Shown here piece by piece: positions 1 to 64,000 of a stretch of 64,000 nucleotides of DNA. Every line of letters begins with the position of its first letter. Position 1 is the stretch's first letter. Position numbers and translations under genes: made by a program. The stretch spans positions 1 to 64,000 of the forward strand of contig JAPLCQ010000140.1 in NCBI GenBank assembly GCA_026392115.1, given 5' to 3'. The DNA is from Armatimonadota bacterium (GTDB taxonomy: Bacteria > Armatimonadota > Chthonomonadetes > Chthonomonadales > CAJBBX01). The notes beneath the pieces are model-generated. The model made no database searches. It had not been told where the DNA came from and worked only from the letters and a program-made list of their open reading frames with translations.

Positions 1-1
1 C

Positions 2-1933
2 CCGTTGGGCGTGGCCGCTGTCAACGAGGGCGGACGCGAGAAGGTCTACGTCACCAGCGAGCGCGACGGCTGCGTGGCCGTCGTCGATCCCGCCGCCATG
101 CGCATCGTGAAGACGCTCCGCACCGGGGCCTCGCCCACCCACCTGCTCACGGATCGAGCGGGCCGCCGCCTCTTCGTGGCCAACTCGGGCAGCGACACCG
201 TGAGCGTGGTCGATACCCATACCGACCGCGTGACGAAGACCATCGTCCTGCGGCCCAACGACCTCCGCGGCTTGCCGGGCGCCACTCCGCTGGGTATGGC
301 GCTCTCGCCCGACGAGGGCCGCCTCTTCGTCGCCATGGCCGACATGAACTGCGTCGCCGTGACGGACCCCGTGGAGGCCGAGACGCTGGGCTACATCCCC
401 ACGGGCTGGTACCCCTCGGCCGTGCAGTGCGGGGCCGACGGCGCCGTCTTCGTGGCCAATGCCAAGGGGCAGGCGCCGCGCAATCCCAACGGCAAGGCCG
501 CCGGGCCCAACGGCGCGTGGGGGCAGTACATCCTCGGCGTCATAGAAGGATCGGTCAGCCGCATCGCGGTACCCGACGCCGCCGGCCTCCGCTCCGCTAC
601 GGAGCAGGTCCTGCGCAACAACCGCATCGCAGAAGCCCGGAAGCCTGCGTTCCGCAACCCCGGCATCAAGCACGTGATCTACGTCATCAAAGAGAACCGG
701 ACCTACGACCAGGTCTTCGGAGACGTGGCCAGGGGCAACGGCGACCCTTCGCTCTGCCTCTTCCCGCGCGAGGTGACGCCCAACCACCACGCCCTGGCCG
801 AGCGTTTCGCGCTATTGGACAACTTCTACTGCTGCGCGGAGGTCTCGGCCGACGGCTGGAACTGGTCGACCTCCGGCATGGCCAACGAGTACACGTCGCG
901 CAACTCCACCTACGGATACAGCGGCCGGGGCCGGGGTTACGACTACGAGGGCGACAACGAGGGCGTACCGGTGGACCTGGAGGGCCTGACCGACGTGGCG
1001 ACGTCCGCGGGCGGCTACCTCTGGGACAACGCCCTGAAGCACGGACTGAGCCTGCGCAACTTCGGCTTCTTCGTGGACCGCGTCACGCTGAAGCCCGCCC
1101 GCAAGGGCGCCGCGTCCGAGGAGCGCATGGCCGCCAACAAGCGTGCGCTGCGCCGGGCCACCGATCCCAGCTTCGCCGACTTCGACATGAGCTACGCCGA
1201 CAGCGACGCATGGGTGACGCTGGGCTGTCCGTCTCCCAAGCAGGCGCTTGCCTTTGGGGCCAACAAGGCGCCCAGCCGCATGAGCCAGTGGCTCGGCGAG
1301 TTCCAGCGCATCGTGGCCTCCGGTTCTATGCCGCGGCTCATGCTCATCCGGCTCCCGCGAGACCACACCGCCGGCGCCACCGAGGGGCTCCACTCGCCCC
1401 GGGCCATGGTCGCCGATAACGACTACGCCGTCGGGCAGCTGGTCGAGGCGGTCAGCAACAGCCCCTTCTGGAGGGAGACGGCCATCGTCATCCTGGAGGA
1501 CGACGCGCAGAACGGCAACGACCATGTGGACGCCCATCGCTCGCCGTGCCTGGTGATCAGCCCCTACGTGGAGCGCGGCAAGGTCGACAGCCGCTTCTAC
1601 AACACCGACAGCGCCCTGCGGACCATCGAGCTTCTGCTGGGCCTGCCGCCCATGTGCCAGTACGACGCCGTCGCAACGCCCTTCCAGTTCCTCGGTCCGA
1701 AGCCGGACAACGCGGAGCCCTACGCGGCCATCCTGCCCGCGCGCAAGGTGCTGGCCGAGGTGAACACGGCGAAGACCGCGGGCGCCGCGCAGTCTGCGAA
1801 GCTCAACTACCGGGTGGCCGACGCGGCGCCGGACGAGCTGCTGAGCAACATCGTCTGGCACGCCGTCATGGGCGCCCAGACGCCGAGGCCGCCCCTGCGC
1901 CGGGGCCTTCGCACCGTGGCGGGCGAGGACTAG
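2..1933 (+). CDS. YVTN beta-propeller / phosphoesterase fusion, 5' partial
   Basis: The first ~150 residues carry YVTN-type propeller repeats (VYVTSERDGCVAVVDP, LFVANSGSDTVSVVDT, LFVAMADMNCVAVTDP). From about residue 220 a phosphoesterase domain of the PF04185 type (bacterial phospholipase C and acid phosphatase relatives) begins with VIYVIKENRTYDQVFGD and continues to the end, including the metal-site-like segment VILEDDAQNGNDHVDAHR. The reading frame is open to the left edge, so the true start and any signal peptide lie upstream. The TTG at position 5 is only the first possible start codon. Propeller-phosphoesterase fusions are normally exported and act on phosphate esters; the substrate cannot be read from the sequence. 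A PHP phosphatase follows after 6 bases, probably in the same transcript. Confidence 0.85.
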   Translation, partial: PLGVAAVNEGGREKVYVTSERDGCVAVVDPAAMRIVKTLRTGASPTHLLTDRAGRRLFVANSGSDTVSVVDTHTDRVTKTIVLRPNDLRGLPGATPLGMALSPDEGRLFVAMADMNCVAVTDPVEAETLGYIPTGWYPSAVQCGADGAVFVANAKGQAPRNPNGKAAGPNGAWGQYILGVIEGSVSRIAVPDAAGLRSATEQVLRNNRIAEARKPAFRNPGIKHVIYVIKENRTYDQVFGDVARGNGDPSLCLFPREVTPNHHALAERFALLDNFYCCAEVSADGWNWSTSGMANEYTSRNSTYGYSGRGRGYDYEGDNEGVPVDLEGLTDVATSAGGYLWDNALKHGLSLRNFGFFVDRVTLKPARKGAASEERMAANKRALRRATDPSFADFDMSYADSDAWVTLGCPSPKQALAFGANKAPSRMSQWLGEFQRIVASGSMPRLMLIRLPRDHTAGATEGLHSPRAMVADNDYAVGQLVEAVSNSPFWRETAIVILEDDAQNGNDHVDAHRSPCLVISPYVERGKVDSRFYNTDSALRTIELLLGLPPMCQYDAVATPFQFLGPKPDNAEPYAAILPARKVLAEVNTAKTAGAAQSAKLNYRVADAAPDELLSNIVWHAVMGAQTPRPPLRRGLRTVAGED

Positions 1934-1939
1934 GCGGCG

Positions 1940-2740
1940 ATGATGGGGTTCGCGTCCTACCACAACCACTCCGTCTGGAGCGACGGCGGCGACACGCTGG
2001 AGGCCATGTTGGCGGCCTGCGCCGCGGCGGGCCTCGACGAGGCGGGCCTGTCGGACCATTACGGCTTCTATCCCGGCCCGCCCCAGGACTGGTCCATGCG
2101 GCGCGACCGCTTGCCGGACTACCTCGCCACGCTCGGCTCGCTGCGGGGCTCCTACGGCCCGTTGCAGGTGCGGGTCGGGCTGGAGGTCGACTACTTCCCG
2201 GAGACGTTCGAGGAGACCCGCGAGGCCCTGTCGGGGGTGGAGGCGGACTACCTCATCGGCTCGGTTCACTTCGTGGGGGACTTCCCGGTGGACGCCGCTT
2301 CGAGCTGGTGGGAGGCGCTCAGCCGGGAGCGCATCGACGAGGTCTGGCGCACCTACTTCGCGCTGATCCGCGCCATGGCCGCCACGCGCTTCTTCGACTT
2401 CGTGGGCCACCTCGACCTGCCCAAGAAGTACGGCTATCGGCCTGACGCGGACATGTCAGGCGAGATCATGGCCACGCTCGATGCCCTCTCCGCTGCGGGC
2501 ATGGCCATGGAGATCAACACCGCGGGCCGGCACCTGCCCGCCGGCGAGGTCTACCCGGACCCCTGGATTCTGGCGGAGGCCAGGCGTCGGGAGGTACCGA
2601 TCCTGATCAACGCCGACGCGCACCGCGCCGCCCATGTCACCCGCTCGTTTGATATTGCGGCGGGTCTCGCCCACGCCGCGGGCTACACGCATCTGGCCCG
2701 CTACCGCCGGCGCGAGCGGACCGCAGTTCCGCTGCCCTGA
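1940..2740 (+). CDS. PHP-family phosphatase, histidinol-phosphatase-like
   Basis: 266 residues forming one PHP domain. The metal ligands expected of the family are visible: HNH near the start (SYHNHSVWSDGG, H8 and H10), LSDHYG near 38, SVHF near 110, GHLDLP near 155 and NADAHRA near 230. The family hydrolyses phosphate esters with a multinuclear metal centre. The length and motif spacing fit HisK/HisJ histidinol-phosphatases, the last phosphatase step of histidine synthesis, but no other his gene is nearby, so the substrate is inferred. The start is the first of two adjacent ATG codons, 6 bases after the phosphoesterase stop, suggesting co-transcription. It ends just before a strong hairpin shared with htrA. 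Confidence 0.82.
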   Translation: MMGFASYHNHSVWSDGGDTLEAMLAACAAAGLDEAGLSDHYGFYPGPPQDWSMRRDRLPDYLATLGSLRGSYGPLQVRVGLEVDYFPETFEETREALSGVEADYLIGSVHFVGDFPVDAASSWWEALSRERIDEVWRTYFALIRAMAATRFFDFVGHLDLPKKYGYRPDADMSGEIMATLDALSAAGMAMEINTAGRHLPAGEVYPDPWILAEARRREVPILINADAHRAAHVTRSFDIAAGLAHAAGYTHLARYRRRERTAVPLP

Positions 2741-2769
2741 TCCCCGCAAGACGGCGCCGCAACGCAAGA

Positions 2770-2801
2770 CGGGCCCCGGAGCGCCACTGCGCCGGGGCCC
2801 G
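2770..2801. terminator. Bidirectional terminator hairpin between PHP gene and htrA
   Basis: A 10-bp perfect GC stem (CGGGCCCCGG with CCGGGGCCCG) with a 12-base loop sits between two convergent genes that end at 2740 (+) and 2830 (-). There is no clear T-run on either side, so function is inferred from position and stem strength. Confidence 0.6.
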
Positions 2802-2829
2802 CCTCATCGCTGCTCCAGTCGGACGGCCT

Positions 2830-4353
2830 CTACGGCAACGTCACTGAGACCAGAGTGCGCGACTTGTCGCGCGCAATCACCATGGCCACCGAGTCGCCCT
2901 TCTTGGCGCCGGAGAGTGCGGCCTTCAGATCGGCGTCCGCCTTCAGTTCGCGACCGCCCGCCTTGACGATCACGTCCCCCACCTGGATGCCCGCCTCGTC
3001 GGCGGGACCGCCGGGCTGTACCTCGAGCACCACCAGGCCGGTGACGCCCGGGGCGATCTTGTACTGCTGCCGAGACCCGGCGCTGACCGGCTCGGCGCGG
3101 ATGCCGATCTTGCCGCCGGTGCCGGGTTCGGGAGTGTTGTCCTGCGCGTCGGCGGTCACGTCGGGCGGCGTCTTCAGGGTCGCGGTCACCTTCTGCTGCT
3201 TGCCGTCGCGGAAGAGCGTGATGCTCACCTTGGCGCCGGGCGGCGTGGATGCGACCATCTGCCGCAGGTCCACGTCGTCGCGGACCTCATGCCCGTCGTA
3301 CTGCAGCACCACGTCGCCGGGAGCGATGCCCGCCTCGGAGGCCGGAGTGCCCTCGGAGACGCCCTCGATGATGGCGCCGGCGGCGCCCGGCACCTTGTAG
3401 CTGCTCCGCTCACGCGGGGTCAAGGCGCGGGGAACCAGACCCAGGAAGCCGCGGGTCACCTTGCCCTTGGTGATGAGTTGCTCCATGATCCCCTTGGCCG
3501 TGTTGGCCGGGATGGCGAAGCCGATGCCCACGCTGCCGCCGGTGGGCGAGTTGATGGCCGTGTTCACCCCGATCACCCGGCCGCGGATGTCCACCAGCGG
3601 ACCGCCGGAGTTGCCGGGGTTGATCGCGGCGTCGGTCTGCAGCAGGCTCGGGTAGAAGCGGCCCTCCAGACCCTCGCTGATGGCCTTCTGGCGACCGCGG
3701 GCGCTGATGATGCCCACGGTCATCGTGTCGTCCAGAGTGAACGGAGCGCCGAACGCCACCGCCCACTGGCCCACCTTCACCTTGTCCGAATCAGCGAACT
3801 CCAAGGCCGGCAGACCCGCCGCACTGATCTTCACCAGTGCCAGGTCGCTCCGGAAGTCGCGGCGGACGGCGCCCTCGAACTCGCGGCCGTCGGAGAGCCT
3901 CACGGTCACCTTGTCGGCGCCACCGACCACGTGGTCGTTGGTTAGGATCCAGCCGTCCGAACGAACCACCAGGCCGCTTCCCGACCCCTGCTGGCGCAGG
4001 ACCGGCGGCATGGTGCGGCGGCTACCGGGATCCGGGGCCTGCATGTCGTCGGGGCCGAAGAAGTCGAAGCCCTGCGGCAGCTCCATCCGCTGCGGGGCCT
4101 TCACGGCCTTCTTGACCTCGATGGAGACGATGGCGGGCTGCACCTGCTCGGCGATGGCCGTGAAGCCGCTCTCCAGCGAAGCAAGGCCCGCAACCTTGGC
4201 CGCGGGTACGTCCACCGTCTTCTGTGAGCCCTGGGCGCCGGCGGCGATGCCCGTCCGGGCGATGACAAGCGCGCCCAGGGCCATGCCAAAGAGAAGCGCC
4301 AGGGCGAGCATCGCCACTCGTGCGCGAAATCCTGTGATAGTGCCTTCCGACAT
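2830..4353 (-). CDS. htrA: HtrA/DegP-like serine protease with two PDZ domains
   Basis: 507 residues. An N-terminal hydrophobic segment (about 11-33) acts as signal anchor. The trypsin-like domain (about 60-280) shows the triad His141 (TNDHVVGG), Asp170 (RSDLALVKI) and Ser249 (NPGNSGGPL). Two PDZ domains follow (about 290-390 and 415-505). This is the standard DegP/DegQ plan for envelope protein quality control. A TACAAT -10-like element lies on the same strand at 4419-4414, with no good -35. The gene is separated by hairpins from the upstream secreted-protein gene and converges on the PHP gene. Confidence 0.95.
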   Translation of the reverse strand: MSEGTITGFRARVAMLALALLFGMALGALVIARTGIAAGAQGSQKTVDVPAAKVAGLASLESGFTAIAEQVQPAIVSIEVKKAVKAPQRMELPQGFDFFGPDDMQAPDPGSRRTMPPVLRQQGSGSGLVVRSDGWILTNDHVVGGADKVTVRLSDGREFEGAVRRDFRSDLALVKISAAGLPALEFADSDKVKVGQWAVAFGAPFTLDDTMTVGIISARGRQKAISEGLEGRFYPSLLQTDAAINPGNSGGPLVDIRGRVIGVNTAINSPTGGSVGIGFAIPANTAKGIMEQLITKGKVTRGFLGLVPRALTPRERSSYKVPGAAGAIIEGVSEGTPASEAGIAPGDVVLQYDGHEVRDDVDLRQMVASTPPGAKVSITLFRDGKQQKVTATLKTPPDVTADAQDNTPEPGTGGKIGIRAEPVSAGSRQQYKIAPGVTGLVVLEVQPGGPADEAGIQVGDVIVKAGGRELKADADLKAALSGAKKGDSVAMVIARDKSRTLVSVTLP

Positions 4354-4423
4354 CTGTTACCACCTCCACTTGCCCATTCGGTCGGCCCTTGCGGGTCCAA
4401 CCGGTCTCGGTCCATTGTACGCC

Positions 4424-4459
4424 GACGCCGGAGACGCGGGTTCCCGGGTCTCCGGCGTC
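4424..4459. repeat. 12-bp inverted repeat upstream of htrA
   Basis: GACGCCGGAGAC (4424-4435) pairs perfectly with GTCTCCGGCGTC (4448-4459) across a 12-base loop. It lies upstream of the htrA TACAAT element, overlapping where a -35 would be. It could be a second terminator for the gene at 4581 or an operator for htrA; the sequence alone does not decide. Confidence 0.5.
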
Positions 4460-4504
4460 GACGCCCTGCGTGGTTCCTATCGGTCCGGGCTCACCAGACG
4501 ATGA

Positions 4505-4547
4505 AGCGCCGCGGATCCGTATGCAAGAAGACGGATCACGCGGCGCT
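4505..4547 (-). terminator. Terminator hairpin after the secreted unknown gene
   Basis: AGCGCCGCG+GATCCGT (4505-4520) pairs with ACGGATC+CGCGGCGCT (4531-4547), one bulged A, 10-base loop: 16 base pairs in all. It lies 34 bases past the stop of the minus-strand gene ending at 4581. It is not followed by an obvious T-run. Confidence 0.6.
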
Positions 4548-4580
4548 GCGGTGTCAGGCGGAGGCGAATGGGCTACGGGC

Positions 4581-5726
4581 TCAGCGGGCGGCGGCGTCCC
4601 TCGCCACGTCGGAGGCGGCCTTGAGCAGCGTCGCCGCCGTCCAGGCCGATCGCGACGGCGGCGTGACCGACGCGCCGGGGCAGGCCACGATGAACGTGAG
4701 TTCGCGTGAGCCCCTGGCCGGGACCGTCAGTGTGAACTCGGCCTTGCCCGAGCCGTAGATCGCCTGGTCGCCGGGCCCGCCCACGTCCACGAAACGCATG
4801 GCCGTCTTGTTCATGGCGCCGCTGATGAGAGCGGGCGAATCGGTCGGCGCGCCCGCCGGCAGCAACCAGATGGCGTTGAGGATCGGGTTCTGGTCGCCCG
4901 ACGACGATGCGGGGCTCACGGCGACGTCGATCTGCCCGTCGCCGTTTGCGTCCCGCCCGGCGAAGGTGACGATGCCGGGCTTGTGCTGTCCCCACTTGGC
5001 CACGGGGTCCACCGACTGCCTCGGGGCGCCTTCAACGCGGGCAAGCATCAACCGCTGGCCCGCAACGGCCCAGAAGCTCTCGCAGAAGCCGAGCGCCACT
5101 GTCACGGCCTCGCGCGGCTCCACGGCGAAGCGATACTTGATGGGCACGCCGCCCATGCCCGCCCGGATGTTGCGGAAGGCGGGATCGCAGGGCACGTTGG
5201 GTGACGCCCAGCCCGGCATGGGCTGCGACTCGTCGCAGGCGCCCCACTCGCGCACCTCCTGGTCGACGTTGGGTGGAAGGGGTAGCGAAAGCACGGTCCT
5301 GCCGCCCACCGCCACGGTCCGCTCGCCGACCACGGCGCCCGGAGGCACGTCCAGCGTGAGCAGCGGCGTCACGTCGGCCGCGCCGGGATTGGCGATCCGG
5401 AGCGTCAGCACGTCGAGCCCGGAGGGGTGGGCGGGTGCGCGGTACGCCGTACTCTCGACGGTCAGGCCCAGAGAGGCGCACTTGCCCAATGCGGCGGGCA
5501 CGAGCCCGTTGAGCTTCGTCTGGACCACCTGGAACGTCAGCGACTCGCTCCGGCCGTTGAGGGCCAACCTGAACCCGACGGAGCCCCAGTCCTCAACCAA
5601 CCGACCGGAAGTATCGACCTTGGAGGCGCCGAAGCCCGGCTGGCTCAGCGTCACCTCTCCGGCCATGGCGCAAAGGCCCGTCGTAGCCAGGGCGGCGCAG
5701 GCCGCTAGGGTTGTCAGGCACTTCAT
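4581..5726 (-). CDS. Secreted protein of unknown function
   Basis: 381 residues. It starts with a clear Sec signal peptide (MKCLTTLAACAALATTGLCAMAG, cleavage expected after about residue 22). The rest is rich in beta-strand-like, glycine/proline-punctuated sequence with no motif I recognise; the middle (FRLALNGRSESLTF, TLRIANPGAADVTPLLTLDV) resembles carbohydrate-binding or Ig-like folds in texture only. The ATG overlaps the TGA of the upstream isomerase-like gene in an ATGA junction, so the two are translationally coupled and probably work together outside the cytoplasm. Confidence 0.75.
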   Translation of the reverse strand: MKCLTTLAACAALATTGLCAMAGEVTLSQPGFGASKVDTSGRLVEDWGSVGFRLALNGRSESLTFQVVQTKLNGLVPAALGKCASLGLTVESTAYRAPAHPSGLDVLTLRIANPGAADVTPLLTLDVPPGAVVGERTVAVGGRTVLSLPLPPNVDQEVREWGACDESQPMPGWASPNVPCDPAFRNIRAGMGGVPIKYRFAVEPREAVTVALGFCESFWAVAGQRLMLARVEGAPRQSVDPVAKWGQHKPGIVTFAGRDANGDGQIDVAVSPASSSGDQNPILNAIWLLPAGAPTDSPALISGAMNKTAMRFVDVGGPGDQAIYGSGKAEFTLTVPARGSRELTFIVACPGASVTPPSRSAWTAATLLKAASDVARDAAAR

Positions 5727-7222
5727 GAGGCCACCTCCTCGGCGGACGGGGCCCGCTCCGGCGACCGGATCACGCGGATGCCGTAGAGCTGGCAGAAGGC
5801 GTCGATCGCACGCTTGTGGTTGCCAAGCGTCACCACCTGGTGGAAGCCCTGCACGTCGCGGGCATCCTCCACCGCGTCCATCTTCACCTCGATGCAGGTG
5901 CGGCAGCCGCCGGCGGGCGGGGTGTTCACGTTGCCCACCACGACGCCGGTATCGACGATGATCTCGTGCGGGCTATTGAACCGGAGCAGCGTCGTGGGCT
6001 GCCCCACGGGCCAGATCACCTGCGTGGAGACGCCCAGGGCCGACTCCGAGTGGTTGCGCAGGACGTAGGGCGCGGCAGGCCTGTCGAACCCGGCGATGCG
6101 CGTGCCGCTGGTGCAGTGCGAGGCGATCAGCAGGTTTTTTGCGGTCTCGGCCACGGGGTCGTTCATGTAGCCGGGCCGGTTGAGCAGGTAACTGCTGAAC
6201 ATCAGCGACACGGCCCCGAAGAGGTCCGCCTCGCATCCTGCGGTCACGCCGAGGTCCTGCAACTGCGTCCACGCATAGCAGGGCGGCGTCGGCACGAGCT
6301 TGGAGCCCACCATCCCCAGGCAGTCCATGGAGAGCGCGTTCGACTTGTTCTCGGCCAGCAGCTGCTTGGCGGTCACCAGGGCTCGTGCCGAGTTCTCCGA
6401 GTCGTGCACGGATGGCTCCACGATGCGCTTGGCGTGCTTGCGGGCGGTAGCCGCCACGGCGCGCACCTCCTCGCCCGCCGGAACCTTGTCGAACCGGAGG
6501 TTGAACGTGTCCCGGGGAATCTGGCGGACCTTCGTGCCCAGGCGGTCCAGCACGGTCTCGCCGGTCTGGTTGCCCTGGATCCAGAGGATGCGGCTCTCCT
6601 CGAAGAGGCGCTTGGCCCGCACCATGCGGAGGGCGTCCTCCACGGCGCTCCACTCCAGCGAGGAGACGACGTGGACGCCCTGCCGGCGCGAGATACCCAG
6701 CACGTGCCCGGTGAAGGAGGTGCCCACGGGCGAGAAGACGATCAGCGGCACGCCGGCCTCGTTGGCCAGTCGCTCCGCCCAGCCCCAGCAGCCCATGTGC
6801 TGGAGGATGACGAGCAGGCCGTCGGGCTTCTGCTCCTTCACGCGGTTGAGCAGGACGGTCATCCCGGCCTCGTCCTGGATCGGCTTCGCCTCGAGGCCGA
6901 GGTCGAAGCCGACGGTCTCCGACGACTTGCGGAGCATCCCAAGGTACTCGGCCTGGTGCTTGTCCAGGTCATACGTCGTGCCGGGCCAGCCCAGCCAGTA
7001 GGGCCGGGGCAGTTGCAGGATGGCGGCGGCGACGCGAACCCTGGGGCGCGGGCGCAACGTAGTCGGATCGATGACGTCGGCCGGCCCCACGGCGCCCTTG
7101 GGCGATGCGGTCGCGGGCTCCACGGCGTCACCGATGAGCCCTGTGGCCAGGGCGGCGCTGCCGATATACCGGAGGCATTGCCGGCGCGACAGGCAGCAGT
7201 CGCAGCGATGTCCTTGATGCAT
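5723..7222 (-). CDS. Tat-exported protein resembling FucI/AraA-type sugar isomerases
   Basis: 499 residues from the chosen start. The ATG at 7222 has a strong AAGGAGG 8 bases upstream; a start at 7285 would add 21 basic residues with no ribosome site. The N-terminus has a twin-arginine-type signal (SRRQCLRYIGSAALATGLI) preceded by a Cys cluster (CDCC). The body resembles the L-fucose/L-arabinose isomerase fold: a substrate-specificity region with KEQKPDGLLVIL, then a C-terminal part with ASHCTSGTRIAGF. The family interconverts aldoses and ketoses, normally in the cytoplasm; here export is predicted, so a binding or altered role is possible. Coupled to the downstream secreted gene. Confidence 0.6.
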   Translation of the reverse strand: MHQGHRCDCCLSRRQCLRYIGSAALATGLIGDAVEPATASPKGAVGPADVIDPTTLRPRPRVRVAAAILQLPRPYWLGWPGTTYDLDKHQAEYLGMLRKSSETVGFDLGLEAKPIQDEAGMTVLLNRVKEQKPDGLLVILQHMGCWGWAERLANEAGVPLIVFSPVGTSFTGHVLGISRRQGVHVVSSLEWSAVEDALRMVRAKRLFEESRILWIQGNQTGETVLDRLGTKVRQIPRDTFNLRFDKVPAGEEVRAVAATARKHAKRIVEPSVHDSENSARALVTAKQLLAENKSNALSMDCLGMVGSKLVPTPPCYAWTQLQDLGVTAGCEADLFGAVSLMFSSYLLNRPGYMNDPVAETAKNLLIASHCTSGTRIAGFDRPAAPYVLRNHSESALGVSTQVIWPVGQPTTLLRFNSPHEIIVDTGVVVGNVNTPPAGGCRTCIEVKMDAVEDARDVQGFHQVVTLGNHKRAIDAFCQLYGIRVIRSPERAPSAEEVAS

Positions 7223-7307
7223 GAGGTGGTCCTCCTTGCGGCGCCTTTGCCCGCGGAGCGGAGGCGCCCGCTCCCTGCATTTCACCGCGCCGCACGCTCA
7301 TTCCTGC

Positions 7308-7317
7308 GGAATTCCGG
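7308..7317. promoter_or_regulatory. Palindrome in divergent intergenic region
   Basis: CGGAATTCCG is a perfect 10-bp palindrome in the 149-base space between the divergent isomerase-like gene and the ECF sigma gene. Shortly downstream CTAAC-TG-GTTAG is a second small inverted repeat. Either may be an operator; the evidence is symmetry and position only. Confidence 0.25.
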
Positions 7318-7371
7318 CGGGGCTCCAACCAAAGGCCCCCTACGGCGCTACTAACTGGTTAGAGGTGTCCC

Positions 7372-8037
7372 ATGACGGCAGACGAGAGCCAACTGGCGAG
7401 GAGCTTCCGGCAGAGCGAGCCGGACGCATTCGACGAGGTCTACCGCGCCTACGGCGGACGCGTGCTGGCCTACGCGCAGCAGGTGACCGGTAGCCGGACC
7501 GATGCCGAGGACCTGACGCAGGAGGTCTTCCTGGCCGCCTACGCCGGGCGCGGATCTTTCCGCGGTCGCTCAAGCCTGCTGACGTGGCTCTTCTCCATCG
7601 CCTCGAGGCGCTGGCGGGACGGCCGGCGGGCGCGCTCGGCCCAGGAGAGCCCCATGGACCCGGCGTCGATGCCCGATGCCGGCGGTCCCGGCGGGCTCAG
7701 CCTGGACGCCATACGCCTGCGCGACGCCGTGGCCCACCTGGAGCCGTGCATGCGGGAGGCCTTCCATCTGGTCATGGTGCAGGGCCTGACCCATGCCGAG
7801 GCCGCCCAGGCGATGGGCCGGCCATTGGGCACCGTGAAGTGGTACACGGCCACGGCCGTGCGGAGACTGAGGGAGGTGCTGCAAGATGATTCCCGACATG
7901 AGCCGAAAGACGTGCAACAAGATCAGCCGCGAGGAGCTGATCGCGCTGCAGACCGGCGAGCTGAGCAAGCCGCGGGCCTGGGCGCAGCGGGCGCGCCTGC
8001 AGATGCACATCGCCAAGTGCGCGGCGTGTTCGGCTGA
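7372..8037 (+). CDS. ECF-type RNA polymerase sigma factor
   Basis: 221 residues. Region 2 is about residues 10-80 (FDEVYRAYGGRVLAYAQQV, DAEDLTQEVFLAAY) and region 4 about 110-165 (LEPCMREAFHLVMVQGLTHAEAAQAMGRPLGTVKW), the normal ECF layout. The conserved part ends near residue 171; the last ~50 residues (highly charged, Ala/Arg/Asp-rich) coincide with the start of the anti-sigma gene in another frame and look like read-through rather than a domain. First gene of a three-gene set with its cognate anti-sigma factor and a HEAT-like membrane protein. It should direct RNA polymerase to an envelope or stress regulon; the signal is unknown. Confidence 0.9.
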   Translation: MTADESQLARSFRQSEPDAFDEVYRAYGGRVLAYAQQVTGSRTDAEDLTQEVFLAAYAGRGSFRGRSSLLTWLFSIASRRWRDGRRARSAQESPMDPASMPDAGGPGGLSLDAIRLRDAVAHLEPCMREAFHLVMVQGLTHAEAAQAMGRPLGTVKWYTATAVRRLREVLQDDSRHEPKDVQQDQPRGADRAADRRAEQAAGLGAAGAPADAHRQVRGVFG

Positions 8038-9403
8038 GTGGAGCTTCCTGCAGCAAATCGCCGTGACGGCCCGTGAACTCCGAGCCGCCGATGTCCCCCA
8101 GGGGCTGATGGCGCGCAACCGCACGGAGGTCGTCAAGCCCGCCGAGCCCATGCGGAGGCGCGCGCCGATACGGCCGATCCTGGCCGTCTGCGGCCTGGGA
8201 CTGGCCTTCTCGGCGGGCACGGCGCTCTGGCCCGAGGCGGCGCGCTGGGCCGACCACAACGCCCTGCCGAAGGTGAGCCAGGCCGACCAGGCAGCCTACC
8301 GACGCCTCTTGGCCGAGCCCATGCCGAAGCCTAACCGGTGGGACGCCTACCGCGCCGCCGACGACGCCGCTGTAACCGCCGAGACGCCCGGCGGACCGGT
8401 CGACGAGACGGATGCCCGACTGCGCCGCGCCGCGGATGCAGCCGTGAAGGCCAACGGCGAGGCCTACCGTTTGCTGGCATCGGCGCGGGGAATGGACTGC
8501 CGCATCGCGCTCCGAGACCTGGCACTCCATGGCAGAAGGGGGCATACCGGGATGGAGCGGCTGGGCTACGCGCTGGCAGCAAGGGCTACTGCCCAGCGGC
8601 TGAAGGGCGACACGGCCGCGAGCGCCGCGACGGCGCTGCTGATGGTGCGCCTGGGCTATGATGTGGCCGGCGCGGGCGATAGCGTCACGCTGAGCCACGG
8701 CGTAGGTCTGGCCTCGGCCGGCCTCCGGGCCATGGCGGCCGTGCTGCCGAAGTTCAGCGCAGATGAGAGCCGCGACGTTGCCGGGCAACTGGAAGCGAGG
8801 CTTAGGCAGGGCGTCGACCTCGACCGTGTCCTGCTTACCACGGTCTACGTCGAAACCGACATGGTCGGCGAGTTCAGGGTCTTCATTGAAGGCGAGGGCC
8901 TGCCGGCAAACCAGTGGCTCATGAACTCTGATCGGAACAAGGCGCTCTTGGCCGACTATGTGGCCCGCCTCAGAGCAGAGATGCGCAAGCCCTACCAGCA
9001 ACGGAACTGGAAGATCAGCCTCGGACCCGCGGACTGGCTGATCGACCAGCCGAGCGTTCCCGTCGCCCTGCGCCAGGCCTACAGACTGGAGGCCCAGGCC
9101 CGTTGCATGGCCGCGGCGTTGCGCGTCCACGCTTTCACAGAGGAGCAAGGCAAGGCGCCGCGCAGCCTGAAGCAGGCAGGAGTGACAGCCAAGCTCGGCG
9201 CCGACCCATTCACGGGCGACCCGCTGCGTTACGTGGTGGACAAAGGCGCGGTTCTGCTGTACAGTGTCGGTGAGGACGGTCGCGACAACCGCGGCTCGCA
9301 AACCGACGACGTGGGCCTCTGCCCGCTCGAGACGCAAGCCGAGACCGCGATGCTCGGCCCAAATCCCGCGGATGTGCCCTACATGCGCCCCAAGACCCGA
9401 TAG
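7886..9403 (+). CDS. Zinc-finger anti-sigma factor with large extracytoplasmic domain
   Basis: 505 residues. The N-terminus has a zf-HC2-like anti-sigma motif H-x3-C-x2-C (MHIAKCAACSAEW, about 40-52). A single membrane segment follows near 95-112 (ILAVCGLGLAFSAGTALW), then about 390 residues predicted outside. The far C-terminus (DPFTGDPLRYVVDKGAVLLYSVGEDGRDN) is a motif I know from secreted or pseudopilin-like proteins of planctomycete-type bacteria. The ATG has GGGAGGTG just upstream, inside the sigma gene, giving an unusually long 152-base overlap. Function inferred: holds the ECF sigma at the membrane until an external signal arrives. Confidence 0.8.
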   Translation: MIPDMSRKTCNKISREELIALQTGELSKPRAWAQRARLQMHIAKCAACSAEWSFLQQIAVTARELRAADVPQGLMARNRTEVVKPAEPMRRRAPIRPILAVCGLGLAFSAGTALWPEAARWADHNALPKVSQADQAAYRRLLAEPMPKPNRWDAYRAADDAAVTAETPGGPVDETDARLRRAADAAVKANGEAYRLLASARGMDCRIALRDLALHGRRGHTGMERLGYALAARATAQRLKGDTAASAATALLMVRLGYDVAGAGDSVTLSHGVGLASAGLRAMAAVLPKFSADESRDVAGQLEARLRQGVDLDRVLLTTVYVETDMVGEFRVFIEGEGLPANQWLMNSDRNKALLADYVARLRAEMRKPYQQRNWKISLGPADWLIDQPSVPVALRQAYRLEAQARCMAAALRVHAFTEEQGKAPRSLKQAGVTAKLGADPFTGDPLRYVVDKGAVLLYSVGEDGRDNRGSQTDDVGLCPLETQAETAMLGPNPADVPYMRPKTR

Positions 9404-9425
9404 GAAGCCACACGACGAATGCGCC

Positions 9426-10580
9426 ATGCATGAGTTTGAACGCCTGATCTTCGAGTTGCGGCGGTCCCGCGCCATGCCGGACCGCTGGCTCGACACCGTC
9501 GAGACCCACGGGGGCGCGTTGGTCCGCTGGTTCCGGCGGATGCAGCGCCGCGACCCGTTGCGCGACGCGGTCAAGCGGCTTCCGCGCTGGTCGGCCGTGC
9601 GCCGCGCCGTGGAGGCCCGCGCCGAGACCGGCGACGATGTCTGCGCCCAGGCCATGGTGGACAGCCTTCTCGCCGACCGCGTGTCGGCCTGGCGCGAGCG
9701 GGCCGCGGCGGCGCGGGTGGCCGGAGCGCTGGCCACGAGCCCGAAGTGCCGCGCCGTCGTGGACGAGTTGCTCTGTCAGGTCGCGCGCGGCGAGAGCACG
9801 TTCGACCGGAAGCCGATCCGGCGGGCCGCCGCGATCTCCGTGGGATGGGGCGCGTTCATCCTCGTGGCCGGCGCCGCCGCTGGGCTGGCGACCTTCAGGG
9901 CGATCCTCTGGACCGACGCGGCCGACCTGGTTCACGCGCTCTGGGCGCTGGCCCTCCCGGTCTGGGCCGCCCTGGCGCTGGTCTTCTACCCCATGGACTA
10001 CTGGGGCAAGCTGAACGAGGCGAACGGTCGAATGGCGAAACTGCGCGCCGCGGCGGCCGAGGGCTTGGCCATCCACCCGGACCCGCGCAACCTCCCGGCC
10101 CTGGCGTCGGCGGCGGCAACCGACAAGCCGGACGTAAGGAAAGCCGCACTGGCCGCGCTCGACGCCGTCGCGCCTCTGGTGACCGAGGCCCACTATGGTG
10201 AGTACTCGCCGGACGTGGTGCGCGACCTCTGCCGCGTCCTGGGCCGAGGCCCCGAGGCCCGAGACCTGGCCCTCATCGCGGCGTTGGCGCGGGCGGGCAC
10301 GGGACGCGCGGTGGACGCCATGGACCGCCAGGCGCGGTTCGGCAAGACGCCGGCCATCCGCCAGGCGGCGCTGGCTGCCCTGCCGATCCTCCTGGGCCGC
10401 CGGGAGAAGGAGCGGCTATCCGAGCAGCTCGTGCGGCCCGCCGTGGCGCCCTTCGGCCCGGCCGATGTGCTGGTCCGGCCGGCCCCGGCGGGCGCTTCGG
10501 CCGACACGTCGACGCTGGTCCGGCCCGTCATGCCCGAAGAGGCGGCCGCCGTGCAGCAGACCGTCGGCGGAGGCGGCTGA
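9426..10580 (+). CDS. Membrane protein with HEAT-like repeats and LxRPA tail
   Basis: 384 residues from the ATG at 9426; an in-frame start at 9264 would lie inside the anti-sigma gene. Two membrane segments around residues 138-165 (AISVGWGAFILVAGAAAGLATF) and 168-193 (LVHALWALALPVWAALALVFY) are followed by helical HEAT-like repeats (PALASAAATDKPDVRKAALAAL, LALIAALARAGTGRAVDAM). The last ~45 residues hold three LVRP elements, including LVRPAPAGASADTSTLVRP. The same tail ends the protein encoded at 20197-19304. It closes the sigma/anti-sigma operon (22 bases after it), so it may take part in signal transmission. No known function. Confidence 0.7.
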   Translation: MHEFERLIFELRRSRAMPDRWLDTVETHGGALVRWFRRMQRRDPLRDAVKRLPRWSAVRRAVEARAETGDDVCAQAMVDSLLADRVSAWRERAAAARVAGALATSPKCRAVVDELLCQVARGESTFDRKPIRRAAAISVGWGAFILVAGAAAGLATFRAILWTDAADLVHALWALALPVWAALALVFYPMDYWGKLNEANGRMAKLRAAAAEGLAIHPDPRNLPALASAAATDKPDVRKAALAALDAVAPLVTEAHYGEYSPDVVRDLCRVLGRGPEARDLALIAALARAGTGRAVDAMDRQARFGKTPAIRQAALAALPILLGRREKERLSEQLVRPAVAPFGPADVLVRPAPAGASADTSTLVRPVMPEEAAAVQQTVGGGG

Positions 10581-10592
10581 ACAGACGGGGCA

Positions 10593-10625
10593 GCGGCCCC
10601 GGGCGCTGAGAACCCCCGGGGCCGC
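10593..10625. terminator. Bidirectional terminator hairpin
   Basis: GCGGCCCCGGG (10593-10603) and CCCGGGGCCGC (10615-10625) make a perfect 11-bp stem with an 11-base loop, between the convergent HEAT-like gene and rubrerythrin. Confidence 0.65.
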
Positions 10626-10632
10626 GAACCGA

Positions 10633-11127
10633 CTACATGGCGACGAACCGCTCGCCCTTGGCCCCGCAGACCGGGCAGGCCTCGGGCGCCTTGCCCAGCT
10701 CGATGTAACCGCAGACCGGGCAGAGGTAGAAGTCGGCGGCCAGGTCCTTGCCTTCGGCCACGGCCTCCAGCGCCTGCTGGTAGAGCTTGGCGTGGACCGC
10801 CTCGGCTTCCAGCGCCAGCCCGAACATCCGCTTGGCCTTGTGTCCGTCGGCGGTGGCCCGCTCCAGCATGGGCGGGTACATGGTCGTGAACTCGAAGGTC
10901 TCGCCTGCCACGGCCGCCTTCAGGTTGTCGGCGGTGCTCCCCACGCCGTCCATGGCGGCGAAGTGGGCCAGCGCGTGGATCGTCTCCGCCTCGGCGGCGG
11001 CTCGGAACAGGCGCGCCACGTTGGCGAACCCCTCCTGCTCGGCCTTCTTGGCGAACGCCAGGTACTTGCGGTTGGCCTGGCTCTCGCCGGCAAACGCTTC
11101 CTTCAGGTCGCTGATCGTATCGGGCAT
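10633..11127 (-). CDS. rbr: Rubrerythrin
   Basis: 164 residues. The start MPDTISDLKEAFAGESQANRKYL is the standard rubrerythrin N-terminus; the open frame continues upstream but without similarity. The ferritin-like diiron domain (1-125) includes EAFAGESQANRKY, AEAETIHALAHF and ALEAEAVHAKLY. The C-terminal rubredoxin-like domain has two CxxC pairs (CPVCGYIELGKAPEACPVCG). Rubrerythrin reduces hydrogen peroxide in anaerobes and microaerophiles, taking electrons through the rubredoxin site. It is divergent from an exported glutathione peroxidase fusion, forming a peroxide-defence locus. Confidence 0.95.
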   Translation of the reverse strand: MPDTISDLKEAFAGESQANRKYLAFAKKAEQEGFANVARLFRAAAEAETIHALAHFAAMDGVGSTADNLKAAVAGETFEFTTMYPPMLERATADGHKAKRMFGLALEAEAVHAKLYQQALEAVAEGKDLAADFYLCPVCGYIELGKAPEACPVCGAKGERFVAM

Positions 11128-11298
11128 GATGGTCCTCCAGTGAAATCGGTAGTGGGTTGGCGGAGTAGGGCCGCCTGCCTCTTGTTCGTCACGGGTCGGC
11201 CTGGTTCCTGCCAACGGGTGAGACCCGGCAGACCGGCGCGTATAGGGCACTGTGCGGGTGCGCCCCGGCGCCCCGATGAACGCCAAACGGAGACCCAC

Positions 11299-12078
11299 AT
11301 GAACCCTATGGTCCGACCCTTGGTCGTTGCCGCGCTTCTGGGCATCTTGCCCGCGGCCCGCAGCGATGCCCGACCCCAGTATGCCGCGCGCGAGAACGCC
11401 AGGTGCACCTACTGCCACGTCACGCCGGGCGGGCCCCGCAACTTCCGGGGCCTCTTCTACGCCGCGAGCAACCACTCCTTCGCGGCCTTCGACAACGAGT
11501 ACGAGGCCAAGCTGGCAGGCGTGAATCCCGCTGCCACGGGCGGGACCGCCGTCGCCAGGAACCAGTCCTACCCCGCGCGGACCGCGCCCGAAGCCCTGAA
11601 CTTCGTCATGAGCGATATCGAGGGCAAGCCGGTAAACCTGGCCCGGTACGCCGGCAGCGTGGCGCTGCTGGTCAACGTCGCCAGCCAGTGCGGAAATACG
11701 CCGCAGTACGCCGCCCTGCAGAAGCTCTACGAGAAGCACAAGGAGCGCGGCCTGGTGGTGCTGGGCTTCCCGTGCAACGACTTCGGCGCCCAGGAGCCGG
11801 GGACCGAGAAGGAGATCCAGGCCTTCTGCACGGAGAAGTACCACGTCACCTTCCCCATGTTCGCCAAGATCGCCGTGAAGGGCCAGAGGCAGACCCTGCT
11901 CTACAGGCGCCTGACGGACAAGGCGGCGAACCCGAAGTTCGGGGGCGAGATCGAGTGGAACTTCGCCAAGTTCCTGCTGAACCGCAAGGGTGAGGTCATC
12001 GGCCGCTTCGCCGCCAGAACCTCGCCCGACGACCCGGAGGTGGTGAAGGCCATCGAGGCCGCACTGAAGGAGAAGTAG
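11299..12078 (+). CDS. Exported glutathione peroxidase fused to a CxxCH heme-type motif
   Basis: 259 residues. Residues 1-24 are a signal peptide. Residues 31-55 contain C36-T-Y-C39-H40 followed by VTPGGPRNFRG, a c-type heme attachment motif. From about 95 a complete glutathione peroxidase domain runs to the end: peroxidatic Cys131 in NVASQCGNTPQY, GFPCNDFGAQEPG, AFCTEKYHVTFPMF with the likely resolving Cys, and IEWNFAKFL. The family reduces peroxides with thiols or thioredoxin. Heme binding outside the membrane is consistent with CxxCH plus a signal peptide but is inferred. The longer upstream open frame has no coding similarity. Divergent from rubrerythrin. Confidence 0.85.
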   Translation: MNPMVRPLVVAALLGILPAARSDARPQYAARENARCTYCHVTPGGPRNFRGLFYAASNHSFAAFDNEYEAKLAGVNPAATGGTAVARNQSYPARTAPEALNFVMSDIEGKPVNLARYAGSVALLVNVASQCGNTPQYAALQKLYEKHKERGLVVLGFPCNDFGAQEPGTEKEIQAFCTEKYHVTFPMFAKIAVKGQRQTLLYRRLTDKAANPKFGGEIEWNFAKFLLNRKGEVIGRFAARTSPDDPEVVKAIEAALKEK

Positions 12079-12133
12079 CGCAGGCGCCCAGGCGCCGCAC
12101 TCCCGGCATAGCGCGGTCGGGCTTGCGACTGGG

Positions 12134-12514
12134 CTAGCGCCCGTAGGGCGGCAAGGCGACGAGCCCGGCCACAGACCTGTAGTGCTTCGCGTTGAACGTG
12201 TACAGCACACAGCCACGATTCAGGCACTGCGCGGCAACCAGGTAGTCAGGTAGGCTTAGGCCAGACGTCAGCACATAGGTTGAGATGAGGTCGTGCGTTA
12301 GCCGTGAGTCAGCCAGTGTCACTTCCTCGGCGCGGAACTCGGCCAGGAAGCGCTTGGACCGATCAAGGTCGGCACGGTGTCGCGAGCCTGTCAGCATCTC
12401 CCACGCCACTGGCGCAGGTATACCTATGTCATCGACCAACGAGCGCAACCAGTCGGCCGCGCCGGGATAGCCGCGCTGGATGTCGATGAGAATGTCGGTA
12501 TCGATCAGAACCAC
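12134..12514 (-). CDS. vapC: PIN-domain toxin, VapC-like
   Basis: 126 residues, the usual VapC length. PIN-fold acidic residues are visible: LIDTDILIDI at the N-terminus, AWEMLTG near 38, and LPDYLVAAQCLNRGCVLYTFNAKHY near 88-112 with the conserved Asp and Asn. VapC toxins cut RNA (often tRNA or rRNA). The start overlaps the stop of the 86-residue upstream gene by one base, the normal antitoxin-toxin layout. Confidence 0.88.
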   Translation of the reverse strand: MVLIDTDILIDIQRGYPGAADWLRSLVDDIGIPAPVAWEMLTGSRHRADLDRSKRFLAEFRAEEVTLADSRLTHDLISTYVLTSGLSLPDYLVAAQCLNRGCVLYTFNAKHYRSVAGLVALPPYGR

Positions 12515-12774
12515 TAGGCGGACCGCCTCCAGGCACGGTCGCGTAGTTGGCGGGCGGCCTGGGGGCTGTCAAGCAAGTCGGTGCGGCCTGCCCACATGCC
12601 GAAGATGTCGGAGTTGAGCAGTTGCCCCCCGGTGCACTGCCGTCCCGCCACGACAGGCGTGACGACGACCTCCATGTCGGCGTCGCCCAGCGGCACCTCC
12701 GGAGGCAGCAGGACCTCCACCCTTCGTCCCTCTGTGATGTGAGCCCGCAGGCTTACGGTATGTGCCATCGCCAT
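12514..12774 (-). CDS. Antitoxin partner of the VapC-like toxin
   Basis: 86 residues (or 84 from the second Met). The N-terminal half (HTVSLRAHITEGRRVEVLLPPEVPLGDADMEVVVTP) looks like the short DNA-binding beta domain of small antitoxins, and the C-terminal half (FGMWAGRTDLLDSPQAARQLRDRAWRR) like the toxin-neutralising tail. Identification rests on size, order and the toxin next door. Short inverted repeats in front of it may be its autoregulatory operator. Confidence 0.75.
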   Translation of the reverse strand: MAMAHTVSLRAHITEGRRVEVLLPPEVPLGDADMEVVVTPVVAGRQCTGGQLLNSDIFGMWAGRTDLLDSPQAARQLRDRAWRRSA

Positions 12775-12788
12775 GGCCTGTCCCCCTC

Positions 12789-12834
12789 TGCACCATAGTG
12801 CATGACCGGCACAGCCATTGTACCGATTGCCGGT
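12789..12834 (-). promoter_or_regulatory. Candidate toxin-antitoxin promoter and operator
   Basis: On the minus strand TACAAT (12822-12817) is a good -10 for the antitoxin gene. It is enclosed by the inverted repeat ACCGGCA (12805-12811) / TGCCGGT (12828-12834). A second inverted repeat, TGCAC-CATA-GTGCA (12789-12802), lies closer to the start codon. Antitoxins commonly repress their own promoter through such repeats; that role is inferred. Confidence 0.4.
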
Positions 12835-12899
12835 GCAGACCGTGGTACCGTTGTTGGTAGCGAGCGGTGTTGGGTGAGCGGCGGGCCTGGAGGTGCGGC

Positions 12900-14015
12900 A
12901 TGGATGGACGTGAACTGGCTCTGCGGACGCTGGCGGGCGAACAGGGCTTGCCCGTGCCGGCCCACTTCTTCAACATCATGGAGCACGCCCACATCGAGCG
13001 TCTCGCCGGTGCGGAGCCCGGCGACTACCGCCGCGACCCGCACGGCGTCTACCTCCGGATGATCCGCGCCTGCCACACCTGCTCCGTGGACCAGTATCTG
13101 GCCGAGAACCCGCTCTCCATGGGCGACACGGGCTACGAGGGCGCCGCCCACGGGGCCACCACGGGCGCCGAGGCGGTGGTGGTGGACGGCATCGCCATCC
13201 ACGGCGCCGACGACGTGGCGCACCACATGGAGGCCGTCGTCTTCCCGGCCCTGCGCTCTGCCGCCGACCAGTTCGACGAGGCGCAGCGAACCGCCGACGT
13301 CATCGCCCACGACGCCGACCTGCAGCGACGACTGGGCGACGAAATCCTGAAGCTCCCCTACGGCCACGGCTCCTTCCCCTGTATGGCCTACGGGACCTAC
13401 GGCTACGGGCCCTACCTGGAGGCCTGGGCGCTCTACCCCGAGGTCATGGAGCGCCACTTCGCGCTGCAGGCCGACGTGGCAGTGCGCAACAACCGGGCCG
13501 TGGCCGAGGCGTTCAGGCGGGCCGGATCGCCGCTCGTAACCCGGTTGGACCACGACATGGCCGACGCCCGCGGGCCGTTGGTGAGCCCGGCCTCGCTGGA
13601 GCGGCTCTGGTACCCCCACTTCGCGCGTAGCATCGAGCCCCTGCTGGCGGCCGGTGTTCGCTGCGTCTGGCACTGCGACGGCAACGTCATGCCCATGGTG
13701 GACCCGCTCATCGCATGCGGCATCTCGGGCTTCCAGGGCTTCCAGTACGAGTGCGGGGTGGACTACTCGGCCCTCTGCCGCCGAACCGACCGACTGGGCC
13801 GCAGTCTGCTCATCTGGGCGGGCGTCTCCGTGACCACCACGCTCCCGTTCGGCACTCCCGGCCAGGTGCGCGACGAGATGCGCTTCCTGGTCGACCACGG
13901 CCCACGCACGGGCCTTTTCCTGGCGCACAGCAGCTCCCTCGCGCCGGGCGCGCCCTGGGAGAACGTGGCCGCCTACGTGGAGGGCCTCCGCCACTACCGG
14001 GAGGCGGCGCGGTAG
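12900..14015 (+). CDS. URO-D-fold protein (corrinoid methyltransferase-like)
   Basis: 371 residues from the ATG at 12900, which has GGAGGTG six bases before it. The protein matches the uroporphyrinogen decarboxylase superfamily used by cobamide-dependent methyltransferases: opening ELALRTLAGEQGLPVPAHFF, a barrel with PLLAAGVRCVWHCDGNVMPMVDPLI, and an ending GPRTGLFLAHSSSLAPGAPWENVAAYVEGLRHYR. The usual metal motif H-x-C is replaced here by HCD. Such genes are abundant in Armatimonadota-like genomes with no established substrate. It stands alone, facing away from the toxin-antitoxin pair. Confidence 0.8.
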   Translation: MDGRELALRTLAGEQGLPVPAHFFNIMEHAHIERLAGAEPGDYRRDPHGVYLRMIRACHTCSVDQYLAENPLSMGDTGYEGAAHGATTGAEAVVVDGIAIHGADDVAHHMEAVVFPALRSAADQFDEAQRTADVIAHDADLQRRLGDEILKLPYGHGSFPCMAYGTYGYGPYLEAWALYPEVMERHFALQADVAVRNNRAVAEAFRRAGSPLVTRLDHDMADARGPLVSPASLERLWYPHFARSIEPLLAAGVRCVWHCDGNVMPMVDPLIACGISGFQGFQYECGVDYSALCRRTDRLGRSLLIWAGVSVTTTLPFGTPGQVRDEMRFLVDHGPRTGLFLAHSSSLAPGAPWENVAAYVEGLRHYREAAR

Positions 14016-14116
14016 GTCGAGCCCGTTGTCGCCCTCCCTGTTGCCCCGCCGCCGCCTTCCGTGCCACTCTATTGCGGGCCGCCCGACGGCGGGCAGGCAA
14101 CTGGAGGACTGACACC

Positions 14117-16766
14117 ATGCTTCATCGAGTGGCGCTGTGCGCCGCGCTCTGCCTGGCCGCCGGGATCGCCGCCGCCGGGCCTGTCACGGTCTACGTGGCC
14201 CCGGATGGGAAAGACAGCTGGAGCGGCCATCTGGCTCGACCCAACAGGGCTCGGACCGATGGCCCCGCGGCGTCGCTTCTGGGCGCCCGCAACGCCCTGA
14301 GGAAGCTCCGGACCGACAGCGGCGCGGCCGCCCGCGTGGTCATTGCCGGTGGGCGCTACCAGGTTCGCGAGCCGATCATCCTTGAGCCTCGCGACGGCGG
14401 GACCGACGACGCCCGCGTGGTCTATGCTGCGGCGCCCGGCTCGAAGCCGGTCTTCGACGGCGGTTTCCGCATCGGCGGCTGGAAGCCCGCGCCGGGCGGC
14501 CTCTGGCAGGCCCCCGTGCCGGGCGGCGCGCGCTTCGAGCAGCTCTATGTGAACGGCGTCCGCGCCACCCGCGCCCGCACGCCCAACGCCTTCTACCACT
14601 ACATGGCCGGCAAGCTGGAGTACGGCATCGACCCCGTGACCGGCACGGAGGCCCAGCTCGGCGGCCGCGCCTTCATCGCCCGCCCCGAGGACCTGAAGCC
14701 GCTGCTCAGCGTGCCCAAGGATGACCTCGCCAACGTCGTCGTTATGGCCTACCACTCGTGGGAGACCTCGCGGCATCGTATCGCGGCCGTAGACGGAGCG
14801 ACGCCACCTCGAGAACTTCCGCGCTGCCCTCGATGAGCCCGGCGAGTGGTTCCTCGACCGCGACGGCACGCTCCTCTACAAGCCGCTGCCGGGCCAGAAC
14901 ATGCGTAAGGCCGAGGTCTACGCGCCGGTAGCTTCCGACTTCGTGCGGTTCGAAGGGACGGACGCGAAGAAGGTAGAGGGCATCACGCTGGAGGGCCTCT
15001 CCTTCCGGCATGCGGCGTACAACCTCCCCGCCGAGGGTCACGGCGACGGCCAGGCGGCGGTGACCATTCCCGCGGTCATCATGGCAGACCATGCGCGCGG
15101 ACTGCTGGTCCAGAACTGCGACGTGCGGCACATCGGCATCTACGGCGCCTGGTTCCGCAAGGGCTGCTCAGGCTGCGAGGTCCGCAAGTGCCGCTTCGAG
15201 GACATGGGCGCGGGCGGCATGAAGATCGGCGAGGGATGGGGCGGCGAGAACCCAACGCCTGAGCAAATGACGCACCACATCACGGTCACCAACTCCATCA
15301 TCCATCAGGGCGGCCGCATCTTCCCCGGCTGCATCGGCCTCTGGATCGGCGCCAGCGGCGACAACACGGTCACCCACAACGACATCAGCGACCTCTACTA
15401 CACCGGTATCTCCGTGGGTTGGCAGTGGGGCTACGGTCCGAGCCCGGCCAAGCGGAACACCATCGACTTCAACCACATCCACCACCTGGGCCAGGGCGTC
15501 CTCAGCGACATGGGCGGCGTCTACACGCTGGGCCCCTCCGAGGGCACCACGGTCAGCAACAACCGCATCCACGACGTCTACTCCTACGACCTCTACGGGC
15601 GCGGCGGCTGGGGGCTCTACAACGACGAGGGCTCCACGGGCATCGTGCTGGAGAACAACCTGGTCAGCAACGTGAAGACCGGTCTCTACCACCAGCACTA
15701 CGGTAAAGAGAACGTGCTGCGGAACAACATCATGGCCTACAGCATGGACGGCCAGCTCCAGCGCTCGCGCATCGAGCAGCACCTCTCGTTCACCTTCAGC
15801 CACAACATCGTGCTCTACAAGCAGAGCGACCTGCTTTCGGCCAACTGGCGCGATGCCAACGTGGCGCTGGACAGCAATCTCTACTGGAACGAGGCGGGCC
15901 CCGTTCGCTTCTACGACATGACACTGGAGCAGTGGCAGGCCACGGGCAAGGACCAGGGCTCCCGCGTGGCCGACCCGCTCTTCGTGAACCCGCATGCCGG
16001 CGACTTCCGCCTGAAGCCTGGCTCGCCGGCGCTGCAGATGGGCTTCAAGCCGTTCGACTACAACCTCGCCGGCCTCACCGGCGACAAGGCCTGGCGCGCC
16101 GTGCCGGCGACCTTCGCCTACGCACCGGTCCAGTTCGCTCCCCCGGCCCCGGCATCGCCGCCGATCGCGTTCAAGATGGACTTTGAGCAGGTCCCGGTCG
16201 GTGCGCCCTGTCCCGGTGGGCAGAACAACACCGAGGGCAAGGGCGACACCATCGCCGTTGTCGAGGGTCTCGGACCGTCGGGCAGACGGTGCCTCCAGAT
16301 CACCGACGCGCCGGGCCTGCAGGCCGGCTTCAACCCGCACCTCGTCTTCACACCGAACCACCGCGACGGCGTCACCACCTTCTCGTTCGCCATCCGCACC
16401 GAGGCCGCCACGGATATGTACGCCGAGTGGCGCGATTGGTCCGACCCGGCCGGCTACAAGACGGGCCCCATGGTCTGGGTCAAGGGCGGGTCGCTCTCCT
16501 CCAACGGCAGCGAACTGATGCAGATTCCAACCGGGCAGTGGGTCAAGGTCGACATGCGCTGCACCGTGGGCGCGGCGTCCACCGGCAAGTGGGACCTGAC
16601 GATCACGCTGCCGGACGGTGCCAGGCGCGAGTTCGCCGCGTTGCCCTGTGGCTCGGGGCCGATCCGCAACCTGACGTGGCTGGGCTTCAGCTCCATGGCC
16701 ACCGTGAAGACGGCATTCCAACTCGACGACCTGGCGCTGACCAGCACCGGGAAGGCCCGCAAGTGA
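14117..16766 (+). pseudogene. Secreted right-handed beta-helix protein, frameshifted
   Basis: The first frame (14117-14836) gives a signal peptide and the start of a DUF1565/beta-helix protein (VYVAPDGKDSWSG, LEPRDGG). A second frame, +1 relative to the first and open from about 14810 to 16766, continues with [20 protein letters not shown], many parallel beta-helix rungs ([41 protein letters not shown]) and a C-terminal concanavalin-like domain. The switch lies near 14800-14812, where a stretch of roughly 25-30 residues usual in this family between [14 protein letters not shown] and LENFRAAL is also missing. Family proteins bind or cleave polysaccharides. Either a broken gene or a sequence error. 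Confidence 0.8.
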
Positions 16767-17869
16767 TCTGGCGACGCTGGGCGGCGGCCCTGACCCTGGC
16801 CGCGTCGGCGGCCTCCGCCCTGGGCCAGCCCGGCTCGCAGTCCTGGACCATGTTCCGCGGCGCCCCAAATGGCGCGGGCGTCGCGGCTCCGTTGGCCCCG
16901 CCCCTCCGCAAGGTCTGGGCGCAGAAGCTCAACGGGCCCGTCGAGGCCACCGCCGCCATCGTGGGTGACAGCGCCTACGTTGCCACCATGCGCGGCCATG
17001 TGCTGCGCCTGCGGCTGGCCGACGGCAAGCAGGTCTGGAAGTTCACCTGCCGCGACGCCTTCAGCGCCTCGCCGCTGGTGGTCGGTCCGCGCCTCTTCAT
17101 CGGCGACGAGAGCGGCCTCTTCCGCGCGCTCGACCGCAACACGGGCAAGCTGCTCTGGAAGCTGCAGACCGACGACAAGATCGCCTCGTCGGCCACGCCC
17201 ATAGGCGACGACGTGCTGTTCGGCTCCTATGACAACCGCCTGATGCGCGTGAACCAGGCCACCGGCAAGGTGCGTTGGACCTTCCACGCAGAGGCGCAGG
17301 TCCACGCCACTCCGACCCTCTCCGAGGGACGCGTGGTGACCGCCGGATGCGACGGCCACGTGCGGGTCATCGACATCGAGACCGGCAAGCAGACCGGCGC
17401 GGCCAAGGTGGGTGGCAACTTCGCCTCGGCGCCGGCCATCGTGGGAGGCACGGCCTACGTCGGCTCGCTCGACGGCACGTACCTGGCGGTCGACCTGGCC
17501 GACGCCCGCATCCGCTGGCAGGTGAAGGAGAAGGAGAGCGGCGCGGCCTGCTTCTCGTCGCCGGCGGCGGCCCAGGGCAAGGTGATCTTCGCCTCGCGCA
17601 GCGCCCGCGTCTTCGCCATGAACCCGGCCAACGGGCAGGCGCTCTGGACCTTCCGGACGCGCACCCAGGTCAACAGCTCGCCCGTGGTGGCAGGCAACAC
17701 GGTCTACGTGGGCTCCGACGAGGGCATGCTCTACGCCGTTGACGTTGCCACGGGCCGCAAGCTATGGCAGTTCCGAGCGGGCCGCGAGATACTCTCCTCC
17801 GTAGCCATAGCGCAGGGCAGGCTCGTGTTCGGCAACTCGGACGGCTGGGTCTGGTGCCTGGGGAAGTAG
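16763..17869 (+). CDS. PQQ-type beta-propeller protein, BamB-like
   Basis: 368 residues starting at a GTG that overlaps the TGA of the preceding frame. A signal peptide ([16 protein letters not shown]) is followed by about seven propeller blades with the repeating DxxTGKxxW pattern ([68 protein letters not shown]). The blades resemble BamB and PQQ-dependent dehydrogenases, but there is no catalytic PQQ site, so a scaffold or binding role is more likely. Coupled to the beta-helix gene. Confidence 0.85.
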
Positions 17870-17883
17870 GCCAGGCGGGCCCT

Positions 17884-17919
17884 GTCGGACGAGTCTGACA
17901 CGTCGGACACGTCGGACAC
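17884..17919. repeat. Tandem repeat, four copies of a 9-bp unit
   Basis: Units GTCGGACGA, GTCTGACAC, GTCGGACAC, GTCGGACAC follow head to tail between two convergent genes. Nothing else is visible in this 98-base gap. Confidence 0.8.
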
Positions 17920-17967
17920 CGCACCGCCCGCGCCGTCATGCTGACGTCAAAGGCCCCCGCCCCTCCC

Positions 17968-19215
17968 CTACACCAGCGCCTCGCGCAGCGTGTCCCACAT
18001 GCCGTAGGCGGTGAGCTGGCCTGCGCAGAAGATGCATAGCCTTCCCGTGCCGGCGGCACGGATGGCGGCTACCGCGCGCTGAAGCTTCTCATGGGGCCAT
18101 TGGGCCTGCGGGAGGGCGGCTTCTGCCTCCTCCTTGTACAGGAAGTTCACAGCGAATCCGGGCCAGAGGGTGCGGTAGTCGCGGGCCCAGACCTTCTGCC
18201 GGCCTATCGCCTCGGCCAGCAGCGTCAGGTACTGTTCGAACGTGCCGGGGAAGTGGTCGCGGTAGTCCATGGGCATGCAGTGCTCGACGTACGGCGCAAA
18301 GGTGCGCCAGTCCTGCCCGATGAAGCGGCCGCTGTGGATGGGGTTCTTGAAGACCGCCGCGGAGAACTCCATCTCCGGGCGCACCTGCCGCACGGCCTCG
18401 CGCACCTCCCGGGCGAACTCCGTGACCCAGTGCATCCGGTAGCTGTAGAAGAAGTGGTCCAGGTCGTTGAGGCCGCCCTGGAAGAAGCCGCCGTGGAGCA
18501 GGAACCGGCTCTTCATGGACCGGGAGAGGCGGTCCCAGTTGGCGGGCAGCACGCGGGGGCTCTGCTCCCAGTGCGACTCAAGGTAGGGGCGGTCGTAGAG
18601 CTCGTGGTAGAAGGGCTCGTCGGGGATCGCGTCGGAGACGAAGCCCGCCCAGCGCGGCAACTCGCGCAGGCAGTCGTCGCAGAAGCAGTAGGTGTCCGGC
18701 GCCAGGTCGCCGGGGTACCGGATGTAGTCGTGATGGACGGCGTCTACCCCGTAGCGCTCGGCGAACTCACGGATGAGCGGCACGAGCCACTGGTCGGTAT
18801 AGCCCGGTCTGCGCGCGGGGCACATCCAGACGGCGCCGTAGCGGTTGCCGCGGAGCGTCGTGCCGCACGTGGGACGGCCGTCGGCGTCGGTGGCGGCCCA
18901 CTCCGGGTGGCGGCGGAAGGCGGGGCCCTGCTCGCCCTCGTAGTAGTCGATGAACCAGGCGTGGAGCTGGATGCCCGCCTCGCGGCATCGCCGGAGCAGG
19001 TGCGCCGGCATGTCGAACCCCTCGTAGCCGGGCTCGACGGCCTCGGCGAACTCGCGGCTCGGGTACCGGAGCAGTCCGTGACCGCCTTTCACCTCCATGA
19101 TGAGCGCCGTCACACCTGAACGCGCCGCCCGCTCGACGAACTGCGCCACCGAGGCATCGGTCATCCCCGCGTCCGACGGCCCGCACCAGACCCCGCAATC
19201 CATCCGCTCGCCCAT
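17968..19215 (-). CDS. Glycosyl-hydrolase-like TIM-barrel protein (GHL10/DUF187 type)
   Basis: 415 residues with no signal peptide. The sequence reads as a glycosidase barrel: GVTALIMEVKGGHGLLRYPS, GIQLHAWFIDYYEG, HPEWAATDADGRP, the core GVDAVHHDYIRYPGDLAPDTYCFCDDCL, then EMEFSAAVFKNP and YVEHCMPMDYRD. The HxDYIRYP segment is typical of the GHL10-like family (PF02638), whose members are poorly characterised glycosidase relatives. CFCDDC is a Cys-rich spot that could bind metal. Substrate unknown. Confidence 0.75.
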   Translation of the reverse strand: MGERMDCGVWCGPSDAGMTDASVAQFVERAARSGVTALIMEVKGGHGLLRYPSREFAEAVEPGYEGFDMPAHLLRRCREAGIQLHAWFIDYYEGEQGPAFRRHPEWAATDADGRPTCGTTLRGNRYGAVWMCPARRPGYTDQWLVPLIREFAERYGVDAVHHDYIRYPGDLAPDTYCFCDDCLRELPRWAGFVSDAIPDEPFYHELYDRPYLESHWEQSPRVLPANWDRLSRSMKSRFLLHGGFFQGGLNDLDHFFYSYRMHWVTEFAREVREAVRQVRPEMEFSAAVFKNPIHSGRFIGQDWRTFAPYVEHCMPMDYRDHFPGTFEQYLTLLAEAIGRQKVWARDYRTLWPGFAVNFLYKEEAEAALPQAQWPHEKLQRAVAAIRAAGTGRLCIFCAGQLTAYGMWDTLREALV

Positions 19216-19303
19216 AGCGCCCCCTCCCGTCTTGTGATCGGCAGAACGTTACCCGATGCGCGGCGGATGCCGGACCCCCTGCGGCCGGTTCTCGACAGTC
19301 CCG

Positions 19304-20197
19304 TCAGGACTGGGCCTTGATGTGGTTGACGGGGTTGGCGTTGCTGACGGCGCTGTCGGTCTCGTCGGGCTCGGGGGATGGGGCGGGCCGGAGGAGCGTT
19401 GCGGTGTCGCTGGAGGCGCCGGCTGGGGCCGGCCGCACGAGAATCTCCGCCGGGTTGGCGGGGTCCGAGGCCGGACGGAGGAGCGTCCGGCTCAGACGGT
19501 TCACCGGGATACGCTCCTCAACGGCCTTCAGGGCCGCCTCGGCGGCGCGCCGAAGATCCGCGTGTCGCCGCTTGCCGCGGCCCGCCTTACCTGCCGCCAG
19601 CTTGCGGAGGACCGCCGCGTCCTCCTGGGTATCGCCGATCTGCGACAGGGCATGCACGGCGGCGGCGGCGAGTTGGACATCGACTGCCACGACACAGAGG
19701 CGAAGGTGAGCGCGCTCGTTCGGCGCCAGCAGGTTGCGGTCCTCGGGCGTCATCGCTCGCAGGAGGCGAACCAGCGGCGGACCCACCACGGAGTGGGCAA
19801 TCCGGTAGCCTGAACCAGACTGGTAGGTGTGGAGTAATGGTCCGATGGCCCGCTTGTCGGCAGCCTCCCCCAGAAGCCAGATGGCCATGCGCTGCCTCCG
19901 GGAGACTGCGAACAGCCCGCCGATGCTCATTCCCGCCACCGTGAGACCCGATGAGACCTTCCCCAGCCCGACTACCTCGGCCAGAGCGCTGATCGCCACC
20001 GCCGTCACCGCGTAGGCGCCGACAAACCGGAGCAGCGCCAGCCACCGCTCCTGCTGCACGATCTTGATGAGCCGCGGCAGGGCGACGGCCCCCAGGTTCG
20101 TCAGGTCGCGCGCCGCCATGCGGGCCACAGCGGCATCGCGGCCCGAAGCGCGGCGCAGGAGGTCATCGACTTGCTTGGCGAGCTCGGCTTCGGTCAT
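19304..20197 (-). CDS. HEAT-like membrane protein with LxRPA tail (paralogue of 9426 gene)
   Basis: 297 residues from the ATG at 20197. The N-terminal helical region (ARDLTNLGAVALPRLIKIV) precedes one or two membrane segments about 50-100 (LLRFVGAYAVTAVAISALAEVVG, SSGLTVAGMSIGGLFAV) and a HEAT-like region (AVDVQLAAAAVHALSQIGDTQEDAAVLRKL). The tail has three LxRPA elements (TLLRPA, ILVRPAPAGASSDTATLLRP). Apart from this tail and general plan it is not close to the protein at 9426-10580. No function known. It stands alone, not in a sigma operon. No clear ribosome site precedes the start. Confidence 0.65.
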   Translation of the reverse strand: MTEAELAKQVDDLLRRASGRDAAVARMAARDLTNLGAVALPRLIKIVQQERWLALLRFVGAYAVTAVAISALAEVVGLGKVSSGLTVAGMSIGGLFAVSRRQRMAIWLLGEAADKRAIGPLLHTYQSGSGYRIAHSVVGPPLVRLLRAMTPEDRNLLAPNERAHLRLCVVAVDVQLAAAAVHALSQIGDTQEDAAVLRKLAAGKAGRGKRRHADLRRAAEAALKAVEERIPVNRLSRTLLRPASDPANPAEILVRPAPAGASSDTATLLRPAPSPEPDETDSAVSNANPVNHIKAQS

Positions 20198-20270
20198 GGA
20201 GGCCCCGGCACGGGTGGTGTTGCGACGATGGAACGATACCACGCAACGGCGGTCGAGAGGGCCGGCGAGT

Positions 20271-20310
20271 GGCCCGGGATGGCCCGGGACGGCTTGGGAT
20301 GGCCCGGCGA
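20271..20310. repeat. Tandem repeat, four copies of a 10-bp unit
   Basis: GGCCCGGGAT, GGCCCGGGAC, GGCTTGGGAT, GGCCCGGCGA run head to tail just upstream of the damaged URO-D gene. Confidence 0.8.
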
Positions 20311-20337
20311 CTGAAGTCGCGGCAACGAACGGCGGGA

Positions 20338-20355
20338 AGTCGCCCTTCGGCGACT
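20338..20355. repeat. Short hairpin next to the decamer array
   Basis: AGTCGCC-CTTC-GGCGACT is a perfect 7-bp stem. With the preceding ACTGAAGTCGCGGCAAC it looks like a small intergenic palindromic (REP-like) element; a genome-wide search would be needed to call it a family. Confidence 0.5.
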
Positions 20356-20397
20356 CCACGGTGGCGGTCCGTTGCCGGCGCGCGCTCTTGGTCCGAC

Positions 20398-21245
20398 ATG
20401 GCGCTCTGCTGGCCGCTCAACTTCGTCGCAGACCTGGACTACCCGGGCGAGGTGCTGGAGGAGACCGACGAGACCATCCTCACGCGCAACGGCAACTACG
20501 CCACCATGCGCTCGCACAAGCTCCACTCCTCCACGCCGGAGCATGTGGACTTCCTCGTCAAGGACCGGCAGGGCTGGCTGGAGCACATCAAGCCCAAGCT
20601 CACCATCGACCGCCGGCGCATCAACTTCGAGGGCTACCGCAACGCACGCCAGTACGCCGCCGACCGGCAGCGCTTCTTCGCGTGGTCGGGCGTCAACGTC
20701 TTCGAGATCATGAAGGACGTCTGCGGCCACCAGTACATGCTCATGGGCATGGTGGACGACCCGGAGTGGGTGCGCGACATGGCCGACACTTTCGGCGACC
20801 TCTGCGTGGAGTTGCAGAAGATCCTCTTCGCCGAGGAGGGGTTGCCCGACGGCGTCTGGTACTACGAGGACATGGGCTTCAAGGGCCGCCCCTTCATGTC
20901 GGCCGCCATGTACCGCGAGATCATCCAGCCTGCTCACACCCAGACGATCGGCTACGCCAAGGCGCAGGGGCTGCCCGTCATCATGCACTCGTGCGGCTAC
21001 ATCGAGCCGCTGCTGCCAGGCATGGTGGAGGCCGGGATCGACTGCCTGCAGGTCATCGAGGTGAAGGCCGGCATGGACCTGCTGAAGCTCTACCGCGAGT
21101 CGAACTGGAGGCCAAGATTCCTGAGGTGATGCGCCGCAACGGCTACATCCTCCACAGCGACCACTCGATCCCGAACACGGTGAACTACGAGACCTACCGC
21201 TACTTCGTGGATCGGGGCCTGGCGCTCGGAACCTACAGGGCCTAA
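20398..21245 (+). pseudogene. URO-D-fold methyltransferase-like gene, truncated and frameshifted
   Basis: Frame one (20398-21129) matches the middle of the URO-D superfamily, beginning at NFVADLDYPGEVLEETDETI, so the usual first ~80 residues are absent and replaced by repeat-rich DNA. It retains the metal motif HSCG (VIMHSCGYIEPLLPGM). Near 21098 the frame is lost after DLLKLYRE and resumes one frame over as VELEAKIPEVMRRNGYILHSDHSIPNTV to 21245; about 25-30 residues normally between these points (the MGGIDVR region) are gone. Start and middle are both damaged, so a functional product is unlikely unless the sequence is in error. Confidence 0.75.
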
Positions 21246-21249
21246 CCCC

Positions 21250-24246
21250 ATGCGACAAGGGAGCGCCTGGGCCTGCCTCGCCGCGCTGGCGGCCGCATCG
21301 GGAACCGCCGGCGGACAGGTAACGGTCGCCAACCGGAGCCTCTCCATCGCCTTCGACGCTGCGGGGCGCGTGCGCAGCCTGCGTAACAGGGCCAGCGGCG
21401 CGGAGATGCTCCACGGCGCTCCCAGCCTGCCCCTGCGCCTCTACCGGCACACAGGCAAGGAGCTGGTCGAGGCGCCCCTGCGCGTCCGGTCGGCGCCGCG
21501 GAGCTTGAAGTCGGGCAGGGCCATGGCGGTGGAGTACGCCGGGCCCGGCGTGGTGGCCCGCGTGACCGTCGAGGCGCCGGACCTGTCCGGCCGGACCGAC
21601 TGGCGCGTGGCCGTCACGAACCAGGGCGGCGACCCCATCGCCGAGGTGATCTTCCCCGCCTTGGCCGGGGTGCGCGTGGGCGCCGCGGCGTCAGATGACT
21701 GGCTCGTGCGGCCCAACCGCTACGGCCAGCGCATCCCCGACCCCGAGCGGAACCTGGAGCGCAAGGAGGGCGAGGTGGTGGACGGCCTCCCCTACGCCGG
21801 GTGGTGGAACCAACCCCGCCTCATCTACCCCGGCAGCGCGGGCATGTTCTGGATGGACCTGCACGACGCCTCGGGCGGCCTCTACCTGGCCAGTGCGGAC
21901 ACAAGCCTGATTGGCGGCTTCCTGGAGACGAAGCCCGGTGTCGGGCTCGCGCTGGGCATCGGGAAGTACGTGCGAATCCGGGCCGGCCAGACGCTGGCCC
22001 TGCCCGCCGTGGTCGGCATCCACACCGGCGACTGGCGCTGGGGGGCGCGCACCTACCGCCGCTGGGCCGAGGGCTTCATGGGCAAGCCCGACATGCCCGC
22101 CTGGGCCCGCGAGATGCCCAACTGGTACTGGCGCGCCATGCTCTGGAGCATGGGCCCCACGCGCCCGCCGCTCACGTCGCCCTTCACCTGGGCCGACCTT
22201 GACGGCAAGCTGATGGATGGCGCGCTGGCGCTGGGCTCCTCCGTGGTAGGTCTCGCCGGGCAGGAGTTCATGGGCCACGACTTCGGCTACTGGTGGCCCG
22301 ATCCGACGCTGGGCGGCGAGGCGCTCCTCCGCAAGCGGATGGCCAACGTGCGGCGGCGAGGCGGGCGTGTGGCGCCCTACATCAACCCGATCTATGTATG
22401 GGAGGGCTTCCCCGCCGTGCCCCACGCCGACGACCCCGCTTTCCGGGAGCGCCTGGCCCAGGCCCCGCCGGACAGCGTCGCCCCGCGCCCGCTATGGGAG
22501 CGCTACCGCCGCGACACTGCAAAGAAATACGACGGCGTGGACAACTACGTCGAGACGCACTACTTCGGCAACCTGGCCCAGACCTGCCTGGCCAGCCGCC
22601 TGTGGCAGGACTACGTGCTCTACTGGACCCACAAGTACGCCACCGACTACGGCTTCGCAGGCGTGCAGTGGGATCAGCTCGGGGCCTATCCCAGCCAGTA
22701 CTGCGCCGACGCGTCGCACGGCCACAACGTCACGGGAACCGGCGCGCAGGGGATGCTGCAACTGGCCGACCGCATATGGGGCGACCCGCGCTACCGAGTG
22801 CCGAAGGACTTCTACATCTGGTACGAGGGCGCATCGGACGTGGCGGCGCAGCGGCTCCACATGGGCCACGCCGGATACGACATGTGGATGCCCTACAGCT
22901 ACCCGGAGATGATCGCCACCACCTTCCCCGGCGCCGTCTTCAGCGGCGAGTACCCCTCGTTGCCCGGCGTCAGCGGCCCCGCCCTCGTGCGCTACAGGCG
23001 CAGCGTGGAGCTGAGCTTCCTCGCTCGGGGCAAACTGGGCTCCGGCGGCGATGAGCATGGCCGGAAGATCGAAGCCGTGGGCCGGCTCACCGAGGCGCTG
23101 AAGGGGCTCTACTGGTACACGGGCTACCGCGGCGACGAGGGCATCCGGTCGCCTGCCGGCCTGCGCCTCAGCCTGCTGGAGGTGGATCGCGCCATCTGCC
23201 CCTTCGCCGCCGGTCCCGCCTGGGTGCTGCCCTACATGGACACCCGCTCGGATCGGGCCGCCGCCCGCGTGCTGCTGGACCCGAAGGTCATCGGCATCCG
23301 AGGCCCGGCGCTGGCCACGCTCTACCGGGGCGACGCGCCCGACGCGCCGGTGGCCGTGCCGCTCCGTCCCGCCGCCGGCGGACGGCTGGAGCTGGTCCTC
23401 CCCGCCATGGATGCCGTCAGCCCCTTCAGCCGTGAGCAGGCCTTCTGCGCCGAAGATGGGACCACCTCCAGCATCGGCATGGTGGTCCTGAGCGCCGCGC
23501 CGCCCCGACGGCTGCGCCTGCTGGGACCGGAATCCGCGCGGCGCGGCCAACCCGTGACGCTGCGGGCCGTGGAGGAGCGGATCGTCGGCATCGACGCCCG
23601 CGCCGAGATCGTCGAGGGCAAGCCCGGCGTCGGGATGCGTCCCGTGGAGGTGGCCGACGGCAAGGCCGAGGTCATCCAGCGGGCCGGGCGGCTGTGCCGG
23701 CGCGTGGCCCTGCCCGACGCGCCGTACGCCTACTTCGACGTCACCGATCCCCGCTTCGCCGGCCGCGAGGCCATGGTACAGGTGGAGGTGGAGTACCTCG
23801 ACGAGGGGACGGGCGCCTTTCGCCTGCAGTACAACTCCAGCGATCCCTTCGCCATGCCCTACCGCTTCGGCGAGTTCAACCCCCAGCACAAGGCGACCGC
23901 GTGGATCCACAAGCAGAACACCGGGCGCTGGGTAAAGGCCACCTTGACGCTGCCCGATGGCCGGTTCGCCGGCGCCATGTCAAACGAAGCCGACCTACGC
24001 GTCGACGCCTGGGGCGGCACGCAGTACATCGCCGCGCTCCGCCTGAAGCGGCTGCAGATAGCGCGCAAGACCGTGCCGGGGGTGACCGTGATGGTGGGGA
24101 GCGACCGCCGCACCACCGGGCGCGACGGATCGCTCGCCTACACCTTCGCGGCAGGCGACCCAGCAGGCTGGTACGTGCTGGACGCCCGCAAGCCCGATCG
24201 GAGCGGTCTGCTCCCCACCGGCGGGCGCATCCGGCTGCTGGAGTAG
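21250..24246 (+). CDS. Large secreted glycosidase-like protein (DUF6259-like)
   Basis: 998 residues. Signal peptide (CLAALAAASGTAGG), an N-terminal beta-sandwich (VTVANRSLSIAFDAAGRVRSLRN), and a TIM-barrel-like centre about 280-620 (MPNWYWRAMLWSMG, FMGHDFGYWWPDPTLGGE, YGFAGVQWDQLGAYPSQYCAD, FYIWYEGASDVAAQRLHMG) that fits the DUF6259 group of putative glycoside hydrolases. The C-terminal third is beta-rich and may bind carbohydrate. Acidic residues in QWDQLG and WYEGAS are plausible catalytic candidates but not proven. Begins 4 bases after the damaged URO-D gene. Confidence 0.7.
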   Translation: MRQGSAWACLAALAAASGTAGGQVTVANRSLSIAFDAAGRVRSLRNRASGAEMLHGAPSLPLRLYRHTGKELVEAPLRVRSAPRSLKSGRAMAVEYAGPGVVARVTVEAPDLSGRTDWRVAVTNQGGDPIAEVIFPALAGVRVGAAASDDWLVRPNRYGQRIPDPERNLERKEGEVVDGLPYAGWWNQPRLIYPGSAGMFWMDLHDASGGLYLASADTSLIGGFLETKPGVGLALGIGKYVRIRAGQTLALPAVVGIHTGDWRWGARTYRRWAEGFMGKPDMPAWAREMPNWYWRAMLWSMGPTRPPLTSPFTWADLDGKLMDGALALGSSVVGLAGQEFMGHDFGYWWPDPTLGGEALLRKRMANVRRRGGRVAPYINPIYVWEGFPAVPHADDPAFRERLAQAPPDSVAPRPLWERYRRDTAKKYDGVDNYVETHYFGNLAQTCLASRLWQDYVLYWTHKYATDYGFAGVQWDQLGAYPSQYCADASHGHNVTGTGAQGMLQLADRIWGDPRYRVPKDFYIWYEGASDVAAQRLHMGHAGYDMWMPYSYPEMIATTFPGAVFSGEYPSLPGVSGPALVRYRRSVELSFLARGKLGSGGDEHGRKIEAVGRLTEALKGLYWYTGYRGDEGIRSPAGLRLSLLEVDRAICPFAAGPAWVLPYMDTRSDRAAARVLLDPKVIGIRGPALATLYRGDAPDAPVAVPLRPAAGGRLELVLPAMDAVSPFSREQAFCAEDGTTSSIGMVVLSAAPPRRLRLLGPESARRGQPVTLRAVEERIVGIDARAEIVEGKPGVGMRPVEVADGKAEVIQRAGRLCRRVALPDAPYAYFDVTDPRFAGREAMVQVEVEYLDEGTGAFRLQYNSSDPFAMPYRFGEFNPQHKATAWIHKQNTGRWVKATLTLPDGRFAGAMSNEADLRVDAWGGTQYIAALRLKRLQIARKTVPGVTVMVGSDRRTTGRDGSLAYTFAAGDPAGWYVLDARKPDRSGLLPTGGRIRLLE

Positions 24247-24250
24247 CCGG

Positions 24251-24916
24251 CTAAGCGGCGATCAGCGCCTCGAAGTCGGCCGGCCCCACCAGCTCCAGCG
24301 AGGGCACGATGCGGTCGGCCGCCTGCAGGGACGCGGCCGGGTGCGTGGTGGTCACGGCCAGGCAGGCCATGCCCGCCGCCTTGGCCGCCTGCACGCCCAC
24401 CACGGCATCCTCCACCACGGCGCATTGGGCGGGTTCCAGCCCCAGCCCTGCGCCGGCTTTCAGGAAGACCTCGGTGTCGGGCTTGCCGATCGTCACGTCG
24501 CCCGAGCTGACGATGGTCTCGAAGGCGCCCTCCAGCCCGATCAGCTTTAGCACGAAGAGGATGTTGACCATGGGCGTCGAGGAGCCCAGTGCCACGCGAA
24601 AGCCCGCGCTCCGCAATCCGCGCACCAGTTCTACCGCGCCGGGCAGGGCGCGCAGATCGTGCCGAGCCAGTTCGCGGTAGAGCGCCTCCTTGCGGTCCGA
24701 GATTGCCTCAACCTGCTCCGGCGGCAGTTCGCGCCCGTAGACGTGGGCCAGCACCGCACGGTTGGGCATCCCGAAGGTCTTCAGGAAGGCCGCGTCGGTC
24801 ATCTCGAAGCCGAACTCCGGGCCGGCCAGCCGCCACGATTCGCGGTGGAAGGATGACGAGTCGATAAGCACGCCATCCATATCGAAGATGACGCCAAGCT
24901 GCTTGTTCAAATGCAA
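24251..24916 (-). CDS. HAD-family sugar-phosphatase / beta-phosphoglucomutase-like
   Basis: 221 residues. HAD motif I FDMDGVLIDS (nucleophile Asp), motif II GSSTPMVN, motif III Lys in TIGKPDTEVFLKA, motif IV VVEDAVVGVQAAKAAGM. The helical cap between motifs I and II and the GKP..F pattern place it with the beta-phosphoglucomutase/GPP-type phosphatases. Substrate is probably a sugar phosphate. It converges with the DUF6259-like gene (4-base gap) and lies 18 bases downstream of the GH2 gene's start region on the other side, consistent with sugar use. Confidence 0.85.
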   Translation of the reverse strand: MHLNKQLGVIFDMDGVLIDSSSFHRESWRLAGPEFGFEMTDAAFLKTFGMPNRAVLAHVYGRELPPEQVEAISDRKEALYRELARHDLRALPGAVELVRGLRSAGFRVALGSSTPMVNILFVLKLIGLEGAFETIVSSGDVTIGKPDTEVFLKAGAGLGLEPAQCAVVEDAVVGVQAAKAAGMACLAVTTTHPAASLQAADRIVPSLELVGPADFEALIAA

Positions 24917-24934
24917 AGTCCCCTGTCTGTTATG

Positions 24935-27172
24935 TTAGCGCGAGCGGGCGGGAGCCGGTGGCTGGTCGCTGATGCCCACATCGATGAACTGTCCGCCGGC
25001 GGTCTGTCGGCAGTGAACGGCGAGCACGTTGGCGCCCGGACGCAGCGCTGCGAGGGCCGCCGGCGCGATGCCTGCCTCCTCGTAGTCGCCCACGAAGCCG
25101 TCGGCCCGGCAGGCCGGGACGCCATTGATGAAGACCTCGGCGTCCTCGTCGTGATGGAGCATCAGGAAGGGCCCGTGCCAGGGCTTGGCGGGCATCTGCA
25201 CCGTTCGCCGGAGCCAGATGTCGCCGGTGCGCCACTCGGTGCGGACCACGGAGCCAGGCGTGCCCGCCGTGCCGAAGCCGCCGGGACCGGAGAGCCACGC
25301 GCCGTCGTCAAAGCCGGGCTGGTTCCAGCCTTCGGCGGGCCTTTCGGTGGTGTATCGCCACGTCTGCGGCGCCTGCCTGGAGGTCGCGACCAGAGCGCGG
25401 GCCGGCGGCAGGGCGGCGAGCCGGCCGAGGTTGGCGACCGCCATCTGGGCGAGATCGGGCTTGACGACGGCGCGGTCATAGGTCATCAGGCCGTTGCACT
25501 CGGTCTCCACGTCGGTGGTCTGCGTGTAGACGGCGGCGCAGAGGCCGGGGTCGTCCTTCAGCGCCCAGGTGCGGCGCAGCAGGTCGGCGTAGCGGCTCGT
25601 CAGGGCGCGCTGGTCTGCCATGCCTCTGTAGCCCCAGCTCTCACTGGACCAGGTGTGCCCCTTGATGGCCAGTCCCAGGCCGCCGAACTCGCCCAGTACG
25701 GCGGCGCGCGCCGGCTCGGGCTTGGGGCTGCCGGGCCCGGGGTAGTTGTGCATGTCGATGACGTCGCCGCAGGCCTTGTCCGTCCATCCGCTGGCGTTGC
25801 TGACGAGTCGCGAGGGGTCGGCCCTCTTCACCCAGGCGGTCAGGCGCTCGGTGTCGTGCTGGCCCCAGCCCTCGTTGAAGACGATCCACATGATGATGCT
25901 GGGGTGGTTGCGCTTCTGCTCGATCATGCGGGCCAGCTCGACCTCGAACTGCTTGCGGCCCTCGGGAGTGTTGTTGTCGCCGGCGGGCATATCCTGCCAG
26001 ATGAGCAGTCCCAGCCGGTCGCACCAGGCGTACCAGCGTTCGGGCTCCACCTTGACGTGCTTGCGCGCCATGTTCATGCCGAAGCGCTTGGTCATGTCGA
26101 TATCGTAGCGGAGGGCGGCGTCGGTGGGCGCCGTGTAGATGCCGTCGGGCCAGAACCCCTGGTCCAGCGGGCCGACCTGCATGACGAACCTGCCGTTGAG
26201 CATGAGCCGAGCGACGCCGGCCTTGTCCTTGCCGAGGCGAATGTCGCGCATCCCAAAGTAGCTGTCGACGCTGTCAACCACGGTCGCGCCGCGGACCAAC
26301 TCGACCTTGAGGCCGTAGAGGAAGGGCTTGTCGGGCCACCAGAGCCGCGGCGCCGGCACCGGCAGCGAGAGATCGACGCCCGGCGCTCCCTGGCGCGTTC
26401 CCACCGGGCGTGAGCCGTCCAGTGCGCTGCACCGCACCGTCAGCCCCGCCGCCGAACCCGCCACGGCAGCGCGGACACTCAGCCGCTTGCCCGCCACATC
26501 GGGCGTGAGCCGCAGGGAGGCGATGGAGGCCGCGGGCACGGGCTCCAGCCAGACGGTCTGCCAGATGCCGGTACAGCCGGTGTAGAAGATGCCGCCCGGC
26601 TTGAGCACCTGCTTGCCGCGGGGCTGCGGGCCCTTGTCCGACGGATCCCACACGCCCACCTGTAGTGTCTGCAGGCCCGAGCCGCTGAGCGCCGGTGTGA
26701 TGTCGACGCTGAATCTGTCGTACCCGCCCTTGTGCTCCGCCACGACGCGACCGTTCACGCTGACCCGGGCGTCCCAATCCACGGCGCCGAAGTGGAGCAG
26801 CACGCGCTGCCCCTTCCAGGCCGTCGGTACGCGGAACGTGCGCCGGTACCAGACACGATCTTGGTCGGTCACCTTGCGCATGACGCCCGAAAGGGCCGAC
26901 TCGACGGGGAAGGGCACGAGGATGCGATCGGGGTAGACCGATGGCTCGGGCGCGTCGGCCGCCGTGATCGCCAGGTCCCACAGACCGTTGAGGTTCAGCC
27001 AGCGCGACCGAACCAGCTGCGGACGCGGGTACTCCGGCAGGGCCTTGTCGGCCCGCACATCGGCCGCCCATCGGGTGGCGAGAGGGCCCTTGGCGGGGCG
27101 CCAGCCTGCAGGCGATTGAGCGGTGGCCGAAGCCGTCAGGGCCGCCAACGCGGCGATAGGCAGCAGGCGCAT
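24935..27172 (-). CDS. GH2-family glycosidase (beta-galactosidase/glucuronidase-like)
   Basis: 745 residues. The start at 27172 has GGAGG six bases upstream; the frame's earlier start lacks one. Signal peptide (LLPIAALAALTASATA), then the GH2 sugar-binding jelly roll, Ig-like domain and TIM barrel. The acid/base Glu lies in MWIVFNEGWGQ and the nucleophile Glu in AAVLGEFGGLG. An extra C-terminal beta-sandwich (WRYTTERPAEGWNQPGFDD onward) resembles a carbohydrate-binding module. Exported retaining glycosidase; the exact sugar is not readable. Followed on the same strand by the HAD phosphatase. Confidence 0.92.
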   Translation of the reverse strand: MRLLPIAALAALTASATAQSPAGWRPAKGPLATRWAADVRADKALPEYPRPQLVRSRWLNLNGLWDLAITAADAPEPSVYPDRILVPFPVESALSGVMRKVTDQDRVWYRRTFRVPTAWKGQRVLLHFGAVDWDARVSVNGRVVAEHKGGYDRFSVDITPALSGSGLQTLQVGVWDPSDKGPQPRGKQVLKPGGIFYTGCTGIWQTVWLEPVPAASIASLRLTPDVAGKRLSVRAAVAGSAAGLTVRCSALDGSRPVGTRQGAPGVDLSLPVPAPRLWWPDKPFLYGLKVELVRGATVVDSVDSYFGMRDIRLGKDKAGVARLMLNGRFVMQVGPLDQGFWPDGIYTAPTDAALRYDIDMTKRFGMNMARKHVKVEPERWYAWCDRLGLLIWQDMPAGDNNTPEGRKQFEVELARMIEQKRNHPSIIMWIVFNEGWGQHDTERLTAWVKRADPSRLVSNASGWTDKACGDVIDMHNYPGPGSPKPEPARAAVLGEFGGLGLAIKGHTWSSESWGYRGMADQRALTSRYADLLRRTWALKDDPGLCAAVYTQTTDVETECNGLMTYDRAVVKPDLAQMAVANLGRLAALPPARALVATSRQAPQTWRYTTERPAEGWNQPGFDDGAWLSGPGGFGTAGTPGSVVRTEWRTGDIWLRRTVQMPAKPWHGPFLMLHHDEDAEVFINGVPACRADGFVGDYEEAGIAPAALAALRPGANVLAVHCRQTAGGQFIDVGISDQPPAPARSR

Positions 27173-27220
27173 GGTAATCCTCCTCTTACGCACGTCAGTC
27201 ACTGCGGGAACGGCGCGCGG

Positions 27221-28558
27221 CTAGCCGCCGCCCTTGACGCCGATCTGTATTGGGACGCCGATCACCTGCACGGCGCTGCTGTTGGCCTCGTTCGTGGGGA
27301 TGCCATAGCCTTCCCATGCGGTGCGGGCGGCCTCGATGGTGCGGATCCCCGTGCAATGGCGTATATCGCCGATATTTCCTTGAAATACATTATAGTCGAT
27401 CACGATTTGATCGCCAACACAATCATACAACAGTGAATAGCACTTGCCAGACCCGCTGACAGTCAAATAGTTATTGATAATCTGGCCGTACTCACTCGGC
27501 GCCGTCACGTCCCCCATCACGAAGGTGATGCAGGTGCCGTCTTGCGTCTGCAGGCTGTTGTTGTGGATCAGGAACCCGGTGGCGGCCTTGAGCTCGACGG
27601 CGCCCTGGGCCATCACGTTGTTCGTGACGCGGGAGCCATCATTGAGCTTTACCCATATGTCGCCAGCAATGATTATATTAGAGTCAAATATTGTGGTGTG
27701 CCCGATGCCCGTACCCATCACGTGGGAGTACTTGGCCCCTGTGGCGTTGACGAAGTTGCGGCTCATCGAGTTATTCGTGCCTGTGAGCCCCGGCACGACA
27801 CCCGTGTTCCCGTAGCACATCACCAACCCGGTGCCGGCCACGCCGGTGACGCTCACCCGATTGTCGTCGATCCTCGAGTTTCTAGCGCCCTCCAGCCGGA
27901 TCAGACCATTCTTCACACTGCATATGTTATTTACAAATACAACCGAATCGACATTCGCGCCCTTGACCATGATACCGACGCCGGGGTCTTTCGTCATATT
28001 GATCCTGCAGCCCGTGAACGTGAGGCCGCTCAGGTTTCCCGAATACCCGGACAGAAGGAACAGGTAGTTGCAGGTGGCGCCCATGTTGAAGACGCAGTCC
28101 TTGAATGCCAGATCATGGACCGCCGCGCCGGTCCCGGCTGAGCCGATGAACACCCCGGCCGCGGGCGAGTTCTCAAACGTGACGCCCAGGAATGTCAGGC
28201 GCTCGATGGTTCCGGTGATCTTGAAATCGTAACCCGACGTGCCGCCCGACCCGGAGATGACCACATCGGCGGGATTGCCCGTAGCGCTTGTCACCGTGAC
28301 CGTTGAGCCGAACGCCCACGCGAAGGGCGCGTACGCGGCTCCGCTGTTGGCGCTGTACCGGCCCGGCCCCATCCGAATCTCGGAGCCCGCGACCACATGG
28401 CCCAGCGCGAACTCGAGCGTTCTCCAGGGACTACCGAACAGACCGGAGTTGGCGTCGCTCCCGGTCGTCTCGACGTAGTAGACGCCGGCGATGGACGGCT
28501 GGGCCGTGACGGAGCAGGAGAGGGCAAGCCAGAGCAGCAGTAACCATCGGAGTCGCAT
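27221..28558 (-). CDS. Secreted right-handed beta-helix protein (DUF1565-like), AT-richer than its neighbours
   Basis: 445 residues with a signal peptide (LLLLWLALSCSVTAQ). It opens with YYVETTGSDANSGLFGSPW, the DUF1565-type start, and continues with parallel beta-helix rungs (GLTFTGCRINMTKDPGVGIMVKG, NNICSVKNGLIRLEGARNSRIDDNRV). Such proteins bind or degrade polysaccharide. The stretch around 27350-27480 and parts of 27650-27960 are markedly AT-richer (for example GATATTTCCTTGAAATACA) than surrounding genes, hinting at transfer. Confidence 0.8.
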   Translation of the reverse strand: MRLRWLLLLWLALSCSVTAQPSIAGVYYVETTGSDANSGLFGSPWRTLEFALGHVVAGSEIRMGPGRYSANSGAAYAPFAWAFGSTVTVTSATGNPADVVISGSGGTSGYDFKITGTIERLTFLGVTFENSPAAGVFIGSAGTGAAVHDLAFKDCVFNMGATCNYLFLLSGYSGNLSGLTFTGCRINMTKDPGVGIMVKGANVDSVVFVNNICSVKNGLIRLEGARNSRIDDNRVSVTGVAGTGLVMCYGNTGVVPGLTGTNNSMSRNFVNATGAKYSHVMGTGIGHTTIFDSNIIIAGDIWVKLNDGSRVTNNVMAQGAVELKAATGFLIHNNSLQTQDGTCITFVMGDVTAPSEYGQIINNYLTVSGSGKCYSLLYDCVGDQIVIDYNVFQGNIGDIRHCTGIRTIEAARTAWEGYGIPTNEANSSAVQVIGVPIQIGVKGGG

Positions 28559-28718
28559 CGAGGGCTCCTATCTTGGTGTCGGCCGCGGGCGCCGGAGCGA
28601 ACAGAGCGCGACCGTGCGCACCGGAACCCGATCCTAACCGCTGTATACCACATCGGCATGGCAACCGATGCCGGCTGTCCGCCGAGGCGCAGAACGGAGC
28701 TGGCCACCGTTGCACACG

Positions 28719-30686
28719 TCAGAAGATGAAGGTCCGGTACGTGCTTATCCCCATGGCCCAGCCCCAGAGCGACCAGACCGCGGCGATGACGTAGTCTCCC
28801 AGGATGAGCCCCAGGAAGAAGGGCAGAGCCTGGCGGTACATGCGTGATCCGCCGTACCGGACCACCATGGACTTCAGGAGCCACCCGATGAAGATGGCCG
28901 ACCAGAAGTACTCCAGCGCGTAGCTGTTGGCCAGGGCGTACCCTATGGGATGGAAGGGCCACCAGAAGAAGCGGGCTTTTGCCAGGGCCAGCGCCAGGGT
29001 CACGGCCGCGCCGCCGCCGGTGAAGGTGAGGGCCATGCCGTCCAGCGGCTTCGGGTTGTCGGTCCAATCCTGTAGCCGGCTGAACGCCTCACGGCCGATG
29101 CCCGTGGCGTAAGCGGCGATCTTCGGCGTGGCCTCGCCGCACCGGTAGTACGTATCCAGTAGCGCGAACCACCCGAAGATCGAGCCGAGCAACGCCGCCA
29201 GTACCATGGCCCAGACCAACCGGCGCGCCTCCATCCCCAGCGTCTGCGCCGCCTTCATGCCCTCGAGCTGGTGCGGCATGGGGTGGCAGCGATATCCGCG
29301 ATTGAACCAGAACATGTAACTGAGAAGCGTCAGGTTCTGTTGCCCCAGCGCCTGCGAGCCGACGAGCGAGACAACGAAGCGCTCGGGGTTCACCCAGTTC
29401 AGCTCATGCGCGGGAGGACCCAACTCGGCGCGGACGCGCGTGATGCCGATGGAGAGGATGAAGTAGAACGCGAAGTAGACGATGGGAAGCCAGACCGACA
29501 TGCCCGCCGCCACGCAGGCGCCCGTCAGCACGGCCATGCCGCCGAGTACGCCCAGGGCGGCCGCGCGATACGAGATGCCCGCGTGCGGGTCACTGCCGCC
29601 CTTCCAGGCCGCAACGAGCACATCTTTCAGATACCCGCGGGAGAGCCAGACCATGGCGATGGAGAGGCCGATCCACGCGCCTGTGCCCTGTTCCTGGATG
29701 TAGGGGATGCGGGCCAGCGCCGACGGCGCGCCGGGATCGCGGAAGCCCCAGACCACGCATCCCACGTCGATCAGCTTGCGAAGCACATAGAAGAACCAGC
29801 AGGAGAAGGCCAGGTCCAGCGGCAGGAAGAAGGCCAGCCCGATGGCGAAGGGGAAGAAGCCCACGGGCATCCAACCCAGCCCGTTCCAGGGCGGAGAGGC
29901 GGCGAAGTAGGGCCCCAGGTCCTGCAGCTTCAGGTGCAGGTGCGGCACCGAGGGGTAGAGGTAGTTCAGGTTGTTGAAGGTCTGCACCACCACCGGAATG
30001 GCGAAGCCCAGCCAGAGCATACGTTCGCGGTAGGTGGCCGTTGTCGTGATGGAGAGCGGGATCTGGATGGTCGGGTACGAGAGCTTCTCGTCATCGGTCC
30101 AGCGCCTGCGGAGCAGCACATTGAGGCAGAGCATCACCCAGGTGAGCAACATGATGAAGGCCGTCCAGAAGAGGATCGGCGGCAGCCAGGCGGCCAGGTG
30201 CCTCGGACTCCAGAAGGTGCTGTTGCCGATGTAGTAGCCCCGCAACGCATCGCGGTCCGCCGGTGCCATCCACGTCGGGACGAAGCTGAAGAAGCGGTTC
30301 AGGCGGTTCGTGGGGTCGTCGAACCAGCGCATGAAGCCCAGGACCGAGGGCAGGTTCTCCAGGCTGTCGCGACCCATGACGGCCGAACCCATGCTGAGCA
30401 TGACGTAGACCGTCATCAGCTCACCTTGGGATAGGGCCAGGCCGGGCTTGCGCTTGGCGACCGCCGCGTTGAGGCCGGTGAGAACCAGAATCATGAAGAT
30501 CACGTGGAAGAAAAGGCTGACGCAGGTGCTGTCCAACGAGTTCCACTGCATCTCCATGGCTGCCATCCAGAGGCAGCTCACGGGGATCAGCAGGGAGCCA
30601 AGCAGAATCGCCCGGCCACTGACGCCACGCGGCGCGGACGGGGCCGGCGCGGGCGCGGCGGGCCGATCGCTGAGGTCGATTGCCAT
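28719..30686 (-). CDS. Polytopic membrane protein, DUF6785-like
   Basis: 655 residues from the ATG at 30686. Roughly a dozen or more membrane segments, beginning with AILLGSLLIPVSCLWMAAM and VSLFFHVIFMILVLTGLNA. Loops contain conserved-looking WFDDPTNRLNRFFSFVPTW and ELNWVNPERFVVSLVGSQALG. It matches my recollection of the DUF6785 family found in Armatimonadota and planctomycetes; function unknown, perhaps a transporter or oligosaccharide-handling membrane enzyme. Its first 100 bases overlap the end of the M61 peptidase gene. Confidence 0.65.
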   Translation of the reverse strand: MAIDLSDRPAAPAPAPSAPRGVSGRAILLGSLLIPVSCLWMAAMEMQWNSLDSTCVSLFFHVIFMILVLTGLNAAVAKRKPGLALSQGELMTVYVMLSMGSAVMGRDSLENLPSVLGFMRWFDDPTNRLNRFFSFVPTWMAPADRDALRGYYIGNSTFWSPRHLAAWLPPILFWTAFIMLLTWVMLCLNVLLRRRWTDDEKLSYPTIQIPLSITTTATYRERMLWLGFAIPVVVQTFNNLNYLYPSVPHLHLKLQDLGPYFAASPPWNGLGWMPVGFFPFAIGLAFFLPLDLAFSCWFFYVLRKLIDVGCVVWGFRDPGAPSALARIPYIQEQGTGAWIGLSIAMVWLSRGYLKDVLVAAWKGGSDPHAGISYRAAALGVLGGMAVLTGACVAAGMSVWLPIVYFAFYFILSIGITRVRAELGPPAHELNWVNPERFVVSLVGSQALGQQNLTLLSYMFWFNRGYRCHPMPHQLEGMKAAQTLGMEARRLVWAMVLAALLGSIFGWFALLDTYYRCGEATPKIAAYATGIGREAFSRLQDWTDNPKPLDGMALTFTGGGAAVTLALALAKARFFWWPFHPIGYALANSYALEYFWSAIFIGWLLKSMVVRYGGSRMYRQALPFFLGLILGDYVIAAVWSLWGWAMGISTYRTFIF

Positions 30687-32326
30687 GTCGCCCCTAGGTT
30701 CACCGGGAGGAGCGCGTGATCCTTCCCCGCCGGGGCGGTCTCGGCGGGATGCGGATCGGCAAGCGCCTCGCGGCCCCACAGCCAGGCGTCGCGCCGGGCG
30801 CGCATCTCCGCGGAGGCGGCGGGGTCGACGGTGAGGCTGAGCCCGGAACGGGTGCGCTCAAGGCGTAGCCCGAGCGCCTCGGCGGCCCACTCGAAGGGCA
30901 TCGGACCCACACCCGCCACCAATGCATCATAGTCCGATCCCACTTCGGGGCCTGCCACGGCCAACACGCTCTCGCGAAGCTCCGGCGGCGCGTAGCCGGG
31001 CTTCGGCGGGCTGTAGAGCGGCAGCATGCGGCGCACGACGTCCTCGAGCCCGCGGACGCCCTGCGAGCCGCGGCGCGCGGCGGCGTCCAGACAGAAGCCG
31101 ATGAGCTCGCCCTTCATGTAGTAGCTCAGTCCCGCATAGCCGCTGCTCTGGCCACCCTCCCAGACCCGCCGGCTCGCCTCCTCGGCGCTGATGTTCGCCG
31201 CCGCGGGCGTGCTCTCGTACTGGGCGATGTCATCGGCCAGCCAGTTCAGGAGCTCAACCTGCGTGATCTGCCCCGAGCGGAAGAGCGCCAACCGGGCGAG
31301 GTACTCGGTGACGCCCTCGGCGAACCAGAGGCTGCGGCAGCGGAGCGGGGAGCGGTAGTCGTACGGGATCATCCCCTGTGGGCGCAGGCGCTTCACGTTC
31401 CAGGCGTGGAGGAACTCGTGGCAGGCGAGGGCGGTGAACATGGAATTGGGCGCGCCGGACCAGGCCACGCGCGCCGAGTCGGCGTGCTCCAGCCCGCCGC
31501 CCTTGTTGCCGCCGTCGACGAAGAGCGTGTAGCGCTTGAACGGCGCAGAGCCGAACATGGCCACCGCGGACGCCACCGCCGGCCTGAAGCGCGCGGCAAG
31601 CGGCCCGGCGTCGGCGGGAGCGCCGGGGCCGAAGGTCGCCACTGTCACCCGAATGCCTGCCTCAAGGAACGTGGACTCGTCGCGCCGGCCCACGAGGATC
31701 GGCGCATCGGCCAGCGCGTCGTAACTCGGCGCCGCGAATCCGCCCGCCTCGCCTACCTGCTCCGGCAGCGGACAGATGGCGGGGGGCCAACCTTGCGGAG
31801 CCTCCACGGTCAGCGTCACCGGTTCGGCCTGCCGTCCCTGGACCAACATGAGGACGGCCGGGCCGCTGAGGTAGGCGTACCGGTCCGTTACGAGCGCGTT
31901 CTCGGAGAAGAGGCCCGCCTCCTGGTTGGACACCATGTAGCGCACACGAAGCTCCGCGCCGCGGGCGGCGACCTCCCACAGGTCGCGCTCCGGCCGGCTC
32001 ACGGCGAGCGGGGTTCCGTCGGGCATGGCGGCGGCAAAGTCGGTGACGCCGCGCCAGTGGTTCTGAAGGCGGTAGTCGCCGGGCGTCCAAGAGGGCATCA
32101 CGAGCCGGACGGGGCGACCGGTCGTCAGGCCCGCGATCGAAACCTCCACCTTGGTGCGGCCCGTTCGGCCGGCGTCGGGAGGCTGCGGCGTCACCGTGTA
32201 ACGAATCTGCGGTGACGGCGCGGCCGCAAGCGCCGTCGATGCAACGGCAAGCCAGACGAGCGCCGGGGCCACGCGTTGCGACACCCAGGCGCAGCCGGTG
32301 CGCCTACGCGCCGCCGCGATTCTCAC
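30587..32326 (-). CDS. M61-family (glycyl) aminopeptidase-like metalloprotease, PDZ apparently absent
   Basis: 579 residues from a GTG at 32326 (a GTG at 32284 is also possible); signal peptide about 15-36. N-terminal beta domain (MPSWTPGDYRLQNHWRGV), thermolysin-like catalytic domain with zinc motif H303-E-F-L-H307 and third ligand Glu337 in WFAEGVTEY. M61 enzymes usually carry a PDZ domain near the C-terminus; here the chain passes directly from ALGLRLERTRSG (to residue 495) to SLTVDPAASAEMRARRDAWL, so the PDZ seems missing. The last ~35 residues are Arg/Pro-rich and overlap the DUF6785-like gene. Confidence 0.85.
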   Translation of the reverse strand: MRIAAARRRTGCAWVSQRVAPALVWLAVASTALAAAPSPQIRYTVTPQPPDAGRTGRTKVEVSIAGLTTGRPVRLVMPSWTPGDYRLQNHWRGVTDFAAAMPDGTPLAVSRPERDLWEVAARGAELRVRYMVSNQEAGLFSENALVTDRYAYLSGPAVLMLVQGRQAEPVTLTVEAPQGWPPAICPLPEQVGEAGGFAAPSYDALADAPILVGRRDESTFLEAGIRVTVATFGPGAPADAGPLAARFRPAVASAVAMFGSAPFKRYTLFVDGGNKGGGLEHADSARVAWSGAPNSMFTALACHEFLHAWNVKRLRPQGMIPYDYRSPLRCRSLWFAEGVTEYLARLALFRSGQITQVELLNWLADDIAQYESTPAAANISAEEASRRVWEGGQSSGYAGLSYYMKGELIGFCLDAAARRGSQGVRGLEDVVRRMLPLYSPPKPGYAPPELRESVLAVAGPEVGSDYDALVAGVGPMPFEWAAEALGLRLERTRSGLSLTVDPAASAEMRARRDAWLWGREALADPHPAETAPAGKDHALLPVNLGATWQSTSAIGPPRPRRPRPRRVASVAGRFCLAPC

Positions 32327-32711
32327 GCGGGTTCAGGAGCGGCACGGTCTTGCGCACGTTGGCAAGCCAGATTTCGGCCAGCCGGCGCGGCGAACAGTGG
32401 TTGGCGGCGGCGTCAACCGGGGCCACCGTGACGAGCACCTTGCCGTTGATCGTGATGGAGACGGTCTCCTTGCTGTACACCTTCACGCATATGTCGGCCG
32501 GCCCGATGGGCCTCGTGGCTGCCGAGAGCATCTCCGTGAGACGCTCGTCCAGTTGCTCCACGCGTTGCTCGGGCGTCAGGCTCTTGTACGGAGCGCGCAG
32601 CCGAAGAACCTGCTGACCGGCCACTGACCAAACAACAGACTCGTCGGCAACGGCCGACCTGCCGGCCACGACCGCCAGCGCCATGGCGAGGACAGGCATT
32701 GTGCAGCGCAA
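32304..32711 (-). CDS. Small secreted protein resembling the periplasmic domain of MscS-type proteins
   Basis: About 135 residues from a TTG at 32711, which has GGAGGTG five bases upstream; an ATG at 32699 is the alternative. Signal peptide (LAMALAVVAGRSAVA), then VVWSVAGQQVLRLRAPYKSLTPEQRVEQLDERL and ICVKVYSKETVSITINGKVLVTV, the pattern seen in the periplasmic part of some MscS-like channel proteins (a residue-for-residue call would need a profile search). There is no channel domain here. Its end overlaps the M61 start by 23 bases, so the two are probably expressed together. A TATACT -10-like box lies at 32782-32777. Confidence 0.55.
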   Translation of the reverse strand: MRCTMPVLAMALAVVAGRSAVADESVVWSVAGQQVLRLRAPYKSLTPEQRVEQLDERLTEMLSAATRPIGPADICVKVYSKETVSITINGKVLVTVAPVDAAANHCSPRRLAEIWLANVRKTVPLLNPRENRGGA

Positions 32712-32822
32712 AGTGGCACCTCCGACGCCGGCTAAGGTTGTCGCGACGTCGGCGCAACCAGAGGACCGGACAGAGCAGTATACGGTATATACGCTCCGGC
32801 CATGGCGGCCGGATGCCGCAGG

Positions 32823-32828
32823 TATAAT
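32823..32828 (+). promoter_or_regulatory. -10 element for the coiled-coil gene
   Basis: TATAAT lies 20 bases before the start at 32849. No convincing -35 is present at 16-18 bases. The same short region carries the divergent TATACT for the minus-strand gene. Confidence 0.4.
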
Positions 32829-32848
32829 CCGCACCGGAGAGGGCCACC

Positions 32849-33187
32849 ATGCAGGAAGACCTTGAGCAGGCGATTGACGAGGCGCTGGACGGCCGGCCCC
32901 GAGCCGCCGCCCTGGTGGAGATGGCAGAGGCGCTGCAGGACCGGCGCGACCGGCTACGCTCCGAACTCCGCGGCGCCACCGACGAGGTCCGCGCCAAGGA
33001 GCTGAGGACCAGGTTGCGCGAGGCCGAGCGCCGGTTGGAGGTGCTGCGCGAGGAGCACGCCATCACCGAGTTCGTGGAAATGTCCGTCAAGGCCGCGGTC
33101 TTGCGCGCCGCGCCATCGCCCGACCAGCAGCAGAATGCAGAGCACCCGGGCGCCTCTTCTGTCCCGACAGGCGAAGACGACTATTGA
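32849..33187 (+). CDS. Small coiled-coil protein of unknown function
   Basis: 112 residues, almost entirely charged helix (AEALQDRRDRLRSELRGATDEVRAKELRTRL) that would form a coiled coil from about 25 to 80, with a disordered acidic tail ending GEDDY. No recognised family. It overlaps the transporter gene by four bases (TTGA), implying one transcript. Confidence 0.65.
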   Translation: MQEDLEQAIDEALDGRPRAAALVEMAEALQDRRDRLRSELRGATDEVRAKELRTRLREAERRLEVLREEHAITEFVEMSVKAAVLRAAPSPDQQQNAEHPGASSVPTGEDDY

Positions 33188-34086
33188 GCGTACCGGCGGC
33201 GCGCGCCCGTGTCGGCGTCGCCTTTGTCGTCACGATCCTGCTCTGGGGCTCGGCGTTTCCAGCCATTCGGTACGCGGTCCGCTTCTTCTCGCCGGCGCAC
33301 CTCACGTTGCTGCGATTCCTCTTCGGCTGCGCCGCGATGACCATCATTGCGGTCGTGGGCCGGGTGCCGATCCCGCCGGCGCGCCTCCTGCCGCGCGTCG
33401 CGCTGATCGGCGTGATGGGTTCGGTGGGCTACCATCTTGCTCTCAACTTCGGGCTCCGGACCGTTTCCGCGGCCGCGGGCAGCCTCATCGTCAACCTCTC
33501 GCCGGTGCTAACGGCCATCCTTGCCCGAACCTACCTGCGTGAGCGGATGGCGATGCGCGGCTGGTCGGGCCTGGCTCTGGCCGTGGCCGGCGGCGCGGTA
33601 ATCGCCTCCGGTGAACTGGCGGCCCGGAAGGTCGGCGTGCGCATGGCTCCCACCGGCGTCCTGCTGCTGCTCTTCTGCGCCTGCTGCTGGAGCGTGGTTA
33701 TTATCATTCAGAAGCCCCTGATGCAGCGCGTGTCGCCGTCGCAGGTAGGTATCTGGTCGGTCCTCATCGGCGCCGTCCCGCTGCTGGCGTTCTCAGGCGG
33801 GCTGCCGGCCTCGGTGGCCTCGGCGCCACGGGAGGCGCTGGCCGCGGTGGCCTACCTGGGCATCGGGCCCATCGGTGTGGCCTACCTCACCTGGAACTAC
33901 TGCCTCCACCGGCTCCCCGCCTCGAAGCTCTCGGCGGCCACCTACGTGCTTCCGGCCGTGGCCATGCTCGTGGCCTGGGTCTGGCCCGGCGAGGCGCCCA
34001 AGGCCGCCACCGTGGCCGGGGGAGGGATCGCCCTGCTGGGAGTCGTATTGGTTACTTCAGACAAGCAGATCAGCGCGGCCGACTGA
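33184..34086 (+). CDS. EamA/RhaT-family (DMT) transporter
   Basis: 300 residues, about ten membrane helices in two EamA repeats. The first begins GVAFVVTILLWGSAFPAIRYAVRF and contains GSVGYHLALNFGLRTVSAAAGSLIVNLSPVLTAI; the second begins LLLLFCACCWSVVIIIQKPL and contains YLGIGPIGVAYLTWNYCLHRLPASKLSAATYVLP. Members export or import amino acids, nucleosides or metabolites. The start is a TTG overlapping the preceding TGA. Confidence 0.88.
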   Translation: MSVPAARARVGVAFVVTILLWGSAFPAIRYAVRFFSPAHLTLLRFLFGCAAMTIIAVVGRVPIPPARLLPRVALIGVMGSVGYHLALNFGLRTVSAAAGSLIVNLSPVLTAILARTYLRERMAMRGWSGLALAVAGGAVIASGELAARKVGVRMAPTGVLLLLFCACCWSVVIIIQKPLMQRVSPSQVGIWSVLIGAVPLLAFSGGLPASVASAPREALAAVAYLGIGPIGVAYLTWNYCLHRLPASKLSAATYVLPAVAMLVAWVWPGEAPKAATVAGGGIALLGVVLVTSDKQISAAD

Positions 34087-34110
34087 CCCAACACGCACGG
34101 CGGAGACGTG

Positions 34111-35595
34111 ATGCGAATCCTATTCCTCGACCTCGACACGCTACGGCCCGACCATCTGGGCTGCTACGGCTACCATCGGAACACCTCACCCAACATCGAC
34201 CGGATCGCGGCAGAGGGCGTTCGGTTCGACAACTACTACTGCTCCGACGCGCCGTGCCTGCCCAGCCGCGCCGCGCTCTTCACCGGGCGGTTCGGCATCC
34301 ACACGGGCGTTGTGGGCCACGGCGGCACCGCGGCCGATATGCGGCTGCAGGGCACGGACCGGGGCTTCGCCGACCTCTGCCGCCAGGACAACCTGCCCGC
34401 GTTCCTGAGGTCGCAGGGCTTCAAGACCACCTCCATCAGTCCCTTTGCCGAACGGCACGGGGCCTGGTGGTTCAACGCCGGCTTCAACGAGATGCACAAC
34501 ACCGGCAAGGGCGGCATGGAGTCGGCCGAGGAGGTCACTCCGACCGCCCTGGACTGGATCCGGCGCAATGCCAAGAGCGACCAGTGGTTCCTGCACCTCA
34601 ACTACTGGGACCCGCATACGCCCTACCGCGCCCCGGCCGACTTCGGCAACCCATTCGTCGGCCAACCCGTGGCGCAGTGGGTCACGCCCGACATCCTTGA
34701 ACTCCACCGCCGCGCCGTCGGGCCGCATACCGCGCGCGAGATCGGTATGTACAACAGCGATCCTCTGCCCCAGTTCCCGCGCCACGTGCCGCAGGTGCGC
34801 CACATGGAGGACGTTCGCCGCCACTTCGATGGCTACGACTGCGGCATCGCCTACATGGACCAGCACATCGGGCAGGTGATGAACGCCCTGGCCGACGAGG
34901 GAGTGGCGGACGACCTGGTCATCATCATTTCGTCGGACCATGCGGAGAATCAGGGCGAGTTCGGCATCTACGCGGAGCATGCCACGGCGGACCACGCCAC
35001 CTGCCGCATCCCCATGATCATCCGTTGGCCGGGCGGCGCCAAGGGCGCGTCCGATGCCGGCCTCCGCTACAACCTCGACCTCGGCCCGACCCTGGCGGCC
35101 CTGCTCGGGGGACAACCGCGGGCCTCCTGGGACGGCGCAAGCTACGCGTCGTCGGTCCTGCGGCCCGGCTCCGACGGCGGGCGCGAGGCCCTCGTCCTGA
35201 GCCAGTGCGCCCATGTCTGCCAGCGCGGCGTGCGATGGGGGCCGTGGCTCTACATACGGACGTACCACGACGGTTTCCACCTCTTCCCCGAGGAGATGCT
35301 CTTCAACATTGCCACAGACCCGCACCAGCAGCGTGAGATGGCCGCCGACCAGCCGGCGCTGACGAACGAGGGCGCGGCACGGCTTCTCCGCTGGGAGCAC
35401 CAGATGCTCGCTGGTGCGCCGGCAGGCCACGCGGCCGACCCGCTTTGGACGGTGATGCAGGAGGGGGGTCCGCTGCACGCCCGCGGCCACCTGAAGGCCT
35501 ACTGCGATCGACTCAAGACCACCAAGCGCGCCTGGGCCATCCCCGAGTTGCTCCGGCGCCACCCCAACGACCCCAGCGTCCGAGGGACCGCATGA
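34111..35595 (+). CDS. Sulfatase-family hydrolase
   Basis: 494 residues. The N-terminal metal site LFLDLDTLRPDHLGCYGY, the sulfatase signature CLPSRAALFTG (Cys of the C-x-P-S-R motif is the formylglycine precursor), and a second metal segment VIIISSDHAENQGEFG are all visible. Sulfatases or related phosphonohydrolases cleave sulfate esters, often from polysaccharides. There is no signal peptide, so the enzyme appears cytoplasmic. A GTG three bases earlier is an alternative start. Overlaps the DUF202 gene by ATGA. Confidence 0.9.
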   Translation: MRILFLDLDTLRPDHLGCYGYHRNTSPNIDRIAAEGVRFDNYYCSDAPCLPSRAALFTGRFGIHTGVVGHGGTAADMRLQGTDRGFADLCRQDNLPAFLRSQGFKTTSISPFAERHGAWWFNAGFNEMHNTGKGGMESAEEVTPTALDWIRRNAKSDQWFLHLNYWDPHTPYRAPADFGNPFVGQPVAQWVTPDILELHRRAVGPHTAREIGMYNSDPLPQFPRHVPQVRHMEDVRRHFDGYDCGIAYMDQHIGQVMNALADEGVADDLVIIISSDHAENQGEFGIYAEHATADHATCRIPMIIRWPGGAKGASDAGLRYNLDLGPTLAALLGGQPRASWDGASYASSVLRPGSDGGREALVLSQCAHVCQRGVRWGPWLYIRTYHDGFHLFPEEMLFNIATDPHQQREMAADQPALTNEGAARLLRWEHQMLAGAPAGHAADPLWTVMQEGGPLHARGHLKAYCDRLKTTKRAWAIPELLRRHPNDPSVRGTA

Positions 35596-36023
35596 GCGAG
35601 CCGACGCCGCGGCATCTGGACGGCGACCCGGAGGCCGGCGGCGGTGATCGGCCGGTCACCGATCCGCGCATCTACCTGGCCGCCGAGCGCACCCTCCTGG
35701 CCTGGATTCGCACGGGCCTGGCGATGATGGGACTCGGCTTCGTCGTGGCCCGCTTCGGCCTGCTCATGAAGGAGTTGGCGGTCGAGGGGCACTCCGCGCT
35801 GGCCCGGCACCAGGCGCCCGCCAACTGGCTAGGAACCGTTCTGGTGCTCCTCGGCGTCATAGTAAGTGGAGTGGCCACGGCGCAACACGTCCGGACCGTC
35901 GAGCGCCTGCACCGCGGCGTGACGTACCGGCCGTCGGCCTTTGGTTTGGAGGCGGCCGTAGGGGTTGTCTTGTCGATCTTTGGCGTTTTCATGGCTCTGC
36001 ACCTGCTGGCGGCGCTGCGCTAG
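35592..36023 (+). CDS. DUF202-family small membrane protein
   Basis: 143 residues. The family signature LAAERTLLAWIRTGLAMMGLGFVVARFG is followed by two further membrane helices (WLGTVLVLLGVIVSGVATA, GVVLSIFGVFMALHLLAAL). DUF202/YidH proteins are three-helix inner-membrane proteins of unknown role. ATGA overlap with the sulfatase gene implies coupling. Confidence 0.9.
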   Translation: MSEPTPRHLDGDPEAGGGDRPVTDPRIYLAAERTLLAWIRTGLAMMGLGFVVARFGLLMKELAVEGHSALARHQAPANWLGTVLVLLGVIVSGVATAQHVRTVERLHRGVTYRPSAFGLEAAVGVVLSIFGVFMALHLLAALR

Positions 36024-36088
36024 ACCGCCGGCCCTATCCTTCCAGTAGCTCGCCGCGGCCTGACCGTGGGGCCGCAAGGAGGTTGGCC

Positions 36089-36799
36089 ATGCGACTCTCG
36101 GACAACAGCAGGCTCACCGACCAGCGCGTACAGGAGTGGTTCCTTCTCCAGAAGGCGCGCGCCAAGCAGGCGGAGACCGCGCCCAAAGCCGTCCGTCCCG
36201 GGCCCACCATCACGATCTCGCGCCAGTTCGGCGCCGGCGGCAACTCCGTCGCCACCCGGGTCGCGGCGCTCCTCGGGGCTCCGTGGACGGTCTGGGACAA
36301 GGAGGCCATCAAGGTGGTGGCGGAGAACGCCCAGATCAAGCAGGAGATGGCCCAGGCCATGGACGAGCGGTCGCGGTCATGGGTCCAGGAGATGTTCCGC
36401 GACCTGCTGGGGACCCACCACATCGACAGCAGCGCCTACAAGCGCATCCTGATCGAGACGCTCCTCAGCGTGGCGCAGCAGGGGCACAAGATCATCGTGG
36501 GGCGCGGCGCCAACTATGTGATGCCGCAGGCCCTCAACGTTCGTCTGGAGGCCGACGAGGAGTGGCGCGTGCAGGCGACCATGCGGATCGACAACCTTAA
36601 CCACGGAGACGCGGTTAAGCAGGTCCACCTGGTCGACGCCGACCGCGCCAAGTTCGTGCATGACGTCTACGGCAAGGACGTGGCGCAGCACAAGGCCTAC
36701 GACATGGTGCTGCGTGTGGACGCGCTTGGCGGCTACGATACCGCGGCAGCGGCGACTGCGGCGGCAGCCCGCGCCATGTACCAGCTACCGGACGCCTGA
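36089..36799 (+). CDS. Cytidylate-kinase-like protein (PF13189)
   Basis: 236 residues from the ATG at 36089, with AAGGAGG six bases upstream. The kinase domain begins TITISRQFGAGGNSVATRVAALLG, an unusual Walker-like loop seen in the cytidylate-kinase-like family, followed by VGRGANYVMP and RVQATMRIDN. These proteins are distinct from the canonical Cmk and their substrates are uncertain. Converges with the beta-helix gene, one base apart. Confidence 0.85.
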   Translation: MRLSDNSRLTDQRVQEWFLLQKARAKQAETAPKAVRPGPTITISRQFGAGGNSVATRVAALLGAPWTVWDKEAIKVVAENAQIKQEMAQAMDERSRSWVQEMFRDLLGTHHIDSSAYKRILIETLLSVAQQGHKIIVGRGANYVMPQALNVRLEADEEWRVQATMRIDNLNHGDAVKQVHLVDADRAKFVHDVYGKDVAQHKAYDMVLRVDALGGYDTAAAATAAAARAMYQLPDA

Positions 36800-36800
36800 C

Positions 36801-38150
36801 CTACAGGTAGCCTCCGCCCGCGCCCAGGTTGTTGCGCAGGACGGCGCCCTCGGCATCGTCCTGCCGCACATTGGCCTCGACATTGCGGTTGAGAATGTTG
36901 CCCTCGACCACCGTGCCGTCCGTTCGCGCCAGTTCGATGCCGACGCGGTTGTCCTGGATGTCGTTGCCCTTCAGCGTGTGCCTGTATGGGCGCAGTTCGC
37001 GGCGCTCTTCGTTCTCGGCGGGGCCGGGGCGGATGCCGTGGTTCTGGTTCGCCGCGATGCGGACGCCCTTGCCGTTCCGCGTGAACGTGTTGCCCTCGAT
37101 CTGCCATCCGTACGAGGTGGCGTGGTCGGGGAACGACCGGGCGAACTCCTCCACGCGCACGCTCCAGAGAAGCACTCCGTGCCCGTTGGCCTGGAACGTG
37201 TTGTGCTGCACGCGGAAGCCGTGGCCGTTCTCCACCGCGATGCCTGCCTGGCGGTTCATCACCATGCGACACTCCTCGATGGCCGTATCCCACGAGAAAC
37301 CGAGCCAGAAGCCGTAGTTGCACCGGTCGGCGTAGTTCCGCTCGAAGCGGTTGCCGCGGCAGAAGGTCGCCTCGAACGCGATGTTGGGGCTCAGCGAGGC
37401 GTCGTTCTCCACGAACAGGTTGTCGTCACAGCCGCACTTGGTCCCGTCGGGCGCGAGCCCGGCCAGGAAGAAACCGTCGCCGCCCAGCCGGGCGGTGTTG
37501 CGCCGGAACGTGTTGCGGCACGAGGCGCGGACCACCACGAAGCCGGCCGCGTCGGCGCCCATGTGGCCGAAGTGGAGGCCGCCCTCGCGGGGCTCAAAGC
37601 GACAGCAGTAGTCGGCGGAGTTCTCCTCGAAGAGGCTGTCGGAGGTGGCGGAGAGGTAGAAGCCGAACCCGCTGTTGTAGTTGGCCTGGTTGCGCCGCAC
37701 CGTGAGGCCCGAGCAACCGTAGGCCAGCAGGCCGCTCTGCTGGTGCTGCAGGTTGTTCTCCTCAACTACCGACTCCGTGACGCCGTCCAGCAGGATGCCG
37801 CCGCCGTAGGCGCCCTCGGCCGGTAGCCAGATATCGAGGAAGAGGGTGTTCGGCGCCAGCTCGGCGGTGGCCGATACTCGGTTGCCGGCCAGAGACAGGC
37901 CCGACGACCGCGCGGCGCGGATGCCGTGGCGGTACTCGGCCAGGCGGAGGTCGCGCACGGCAACGCCCCGGACGCCCTCCAAGCTCACGCCCGCACCTAG
38001 GCGCCCGGCGCCCACCAGCAGCGCTCCCCCGCCGTCCAGCGTCACGCCGTCGACCGCCACGGTCACGCCGCGCGGCAGGTGGTAGACGCCCGGCGCGAAC
38101 CGGACGTCGCGGCGGATGACCATGCCGTCGGTGGGGGTGATCGTCTCCAC
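36801..38150 (-). CDS. Right-handed beta-helix (NosD/pectate-lyase-fold) protein
   Basis: 449 residues without a signal peptide. It starts with VYHLPRGVTVAVDGVTLDGGGALLVG and continues with about 14 parallel rungs of the N-x-x-x-x-N type (VVEENNLQHQQSGLLAYGCSGLTVRRNQANYN). This is the carbohydrate-binding/sulfatase-associated beta-helix plan. Catalytic residues cannot be assigned. Lies on the opposite strand to the sulfatase group. Confidence 0.8.
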   Translation of the reverse strand: METITPTDGMVIRRDVRFAPGVYHLPRGVTVAVDGVTLDGGGALLVGAGRLGAGVSLEGVRGVAVRDLRLAEYRHGIRAARSSGLSLAGNRVSATAELAPNTLFLDIWLPAEGAYGGGILLDGVTESVVEENNLQHQQSGLLAYGCSGLTVRRNQANYNSGFGFYLSATSDSLFEENSADYCCRFEPREGGLHFGHMGADAAGFVVVRASCRNTFRRNTARLGGDGFFLAGLAPDGTKCGCDDNLFVENDASLSPNIAFEATFCRGNRFERNYADRCNYGFWLGFSWDTAIEECRMVMNRQAGIAVENGHGFRVQHNTFQANGHGVLLWSVRVEEFARSFPDHATSYGWQIEGNTFTRNGKGVRIAANQNHGIRPGPAENEERRELRPYRHTLKGNDIQDNRVGIELARTDGTVVEGNILNRNVEANVRQDDAEGAVLRNNLGAGGGYL

Positions 38151-38159
38151 TGTGGGCTC

Positions 38160-39248
38160 CTACTCCCCGGTCCGAGGCGCGGCCTGCTCTGCCATGGTGA
38201 GCGAGCTGACCCGCGCGGCCACCTGGCCGGCAATGGCGCGGAACGCGGCCGCATGGGCCGAGCCCGGCTCCAGCAGGATCGAGGGCAAGCCCTGGTCGCC
38301 GCCGTCGCAGACGATGGGGTCCATGGGCACCGCGCCGAGGAAGGGCACGCCCAGGTCCTCGGCAGCCTGCTCGCCCCCGCCGGAGCCGAACATGGCGGTG
38401 ATCTCGCCGCAGTGCGGGCAGGCGAAGCCGCTCATGTTCTCAACCACGCCCAGGATCGGCAGGGGGCGCTCGGTTGATTCCGCCAGTGCGCGGAACATCA
38501 GGATGGACTTGTTGGCGATGCGCCGGGCCACGTCCTGCGGCGTCATCACGACAACGACGCCCGTCAGCGGCATGAGCTGGGCCAGGCTCATGGGCGCGTC
38601 GCCCGTGCCCGGCGGCAGGTCCACCACCAGGTAGTCGAGGTCGCCCCAGGCCACGTCGCCCAGGAACTGGCTGAGCGCTTTGCCGATCATGGGCCCGCGC
38701 CAGAGGACGGCCTTGTCCTCCTCCAGGAAGAAGCCGATGGACATCACCTTGACGCCGTACTTCTCGATCGGCTGGATCATCTGGCCGTCGGTCTCGGGGC
38801 TTTCCGTGATACCCATCATGATGGGAACCGTGGGACCGTAGATGTCGGCGTCCAGCAGGCCCACCGAGGCGCCGGTCTGGGCCAGCGCCACAGCCAGGTT
38901 GCAGGAGACCGTCGACTTGCCGACCCCTCCCTTGCCGCTGGCCACGGCGATGACGTGCCGCACGCCCGGCGCCAGTTCGCCCTGCAGCGCGGAGGCGCGC
39001 ACCTGTGCGGTCATCTCCACGTTCACCACTTCCACACCAGGCAGGTTGCGGACCGCGGCCTCGGACTGCTCCTTGAGGAGCTCCTTCATGGGGCAGGCGG
39101 GCGTGGTAAGCTCCACCTTGAAAGCCACCGTGCCGCCGCAGATACGAACATCCTTGACGAAGCCCAGGGTGACGATATCGCGACGCAGGTCGGGGTCCTC
39201 GACGACCGCCAGCGCGGTCAGGACATCGGCCTCGGTTATCTGAGACAA
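38160..39248 (-). CDS. apbC: Mrp/NBP35-type iron-sulfur cluster carrier ATPase
   Basis: 362 residues from a TTG at 39248 with GGAGGT seven bases before it; the open frame continues upstream without similarity. N-terminal MIP18/DUF59 domain (SQITEADVLTALAVVEDPDLRRDIVTLGFVKDV), then a deviant Walker A VASGKGGVGKST, YLVVDLPPGTGDAP, and a late FACPHCGEITAMFG with the CxxC cluster ligands. The family builds and transfers Fe-S clusters. Confidence 0.93.
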   Translation of the reverse strand: MSQITEADVLTALAVVEDPDLRRDIVTLGFVKDVRICGGTVAFKVELTTPACPMKELLKEQSEAAVRNLPGVEVVNVEMTAQVRASALQGELAPGVRHVIAVASGKGGVGKSTVSCNLAVALAQTGASVGLLDADIYGPTVPIMMGITESPETDGQMIQPIEKYGVKVMSIGFFLEEDKAVLWRGPMIGKALSQFLGDVAWGDLDYLVVDLPPGTGDAPMSLAQLMPLTGVVVVMTPQDVARRIANKSILMFRALAESTERPLPILGVVENMSGFACPHCGEITAMFGSGGGEQAAEDLGVPFLGAVPMDPIVCDGGDQGLPSILLEPGSAHAAAFRAIAGQVAARVSSLTMAEQAAPRTGE

Positions 39249-39314
39249 GACGCGTACCTCCAGACGGAATTGCGGAAGCGGGGCGATCTGGGACGCCTCC
39301 GCGCTGCCCGGACG

Positions 39315-39343
39315 TTGACGAACGGACGCCGGGCGGCTACACT
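39315..39343 (+). promoter_or_regulatory. Sigma70-type promoter for the ThuA gene
   Basis: TTGACG (39315-39320), 17-base spacer, TACACT (39338-39343), 38 bases before the ATG at 39382. Confidence 0.65.
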
Positions 39344-39381
39344 GCTTACATGACCAAACCTTGAAGGGAGACCCTCTCCAG

Positions 39382-40053
39382 ATGGCCAAGCGCGTACTCG
39401 TTGTGGGCGGATGCCCCGCCCCTTACCACCGGCTTGAGCCGGTTGTGGCGCCGATCACCGATTGCCTCGTGGCAGCCGGGTTCGACGTGACCGTGACAGG
39501 CATCTACCATCCGGACGGCGGCGACGCATTCGTGGGCGACTACTCGGCCATCACCGCCGAGAACCTCGCCAACCACGACGCGCTGCTCCTCTACACCACC
39601 GGGGCGGAGACGCACGGCGCCGATGTCGACGCCATCGTCGCCTACGTGAAGGGCGGCGGCGCCCTGCTGGGCATCCACAACGCCGCGGACTCCTTCACCG
39701 CCAACCCCGACTTCGTCAAGCTGATCGGCGGCAAGTTCCGCACGCACCCGGCCCCGCTCGATGTCACCTTCAGCTCGGTGGCTCCGGATGACCCGATCGT
39801 GGCCGGCATCGCCGACTTCACGGTGCTCGAGGAACTATACCTGTTCGCCGATTACGATCCCCGGAACGTCCACCTGCTCGCGCAGACCACCAGCTACGAC
39901 GACAATGGCCCCGTGCCGGTCTGCTGGACCCGCGAGGAGGGCGCCGGGCGCGTCTTCTACACGTCGCTGGGCCACTTCCCCGAGACGATGACCGATGCCT
40001 CCTGGATCACCGTGATGCAGCGCGGCGCGCGCTGGGCCTGCCGCTTGGCCTAG
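39382..40053 (+). CDS. ThuA-like domain protein
   Basis: 223 residues from the ATG at 39382 (GGGAG lies upstream). The fold is class I glutamine amidotransferase-like: KRVLVVGGCPAPYHRLEP, DALLLYTTGAE, GGGALLGIHNAADSF, GGKFRTHP, VCWTREEGAGRVFYTSLGHFPET. ThuA domains occur in trehalose and other sugar-utilisation loci; the reaction is not well established. Converges with sixA. Confidence 0.88.
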   Translation: MAKRVLVVGGCPAPYHRLEPVVAPITDCLVAAGFDVTVTGIYHPDGGDAFVGDYSAITAENLANHDALLLYTTGAETHGADVDAIVAYVKGGGALLGIHNAADSFTANPDFVKLIGGKFRTHPAPLDVTFSSVAPDDPIVAGIADFTVLEELYLFADYDPRNVHLLAQTTSYDDNGPVPVCWTREEGAGRVFYTSLGHFPETMTDASWITVMQRGARWACRLA

Positions 40054-40055
40054 CG

Positions 40056-40541
40056 TCAGCCCTTGGCGATGGCCTTGGCGACCTGCGGCGGCGCGAGCAG
40101 CCGCAGGGAGCCGAGGCAGCCCGGCGAAACGCTCCGCAGCAGGGCGAACGCCGCCGTGGGCATCTCTACGTCGCCGCCGCCGGTCATCTGGGCGATCATC
40201 CGCGAGACCGTCGGCTGATGCCCAACCAGCATTAGCAACCGGCAACCCGAGTTCGCCCGGAGGATCGTGCTCAGGTGCTCGGGCTGGGCTCCCAAGCCCA
40301 TCCGCGCCTCAGCCCTGAGCCTATCCACAACGCCCAGCTCCTCGGCCACGATGGCGGCGGTATGGCACGCCCGGACGGCAGGGCTCGACAGAAGCGCGTC
40401 CGGCACGAGCCGCAACTTGGCGAGCGCCCGGCCCGCCGCAGTCGCCTCAGCCACACCGCCCTGCGTGAGGTCGCGTTGCTCGTCGCTCATGCCGAAGGGG
40501 GGCTCCTCGGCCTCGGCATGGCGCATGATCAGGATGTCCAT
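40056..40541 (-). CDS. sixA: SixA-type phosphohistidine phosphatase
   Basis: 161 residues. RHG-type catalytic His in LIMRHAEAEE, LLSSPAVRACHTAAIVAEEL and the second His in LMLVGHQPTVSRM define the histidine-phosphatase fold of SixA size. SixA removes phosphate from phosphohistidine (phosphorelay or PTS proteins). Fifteen bases downstream of rph on the same strand. Confidence 0.9.
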   Translation of the reverse strand: MDILIMRHAEAEEPPFGMSDEQRDLTQGGVAEATAAGRALAKLRLVPDALLSSPAVRACHTAAIVAEELGVVDRLRAEARMGLGAQPEHLSTILRANSGCRLLMLVGHQPTVSRMIAQMTGGGDVEMPTAAFALLRSVSPGCLGSLRLLAPPQVAKAIAKG

Positions 40542-40555
40542 GTCGTCCTCCCGGG

Positions 40556-41272
40556 CTACGTCGCGGCCGGCGCCTCGCGCTGCAGCTTGAGGAGCTCCTG
40601 GATACCGAACTGGGCGGCGTCCAGCATCTTGTTCAGGATCACCCGGTCGTAGGTCATACCCTCGCCTGTGCCCTGGACCTCCACGAAGCGCAGCTTGTCG
40701 GTCATCACCACGTTCATGTCCACCGCGGCCTTGGAGTCCTCTTCGTAACAGAGGTCCAGGGCGATGGCATCGTTGACGACGCCGACGCTGATGGCGGCGA
40801 CCATGCCCTGAAGCACGGGGCGCTTAATCATCCGCTGCTTCTCCATCCATGCCACCGCGTCTGCCAGGGCCACGCTCGCGCCGGTGATGGCGGCCGTGCG
40901 GGTGCCGCCGTCGGCCCCCAGGACGTCGCAGTCGATGAGGATCGTCCGCTCGCCCATGTTGTCGGTATCGACGATGGCGCGCAGGCTCCTGCCGATCAGG
41001 CGCTGAATCTCCATCGTCCGGCCGCCGGCGCCCTTGGTTTCGCGCTGGGTCCGCTCGCGGCACGAGCGAGGGATCATGGCGTATTCGGCCGTCACCCAGC
41101 CCTTGCCCGTATTCTTGAGGAAGGGCGGCACGCGCTCTTCAACGGTGGCCGTGCAGATGACCTTCGTCTCGCCGATCGTCACGAGGCACGAGCCTTCCGC
41201 GTTCTTCATGAAGCCGCGCTCGATGCGCACGGGGCGCATCTCGGTGGCGGATCGACCATCTAGTCTCGGCAT
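40556..41272 (-). CDS. rph: Ribonuclease PH
   Basis: 238 residues. The start MPRLDGRSATEMRPVRIERGF is the standard RNase PH N-terminus and has GGGGAGG upstream. Family signatures VTAEYAMIPRSCRERTQRE, TILIDCDVLGADGGTRTAAITGA and MTDKLRFVEVQGTGEG are intact. The enzyme trims tRNA 3' ends phosphorolytically. The gene follows valS on the same strand by 13 bases, an operon of translation functions. Confidence 0.96.
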   Translation of the reverse strand: MPRLDGRSATEMRPVRIERGFMKNAEGSCLVTIGETKVICTATVEERVPPFLKNTGKGWVTAEYAMIPRSCRERTQRETKGAGGRTMEIQRLIGRSLRAIVDTDNMGERTILIDCDVLGADGGTRTAAITGASVALADAVAWMEKQRMIKRPVLQGMVAAISVGVVNDAIALDLCYEEDSKAAVDMNVVMTDKLRFVEVQGTGEGMTYDRVILNKMLDAAQFGIQELLKLQREAPAAT

Positions 41273-41285
41273 GACATTCCTCCCC

Positions 41286-43961
41286 TTACGCGCCCAGCCC
41301 GGCAAGCCGCTCGGACAGCCTGGCCCGCTTCTCCTCGCTATCGGCCAGGAGCGCCCGCTCCTTCTCGACGATGGCGGCCGGCGCCCGGTCCACGAAGGCC
41401 GGGTTCTCCAGCTTGGCCATGCACCGCGCGATGTTCGCCTCGGCTTCGGCCACTTCCTTCTGCAGCTTGGCGCGCTCTTTGGCCGGGTCCACGGCGCCGC
41501 CCACGTCGACGTAGACGTCACAGCCCGTTGCGGGGCTGGCAACCCAGGCGCCGGGGCTCTCCGGCGGCATATCGACGAACCAGAGCTCCGAGAGCCGCGC
41601 CAGGTGCTGCACCAGGTCGGCGGCGTCGGTCAGCGACTCGCCAACCAGTTGCTCCGACGGGCAGATGGCCGCTCTCACCCGGAGGGCGGGCGCCACCAGC
41701 GCCTCGGAGCGCACGTTGCGCAGTGCGCGGATGGCGTCCATTACAATGGCCATGCGCCGTTCGGCGTCGGGGTCGAGCAGGGCCTCGTCGCCGCCGGGGT
41801 AGGGCGCGAAGAGGATCGTGCCGAGGCCCGCGTGCGCGGCCAGCGCCTCGGGAGCGGCCTGCCTGAGCGCCTGCCAGAGCTCCTCGGTGATGAACGGTAC
41901 CATGGGGTGGATGAGCCGCAAGATGCCGTCCATGCAGTGGGCCAGCACGGCGCGGGCCACTCGGGCCTCGTCGCCGCCGTCGCGCAGGCGCGGCTTGGCG
42001 ATCTCCACGTACCAGTCGCAGAAGTCATCCCAGAGCAGCACCTGGACGCTGCGCATGGCGTCGTCCAGCTCGAAGCCCTCGACCTTGGCGTTCACCTCGG
42101 TCGCGGTGCGCTGGAGGCGCGACAGGATCCACCGATCAGGCACGGTGAGCAACTCAGCGGGCGCCTGGTCCAACGGCGGCACCTCCTGCCCCTCCAGGTT
42201 GGTCAGCACGAACCGAGCGGCATTCCAGAGCTTGTTGCAGAAGGCGCCGGCGATGCGCACGCGGTCTTCGTTGTACTTGATGTCCTGGTTCAGGCCCGCC
42301 TGCTGCAACAGCGAGAGGCGCAGGGCGTCGGCGCCGTAACGGTCCACCATCTCCAGCGGGTCCACTCCGTTGCCTTTGCTCTTGGACATCCGGTCGCCAT
42401 GCTCGTCCAGCACCGTGGCATGGATGTAGACCTGGCGGAACGGCGCCTCGCCCAGGAAGTCGATCCCGGTCATGATCATCCTGGCCACCCAGAGGTAGAG
42501 GATCTCGGCGGCTGTGGAGAGCACGTTGGTGGGATACCAGAACTTCAGGTCCTCGCTGTCGGCGGGCCAGCCCAGCGTGGCATGGGGCCAGAGCGCCGAC
42601 GAGAACCACGTGTCCAGCACGTCCTCATCCTGGCGCAGGGCCTCCTCCGGCACGCCCAGGCGCTGGGCGGCGTCCGCTGCCGAGCGGCCCGCGCTGTAGC
42701 GGCCGTTCTCGGTCCACCAGACCGGGATGCGGTGGCCCCACCAAAGCTGCCGCGAGATGCACCAGTCGCGTATGTTGTCCAGCCAGTCCAGCGCGATGCG
42801 GGTGTACCGCTCGGGCACGAACTGCACCTGGCCGGAGCGGATCGCCTCGGCGGCGGGCCCGGCCAACTCGGTCTGCTTCACGAACCACTGCTCGCTGAGG
42901 AGCGGCTCCAGCACGGTCTTGCACCGGTCGCAGCGGGGGATCTTCACCACATAGGGCTCGATCTTCTCCAGAAGGCCCAGCGCCTCCAGATAGGCTAGCG
43001 CCCTCTTGCGGCACTCGAAGCGGTCCAGCCCGGCGTAGGCCTCGCCGGCCTCCGGAGCCATGGCGCCGTCCTCGGCGATGACCACGATCTGGTGCAGGCC
43101 GTGGCGCAGGCCCACCTCGAAATCGTCCAGGTCGTGGGCGGGCGTGATCTTCACGGCGCCGCTGCCGAACTCGGCGCGGGCGTGATGATCCGCCACCACG
43201 CGGATGGTGCGCGACGTCAGCGGCAGGCTCACCTCGGCCCCGATGCGGTCCTGGTAACGCGGGTCCTCGGGGTTCACGGCCACGGCGGCGTCGCCGAGCA
43301 GCGTCTCGGGCCGAGTGGTGGCCACGGTGATGTGGCCGTTGCCGTCGGCAAACGGATATCGGATGTGGTAGAGGTTGCCGGGCTCCTCGGCGCTGGCCAC
43401 TTCGATGTCGGAGATGGCCGACCGGCATCGCGGGCACCAGTTCACCACGCGTGCGCCGCGGTAGACAAGGCCGCGGTCCCACCAGCGGAGGAACTCCTCG
43501 TAGATGGCCGCCACGTAGGAATCGTCCAGAGTGAAGCGCGTGCGGGTCCAGTCGTACGAGAGGCCCAGGCGGCGGAACTGGTTCAAGATGGTGTCGCCGC
43601 ACTCGGCCCGCCAGGCCCAGCAACGCTCCAGAAACGCCTCGCGACCCAGGTCGTGGCGCGATCTGCCCTCGGCGGCCAGGGCGCGCTCGATGACGTTCTG
43701 CGTGGCGATGCCCGCATGGTCGGTGCCGGGCAGACAGAGCGTGTTGTCGCCCAGCATGCGCCGGCGGCGGATGACCGTGTCGATGACGGTGTTGTTGAGC
43801 GCGTGGCCGATGTGGAGCTTGCCGGTGATGTTGGGCGGCGGGATGGTGATGCAGTAGGGCGTGCCCTCGCCGGGCGTCGGCGTGAAGGCGCCCTCCGCCA
43901 GCCAACTCGAGTAGAGGCGGTCCTCCACCTGCTTGGGATCGTATGCCTTGGCCAGTTCCAC
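41286..43961 (-). CDS. valS: Valyl-tRNA synthetase
   Basis: 891 residues, normal length. HIGH at residues 50-53 (GKLHIGHALNN), the class I catalytic core, the editing domain (VATTRPETLLGDAAVAVNPED), DRMSKSKGNGVDP at about 525, anticodon-binding helices and a C-terminal coiled coil (ERAKLQKEVAEAEANIARCMAKLENP) typical of ValRS. Charges tRNA-Val with valine. The 5' leader is a T-box riboswitch, so expression should rise when uncharged tRNA-Val accumulates. Confidence 0.97.
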   Translation of the reverse strand: MELAKAYDPKQVEDRLYSSWLAEGAFTPTPGEGTPYCITIPPPNITGKLHIGHALNNTVIDTVIRRRRMLGDNTLCLPGTDHAGIATQNVIERALAAEGRSRHDLGREAFLERCWAWRAECGDTILNQFRRLGLSYDWTRTRFTLDDSYVAAIYEEFLRWWDRGLVYRGARVVNWCPRCRSAISDIEVASAEEPGNLYHIRYPFADGNGHITVATTRPETLLGDAAVAVNPEDPRYQDRIGAEVSLPLTSRTIRVVADHHARAEFGSGAVKITPAHDLDDFEVGLRHGLHQIVVIAEDGAMAPEAGEAYAGLDRFECRKRALAYLEALGLLEKIEPYVVKIPRCDRCKTVLEPLLSEQWFVKQTELAGPAAEAIRSGQVQFVPERYTRIALDWLDNIRDWCISRQLWWGHRIPVWWTENGRYSAGRSAADAAQRLGVPEEALRQDEDVLDTWFSSALWPHATLGWPADSEDLKFWYPTNVLSTAAEILYLWVARMIMTGIDFLGEAPFRQVYIHATVLDEHGDRMSKSKGNGVDPLEMVDRYGADALRLSLLQQAGLNQDIKYNEDRVRIAGAFCNKLWNAARFVLTNLEGQEVPPLDQAPAELLTVPDRWILSRLQRTATEVNAKVEGFELDDAMRSVQVLLWDDFCDWYVEIAKPRLRDGGDEARVARAVLAHCMDGILRLIHPMVPFITEELWQALRQAAPEALAAHAGLGTILFAPYPGGDEALLDPDAERRMAIVMDAIRALRNVRSEALVAPALRVRAAICPSEQLVGESLTDAADLVQHLARLSELWFVDMPPESPGAWVASPATGCDVYVDVGGAVDPAKERAKLQKEVAEAEANIARCMAKLENPAFVDRAPAAIVEKERALLADSEEKRARLSERLAGLGA

Positions 43962-43984
43962 GTCTGCTCCTCCGTTCTCTCATC

Positions 43985-44253
43985 GCGGGGCGGCTGAACG
44001 CACAAACGCCCGCGTCCCCTGAAGGACGCGGGCGCAAGCCCACGCGGTACCACCTTCGTTCCCGGCCGCCTGGGCGACCGGACACTCCAGCGCTCTAACG
44101 GGCGCACCCGGCGCGCTCTAGGGGCCGTGGCCCGTCTGCGCGCGGCTCCAGGGCGACGTTCGGCGGCTCACCAGCCGAGCGGATCGCACCTGTCCCGCTC
44201 TCTCTGAGGCCTGGAGACGCCTACTCTTCCCCTTCACTGCCAAACCTGATTGT
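43985..44253 (-). promoter_or_regulatory. T-box riboswitch leader of valS
   Basis: The minus strand upstream of valS contains the hallmark T-box sequence AACGAAGGTGGTACCGCG (44060-44043), directly followed by the terminator hairpin. Further upstream are Stem I features: AGTA, AGAGAGCGGG and GGCTGGTGAGCC. CTCCAGG pairs with CCTGGAG at the helix base. A candidate valine specifier codon GUC lies at 44157-44155 within GAACGUCGCC; that assignment is tentative. T-boxes sense uncharged tRNA and switch between terminator and antiterminator. Confidence 0.92.
44007..44034 (-). terminator. T-box terminator hairpin of valS leader
   Basis: On the minus strand an 11-bp stem (CGCCCGCGTCC paired with GGACGCGGGCG) with a 6-base loop is followed by TTTGTG. 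It competes with the antiterminator formed by the T-box sequence. Confidence 0.85.
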
Positions 44254-44259
44254 AGGCGG

Positions 44260-44289
44260 ATCGTACCCCCGAGCCCCCGGGCAAGTCAA
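44260..44289 (-). promoter_or_regulatory. Sigma70-type promoter of the valS T-box leader
   Basis: TTGACT (44289-44284), 18-base spacer, TACGAT (44265-44260) on the minus strand; transcription would begin near 44253, at the start of the T-box leader. Confidence 0.65.
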
Positions 44290-44369
44290 CCCGGCGGCAG
44301 GTTACACGACCGCCGATGCCGAACCTTACACCTACGGCCCCAGGGGCCGACGAGGCGGGAGGAAGGCGC

Positions 44370-45371
44370 ATGGCGAAGTTGCGTGTCGGCGTTGCGGGTT
44401 TGGGGATCGGTAAGCGGCATCTGGTCAGCTATGGCGGCATGGACGATGTGGAGATCGTGGCGGTGGCCGATCCGCGCATGGACGCCGCCGAGGCTGAGGC
44501 CGCGACGTGGGGCGCAACGGCCTACGCCGACGGTGCGACGATGATCCGCGAGGCCGGTCTGGACGCCGTGAGCGTCTGCACTCCTCCGGCGCTGCACCTG
44601 CCGCTCACCTGCGCCGCTGCCAACGCGGGCGTAGCCGTGCTCTGCGAGAAGCCCATGGCGCCCAGCGTGGCCGACTGCTCGGGCATGGTGGAGGCCTGCC
44701 GATCGGCGGGGGTCACGCTCATGGTGGCGCAGAAGAAGCGCTTCCACCCGCTGATCCGGCGCATGAAGGAGGCCGCGGGCGGCGAGCTGGGGCCGATCCG
44801 CTGGGCCGTCTGCAAGTACGCTCTGGGCCGCGTGCCCATGGACTGGTTCTGGGACGAGGCCGACGGCGGCGGGCCGCTGCTGGAGAACTCCATCCACACC
44901 GTAGACATGCTGCGGCATCTGGTGGGCGAGGTGGCGACCGTCTACGCCGCAGGCGGCAACCTCTTCAACGGCGACCGCGCCCCGCAGATCGACAGTGCCG
45001 CCGTGACGCTCACCTTTGAGGGCGGCGCCGTTGCCGCGCTGGGGCTTGGGCAGGCCAGCGAGTGGTCGCACGCCGAGGAGCGCTTCTACTTCGCCTGCGA
45101 GCGGGGCGAGGCGGCCATCGAGGGCCGGTTCGACTGCCCGACACACTGGTGGCAGGCCCTGCGCGACGGATCGAAGCCCAACGTGGACGAGATGGTGCCG
45201 CCGGACGATTGCTTCGACGCCGAGATCGGCCACTTCCTGCAGTGCGTGCGGACCGGCGCCGAGCCGCTGGTCTCCGGGGAGGCCGCGCGCGGCTCCGTGG
45301 CGGTCTGCCTGGCCATCAAGGAGAGCATCCGCACGGGACAGCCGGTACGGCCACAGTCCACCGCCCTGTAG
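44370..45371 (+). CDS. Gfo/Idh/MocA-family oxidoreductase
   Basis: 333 residues from the ATG at 44370 with GGGAGG upstream. NAD(P)-binding Rossmann start LRVGVAGLGIGKRHL, the family CEKPMA motif (VAVLCEKPMAPS), QKKRFHP, and the second domain with GPLLENSIHTVDMLRHL. These enzymes oxidise sugars, inositols or related compounds. Alone on the plus strand, ending at a strong terminator. Confidence 0.92.
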   Translation: MAKLRVGVAGLGIGKRHLVSYGGMDDVEIVAVADPRMDAAEAEAATWGATAYADGATMIREAGLDAVSVCTPPALHLPLTCAAANAGVAVLCEKPMAPSVADCSGMVEACRSAGVTLMVAQKKRFHPLIRRMKEAAGGELGPIRWAVCKYALGRVPMDWFWDEADGGGPLLENSIHTVDMLRHLVGEVATVYAAGGNLFNGDRAPQIDSAAVTLTFEGGAVAALGLGQASEWSHAEERFYFACERGEAAIEGRFDCPTHWWQALRDGSKPNVDEMVPPDDCFDAEIGHFLQCVRTGAEPLVSGEAARGSVAVCLAIKESIRTGQPVRPQSTAL

Positions 45372-45380
45372 ATGCGGCGA

Positions 45381-45421
45381 AGCCCCCGCGCCGCGGCCGC
45401 TCGGGTCGCGGCGCGGGGGCT
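45381..45421. terminator. Strong bidirectional terminator hairpin
   Basis: A perfect 15-bp stem (AGCCCCCGCGCCGCG with CGCGGCGCGGGGGCT) with an 11-base loop separates the convergent oxidoreductase (ends 45371) and URO-D gene (ends 45432). Confidence 0.8.
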
Positions 45422-45431
45422 CCGGGGTTCG

Positions 45432-46394
45432 CTACGCCGCGTCGGGGTAGTTGCCTAACCGGCGCCAGACATCGAGCATCAGCTCGTACCGCGCCAGCCG
45501 CATGCCGGTGTAGATGCAGTTACTGGTTGAAAAGATGTAGCCGCCTCCGGGCATGCCGCCGCGCAGGCTGTACTCCACGTTCTCGATAACCTCTTCGTCG
45601 GTGCCGCTATCGAGCAGGCCGCAGTTCACGTTGCCGATGAGGCAGACCTGGTCGCCCACGCGCCGCTTCACCTCCGCGATGTCGACGCCCGCCTGCGGGT
45701 CGATGGAGTGGAGCGCGTGGGGCTTGCACGAGACGAGCTGGTCGAGGATCGGCATGATGTCGCCGTCGGTGTGCTTGATGGTGTAGAAGCCCAGATCGCG
45801 CTGCCCCTGGATCAGCTTGGCCAGGTAGGGCGTCACGAACTGCGAGAACTGCCGGGGGCTGAGGAACGGCCCGTCGTTGAGGCAGTAGTCGGAGCAGAGC
45901 GCGAAGCCGTCCAGGCCGCCATGCGCGGCCAGCTTCTCAGCCCACTTCAGCTGCCCCTCGACCATGGCGTCGGCCTCGGCCTTCACCTTTGCCGGCTCGT
46001 CCACCAGCCGGAACGCGAAGTCCTCCATATGCGTGCCGTCGGGGATGCTGTAGGTGGCGTCGCCGTGCATCATGAGGAAGTAGCGGTCGCCGGACTTCTC
46101 CCGCACGAGGTCGATGAGCCGGAAGATCTCCTCCGTGCTGCCCGGGTTGGGGTGGAGGAAGATGGCGCTCTGCTCGAACCGCTCGGCGGTGCGGATATAG
46201 AGGTCCGCCATGTCGTTGCGGTGGAGGTTGCGCTCCTTCTCCTCCATCTGGTCCCACTGGCCGTAGCTCCGCTGTGCCGGGTGGAGCCGCCCGAAGGCCT
46301 CCATGGTCAGGAAGAAGACCAGCTCGAAGTGCGGCACGCGGCCCTCGATGGGGCGGCGCTCCAGTGCGGCTATGAAACGCTCTCGGGGTGTCAT
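45432..46394 (-). CDS. URO-D-fold protein (corrinoid methyltransferase-like)
   Basis: 320 residues. Opening MTPRERFIAALERRPIEGRVPHFE, then FALCSDYCLNDGPFLSPRQFSQFVTPYL and FYTIKHTDGDIMPILDQLVSCKPHALHSIDP, ending with VCLIGNVNCGLLDSGTDEEV. The internal core that is missing from the damaged paralogue at 20398 is intact here. The position of the H-x-C metal motif reads HTD. Its ATG follows the ilvD stop with no gap, so the two are co-transcribed. Substrate unknown. Confidence 0.85.
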   Translation of the reverse strand: MTPRERFIAALERRPIEGRVPHFELVFFLTMEAFGRLHPAQRSYGQWDQMEEKERNLHRNDMADLYIRTAERFEQSAIFLHPNPGSTEEIFRLIDLVREKSGDRYFLMMHGDATYSIPDGTHMEDFAFRLVDEPAKVKAEADAMVEGQLKWAEKLAAHGGLDGFALCSDYCLNDGPFLSPRQFSQFVTPYLAKLIQGQRDLGFYTIKHTDGDIMPILDQLVSCKPHALHSIDPQAGVDIAEVKRRVGDQVCLIGNVNCGLLDSGTDEEVIENVEYSLRGGMPGGGYIFSTSNCIYTGMRLARYELMLDVWRRLGNYPDAA

Positions 46395-48080
46395 CTAGGC
46401 CATCTCCTCCGGAAGGGTCATGACCGCGCCCTTGTCGGCGCTGGTCACCAGGCGGCTGTACCGGCCGAGCCACCCGTGGTTGATCTTGGCCGCGGGCTTG
46501 CGCCAGCCCAGGCGGCGGCTGCCCAGTTCCTCGGCCGACACCTGAAGGTCCATGGTCCGGCTCGGAACGTCGATGCGGATGCGGTCGCCGTCGCGAACCA
46601 GCGCGATGGGCCCGCCCTCGGCGGCCTCGGGGCTGATATGCCCGATGCAGGTGCCCGCCGTGCCGCCGCTGAAGCGGCCGTCGGTGATGAGGGCCACCTT
46701 GGAGCCGAGGCCCTGGCCCTTGATCATGGAGGTGGGCGAGAGCATCTCCGGCATTCCGGGGCCGCCCTTGGGGCCCTCGTACCGCACCACTACCACGTGC
46801 CCGGCCTTCACCTCGCGCCGCTTCAGCGCCTCGAGGCACTCATCCTGAGACTCGAAGACGATGGCTTCGCCCTCGAAGACGAGGCACTCGGGCGCCACGC
46901 CCGCGCTCTTGATGACCGCGCCGTTGGGGGCCAGGTTGCCGAAGAGAACCGCGAGCCCGCCGTCATGGCTGAAGGCGCCCTCCAGCGTGCGGATCACGTC
47001 GCCGTCCGGCGCGGGCGCGTCCTGGATGCGCTCGCCCAACGTCACTCCGGAGACCGTGGGCATGTCCAGCCGCAGGGCGCCCGGCTTCCGTCCCAGCTCC
47101 TTCATGATGGCGGAGACGCCGCCGCAGCGGTCCACATCCTCCAGGTGCACGTCGCTGCGCGAGGGCGAAACCTTGCAGATGCAGGGCGTGGAGATGGAGA
47201 TGCGGTTGATGCGCTCCAGCTCGTACTCGATGCCCGCCTCGCGGGCCAGGGCCAGCGCGTGGAGCACCGTGTTGGTGGAGCCGCCCATGGCCATGTCCAG
47301 CGCGAAGGCGTTGTCCAGCGATTCGGCGGTGACGATGTCCCGCGGGCAGACGTTCTCGGCCACCAGGCCAAGGATGCGCGCGGCCGCCCGGCGTGCCAGA
47401 TCCACGCGGCGCGGGTCGACGGCCGGTACCGAGCCGTTGCCGGGCAGCGCCAGGCCGATGGCCTCCAGCAGGCAGTTCATGGAGTTCGCCGTGAACATGC
47501 CCGAGCAGGAGCCGCACGTGGGGCAGGAGAGGTCCTCCAGCTCCTTGAGCTGGGCCTCGTCGATGGCGCCCGCCTGAAGCTTGCCGACTCCTTCGAAGAT
47601 GGTGATCAGGTCGGAGCTCCGCCCGTCGGGAAGCTTGCCGGCCAGCATGGGCCCGCCGGTAACGAAGATGGTGGGCACATTGATGCGCACAGCCGCCATA
47701 GCCATGCCCGGCGTGATCTTGTCGCAGTTCGAGATGCAGACCATGCCGTCAAAGCAGTGGGCCATGACCATCGTCTCGACGCAATCGGCGATCAGCTCGC
47801 GGCTCGGCAGCGAATAGCGCATGCCCAGGTGGCCCATGGCGATACCGTCGTCCACGGCGATGGTGTTGAACTCAAACGGCACGCCGCCGGCCTGGCGCAC
47901 GGCCTGCTTCACCTCTTCGGCGAACCGGTTCAGGTGGACGTGGCCGGGAACGATGTCGGTGTAGCTGTTGGCGATGCCGATAAAGGGCTTGCCCATGTCG
48001 GCGTCGGTGACGCCCGTGGCCTTCAGCAGGCCGCGATGGCCGGCTCGATCATAGCCGGCCTTGATGGTGTCGGATCTCAT
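46395..48080 (-). CDS. ilvD: Dihydroxy-acid dehydratase
   Basis: 561 residues, normal length. Iron-sulfur ligands are visible in [17 protein letters not shown] and [20 protein letters not shown]; the C-terminal signature [21 protein letters not shown] is intact. Catalyses the third step of valine/isoleucine (and pantothenate) synthesis. A TACACT box at 48120-48115 may be its -10. No other ilv gene is in the window. Confidence 0.96.
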
Positions 48081-48251
48081 GGTGTGCGCTCCGCGTGGTG
48101 GTGACTGAAGGCACAGTGTACCGTCGAGAAGCGCGCCGGGGTGGAACTGGAACCCATTCGCGCGAGGTATCCGTCCATATGTTCAGGGCTCGTGATCGTG
48201 TCTGCGCCGCTCGGCGGCCGGCGGGCCCGCCATGACATAAGGAGAGGCTCA

Positions 48252-48677
48252 ATGACGCGACGTATGCGTGTTCAGATGGCGATGATCGTATCCACGGCGG
48301 TGCTGGCGGGCGCCGCATCGGCGCAGCTGGGCAGTCTGCTGAAGGGCGCCGGGATCGGGCTCATCGTCTCGCAGTTCGGCGGCCAGATCAACCGCGCGCT
48401 CAACGGCCTGACCAGGACCCAGGGCGAGACCATGGACTACAAGACGAAGGTGGTCCCGATCATCTCCGTGGGCAGCGGCAAGGAAGTGGGCGCGTGCCAG
48501 ATCATGGGCCCCGCCGACGCGGTCGACAGCGTGAAGCTGGTTGGGCAGATCGAGGGCAAGTTCGACCCTGTGGGCCTGCGCATCCGCGGACTGGTGCCCA
48601 TGGCCGCCAAGAGCTTCACCGACATCAAGCGCGTGCCCGGCGTCGGCATCAGCGGCCTGATCGACATCAAAATCTAG
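48252..48677 (+). CDS. Small secreted protein of unknown function
   Basis: 141 residues from the ATG at 48252, preceded by AAGGAGA. Signal peptide (VQMAMIVSTAVLAGAASAQ), a Gly-rich helix (GSLLKGAGIGLIVSQFGGQINRAL), then a beta-rich part (VVPIISVGSGKEVGACQIMGPADAVDSVKLVGQIEGKF). I recognise no family. It precedes the Ig-repeat protein on the same strand but is separated from it by that gene's own promoter. Confidence 0.65.
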   Translation: MTRRMRVQMAMIVSTAVLAGAASAQLGSLLKGAGIGLIVSQFGGQINRALNGLTRTQGETMDYKTKVVPIISVGSGKEVGACQIMGPADAVDSVKLVGQIEGKFDPVGLRIRGLVPMAAKSFTDIKRVPGVGISGLIDIKI

Positions 48678-48801
48678 CGCCGGTCGGCCTGGGCGGGCGA
48701 CGAGCAAGGAGGGTCCGGATCAGTGGCTCTCGCCTCTCCACCGCCGGAATCGCCCGACGGACCGACTCTGATCGTGTCGGTCAAATGCGGTCCCGGAGGG
48801 C

Positions 48802-48830
48802 TTGCACCATCGAAACTCATCGCTTATAAT
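48802..48830 (+). promoter_or_regulatory. Sigma70-type promoter of the Ig-repeat gene, long leader
   Basis: TTGCAC (48802-48807), 17-base spacer, TATAAT (48825-48830). Transcription would start about 115 bases before the ATG, leaving a leader with a GC-rich stem (CCCGG...TCGCGC with GCGCGA...CCGGG near 48863-48906). The rest of the 274-base gap shows nothing further. Confidence 0.65.
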
Positions 48831-48951
48831 GACCGAGTTGAGCCTGCAGACGCCTGCAATCCCGGTTCGCGCGTATGCCCGCGCGTGCGGCGCGACCGGG
48901 TCACAGGCCATCCCCGTTGGCGAAAGAAGAACCAGGAGGTCATAACTCACC

Positions 48952-50544
48952 ATGTTTGCACTACGCAAGTTCGGCCGGACCGCGGTGGCGCTGGTCGCTG
49001 CCGTGCTGCTGTCACAGACCGCTATGGCGATCCCGCCGATGACGGTCACTGTCAGTGACGCCTATGCGTCGCCGGGAGCGCCGGTGCTGCTCACCGCCAC
49101 CGTCACCGGCATACCACCCGGCGTGACGCCCGGCACGCCGGGCGGCGAACCGATACCGGGAATGCCTGTTGAGTTCAGCGTGAACGGCGGGCCGTTCATT
49201 CCGTCGCCGGCGCCTACGGATCCCACCGGCAAGGCGTACCTCCTGGTTGCGGCTCCGGCCCTGCCGGGCCCCTACCCCGTCATGGCGCGTTTGGTACCGA
49301 TTCCACCGGTCTTCGGCGTCGGCGCGCTGTTCGTCGCGAATCCGTGCCGCGTGATGGCGTGCGACCGCGTCTGCGGGCCGGATGACACGGTGAACCTGCT
49401 CGCCTACCTGTGGCAGGTGGGAAGCTACACCGGCATCGCCGGAAAGCCCGTCTACTTCCGCTACAACGGCGGCGCCTGGCAGGGCCCTGTCAATACGGAT
49501 GCCGGCGGCAAGGCGCAGCTGGCCATCACGGCGCCCCACGATCCCGGCGTCACAGGCTTTGACGTGAAGTTCGACGGCGACGCCACCTACGCCGGCGGCG
49601 GCGCCAGCGCCACCGTCACCGTGCGGTCGACGCGCTCCAGCGCCGTCATCGCCTACAACAAGACCGCGGACCCCGGGACCACCATCACCCTCCCGGCCTT
49701 CGCCTACTGGATCATGCAGAACCAGCAGGCCGTGCCGATCAGCGGCGGTCACCTGCAGTTCCACATGTACGGATTCGGCGCGATCTGGCAGCAGGCGGTG
49801 ACCGACGCGACCGGCAAGGCCGTCACGTCGTTCGCCGTACCCGCCACCGCCGCGGGGCCCTACCTGTACGCCCCGGAGTTCCTGAACTCCAAGAACGCGC
49901 TCTATGACGACAGTTGGGCCGAGCGCACGATCACCGTCCGCGCCGGCACGACGCTGGCGGCCCCGGCCCGAACCGCCGGGCGCGGCGACATCGTTGAGGT
50001 CTTCGGCTACCTGAAGGACGGCGGCAGCAACCCGATCAGCGGCAAGGTGCTGCAGATTCGCGTCAACGGCGGCCCCTGGACCGCCACCGCGGCGACCAAC
50101 GCCGTGGGCAAGGGCGCCATCACCTACCAGATCACCGAAGGCGTCGGCGTCTACACCACCGACGTCAAGTTCGAGGGCGACGGCACGACGATGCCTTGCG
50201 CCACGACCAGCAGCCTGACCGTGAACCAGAAGGCCGTCACCTATACCCTCTCCGGCGACAAGAGCGGCGCCGTGGGCTCCACCGTGGCGCTGCCCGGCTG
50301 GGTGTACCGATCATCCACCAGCGCGCCGCTCGCGGGCAAGCCGCTCAACTTCTACGTTGACGGCACCAAGGTCAACGCGTCGCCCGTCGTCACCAACGCC
50401 GCCGGCCACTCCGACTACAACTACGTGGTCGCCGTGTCCGCCGGTCCGCACGTCCTCACCGCCAAGTTCGAGGACCCCTCCGATCCCGACTTCCTGCCGT
50501 CCACCAGCCCGGACAAGACCCTTACGGTGACCGGTTCGCCGTAG
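48952..50544 (+). CDS. Secreted protein of five tandem Ig-like repeats
   Basis: 530 residues. Signal peptide (VALVAAVLLSQTAMA), then five ~95-105-residue repeats, each with a G-K/M-P-V-x-F-x-V-N-G-G-P strand and a T-D/N-A-x-G-K-A strand: GMPVEFSVNGGPF, GKPVYFRYNGGAW, GGHLQFHMYGFGA, GKVLQIRVNGGPW, GKPLNFYVDGTK. This is the bacterial Ig-like (invasin/Big-type) repeat plan of adhesins and surface proteins. There is no C-terminal anchor, sorting signal or membrane segment. AGGAGGT is 11 bases before the ATG. Followed by a strong terminator. Confidence 0.85.
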   Translation: MFALRKFGRTAVALVAAVLLSQTAMAIPPMTVTVSDAYASPGAPVLLTATVTGIPPGVTPGTPGGEPIPGMPVEFSVNGGPFIPSPAPTDPTGKAYLLVAAPALPGPYPVMARLVPIPPVFGVGALFVANPCRVMACDRVCGPDDTVNLLAYLWQVGSYTGIAGKPVYFRYNGGAWQGPVNTDAGGKAQLAITAPHDPGVTGFDVKFDGDATYAGGGASATVTVRSTRSSAVIAYNKTADPGTTITLPAFAYWIMQNQQAVPISGGHLQFHMYGFGAIWQQAVTDATGKAVTSFAVPATAAGPYLYAPEFLNSKNALYDDSWAERTITVRAGTTLAAPARTAGRGDIVEVFGYLKDGGSNPISGKVLQIRVNGGPWTATAATNAVGKGAITYQITEGVGVYTTDVKFEGDGTTMPCATTSSLTVNQKAVTYTLSGDKSGAVGSTVALPGWVYRSSTSAPLAGKPLNFYVDGTKVNASPVVTNAAGHSDYNYVVAVSAGPHVLTAKFEDPSDPDFLPSTSPDKTLTVTGSP

Positions 50545-50569
50545 AGACCCGACATCCGTGCGGCGTGCA

Positions 50570-50601
50570 GCCGGGCCCGGCCGACGTTGGCCGGGCCCGG
50601 C
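50570..50601 (+). terminator. Terminator of the Ig-repeat gene
   Basis: GCCGGGCCCGGCC (50570-50582) pairs with GGCCGGGCCCGGC (50589-50601): 13 bp with a 6-base loop, followed by GCCTTTCGG. Confidence 0.7.
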
Positions 50602-50623
50602 GCCTTTCGGGCGCGCCGGTTCG

Positions 50624-50653
50624 TTGACGGCAAGGCGCGATCCGTGATAGAAT
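50624..50653 (+). promoter_or_regulatory. Sigma70-type promoter of tRNA-Cys
   Basis: TTGACG (50624-50629), 18-base spacer, TAGAAT (50648-50653), 11 bases before the tRNA. Confidence 0.7.
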
Positions 50654-50664
50654 GATCGTGTCAC

Positions 50665-50737
50665 GGCGCCGTACCCAAGTGGCTAAGGGAGAGGTCTGCA
50701 AAACCTTTATTCAGCGGTTCAATTCCGCTCGGCGCCT
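50665..50737 (+). tRNA. tRNA-Cys (GCA)
   Basis: 73 bases folding as a cloverleaf: acceptor GGCGCCG with CGGCGCC, anticodon stem GAGGT/ACCTT around CTGCAAA (anticodon GCA at 50698-50700), T-arm with GGTTCAATTCC. The discriminator base is T, the usual identity base of tRNA-Cys. CCA is not encoded. No other tRNA gene is in the window. Confidence 0.95.
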
Positions 50738-50740
50738 CGT

Positions 50741-50768
50741 GGGCGCCCACTCATTGGAGTGGGCGCCC
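50741..50768 (+). terminator. Terminator of tRNA-Cys
   Basis: GGGCGCCCACTC pairs with GAGTGGGCGCCC (12 bp, loop ATTG) followed by TTT, immediately after the tRNA. Confidence 0.8.
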
Positions 50769-50863
50769 TTTCACTTGCGGCCCGCCGGCAGGTGATTTGT
50801 CCCGGTCCGTCGAATCCTCCGCCAAATCCCCAACACTCAGCCTGTCCCAAGGAGCGCCCCACA

Positions 50864-52213
50864 ATGAGCGATACGGCCCGGTTCATCACCGTCGACCTCG
50901 GCGCCGAGAGCGGCCGCACCATCGCGGCTACCCTGGCCGAAGGCAAGATCGGCCTGGAAGTCCTGCACCGCTTCCCCAACGAGCCCCAGCGCATCCTCGG
51001 GCGGTTCCACTGGGACACGATCCGGCTCTTCGCCGAGATCAAACGCGGGCTGGCCCTCTGCGCCAAGCAGTACGGCAGTCAGTTCGACGGCATCGGCGTC
51101 GACACGTGGGGCGTCGACTTCGCGCTGCTGGACAAGAACGACGACGTTCTGGGCCTCCCGTACCACTACAGGGACAGCCGCACCGAGGGCATGATGGAGG
51201 AGGTCTTCAAGATCGTCCCCCGTTCCGAGGTCTACCGCACCACGGGCATCCAGTTCATGGTTCTCAACTCGCTCTACCAGTTGATGGCGCTGAAGCGGTC
51301 GGGCTCACCGGCGCTGGACGAGGCGCGCTCCTTCCTGATGACGCCTGACCTGCTCAACTACTGGCTCAGCGGCGAGAAGGCCAACGAGTTCTCCAACGCC
51401 ACGACCACGCAGTGCTTCGATCCGAATGCGGGCGACTGGGCGCGCCCCATGCTCGAGGCCCTGGGCATCCCCACGGGCTTCCTGGGAACCATCGTGCAGC
51501 CCGGCGCCACGCTGGGTCCGCTGCACGCTTCGGTGCGCGGCGAGACGTCGCTGGGCGCCGTGCCGATCATCGCGCCGGCCACGCACGATACCGGATCGGC
51601 TGTGGCGGCCGTGCCCGCCGAGGGTGATAGGGGTTGGGCGTACATCAGCTGCGGCACCTGGTCGCTGGTGGGGCTCGAGACGCCGAAGCCGGTCATCACC
51701 GACCAGACGCTGGAGTACAACCTGACCAACGAGGGCGGCGTCTATGGCACCTACCGCCTGCTGCGCAACGTGATGGGGCTCTGGCTCCTGCAGCAGTGCC
51801 GCCGTTCGTGGGAGAAGGCCGGCCACTCGTACGGCTACGACGAACTGACCGCGATGTCGACCCGCGCCACGCCCTTCGCGGCCACCGTGGACCCCGACGA
51901 CCCGCTCTTCCTGAACCCCACCGACATGCCCGAGGCGATCCGGCACTACTGCGCTCGCACCGGGCAGGCGCCGCCTGCCGACGTGGCCGGCATGGTCCGG
52001 TGCATCGTGGAGAGCCTTGCGCTGAAGTACGGTCCCACCGAGGCCACGGCGCTGGGCAACGCGCTGGTGCAGGCCATTGCGGCGGGCAGACTCGGTTCGC
52101 TGGCCGACGCGCGCGCCATGGTGGCGCGATCATTCCCGCTGGTGGAGTACACGCCCCAGACGCCCGGCGCCTGGGACCAGTGCGCGGCCCGCTTCGACGA
52201 GAGGCTCGTCTAG
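50864..52213 (+). CDS. rhaB: Rhamnulokinase with an internal loss of the GGGS region
   Basis: 449 residues from the ATG at 50864 (AAGGAG 9 bases before). FGGY-kinase features: FITVDLGAESGRTIAA, GVDTWGVDFALLDKN, DLLNYWLSGEKANEFSNATTTQ, ATHDTGSAVAAVPA and NEGGVYGTYRLLRNVMGLWLLQQCRR. It should phosphorylate L-rhamnulose. At codons 387-390 the chain passes from ESLALKY directly to GPTEATALGNALVQA; the ~45 residues usually between, including the nucleotide-binding GGGS motif, are missing in frame. If real, the kinase is probably inactive. No rhaA or rhaD is nearby. Confidence 0.85.
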   Translation: MSDTARFITVDLGAESGRTIAATLAEGKIGLEVLHRFPNEPQRILGRFHWDTIRLFAEIKRGLALCAKQYGSQFDGIGVDTWGVDFALLDKNDDVLGLPYHYRDSRTEGMMEEVFKIVPRSEVYRTTGIQFMVLNSLYQLMALKRSGSPALDEARSFLMTPDLLNYWLSGEKANEFSNATTTQCFDPNAGDWARPMLEALGIPTGFLGTIVQPGATLGPLHASVRGETSLGAVPIIAPATHDTGSAVAAVPAEGDRGWAYISCGTWSLVGLETPKPVITDQTLEYNLTNEGGVYGTYRLLRNVMGLWLLQQCRRSWEKAGHSYGYDELTAMSTRATPFAATVDPDDPLFLNPTDMPEAIRHYCARTGQAPPADVAGMVRCIVESLALKYGPTEATALGNALVQAIAAGRLGSLADARAMVARSFPLVEYTPQTPGAWDQCAARFDERLV

Positions 52214-53343
52214 GGGCAGAAGACCACGTCGACGCCGTCGGCTCCGAACGTATCCCGGAGCTGGCGGCACAGGGCCCGAAGGCCGGGCGCCACGGAGTGG
52301 CGGAAGCCGACATCGATGATCACCGTGGCGCTCTGCTCGGCCAGCATGACGTCCTGGGTGCAGACGCCGCCGGTCACGAGGGCGCCCGCGCCCGCCCTGT
52401 TGGCCGGCCAGTAGAGGCCATCGCCCTGTCCGGCCGCCACGGCCAGAGACGAGATGGGCAGGTCGGAACGGTGCGACACGCGGATCGACGCGCCGGCCAG
52501 CGCATCGGAGACCTGGGCCAGTACCGTGTCCAGCGAGACCTTCAGCGGCAGCTCCGCCACCCGCCCGCGCCCAAACTGGGCGCCGGGGTTGCGCAGCGCG
52601 ATGACATCGTAGGCCACCTCCTCGTAGGGGTGCGCCTCCACCACGGCGGCGATGACGCCCTGCAGCTCGCGCTGCGGCACGATCATCTCCAGGCGCACCT
52701 CCTCCATCTTCGTCAGCGCGCCGATCTGCCCGGCCACCGGATGGGCGCCCGGTCCCGGCATCCACGTACCCAGTCCATGCGCCTGGAATGAGCAGTGGCT
52801 GTAGTTGCCCAGGCGGCCGGCGCCCGCTTCGGCGGCGGCGAGGTAGACCGCATCGACGGAGGGCACGGGGACGTAGACGGCGATCCGGTGCAGTGTCTCG
52901 TTGCAGGTCGGACGCAGGAGGCCGGTCGCCGCCAGTCCCAGCGCCTCCGCAAGGCTGTCGTCGAAGCCGCCCGGCGCGGCGAAGTAGCTGTTCGCCAGTC
53001 CGTAGAGGCAACTCCCCTGCTCCAGGATGGTGGCGAGCTTGTTGCCGATGGGATCGTCACGGCGGACGGCGGTCAGAGGCGCGGTAACGAGCGGCGCCGC
53101 CGTCAGGATGAGGGCGCCGCCTCGAGCGGACGCGCAGGCCAGGGCGCTCTGGGTGGCCATGGGCGCGACCACGATGGTTCGCACGGCGGCGGTCGGCGTT
53201 CCCGCCTGCAGGCCGTAGGGCGCCTCGGGCGACGAGAGCGCCGGGGGCGCCAGGAACTCCAGGAACTCGACCACCTCGGCGACGGGCGTCACACCCGGGC
53301 GGTGCGTCGCCTGCTCTGCCGTCTCCGACTGGTTCGCGCTCAT
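52210..53343 (-). CDS. Nif3/YqfO-type protein lacking its metal ligands
   Basis: 377 residues from the ATG at 53343 with GGAGG upstream. The fold follows the Nif3-like (DUF34) family with a central PII/CutA-like insert (LHRIAVYVPVPSVDAVYLAAAEAGAGRLGNYS ... ). The usual dinuclear metal ligands are replaced: HHP becomes AAP in LILTAAPLVTAPL, the HTNLD stretch becomes NSYFA in LYGLANSYFAAPGGFDDSLAE, and the C-terminal GHxxTE becomes GFRHSV. The gene shares a CTAG tetranucleotide stop with rhaB. Family function is disputed; here metal chemistry is unlikely. Confidence 0.8.
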   Translation of the reverse strand: MSANQSETAEQATHRPGVTPVAEVVEFLEFLAPPALSSPEAPYGLQAGTPTAAVRTIVVAPMATQSALACASARGGALILTAAPLVTAPLTAVRRDDPIGNKLATILEQGSCLYGLANSYFAAPGGFDDSLAEALGLAATGLLRPTCNETLHRIAVYVPVPSVDAVYLAAAEAGAGRLGNYSHCSFQAHGLGTWMPGPGAHPVAGQIGALTKMEEVRLEMIVPQRELQGVIAAVVEAHPYEEVAYDVIALRNPGAQFGRGRVAELPLKVSLDTVLAQVSDALAGASIRVSHRSDLPISSLAVAAGQGDGLYWPANRAGAGALVTGGVCTQDVMLAEQSATVIIDVGFRHSVAPGLRALCRQLRDTFGADGVDVVFCP

Positions 53344-53389
53344 GTCCGCCTCCCGAGTGACCCGCCGGAACACCGACTCGCGGGTGACA

Positions 53390-53418
53390 AGTATAACAAC
53401 GCGGCGCGGATGCGTCAA
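53390..53418 (-). promoter_or_regulatory. Sigma70-type promoter of the Nif3-like gene
   Basis: TTGACG (53418-53413), 17-base spacer, TATACT (53395-53390) on the minus strand, 46 bases before the ATG. Confidence 0.7.
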
Positions 53419-53442
53419 ACATGCCCGACCGCCCGCCGCGGC

Positions 53443-54789
53443 TCAGTCGCTCGATTCGGCGTTCTCTTCCAGGTTGGCCAGCGCCGCCTCGAAGTCATCG
53501 GGCGAGAGCGCCTTGGGCGCGGGCTGGGGTCCGGCCTCGGCGTCGGCCAGGCGGATCAGCGCCTGCAGGCCGGCCTCGTTCACGGCGGCCCGAAGATCGG
53601 CGCCGGCGTAGCCGTCCGTGCGGGCCGCCAGTGCATCGAGATTCACATCGGGAGCCAGGTTGACCTTGCGCGTGAAGAGCCCGAGCAGGGCGCGTCGGCC
53701 CGCGGCGTCGGGCAACGGCACTTCGATCTCGCGGGAGAGGCGGCCGCCGCGGCGCACGGCCGGGTCGAGCATGTCGGGCCGATTCGTGGCGCCCAGCACC
53801 AGGAGGCGGTGGTTGGGCGTCATGCCGTCCATCTCCTGCAGGAACTGGTTCACCACCTTGTCGTAATGCACGGCCATGCCGCCCTGCCGGATGGGCAGGA
53901 GGGCGTCGATCTCATCGATGAAGATGATGGCCGGCGCGGCGGCCCTGGCCTTGGCGAAGAGGTCGCGCACCCGCTTCTCGGACTCGCCCACATACATCTG
54001 GTTGATGTCGGCGGGGGATGTGGCGATGAACTTGCACTTGGCCTCGTTGGCCAGAACGCGGGCGATGGTGGTCTTCCCGGTGCCGGGCGGGCCCTTGAGG
54101 AGGATGCCCGTGGGAGGTTCGACGCCCAGTTCGCGGGCCAGGTCGGGCTGCTCCAGCATGAGCTGCACCTGCCGCAGTTCGCGCTTCACGCGGGAGCTGA
54201 GGACGACATCGGCCCAGCCCATGCGGCCGGCCTGCTCCTCGGTGGGGGGTGCCGGCTGGCTCACGCTGCCCGCATCGCCCTGGTAGTTGCGCACCAGGCC
54301 CGCCATCTCGCCGTCGGAAGGGTCCAGTTCGGCGGCTCGGCGGGCCTCGGTGAGGGCCTCCTCGCGGTAGCCCAGGTCGCGGAGGGCGCGAGCGAGGTAG
54401 TAGCGCGCGCGGGCATGGGCGGGATCGCGCTGCAGGGCGTCGCGCAGGGCGTGGACGGCATCGCGCAGGCGCTTCTTATGGTCGCTGAAGCGGCCGGAGC
54501 GCTGCCGGGCGACGGCATCGAACCCGGCAAGGTGCGCGAGATAGCCGACGCTCAGGTCGGCCAGCGTCGGCTTCATCTCCTCCGCCTGGTGCCAGAGCGC
54601 CCAGCCCAGGCGGAAGCGCACCTCGGCGCTGCGCGGCTCAAGGCTGGTGGCGAGCCGGAAGGCCTCGGCGGCGGCCTCCCAGTTGCCCGACTGAGCCGAC
54701 GCGAGCCCCTCGGCCAGGGCGCGCTCGCCCCGGCTTCGGCCCGGCGTGGCCCCACGGCCCCTCTCGGCGGCCGCCTCCTCGCCCTGCAT
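53443..54789 (-). CDS. TPR-AAA ATPase
   Basis: 448 residues. The N-terminal ~170 residues are tetratricopeptide repeats (SAQSGNWEAAAEAFRLATSLEP, ARYYLARALRDLGYREEALTEARRAAELDP). The AAA module (about 190-430) has Walker A GPPGTGKT, Walker B IIFIDEID, sensor GATNRPD and an arginine finger in RRGGR. Classical AAA proteins of this kind remodel protein complexes; the TPR part would bind the client. Possibly co-transcribed with the M20 peptidase upstream (gap 4). Confidence 0.88.
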   Translation of the reverse strand: MQGEEAAAERGRGATPGRSRGERALAEGLASAQSGNWEAAAEAFRLATSLEPRSAEVRFRLGWALWHQAEEMKPTLADLSVGYLAHLAGFDAVARQRSGRFSDHKKRLRDAVHALRDALQRDPAHARARYYLARALRDLGYREEALTEARRAAELDPSDGEMAGLVRNYQGDAGSVSQPAPPTEEQAGRMGWADVVLSSRVKRELRQVQLMLEQPDLARELGVEPPTGILLKGPPGTGKTTIARVLANEAKCKFIATSPADINQMYVGESEKRVRDLFAKARAAAPAIIFIDEIDALLPIRQGGMAVHYDKVVNQFLQEMDGMTPNHRLLVLGATNRPDMLDPAVRRGGRLSREIEVPLPDAAGRRALLGLFTRKVNLAPDVNLDALAARTDGYAGADLRAAVNEAGLQALIRLADAEAGPQPAPKALSPDDFEAALANLEENAESSD

Positions 54790-54793
54790 GGCG

Positions 54794-56203
54794 CTACAGG
54801 CTCACATTGGCCAGCGCGTGGAGGGCGCGGGCGTAGATCTTGGCCGCGGTCACCAGCGTGCTGACGGCGATGCGCTCATCGGGCTCGTGCGCCGGGCCGT
54901 CCTGTGAGCCGGGGAGGTCGGCGCCGTAGGCCACGGCGTTGGGGGTGGCGCGGGCGTAGGTGCCGCCGCCCATGGTGAGGGGCTTGGTCACCGTGTCGCC
55001 GGTCACCTCGCGGTAGACGGCCATGAGCGTGCGCGCGGGCTCGGCATCGAGCGGAGCGTAGAGGGCCGGGCCGTTGCGGGTCTGGGCGAGGACCCACTGC
55101 CCGCCGGCCAGGCCCGCCTCAACGCGGTGGATGAGCGTCGCGAACTCCCAGAGCACCGGATAGCGGACGTTGTAGACCACCCGGACGCAGTCGTCGGTGA
55201 CCTCCAGAATGCCCATATTACAGGTAAGCGGACCCACGACCTCGTCGCGCCCCTCGATGCCCAGGCCCGAGCCCGCGGGGTCGCCGGTCTCGACGAGCCT
55301 GCCCGCCCAGGCGACATCGGCGCCCAGCGGCAACGTCCGAAGCGCACGGGCGAGGCGCACGATGGCGTTGTCCCCCTCCTGCGGGAGGCTCCCGTGGGCC
55401 GACTTGCCGATGGAGCGCACCACCAGTTCGTCGCCTTCCGCAGCATAGGTCACGTTGCGGTCCCAGTAGCCGGCGAGCTGCCCGGCGGCGGCGGCCAGGG
55501 CATCGGCCGGACCGCCGATCCGCGCCTCGGCGGCGTCGGGAACCATGTTGGAGCGGCGTCCGCCCGTTGCGGCGACGACGCGGAGGCCTCCGCACCCGGC
55601 GGGCCGTTGCAGCGTCAGCGCCAGGTCGCAGATGCCCTTCTCGGCGTAGACCAGGGGGAAGCCCGCATCGGGAGCGAAGGCAGCGGCGGGGCGCTCCTGG
55701 CCGGCCACGTCCCAGTAGTGCTTCACGCAGCTGAACCCGCTCTCCTCGTCGCATCCGAAGATGACGCGCACGCGGCGCTGAAGCGGCAGTCCGCTCTCCA
55801 TGAGGGCCTTGGCCCCGAAGAGGGCGGCGATGGTGGGGCCCTTGTCGTCCGATGTGCCGCGCCCGTAGATGAAGCCGTCCACCAGCTCGCCGCCGAAGGG
55901 GTCGCGGGTCCAGCGGTCGCCGGCGGGCACCACGTCCAGATGGCCCAGCGCGGCCACCATCTCGGCGCCCTGTCCGAACTCGGCATGGGCGGCGTGGCCG
56001 TCGATGTCGGAGACGGCGAAGCCCAGCGACCTGCAGAGGTCCAGCGCGTCGTCCAGCGCGGCGCGGACCTCTCGACCGTAGGGGCTGCCGGGCCCGTCGG
56101 GCTCGCCCTTCACGCTCGGAACCCGAACGCTGGATTGAACGGCCGCCACGAGATCGTCAACATGAGCCTCGATCCAGGTGTCGAGCGCCGAGACATCCGC
56201 CAT
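54794..56203 (-). CDS. M20-family dipeptidase (PepV/Sapep-like)
   Basis: 469 residues. Metal-site segments ALGHLDVVPAG (His-x-Asp), GRGTSDDKGP (bridging Asp) and FGCDEESGFSCVKHYW (Glu pair), with the lid domain between and a later His in KSAHGSLPQEGDN. The two-zinc plan and the long lid fit PepV/Sapep dipeptidases, which are cytoplasmic and process dipeptides. Confidence 0.9.
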   Translation of the reverse strand: MADVSALDTWIEAHVDDLVAAVQSSVRVPSVKGEPDGPGSPYGREVRAALDDALDLCRSLGFAVSDIDGHAAHAEFGQGAEMVAALGHLDVVPAGDRWTRDPFGGELVDGFIYGRGTSDDKGPTIAALFGAKALMESGLPLQRRVRVIFGCDEESGFSCVKHYWDVAGQERPAAAFAPDAGFPLVYAEKGICDLALTLQRPAGCGGLRVVAATGGRRSNMVPDAAEARIGGPADALAAAAGQLAGYWDRNVTYAAEGDELVVRSIGKSAHGSLPQEGDNAIVRLARALRTLPLGADVAWAGRLVETGDPAGSGLGIEGRDEVVGPLTCNMGILEVTDDCVRVVYNVRYPVLWEFATLIHRVEAGLAGGQWVLAQTRNGPALYAPLDAEPARTLMAVYREVTGDTVTKPLTMGGGTYARATPNAVAYGADLPGSQDGPAHEPDERIAVSTLVTAAKIYARALHALANVSL

Positions 56204-56281
56204 GTAGTTCCTCCGATCAGGTTTGGTATGCTGAACTAGATTACCCGCCCGCGGACACCCGCCCCGTTTGGCCCGGCCACA

Positions 56282-56461
56282 TCATGCGGCAGCCGGGCGG
56301 CGCAGGTGGTCGCGGCAGAGGTTGGCCACGCGCATGAGGATATCGGCGCGGATGGGATCGACGTCGGATCCGGCCACGAGGCACATCTCAAGCAGCGTGA
56401 GCGCCTCGGTTTCGGTAAGGGGCAGCGCGCGGGTCGTCGAGCGCGCGTCGGGTGCGTTCAT
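56282..56461 (-). CDS. Small protein, 59 residues, unknown
   Basis: ATG at 56461, nine bases after AAGGAGG, stop TGA at 56284-56282. The product is MNAPDARSTTRALPLTETEA followed by LTLLEMCLVAGSDVDPIRADIL and a basic end RMRVANLCRDHLRRPAAA-like; it is helical and acidic in the middle. No family recognised. The strong ribosome site and gene-free position favour a real gene. It lies 78 bases upstream of the M20 gene on the same strand. Confidence 0.6.
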   Translation of the reverse strand: MNAPDARSTTRALPLTETEALTLLEMCLVAGSDVDPIRADILMRVANLCRDHLRRPAAA

Positions 56462-56600
56462 CAGATCGGGCCTCCTTCAGCACTTCTCCATGCGGGCGAG
56501 GGGCCCAAACGGCCCACCCGCCGGCGTCACACACACTCAGACGTAATGACCCGTCCGGCGGTGTCGCCGTGCGGGCAAAGTCCCTTCTATGGCCGTGGGG

Positions 56601-56606
56601 TATACT
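56601..56606 (+). promoter_or_regulatory. -10 element of the rpsB operon
   Basis: TATACT lies 108 bases before rpsB; no clear -35 (AAGTCC at the right spacing). The ~100-base leader holds no obvious riboswitch. Confidence 0.4.
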
Positions 56607-56713
56607 CACGGTTCGATTCCGTGTGATCACACACCGGGTCTGAGGTTCGTGCGGGTCCGCCCTGCGGCGCACGGCTGACGACGGCCCGGGAGGAACAAAC
56701 CAGGAGGCCGAAT

Positions 56714-57613
56714 ATGGCTACGTTGTCGATGAAGGAGCTCCTCGAAGCAGGAGTGCATTTCGGGCACCAGACGCGCCGTTGGAACCCGAAGATGAAGCGG
56801 TACATCTACGGCGCCCGCAACGGCATCTACATCATCGATCTGCATCAGACCCTGAAGCTCTTCGATGACGCCCAGCGCTTCGTGCAGGATACCGTCGGCG
56901 CCGGCGGCTTCGTGCTCTTCGTGGGCACCAAGAAGCAGGCCCAGGACGCCGTCCGCGAGGCCGCGGAGCGCTGCCGCCAGTTCTACGTCAACCAGCGCTG
57001 GCTAGGCGGCATGCTGACCAACTTCAAGACCATCCAGACGCGCATCAAGCGCCTCGCCGAACTGAACGAGATGGAAGAGAAGGGCATCCTCGACAAGCTC
57101 ACCAAGAAGGAAGCCACCGGCCTGCGCGAAGAGCGCGACAAGCTGGAGCGCTACCTCGGCGGCATCAAGACCATGCCCCGCCTTCCCGACGCCGTCTTCG
57201 TGGTGGACCTGAAGAAGGAGCACATCGCGGTAGCCGAGGCGCGGAAGCTGGAAATCCCGGTCATCGCGATCGTGGACACCAACTGCGACCCGGACGACGT
57301 CGACTTCGTCGTGCCCGGCAACGATGACGCGATCCGCGCCATCAAGCTGATCTCGAACAAGATCGCCGACGCCATCATCGACGTGAAGCAGTCCGAGTGG
57401 GACAGCCAGGTCGAAGAGAGCGTCGAGCCGATCATGGAGATCGTTGAGCCGGATATCGACATCTCCGCCAGCGTCGCCGCCCCCGTCGTTCCCGGCCTCA
57501 TGCCCGGGGACAGCGTCGTAGCCGTCACCGAAGAGGACGAGTACAGCCGGATGGCGCGCCGCGCTACCGCGACCGACGATGTTGTCGTCGATCCGGCGGA
57601 TGACGACGCCTAG
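56714..57613 (+). CDS. rpsB: Ribosomal protein S2
   Basis: 299 residues. The N-terminal signature [38 protein letters not shown] and the later [38 protein letters not shown] are standard S2. The C-terminal ~55 residues form an acidic extension longer than in E. coli. Preceded by AGGAGG. First gene of the rpsB-tsf-pyrH-frr-uppS group. Confidence 0.98.
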
Positions 57614-57688
57614 AGTGTGACCGGGCCGCTCGAGCCGAGGGGCGGCCCAACCCCATCCAGAACCTCAACCTCATCAGGAGTGCTACCT

Positions 57689-58528
57689 ATGGAGATAACC
57701 GCGAAGATGGTGAGCCAGCTCCGGGAACAGACCGGAGCCGGCATGATGGAGTGCAAGAAGGCGCTGATCGAGTCCGAGGGCGACGAGTCCCGCGCCCGGG
57801 ACCTGCTGCGGGCCAAGGGCAAGGCCGGCGCCGAGAAGCGCGCCGGACGCGCCGCCAGCGAGGGTGTCGTGGCAGCCGCCACGACGGCCGCCGGCTCCGC
57901 GCTGGTCGAACTCAACTCTGAGACCGACTTCGTGGCACGGAACGAGGAGTTCCGCGCCCTGGCGCAGTGCCTCGCCGACCTGGCCGCGGCCAACGACGTT
58001 GCCTCAACCGAGGATGTCCTCGCCCTTACGGTCGACGGCAAGACGGCCCAGTCCGCGCTGGACGACGTCGTGACCAAGCTGCGCGAGAAGATCGTCTTCC
58101 GCCGTTGCGCGCGCTCGGCCGCCGCCGCCGACAAGGTGGTCGCCACCTACATCCACACCGTCACGACGAAGATCGGCGTGATGCTGGAGATGAAGGGCGA
58201 TCCCGGCAACGCCGACCTGGCGACCCTGGGCCGCTCGGTGGCGATGCACATCGCCGCCAGCAAGCCCGAGTACGTGAACCGCGAGGCCGTCCCGGCCGAT
58301 GTCGTGGAGCACGAGAAGCAGGTCCTCGCCGAGTTGACCCGCAACGAGGGCAAGCCCGAGGCCGCGATCCCGAAGATCGTGGAAGGCCGTATCGGCAAGT
58401 TCTTCGAGCGCATCTGCCTGGTGGAGCAGCCCTTCGTCCGCGACCCCTCCAAGAAGGTCGGCGAACTGCTGAAGGAGGCCGGCGCCGAAGCCACCTCGTT
58501 CACGCTCTACGTCGTAGGCCAGGAGTAA
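57689..58528 (+). CDS. tsf: Elongation factor Ts
   Basis: 279 residues from the ATG at 57689, with AGGAG upstream. N-terminal [22 protein letters not shown] and the core [17 protein letters not shown] are diagnostic. Recycles EF-Tu by nucleotide exchange. The C-terminus encodes the AGGAG that serves pyrH. Confidence 0.98.
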
Positions 58529-58532
58529 CCCC

Positions 58533-59255
58533 TTGGCCGCGCCGCGCTGGCGCCGAGTCCTGCTCAAGCTCTCCGGCGAAGTCTTCGCCGGAGGGCAGGA
58601 CTTCGGCCTCGACCCCGCCACCTTCAAGTCCATGGCCGCCGAGGTCGCCGAGGCCCATGCCGGCGGCGTACAGCTGGCCATCGTGGTGGGCGGCGGCAAC
58701 ATCATGCGGGGCAAGTTCGCCTCCGAGGCCGGCATGGACCGCGTCACGGCCGACCATGTGGGCATGCTCGCCACCGTCATGAACGCGCTGGCCCTGCAGG
58801 ACGCGCTGGAGAAGATCAACGTCGATACCCGCGTCCAGACCGCCATCTCCATGGACGACGTGGCCGAGCCGTTCATCCGTCGGCGCGCCATCCGGCATCT
58901 GGAGAAGGGCCGCGTCGTCATCCTGGCCGCCGGCACCGGCAATCCCTACTTCTCTACCGATACGGGCGCGGTGCTCCGCGCGCTGGAGATAAAGGCCAAC
59001 GCGGTACTGAAGGCGACCAACGTGGACGGCGTCTATGACAAGGACCCGCGAGCCTTCCCGGACGCCAAGCGGTTCGAGAATCTGGACTACGACTACTGCA
59101 TCGACCACCAGCTGGGCGTGATGGACCTGTCCGCGTTCACGCTCTGCCGACAGAACGACCTGCCCATCATCGTGTTCAGCATGTTGGCGCCCGGCAACGT
59201 GCGCCGCGTGGTGTCCGGTGAGCCGGTGGGCACGGTAGTAGGGAGGAAGCCATGA
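58533..59255 (+). CDS. pyrH: UMP kinase
   Basis: 240 residues from a TTG start. [46 protein letters not shown] and [22 protein letters not shown] are the bacterial UMP kinase signatures. Makes UDP for RNA and cell-wall precursors. The AGGAG in the end of tsf is eight bases before the TTG; frr overlaps by four bases. Confidence 0.97.
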
Positions 59256-59812
59256 GCATCACCGATCTGCTGCACGACGCCGAAGACAAGATGAAGAAGA
59301 GCGTGGAGGCCACCCGGCACGAGTTCACGCTCATCCGCACCGGCAGGGCCAATCCCGCGCTCCTCGAGCACGTTGTCGTCATGGCCTACGGGTCGGAGCT
59401 ACCCCTGAACCAGGTCGCCACCGTGACCACGCCGGACGCCCGACAGCTGCTCATCACCCCGTTCGACCGCAACCAACTGGGCGCCATCGAGAAGGGCATC
59501 CTGAAGTCCGACGTGAACCTGACGCCGAACAACGACGGCAACGCCATCCGCTTGAACATCCCGCCGCTCAACGAGGAGAGGCGCAAGGAGTTCATCAAGC
59601 TGCTCCACAAGAAGGCCGAGGCCGGCCACGCCGCGGTGCGCAACGTGCGCCACCACAGCATGAACCGTCTGCGCGATATGCAGAAGGCCAAGGAGATCAG
59701 CGAGGACGACGAGAAGCGGACCGGCGAGAAGCTCCAGAAGTTCACCGACCAGTTCATCGTCGAGATCGACAAGCATACCAAGCAGAAGGAACAGGACCTC
59801 CTGGAGGTCTAG
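59252..59812 (+). CDS. frr: Ribosome recycling factor
   Basis: 186 residues, normal length. [55 protein letters not shown] and [20 protein letters not shown] are standard. ATGA overlap with pyrH. Splits post-termination ribosomes with EF-G. Confidence 0.98.
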
Positions 59813-59874
59813 CCCGCACCGGAGGGGCGTCGGCGACGGCGCCCCTCGGCACGTGCGGCGGCAGGTGCAACCGA

Positions 59875-60618
59875 ATGTCCACCGCGTCCCGGCAGCCCGT
59901 CACCTCCGACCCCAAGGCCATGCCCGCCCACGTCGCCATCATAATGGACGGCAACGGGCGCTGGGCCCGCGCGCGCGGCTTGGAGCGGCTCGAGGGGCAC
60001 TGGCAGGGCTATCGGACCCTGAAGAAGATCGTCTACGCGGCCGACGAGATGGGCATCCGCCACCTGACGGTCTACGGCTTCTCCTCGGAGAACTGGCGCC
60101 GTCCCGAGGCCGAGGTGGGCGGGCTCATGTCGCTCATGCTCCGCGCCATGAAGGCGGAGATCGACGAGCTGGCCGCCAACGGCATCCGCGTCCGCGTTCT
60201 GGGGCGCCTGTCACAGCTGCCCGCCGACCTGCGGCAGGAGTTCGAGCAGGCCATGGAGCGGACCGCCGACTACCAGAGGATGACCTTCAACCTGGCCATC
60301 AACTACGGGGGGCGATCCGAGATCGTCGACGCCGTTCGCGCCGTGGCCGCCGAGGCCGCCTCGGGGCGCATCCGGCCCGAGGAGATCACCGAAGAGACGG
60401 TGGCCTCCCGCCTCTATGCGCCGGACACGCCGGACCCCGACCTGCTCATCCGCACGGCAGGCGAGATGCGCCTGAGCAACTTCCTGCTCTGGGAGACCGC
60501 CTACTCGGAGATCTGGGTCACCGACACCTTCTGGCCCGATTTCTCGCAGGAGCTGCTGGCCGAGGCCGTGCGCGGCTATCAGGCCCGCACACGGCGCTTC
60601 GGCGCGGTGGTCGAGTAG
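59875..60618 (+). CDS. uppS: Isoprenyl (undecaprenyl) diphosphate synthase
   Basis: 247 residues. Catalytic Asp25 in HVAIIMDGNGRWARARG, YGFSSENWRRP, NLAINYGGRSEIVDAV and LIRTAGEMRLSNFLLWETAYSE are all present. Makes the lipid carrier for cell-wall synthesis. Last gene of the conserved group; converges with the SGNH gene. Confidence 0.97.
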   Translation: MSTASRQPVTSDPKAMPAHVAIIMDGNGRWARARGLERLEGHWQGYRTLKKIVYAADEMGIRHLTVYGFSSENWRRPEAEVGGLMSLMLRAMKAEIDELAANGIRVRVLGRLSQLPADLRQEFEQAMERTADYQRMTFNLAINYGGRSEIVDAVRAVAAEAASGRIRPEEITEETVASRLYAPDTPDPDLLIRTAGEMRLSNFLLWETAYSEIWVTDTFWPDFSQELLAEAVRGYQARTRRFGAVVE

Positions 60619-60628
60619 AGGCCCTCCC

Positions 60629-61291
60629 CTACTCGCCGAGGGCGTTCCAGATAGAGCCGGCGAGCAGCGCGTTGCCCGCGGCGTTCAGGTGCACCCCGTC
60701 GGTCGTCAGCAGCAGCGTCTCGTCGAGCGACCAGCGCCGGAAGGCCGCCACCGTCTCCCGGAACGCCAGGTAGGCATCCACGAAGAGGAGCCCCCGCCGG
60801 ATCGCCACAGCCCGCATGGCCGACACATAGACGGCGGCGCGGGCGTTCTCGGCGCAGTTGAGGTCCTCGTAGACCAGCGTCGGCGATACGAAGGCGAGCC
60901 TCGCGCCCGCCGCGGCGGCCTTGTCGGCCATCTTCTCGAGCCAGGCCGTGTAGTCCTCAACGGGCACACCGGCCGGCTGTAGGCCCAGCGGGTCGCGGAC
61001 GCCGGTCTCAAAGATGTTGAATGCGTGCCAAACGTCGTTAACGCCCACGTTGAGCAGGATCAGGTCGGGTTCGTGCGCCAGCGCGTCGCGGTCGAACCTC
61101 GCCGCCATATCTGGCGCGCGGTGTCCGCTGATGCCCGCGTTCACCACGCGGATGCCGCTCCCGGCCTTCGCAAGCGCCTCCGCGAGGAGCCAGACGTAGC
61201 CCCCCGGGGCGGCGCCCCCTTCGGTGATGCTGTCGCCCATCACCACCAGCGTCTTCACGCCCGACAGCGCTTTCGGCAGGCCGTTCGCCAT
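60629..61291 (-). CDS. SGNH/GDSL-family hydrolase
   Basis: 220 residues from the ATG at 61291 with GGAGGG upstream. Block I VVMGDSITEG (catalytic Ser), block III NVGVND, block V DGVHLNAAG (Asp and His). Cytoplasmic, no signal peptide. These esterases act on acyl or acetyl groups of lipids or carbohydrates. Confidence 0.9.
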   Translation of the reverse strand: MANGLPKALSGVKTLVVMGDSITEGGAAPGGYVWLLAEALAKAGSGIRVVNAGISGHRAPDMAARFDRDALAHEPDLILLNVGVNDVWHAFNIFETGVRDPLGLQPAGVPVEDYTAWLEKMADKAAAAGARLAFVSPTLVYEDLNCAENARAAVYVSAMRAVAIRRGLLFVDAYLAFRETVAAFRRWSLDETLLLTTDGVHLNAAGNALLAGSIWNALGE

Positions 61292-61443
61292 GCTGAACCC
61301 TCCGTGCAAGCTCGTTCGGCGGCGCCGGGCCGCCACGCACGGCATGGTACCAGACCGCAAGGCGGCGCGTGGCTGCTACACTGATTCGCCGGGGCGCCTC
61401 GCGGCCGATCCGGCGCCCGATCACCACCCTTCACGGAGCGCCC

Positions 61444-62904
61444 ATGAGCACCCTTCGTGCGCCGAGGTTCCCGCGCCGCCTGCTGTTCGCCGCCGCCCTC
61501 CTGTGGGCGGTGGTCCTCGCGGGCGGCTCCGCGCTTGGCCAGCAGTTCGCCCTCCGCATCGTCCACACCAACGACGTCCATGGTCATCTGCTCCCGTTCC
61601 GCTACACCTTCCAGGGCGAGAAGGCCCCGGTCCTGGTGGGAGGCGCGGCGCGCCGGGTGGCGCTGGCCAGACGCCTCCTGAAGCAGGCGCCCGGCGCGTC
61701 GATCCTCGTCGATTGCGGCGATGCCTTCACGCGGGGACCGCTGGCCACAACGCACATGGGCCAGGCCGAGGCCGCCGCCATGAACGCGGCGGGCTACGAG
61801 CTGGGGTCGGTGGGGAACAACGAGTTCAAGGCGCGGGACGCCGCCGACGCCGAGGACGCGCCCGGCGCACAGGCCGCACTGACGCGCTTCGTCGGGGCCT
61901 CCCGGTTCCCATGGCTCTGCGCCAACGCAACCGATGGTGCAGGGAAGCCCGCGGCGGGCGCCGTGCCCTACGTCGTGCACCGATTCGGGGATGTGCGCGT
62001 GGCCTTCTTCGGCATCACCGCGCCCCGCTCGGCCAACTACCCGCAGACGCGCGGCTGGACGATCACCGATCCCATCGCCCGCGCCAGGGAGCTTGTGCCG
62101 CAGTTGCGGAAACAGGCCGATCTCGTGATCGCGCTGACCCACATCGGGTACGAGAGCGACAGGGCCCTCATCGCCGGGGCGCCGGGCATCGACGCCGTGG
62201 TCGGCGGCGACTCGCACACCTTCCTGCCGAACGCCGAACAGATGGCAGGCCCCGACGGTCGGATGGTCCCGCTGGCCCAGGCCGGGGAGTTCGGCGTCTG
62301 CGTGGGTGCGCTCGATCTGGTCTGCCGGCGCGACCCGACGGGCGTCTGGAGCGTCGCATCGGCTACCGGCAAGCTCCACCGCGTCACGCCGGATGTGCCC
62401 GAGGACCCCGCCGTCGCCGGGGCGCTGCGGCCCTTCCTGGCGCCCTTCCTGAAGCCCATCGCGCGGCTCGGCGGATGCGGCGCCGACGAGAAGGCGCTGG
62501 AGCGCCGCACCACGCGGATATTCGTGGCGGCCATGCGCCGGGCGTCGGGCGCCGACCTCGCCCTGAGCCCGCTGGGCTTCGGCCTCCACGGCGCGCTGCG
62601 CGACGGCCCGGTCACGCGGTACGACGTCTACAGCGCCCAGCCCTACCACAACACCATCGTTACGGTGGCGACGACGGCAGAGGCCCTGCGGCGGCTGCGG
62701 GACTTCGCGCCCGACGTGGTCACCGACGGGGCGGCCCGGGCCACCGGCGAGACCCGCCTCGCCATGATGGACTACGCGGTGTCCGAACTGGGCATCAAGC
62801 CGCTTCGGCTCCGCAAGTCCGGCATCGACGTCCGCACAGCCGTAGTCGACTACCTCACGCAGACCGCACCGATCCGCGGCGCGGCACGGAGAACCTCCCA
62901 TTGA
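61444..62904 (+). CDS. Exported 5'-nucleotidase / metallophosphoesterase (UshA-like)
   Basis: 486 residues. Signal peptide (LLFAAALLWAVVLAGGSALG), metallophosphoesterase motifs IVHTNDVHGHLLP, LVDCGDAF, VGNNEF, ALTHIGYESD and VGGDSHTFLPN, then a C-terminal 5'-nucleotidase-like domain (LSPLGFGLHGALRDGPVTRYDVYSAQPY). Releases phosphate from nucleotides or similar esters outside the cytoplasm. Shares TTGA with the next gene. Confidence 0.9.
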   Translation: MSTLRAPRFPRRLLFAAALLWAVVLAGGSALGQQFALRIVHTNDVHGHLLPFRYTFQGEKAPVLVGGAARRVALARRLLKQAPGASILVDCGDAFTRGPLATTHMGQAEAAAMNAAGYELGSVGNNEFKARDAADAEDAPGAQAALTRFVGASRFPWLCANATDGAGKPAAGAVPYVVHRFGDVRVAFFGITAPRSANYPQTRGWTITDPIARARELVPQLRKQADLVIALTHIGYESDRALIAGAPGIDAVVGGDSHTFLPNAEQMAGPDGRMVPLAQAGEFGVCVGALDLVCRRDPTGVWSVASATGKLHRVTPDVPEDPAVAGALRPFLAPFLKPIARLGGCGADEKALERRTTRIFVAAMRRASGADLALSPLGFGLHGALRDGPVTRYDVYSAQPYHNTIVTVATTAEALRRLRDFAPDVVTDGAARATGETRLAMMDYAVSELGIKPLRLRKSGIDVRTAVVDYLTQTAPIRGAARRTSH

Positions 62905-64000
62905 GCCCTGTAACACCGACGATTGAGACCGCCCGCGAAGCCTTCCCCGTTACCCGCGAGTGCATCTACCTGAACACCGGCACCTATGGCCCCATGCCCG
63001 AGCCCGCCCTGCAGGAGCTGTTGGAGGCCACCGCCGCCGCCGAGCGGCAGGGCATCGCCTGCACCCGCGACATCATGCGGGACGTGAACCGGGCGCGGCA
63101 GGGCCTGGCGGCCATCGTGGGAGTGGAGCCGGGCCAGATCGCCATGTCGCGCAACTCCACCGACGGCATCAATCTGGTGCTGGCGGGGCTCGACTGGCGC
63201 CCCGGCGACGAGGTGATCACCACCGACGAGGAGCACGAGGCCATGTGGCACCCGCTCCTCTACCTGCGGGCCACTCGCGGCATCGTGGTGCACCGGATCA
63301 GCGTCTCGCCCGACGCTGACACTATGGTGGAGCGGCTGCGGCACGCGGCCAACCAGCGCACCCGGCTGCTCACCTTCAGCCACGTCCCCTGCGAGACCGG
63401 CACGCGCCTGCCCGCCGCCGCCATGTGCCGCTGGGCGCGCGAGCACGGCGTCGCCAGCTTGGTTGACGGCGCGCAGTCGGTCGGGGCCGTGCCGGTGACG
63501 CTGCCCGAGCTGGGCTGCGACTGGCTGGCGGGCAACGGCCACAAGTGGCTCCACGGTCCCAAGGGCACGGGCTTCCTGGCGGCCGCGCCGGAGGCCATGC
63601 TCGCGCTTCGGCCCGCCCACGTCGGCGCGGGCTCGCTGGCCGAGGCCGACTGGCAGGCGGGCCGCGCCGTGCCCCACGCAACCGGCGAGAGGTTCGAGTA
63701 CGGCAGCCGCGACCTGGCGCGCTGGGCGGGGATGCACGCGTCGCTGGACTGGATGGGCGCCGTGGGCTGGCCGGCCATCCATGCCCATATCGCCCGCCAT
63801 GCCTCCGCGCTGAAGGAGGGCCTCCTGTCCCTGCCGGGCGTCTGCCTGCTCACTCCCGCGGCGGCCGAGGCGTCGGCGGGACTGGTCAGCTTCGTGATTG
63901 AGGGGCATAGCTTCCAGGCCGTCATGGATCACGCCCGGAGCAGCCGCAACATCCACCTGCGCCCGGTGCCGCACTACAACGCCACACGGGCGGCGGCGAG
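62901..64000 (+). CDS. Class V aminotransferase-fold PLP enzyme, 3' partial
   Basis: Reading from a TTG that overlaps the previous TGA, 366 codons remain open to the window edge. MSPVTPTIETAREAFPVTRE, IYLNTGTYGPMPEPALQELL, SRNSTDGINLVLAGLDWRPGDEV, SLVDGAQSVGAVPV and NGHKWLHGPKGTGFL (Lys215 as the PLP lysine) place it with the isopenicillin-N-epimerase/SufS-like class V group. The end, including any C-terminal domain, is outside the window. Confidence 0.88.
   Translation, partial: MSPVTPTIETAREAFPVTRECIYLNTGTYGPMPEPALQELLEATAAAERQGIACTRDIMRDVNRARQGLAAIVGVEPGQIAMSRNSTDGINLVLAGLDWRPGDEVITTDEEHEAMWHPLLYLRATRGIVVHRISVSPDADTMVERLRHAANQRTRLLTFSHVPCETGTRLPAAAMCRWAREHGVASLVDGAQSVGAVPVTLPELGCDWLAGNGHKWLHGPKGTGFLAAAPEAMLALRPAHVGAGSLAEADWQAGRAVPHATGERFEYGSRDLARWAGMHASLDWMGAVGWPAIHAHIARHASALKEGLLSLPGVCLLTPAAAEASAGLVSFVIEGHSFQAVMDHARSSRNIHLRPVPHYNATRAAA

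Follow-up and report, generated by a model that had tools for sequence, protein, structure and literature searches.

The window, a 64,000-nucleotide stretch of Armatimonadota DNA, encodes a glutathione peroxidase (GPx) with a new accessory module at its N-terminus, and this module is an unnamed, mobile CxxCH domain. According to the reading that we favour, with a probability of about 0.55, the product would be an exported 2-Cys GPx whose accessory module is heme-c-like and whose disulfide is reset by a thioredoxin-like donor. If the module binds heme, the protein would combine a thiol peroxidase with covalently bound heme, and we did not find such an arrangement described.

An exported GPx with an N-terminal CxxCH module

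The features of the gene, its product and its divergent neighbour are as follows.

11299..12078, + strand: exported glutathione-peroxidase-like protein with an N-terminal CxxCH module, 259 aa (open reading frame, Pfam, whole-protein homologues)
11299..11370, + strand: signal peptide, residues 1-24 (by eye; low pLDDT in the model)
11371..11523, + strand: CxxCH module, residues 25-75, short helices (profile search, module model)
11404..11418, + strand: CTYCH, residues 36-40, putative site of heme c attachment (both Cys and the His unchanged in all 16 distinct fused homologues)
11524..11586, + strand: linker, residues 76-96, in which Tyr-Pro at 91-92 is invariant (structure model, fused-homologue alignment)
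11599..12075, + strand: GPx domain, residues 101-259 (PF00255, Foldseek)
11689..11691, + strand: peroxidatic Cys131 (invariant in 40 aligned GPx)
11827..11829, + strand: resolving Cys177 (invariant in 40 aligned GPx)
10633..11127, - strand: rubrerythrin of 164 aa, divergently transcribed neighbour without evident signal peptide (PF02915, PF21349)
11128..11298, no strand: 171-base intergenic region between the divergent genes (length identical in three genomes of the genus)

Translation of the open reading frame, which begins with the ATG at 11299 and whose stop codon ends at 12078, gives a product of 259 residues. A Sec-type signal peptide was recognized by eye, with a plausible cut between SDA and RP (24/25), of which the Ala at -1 and the Pro at +2 are invariant among homologues. 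The original prediction of a signal peptide followed by CTYCH at residues 36-40 and a full GPx domain with Cys131 was borne out, coordinates and residue numbers included, by the open reading frame and the PF00255 match.

The Pfam family GSHPx (PF00255) matches residues 101-205 with an E-value of 9e-39 and a score of 131.8 bits, the curated cut-off being 27. The catalytic tetrad is complete (Cys131, Gln165, Trp220, and Asn221), and the resolving Cys177 is also present in an FC motif about 46 residues past the peroxidatic cysteine, as is characteristic of 2-Cys GPx. In an alignment of 40 GPx sequences, C131, Q165, and C177 are invariant and W220 and N221 nearly so, while both cysteines are kept with or without the module. 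As well, Foldseek matched the model best to S. aureus GPx and poplar GPx5, with a TM-score of 0.94 by target length. Only one CxxCH is present and a CCP/MauG match was absent from the Pfam search, which sets the protein apart from di-heme cytochrome c peroxidases. These features point to an exported two-cysteine thiol peroxidase of the GPx fold as the predicted activity.

The divergently transcribed neighbour is a rubrerythrin (PF02915, E-value of 3e-20) with a rubredoxin-like tail. In three genomes of the genus the spacing between the two genes is identical, and the GPx and the rubrerythrin are 82-90% and 96-97% identical to those of the window, respectively. The idea of a two-compartment peroxide locus, in which the two genes face each other across 171 bases, thus holds within these three genomes but does not extend beyond the genus, since no relative of the rubrerythrin was found near the fused gene (up to ~7 kb on each side) in ten fused genomes outside it. 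A conserved gene neighbourhood or operon logic beyond the genus was also sought in these ten genomes, and none was found.

Within the intergenic region, the three genomes of the genus share identical blocks at 11200-11213 (CCTGGTTCCTGCCA) and 11238-11244 (GCGTATA), which might be control sites; no sigma-70 match was found for them. Downstream, a PIN-domain protein (PF01850) and a small open reading frame just upstream of it form a toxin-antitoxin-like pair (12134-12774, - strand); in G002 the same place retains no more than 30 residues matching the PIN protein, and in G001 no match was found. A pair of genes conserved in the genus (7372-9403, + strand) is located upstream of the GPx, at a distance of about 2 kb; the first encodes an ECF-type sigma factor, and the second, which overlaps it, weakly matches an anti-sigma zinc finger.

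Occurrence and history of the fusion

A whole-protein search of 101 genomes returned full-length matches, from signal peptide to C-terminus, in the genus, family, and order of the window as well as in G042, which belongs to another family. The same order of signal peptide, CxxCH, and GPx is present in 20 Armatimonadota genomes, 19 of the window's order (G000, G001, G002, G004, G005, G013, G015, G016, G017, G019, G020, G021, G022, G023, G025, G026, G027, G028, and G029) plus G042, so that the expectation that homologues would keep the CxxCH in line with the GPx domain was clearly upheld. The motif occurs at the same place in all 19 fused genomes that are readable in full there; an N masks the first Cys of the CxxCH in G019, and a contig end falls inside the GPx in G026. 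The 16 distinct fused proteins share a mean identity of 60% and a lowest identity of 53% (pairs differ at up to 47% of positions), and C36, C39, and H40 never vary among them. The CxxCH did not arise as a chance match, because every full-length homologue carries it and was found by whole-protein similarity rather than by the motif.

Public genome contigs were also scanned independently, by a method that relies on exact peptide words and is best suited to close relatives; it gave full-length matches in Armatimonadota only, labelled uncultured Chthonomonas and Chthonomonadaceae. Among plasmid records, no match spanned 80% of the protein, and the matches listed cover the GPx only. The fusion had been called unusual in the original prediction, and it was indeed not found in the literature open to full-text search, while the module is absent from Pfam as a family and likewise has no description in NCBIfam.

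Of 291 Armatimonadota genomes surveyed for GPx, 134 gave a match at E <= 1e-30, comprising the 20 fused genomes, two contig-end cases (G003 and G030), and 112 without the module on GPx. The latter were counted as plain where no module was placed on GPx by either the GPx survey or the search for the module in this set of genomes, and the few with long open frames that were read are plain GPx. Close relatives also export GPx without the module (e.g., L057-L059, L061, L062, and L064-L066), and the module is therefore not required for an exported GPx.

In the tree of GPx domains, fused and plain forms are intermixed, with six changes when the two contig-edge cases are left out, and a single clade of fused forms was rejected (AU test, p = 0.019, the two contig-edge cases counted as plain). 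The deep branches are weak, and one gain followed by several losses fits as well as repeated gains, so no firm history is drawn. Two further arrangements were noted. G042 carries a tandem pair of module-GPx genes (L067:6697-8086), of which the second has a run of N in the middle of the gene and an end matching the first copy; this second gene may have arisen by recent duplication or from the assembly. In G134, a plain GPx and a short gene for the module alone share a strand and are separated by about 1.5 kb (contig C73:1869-4146), possibly an unfused pair.

The CxxCH module and its candidate heme

The N-terminal ~50 residues constitute a compact module of their own, which is predicted to fold alone with confidence (pLDDT 89 and pTM 0.79 when modelled alone). 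A profile built from the first ~52 mature residues found the module in 59 of 291 Armatimonadota genomes, about a fifth, alone or on other partners. No convincing sequence match to the module was found in the PDB and no Foldseek match to its model; neither sequence profile nor fold searches revealed a relative among known or solved cytochromes c.

Besides GPx, the module is joined to a family of ~340 aa, to a 3-keto-disaccharide hydrolase domain (PF06439), to a thioredoxin-like domain, or to just a short tail. The ~340 aa family has no Pfam match and is also present in the genome of the window (contig C150, L092:3391-4392, - strand), where the exported product carries the same CxxCH module on a domain of ~260 aa without Pfam match and has relatives throughout the order. 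The thioredoxin/AhpC-like domain fused to the module in L141 (G122:C27:3000-5500) is devoid of cysteines, and G123 and G124 hold modules in open frames of a length similar to that of L141.

Residues invariant in the fused proteins include Pro26, Ala29, Glu32, Cys36, Cys39, His40, Arg50, Gly51, and Tyr54, followed by Ser60, Phe64, Asp65, Glu69, Ala70, Ala73, and Gly74. Since module members chosen by regular expression partly force the conserved residues seen in the A2 and A3 profiles, our statements on conservation are based on the fused set, which was gathered by whole-protein similarity.

Outside Armatimonadota, two weak module matches were found in 338 genomes of the Verrucomicrobiota phylum, at least one of which is another CxxCH family. 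The L136 protein (G472; AFARKYGYNCTMCHSSFPRLNDYGERY) has its motif in the same position behind the signal peptide, and its pattern, FARK..C..CH...N..G..Y, is similar, but the protein is a weak profile match only (E-value of 2e-4) and is attached to a different partner protein. Its gene adjoins a cytochrome c peroxidase-like gene. The module is portable, probably mono-heme-c-like, and typical of Armatimonadota; its role, once known, would annotate many secreted proteins of this phylum.

The sequence places a CxxCH on an exported protein, as in c-type cytochromes. The genome of the window contains two cytochrome c assembly proteins (PF01578) on contig C148, in a cluster read as ccmA, ccmB, ccmC, a CcmE-like gene, and ccmF (System I), in which the names were given by eye except for the two PF01578 matches (CcmC- and CcmF-type). 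PF01578 proteins were found in all fused genomes but one (19 of 20), the exception being G005, whose assembly is in 740 pieces; since 57 of 61 genomes of the phylum have such proteins, their presence allows for heme attachment without singling out the fusion. As the protein appears to be exported, its CxxCH is invariant and cytochrome c maturation genes are present, heme attachment to the CxxCH is plausible. The CcmE-like protein (C148, L091:3523-3915, - strand) carries CPSKY (CxxxY) in place of HxxxY, the usual heme-binding motif of CcmE.

No distal His or Met is conserved in the fused alignment, where position 57 is H, N, or S, position 59 is H, Y, L, F, or K, and no Met is conserved. Moreover, His and Met are absent from the 42 residues after the CxxCH in five of 45 modules, one more being cut by a contig end. 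Lack of a conserved distal ligand is unusual for an electron-transfer cytochrome; five-coordinate c hemes exist, and a missing distal ligand does not exclude heme.

Resetting the peroxidase and comparison with known systems

In the mechanism that we favour, the protein would be exported by Sec and cut after residue 24, and the Ccm machinery would attach heme through Cys36 and Cys39, His40 being the proximal ligand. Cys131 would reduce peroxide, leading to a Cys131-Cys177 disulfide, which would be reset by an envelope donor of the thioredoxin-like or CcdA type instead of glutathione. Glutathione synthetase (PF02955) was not found in the genus, the genome of the window included, by a family search that would miss the bifunctional GshF, and DsbD/CcdA-type membrane proteins are present in the genome of the window, which makes a thioredoxin-like envelope donor the natural reset path. 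The heme module would then be an accessory common to other exported proteins rather than an electron supply dedicated to GPx, and it might serve in redox docking to the cytochrome pool or as a separate, possibly five-coordinate heme site. Such a general role fits better because the module is also found on a hydrolase and on a Cys-less domain.

It had been proposed that the heme-linked peroxidase could take electrons directly from a cytochrome. The module would then accept single electrons from envelope cytochromes and pass them to the Cys131-Cys177 disulfide, so that the respiratory chain reduces peroxide. The retention of the module in line with GPx in 20 genomes, the invariant Tyr-Pro of the linker, which suggests a fixed geometry, and the missing PF02955 in the genus all speak for this scheme, yet the thiol-cycle Cys177 is fully kept, some other partners of the module do not require electrons, and the plain exported GPx of near relatives manage without it. 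It also counts against the scheme that we know of no close precedent for a one-electron heme supplying a two-electron disulfide. We therefore regard direct uptake as not supported and less likely than a general heme tag, given that both cysteines are kept regardless of the module, close relatives export module-free GPx, and some module partners are non-redox proteins. Wiring of this kind in general appears unlikely, and its fullest form, in which the module feeds the GPx cysteines with respiratory electrons from the envelope cytochrome pool without thioredoxin or glutathione, is a little more doubtful still. If heme is bound, two peroxide-relevant cofactors would be combined in one exported protein, and whether heme electrons can reset a GPx disulfide becomes a simple bench question.

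A CxxCH that is not a heme site at all, with Cys36 and Cys39 acting as a dithiol/disulfide or as a metal holder that aids GPx resetting or folding, is decidedly improbable. It would agree with the variable distal position, with the failure to match any cytochrome by sequence or fold, and with a module model that folds confidently without heme; however, His40 is as invariant as both cysteines, and heme c requires this His whereas a dithiol does not, and the maturation proteins of 19 of the 20 fused genomes are expected to act on an exported CxxCH. Very unlikely is a second, independent active site or sensor, in which an open-coordination heme reacts with peroxide or NO, for although the five modules lacking His and Met probably leave the sixth position free and NO-binding CxxCH modules are known in Cache domains (PMC12889525), no signalling partner was found and the module partners are diverse.

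The reading of an exported 2-Cys GPx with an accessory module can be set beside several known systems. A preprint describes cytochrome-derived CxxCH fragments that were recruited into Cache domains as NO-binding heme modules (DUF3365/Tll0287, PMC12889525). They also place a small c-type heme motif on an unrelated exported domain, but the fold and the partner are different, the motif lies inside the domain, and the heme has been shown experimentally.

Bacterial di-heme CCP/MauG proteins likewise tie exported peroxide reduction to c-type heme; they use two hemes and heme chemistry, while the protein of the window has one CxxCH and is predicted to use thiol chemistry. Shewanella PgpD, a periplasmic glutathione peroxidase, is exported and acts against peroxide stress (PMC4336711). 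As described there, it is a plain GPx expressed as residues 20-177, which leaves no space for a CxxCH module. Finally, the thioredoxin-dependent poplar GPx5, yeast Hyr1, and S. aureus GPx (PF00255) have the fold, the peroxidatic Cys, Gln, Trp, and Asn, and the resolving Cys in common with the protein of the window, to which the latter adds a signal peptide and the N-terminal CxxCH module.
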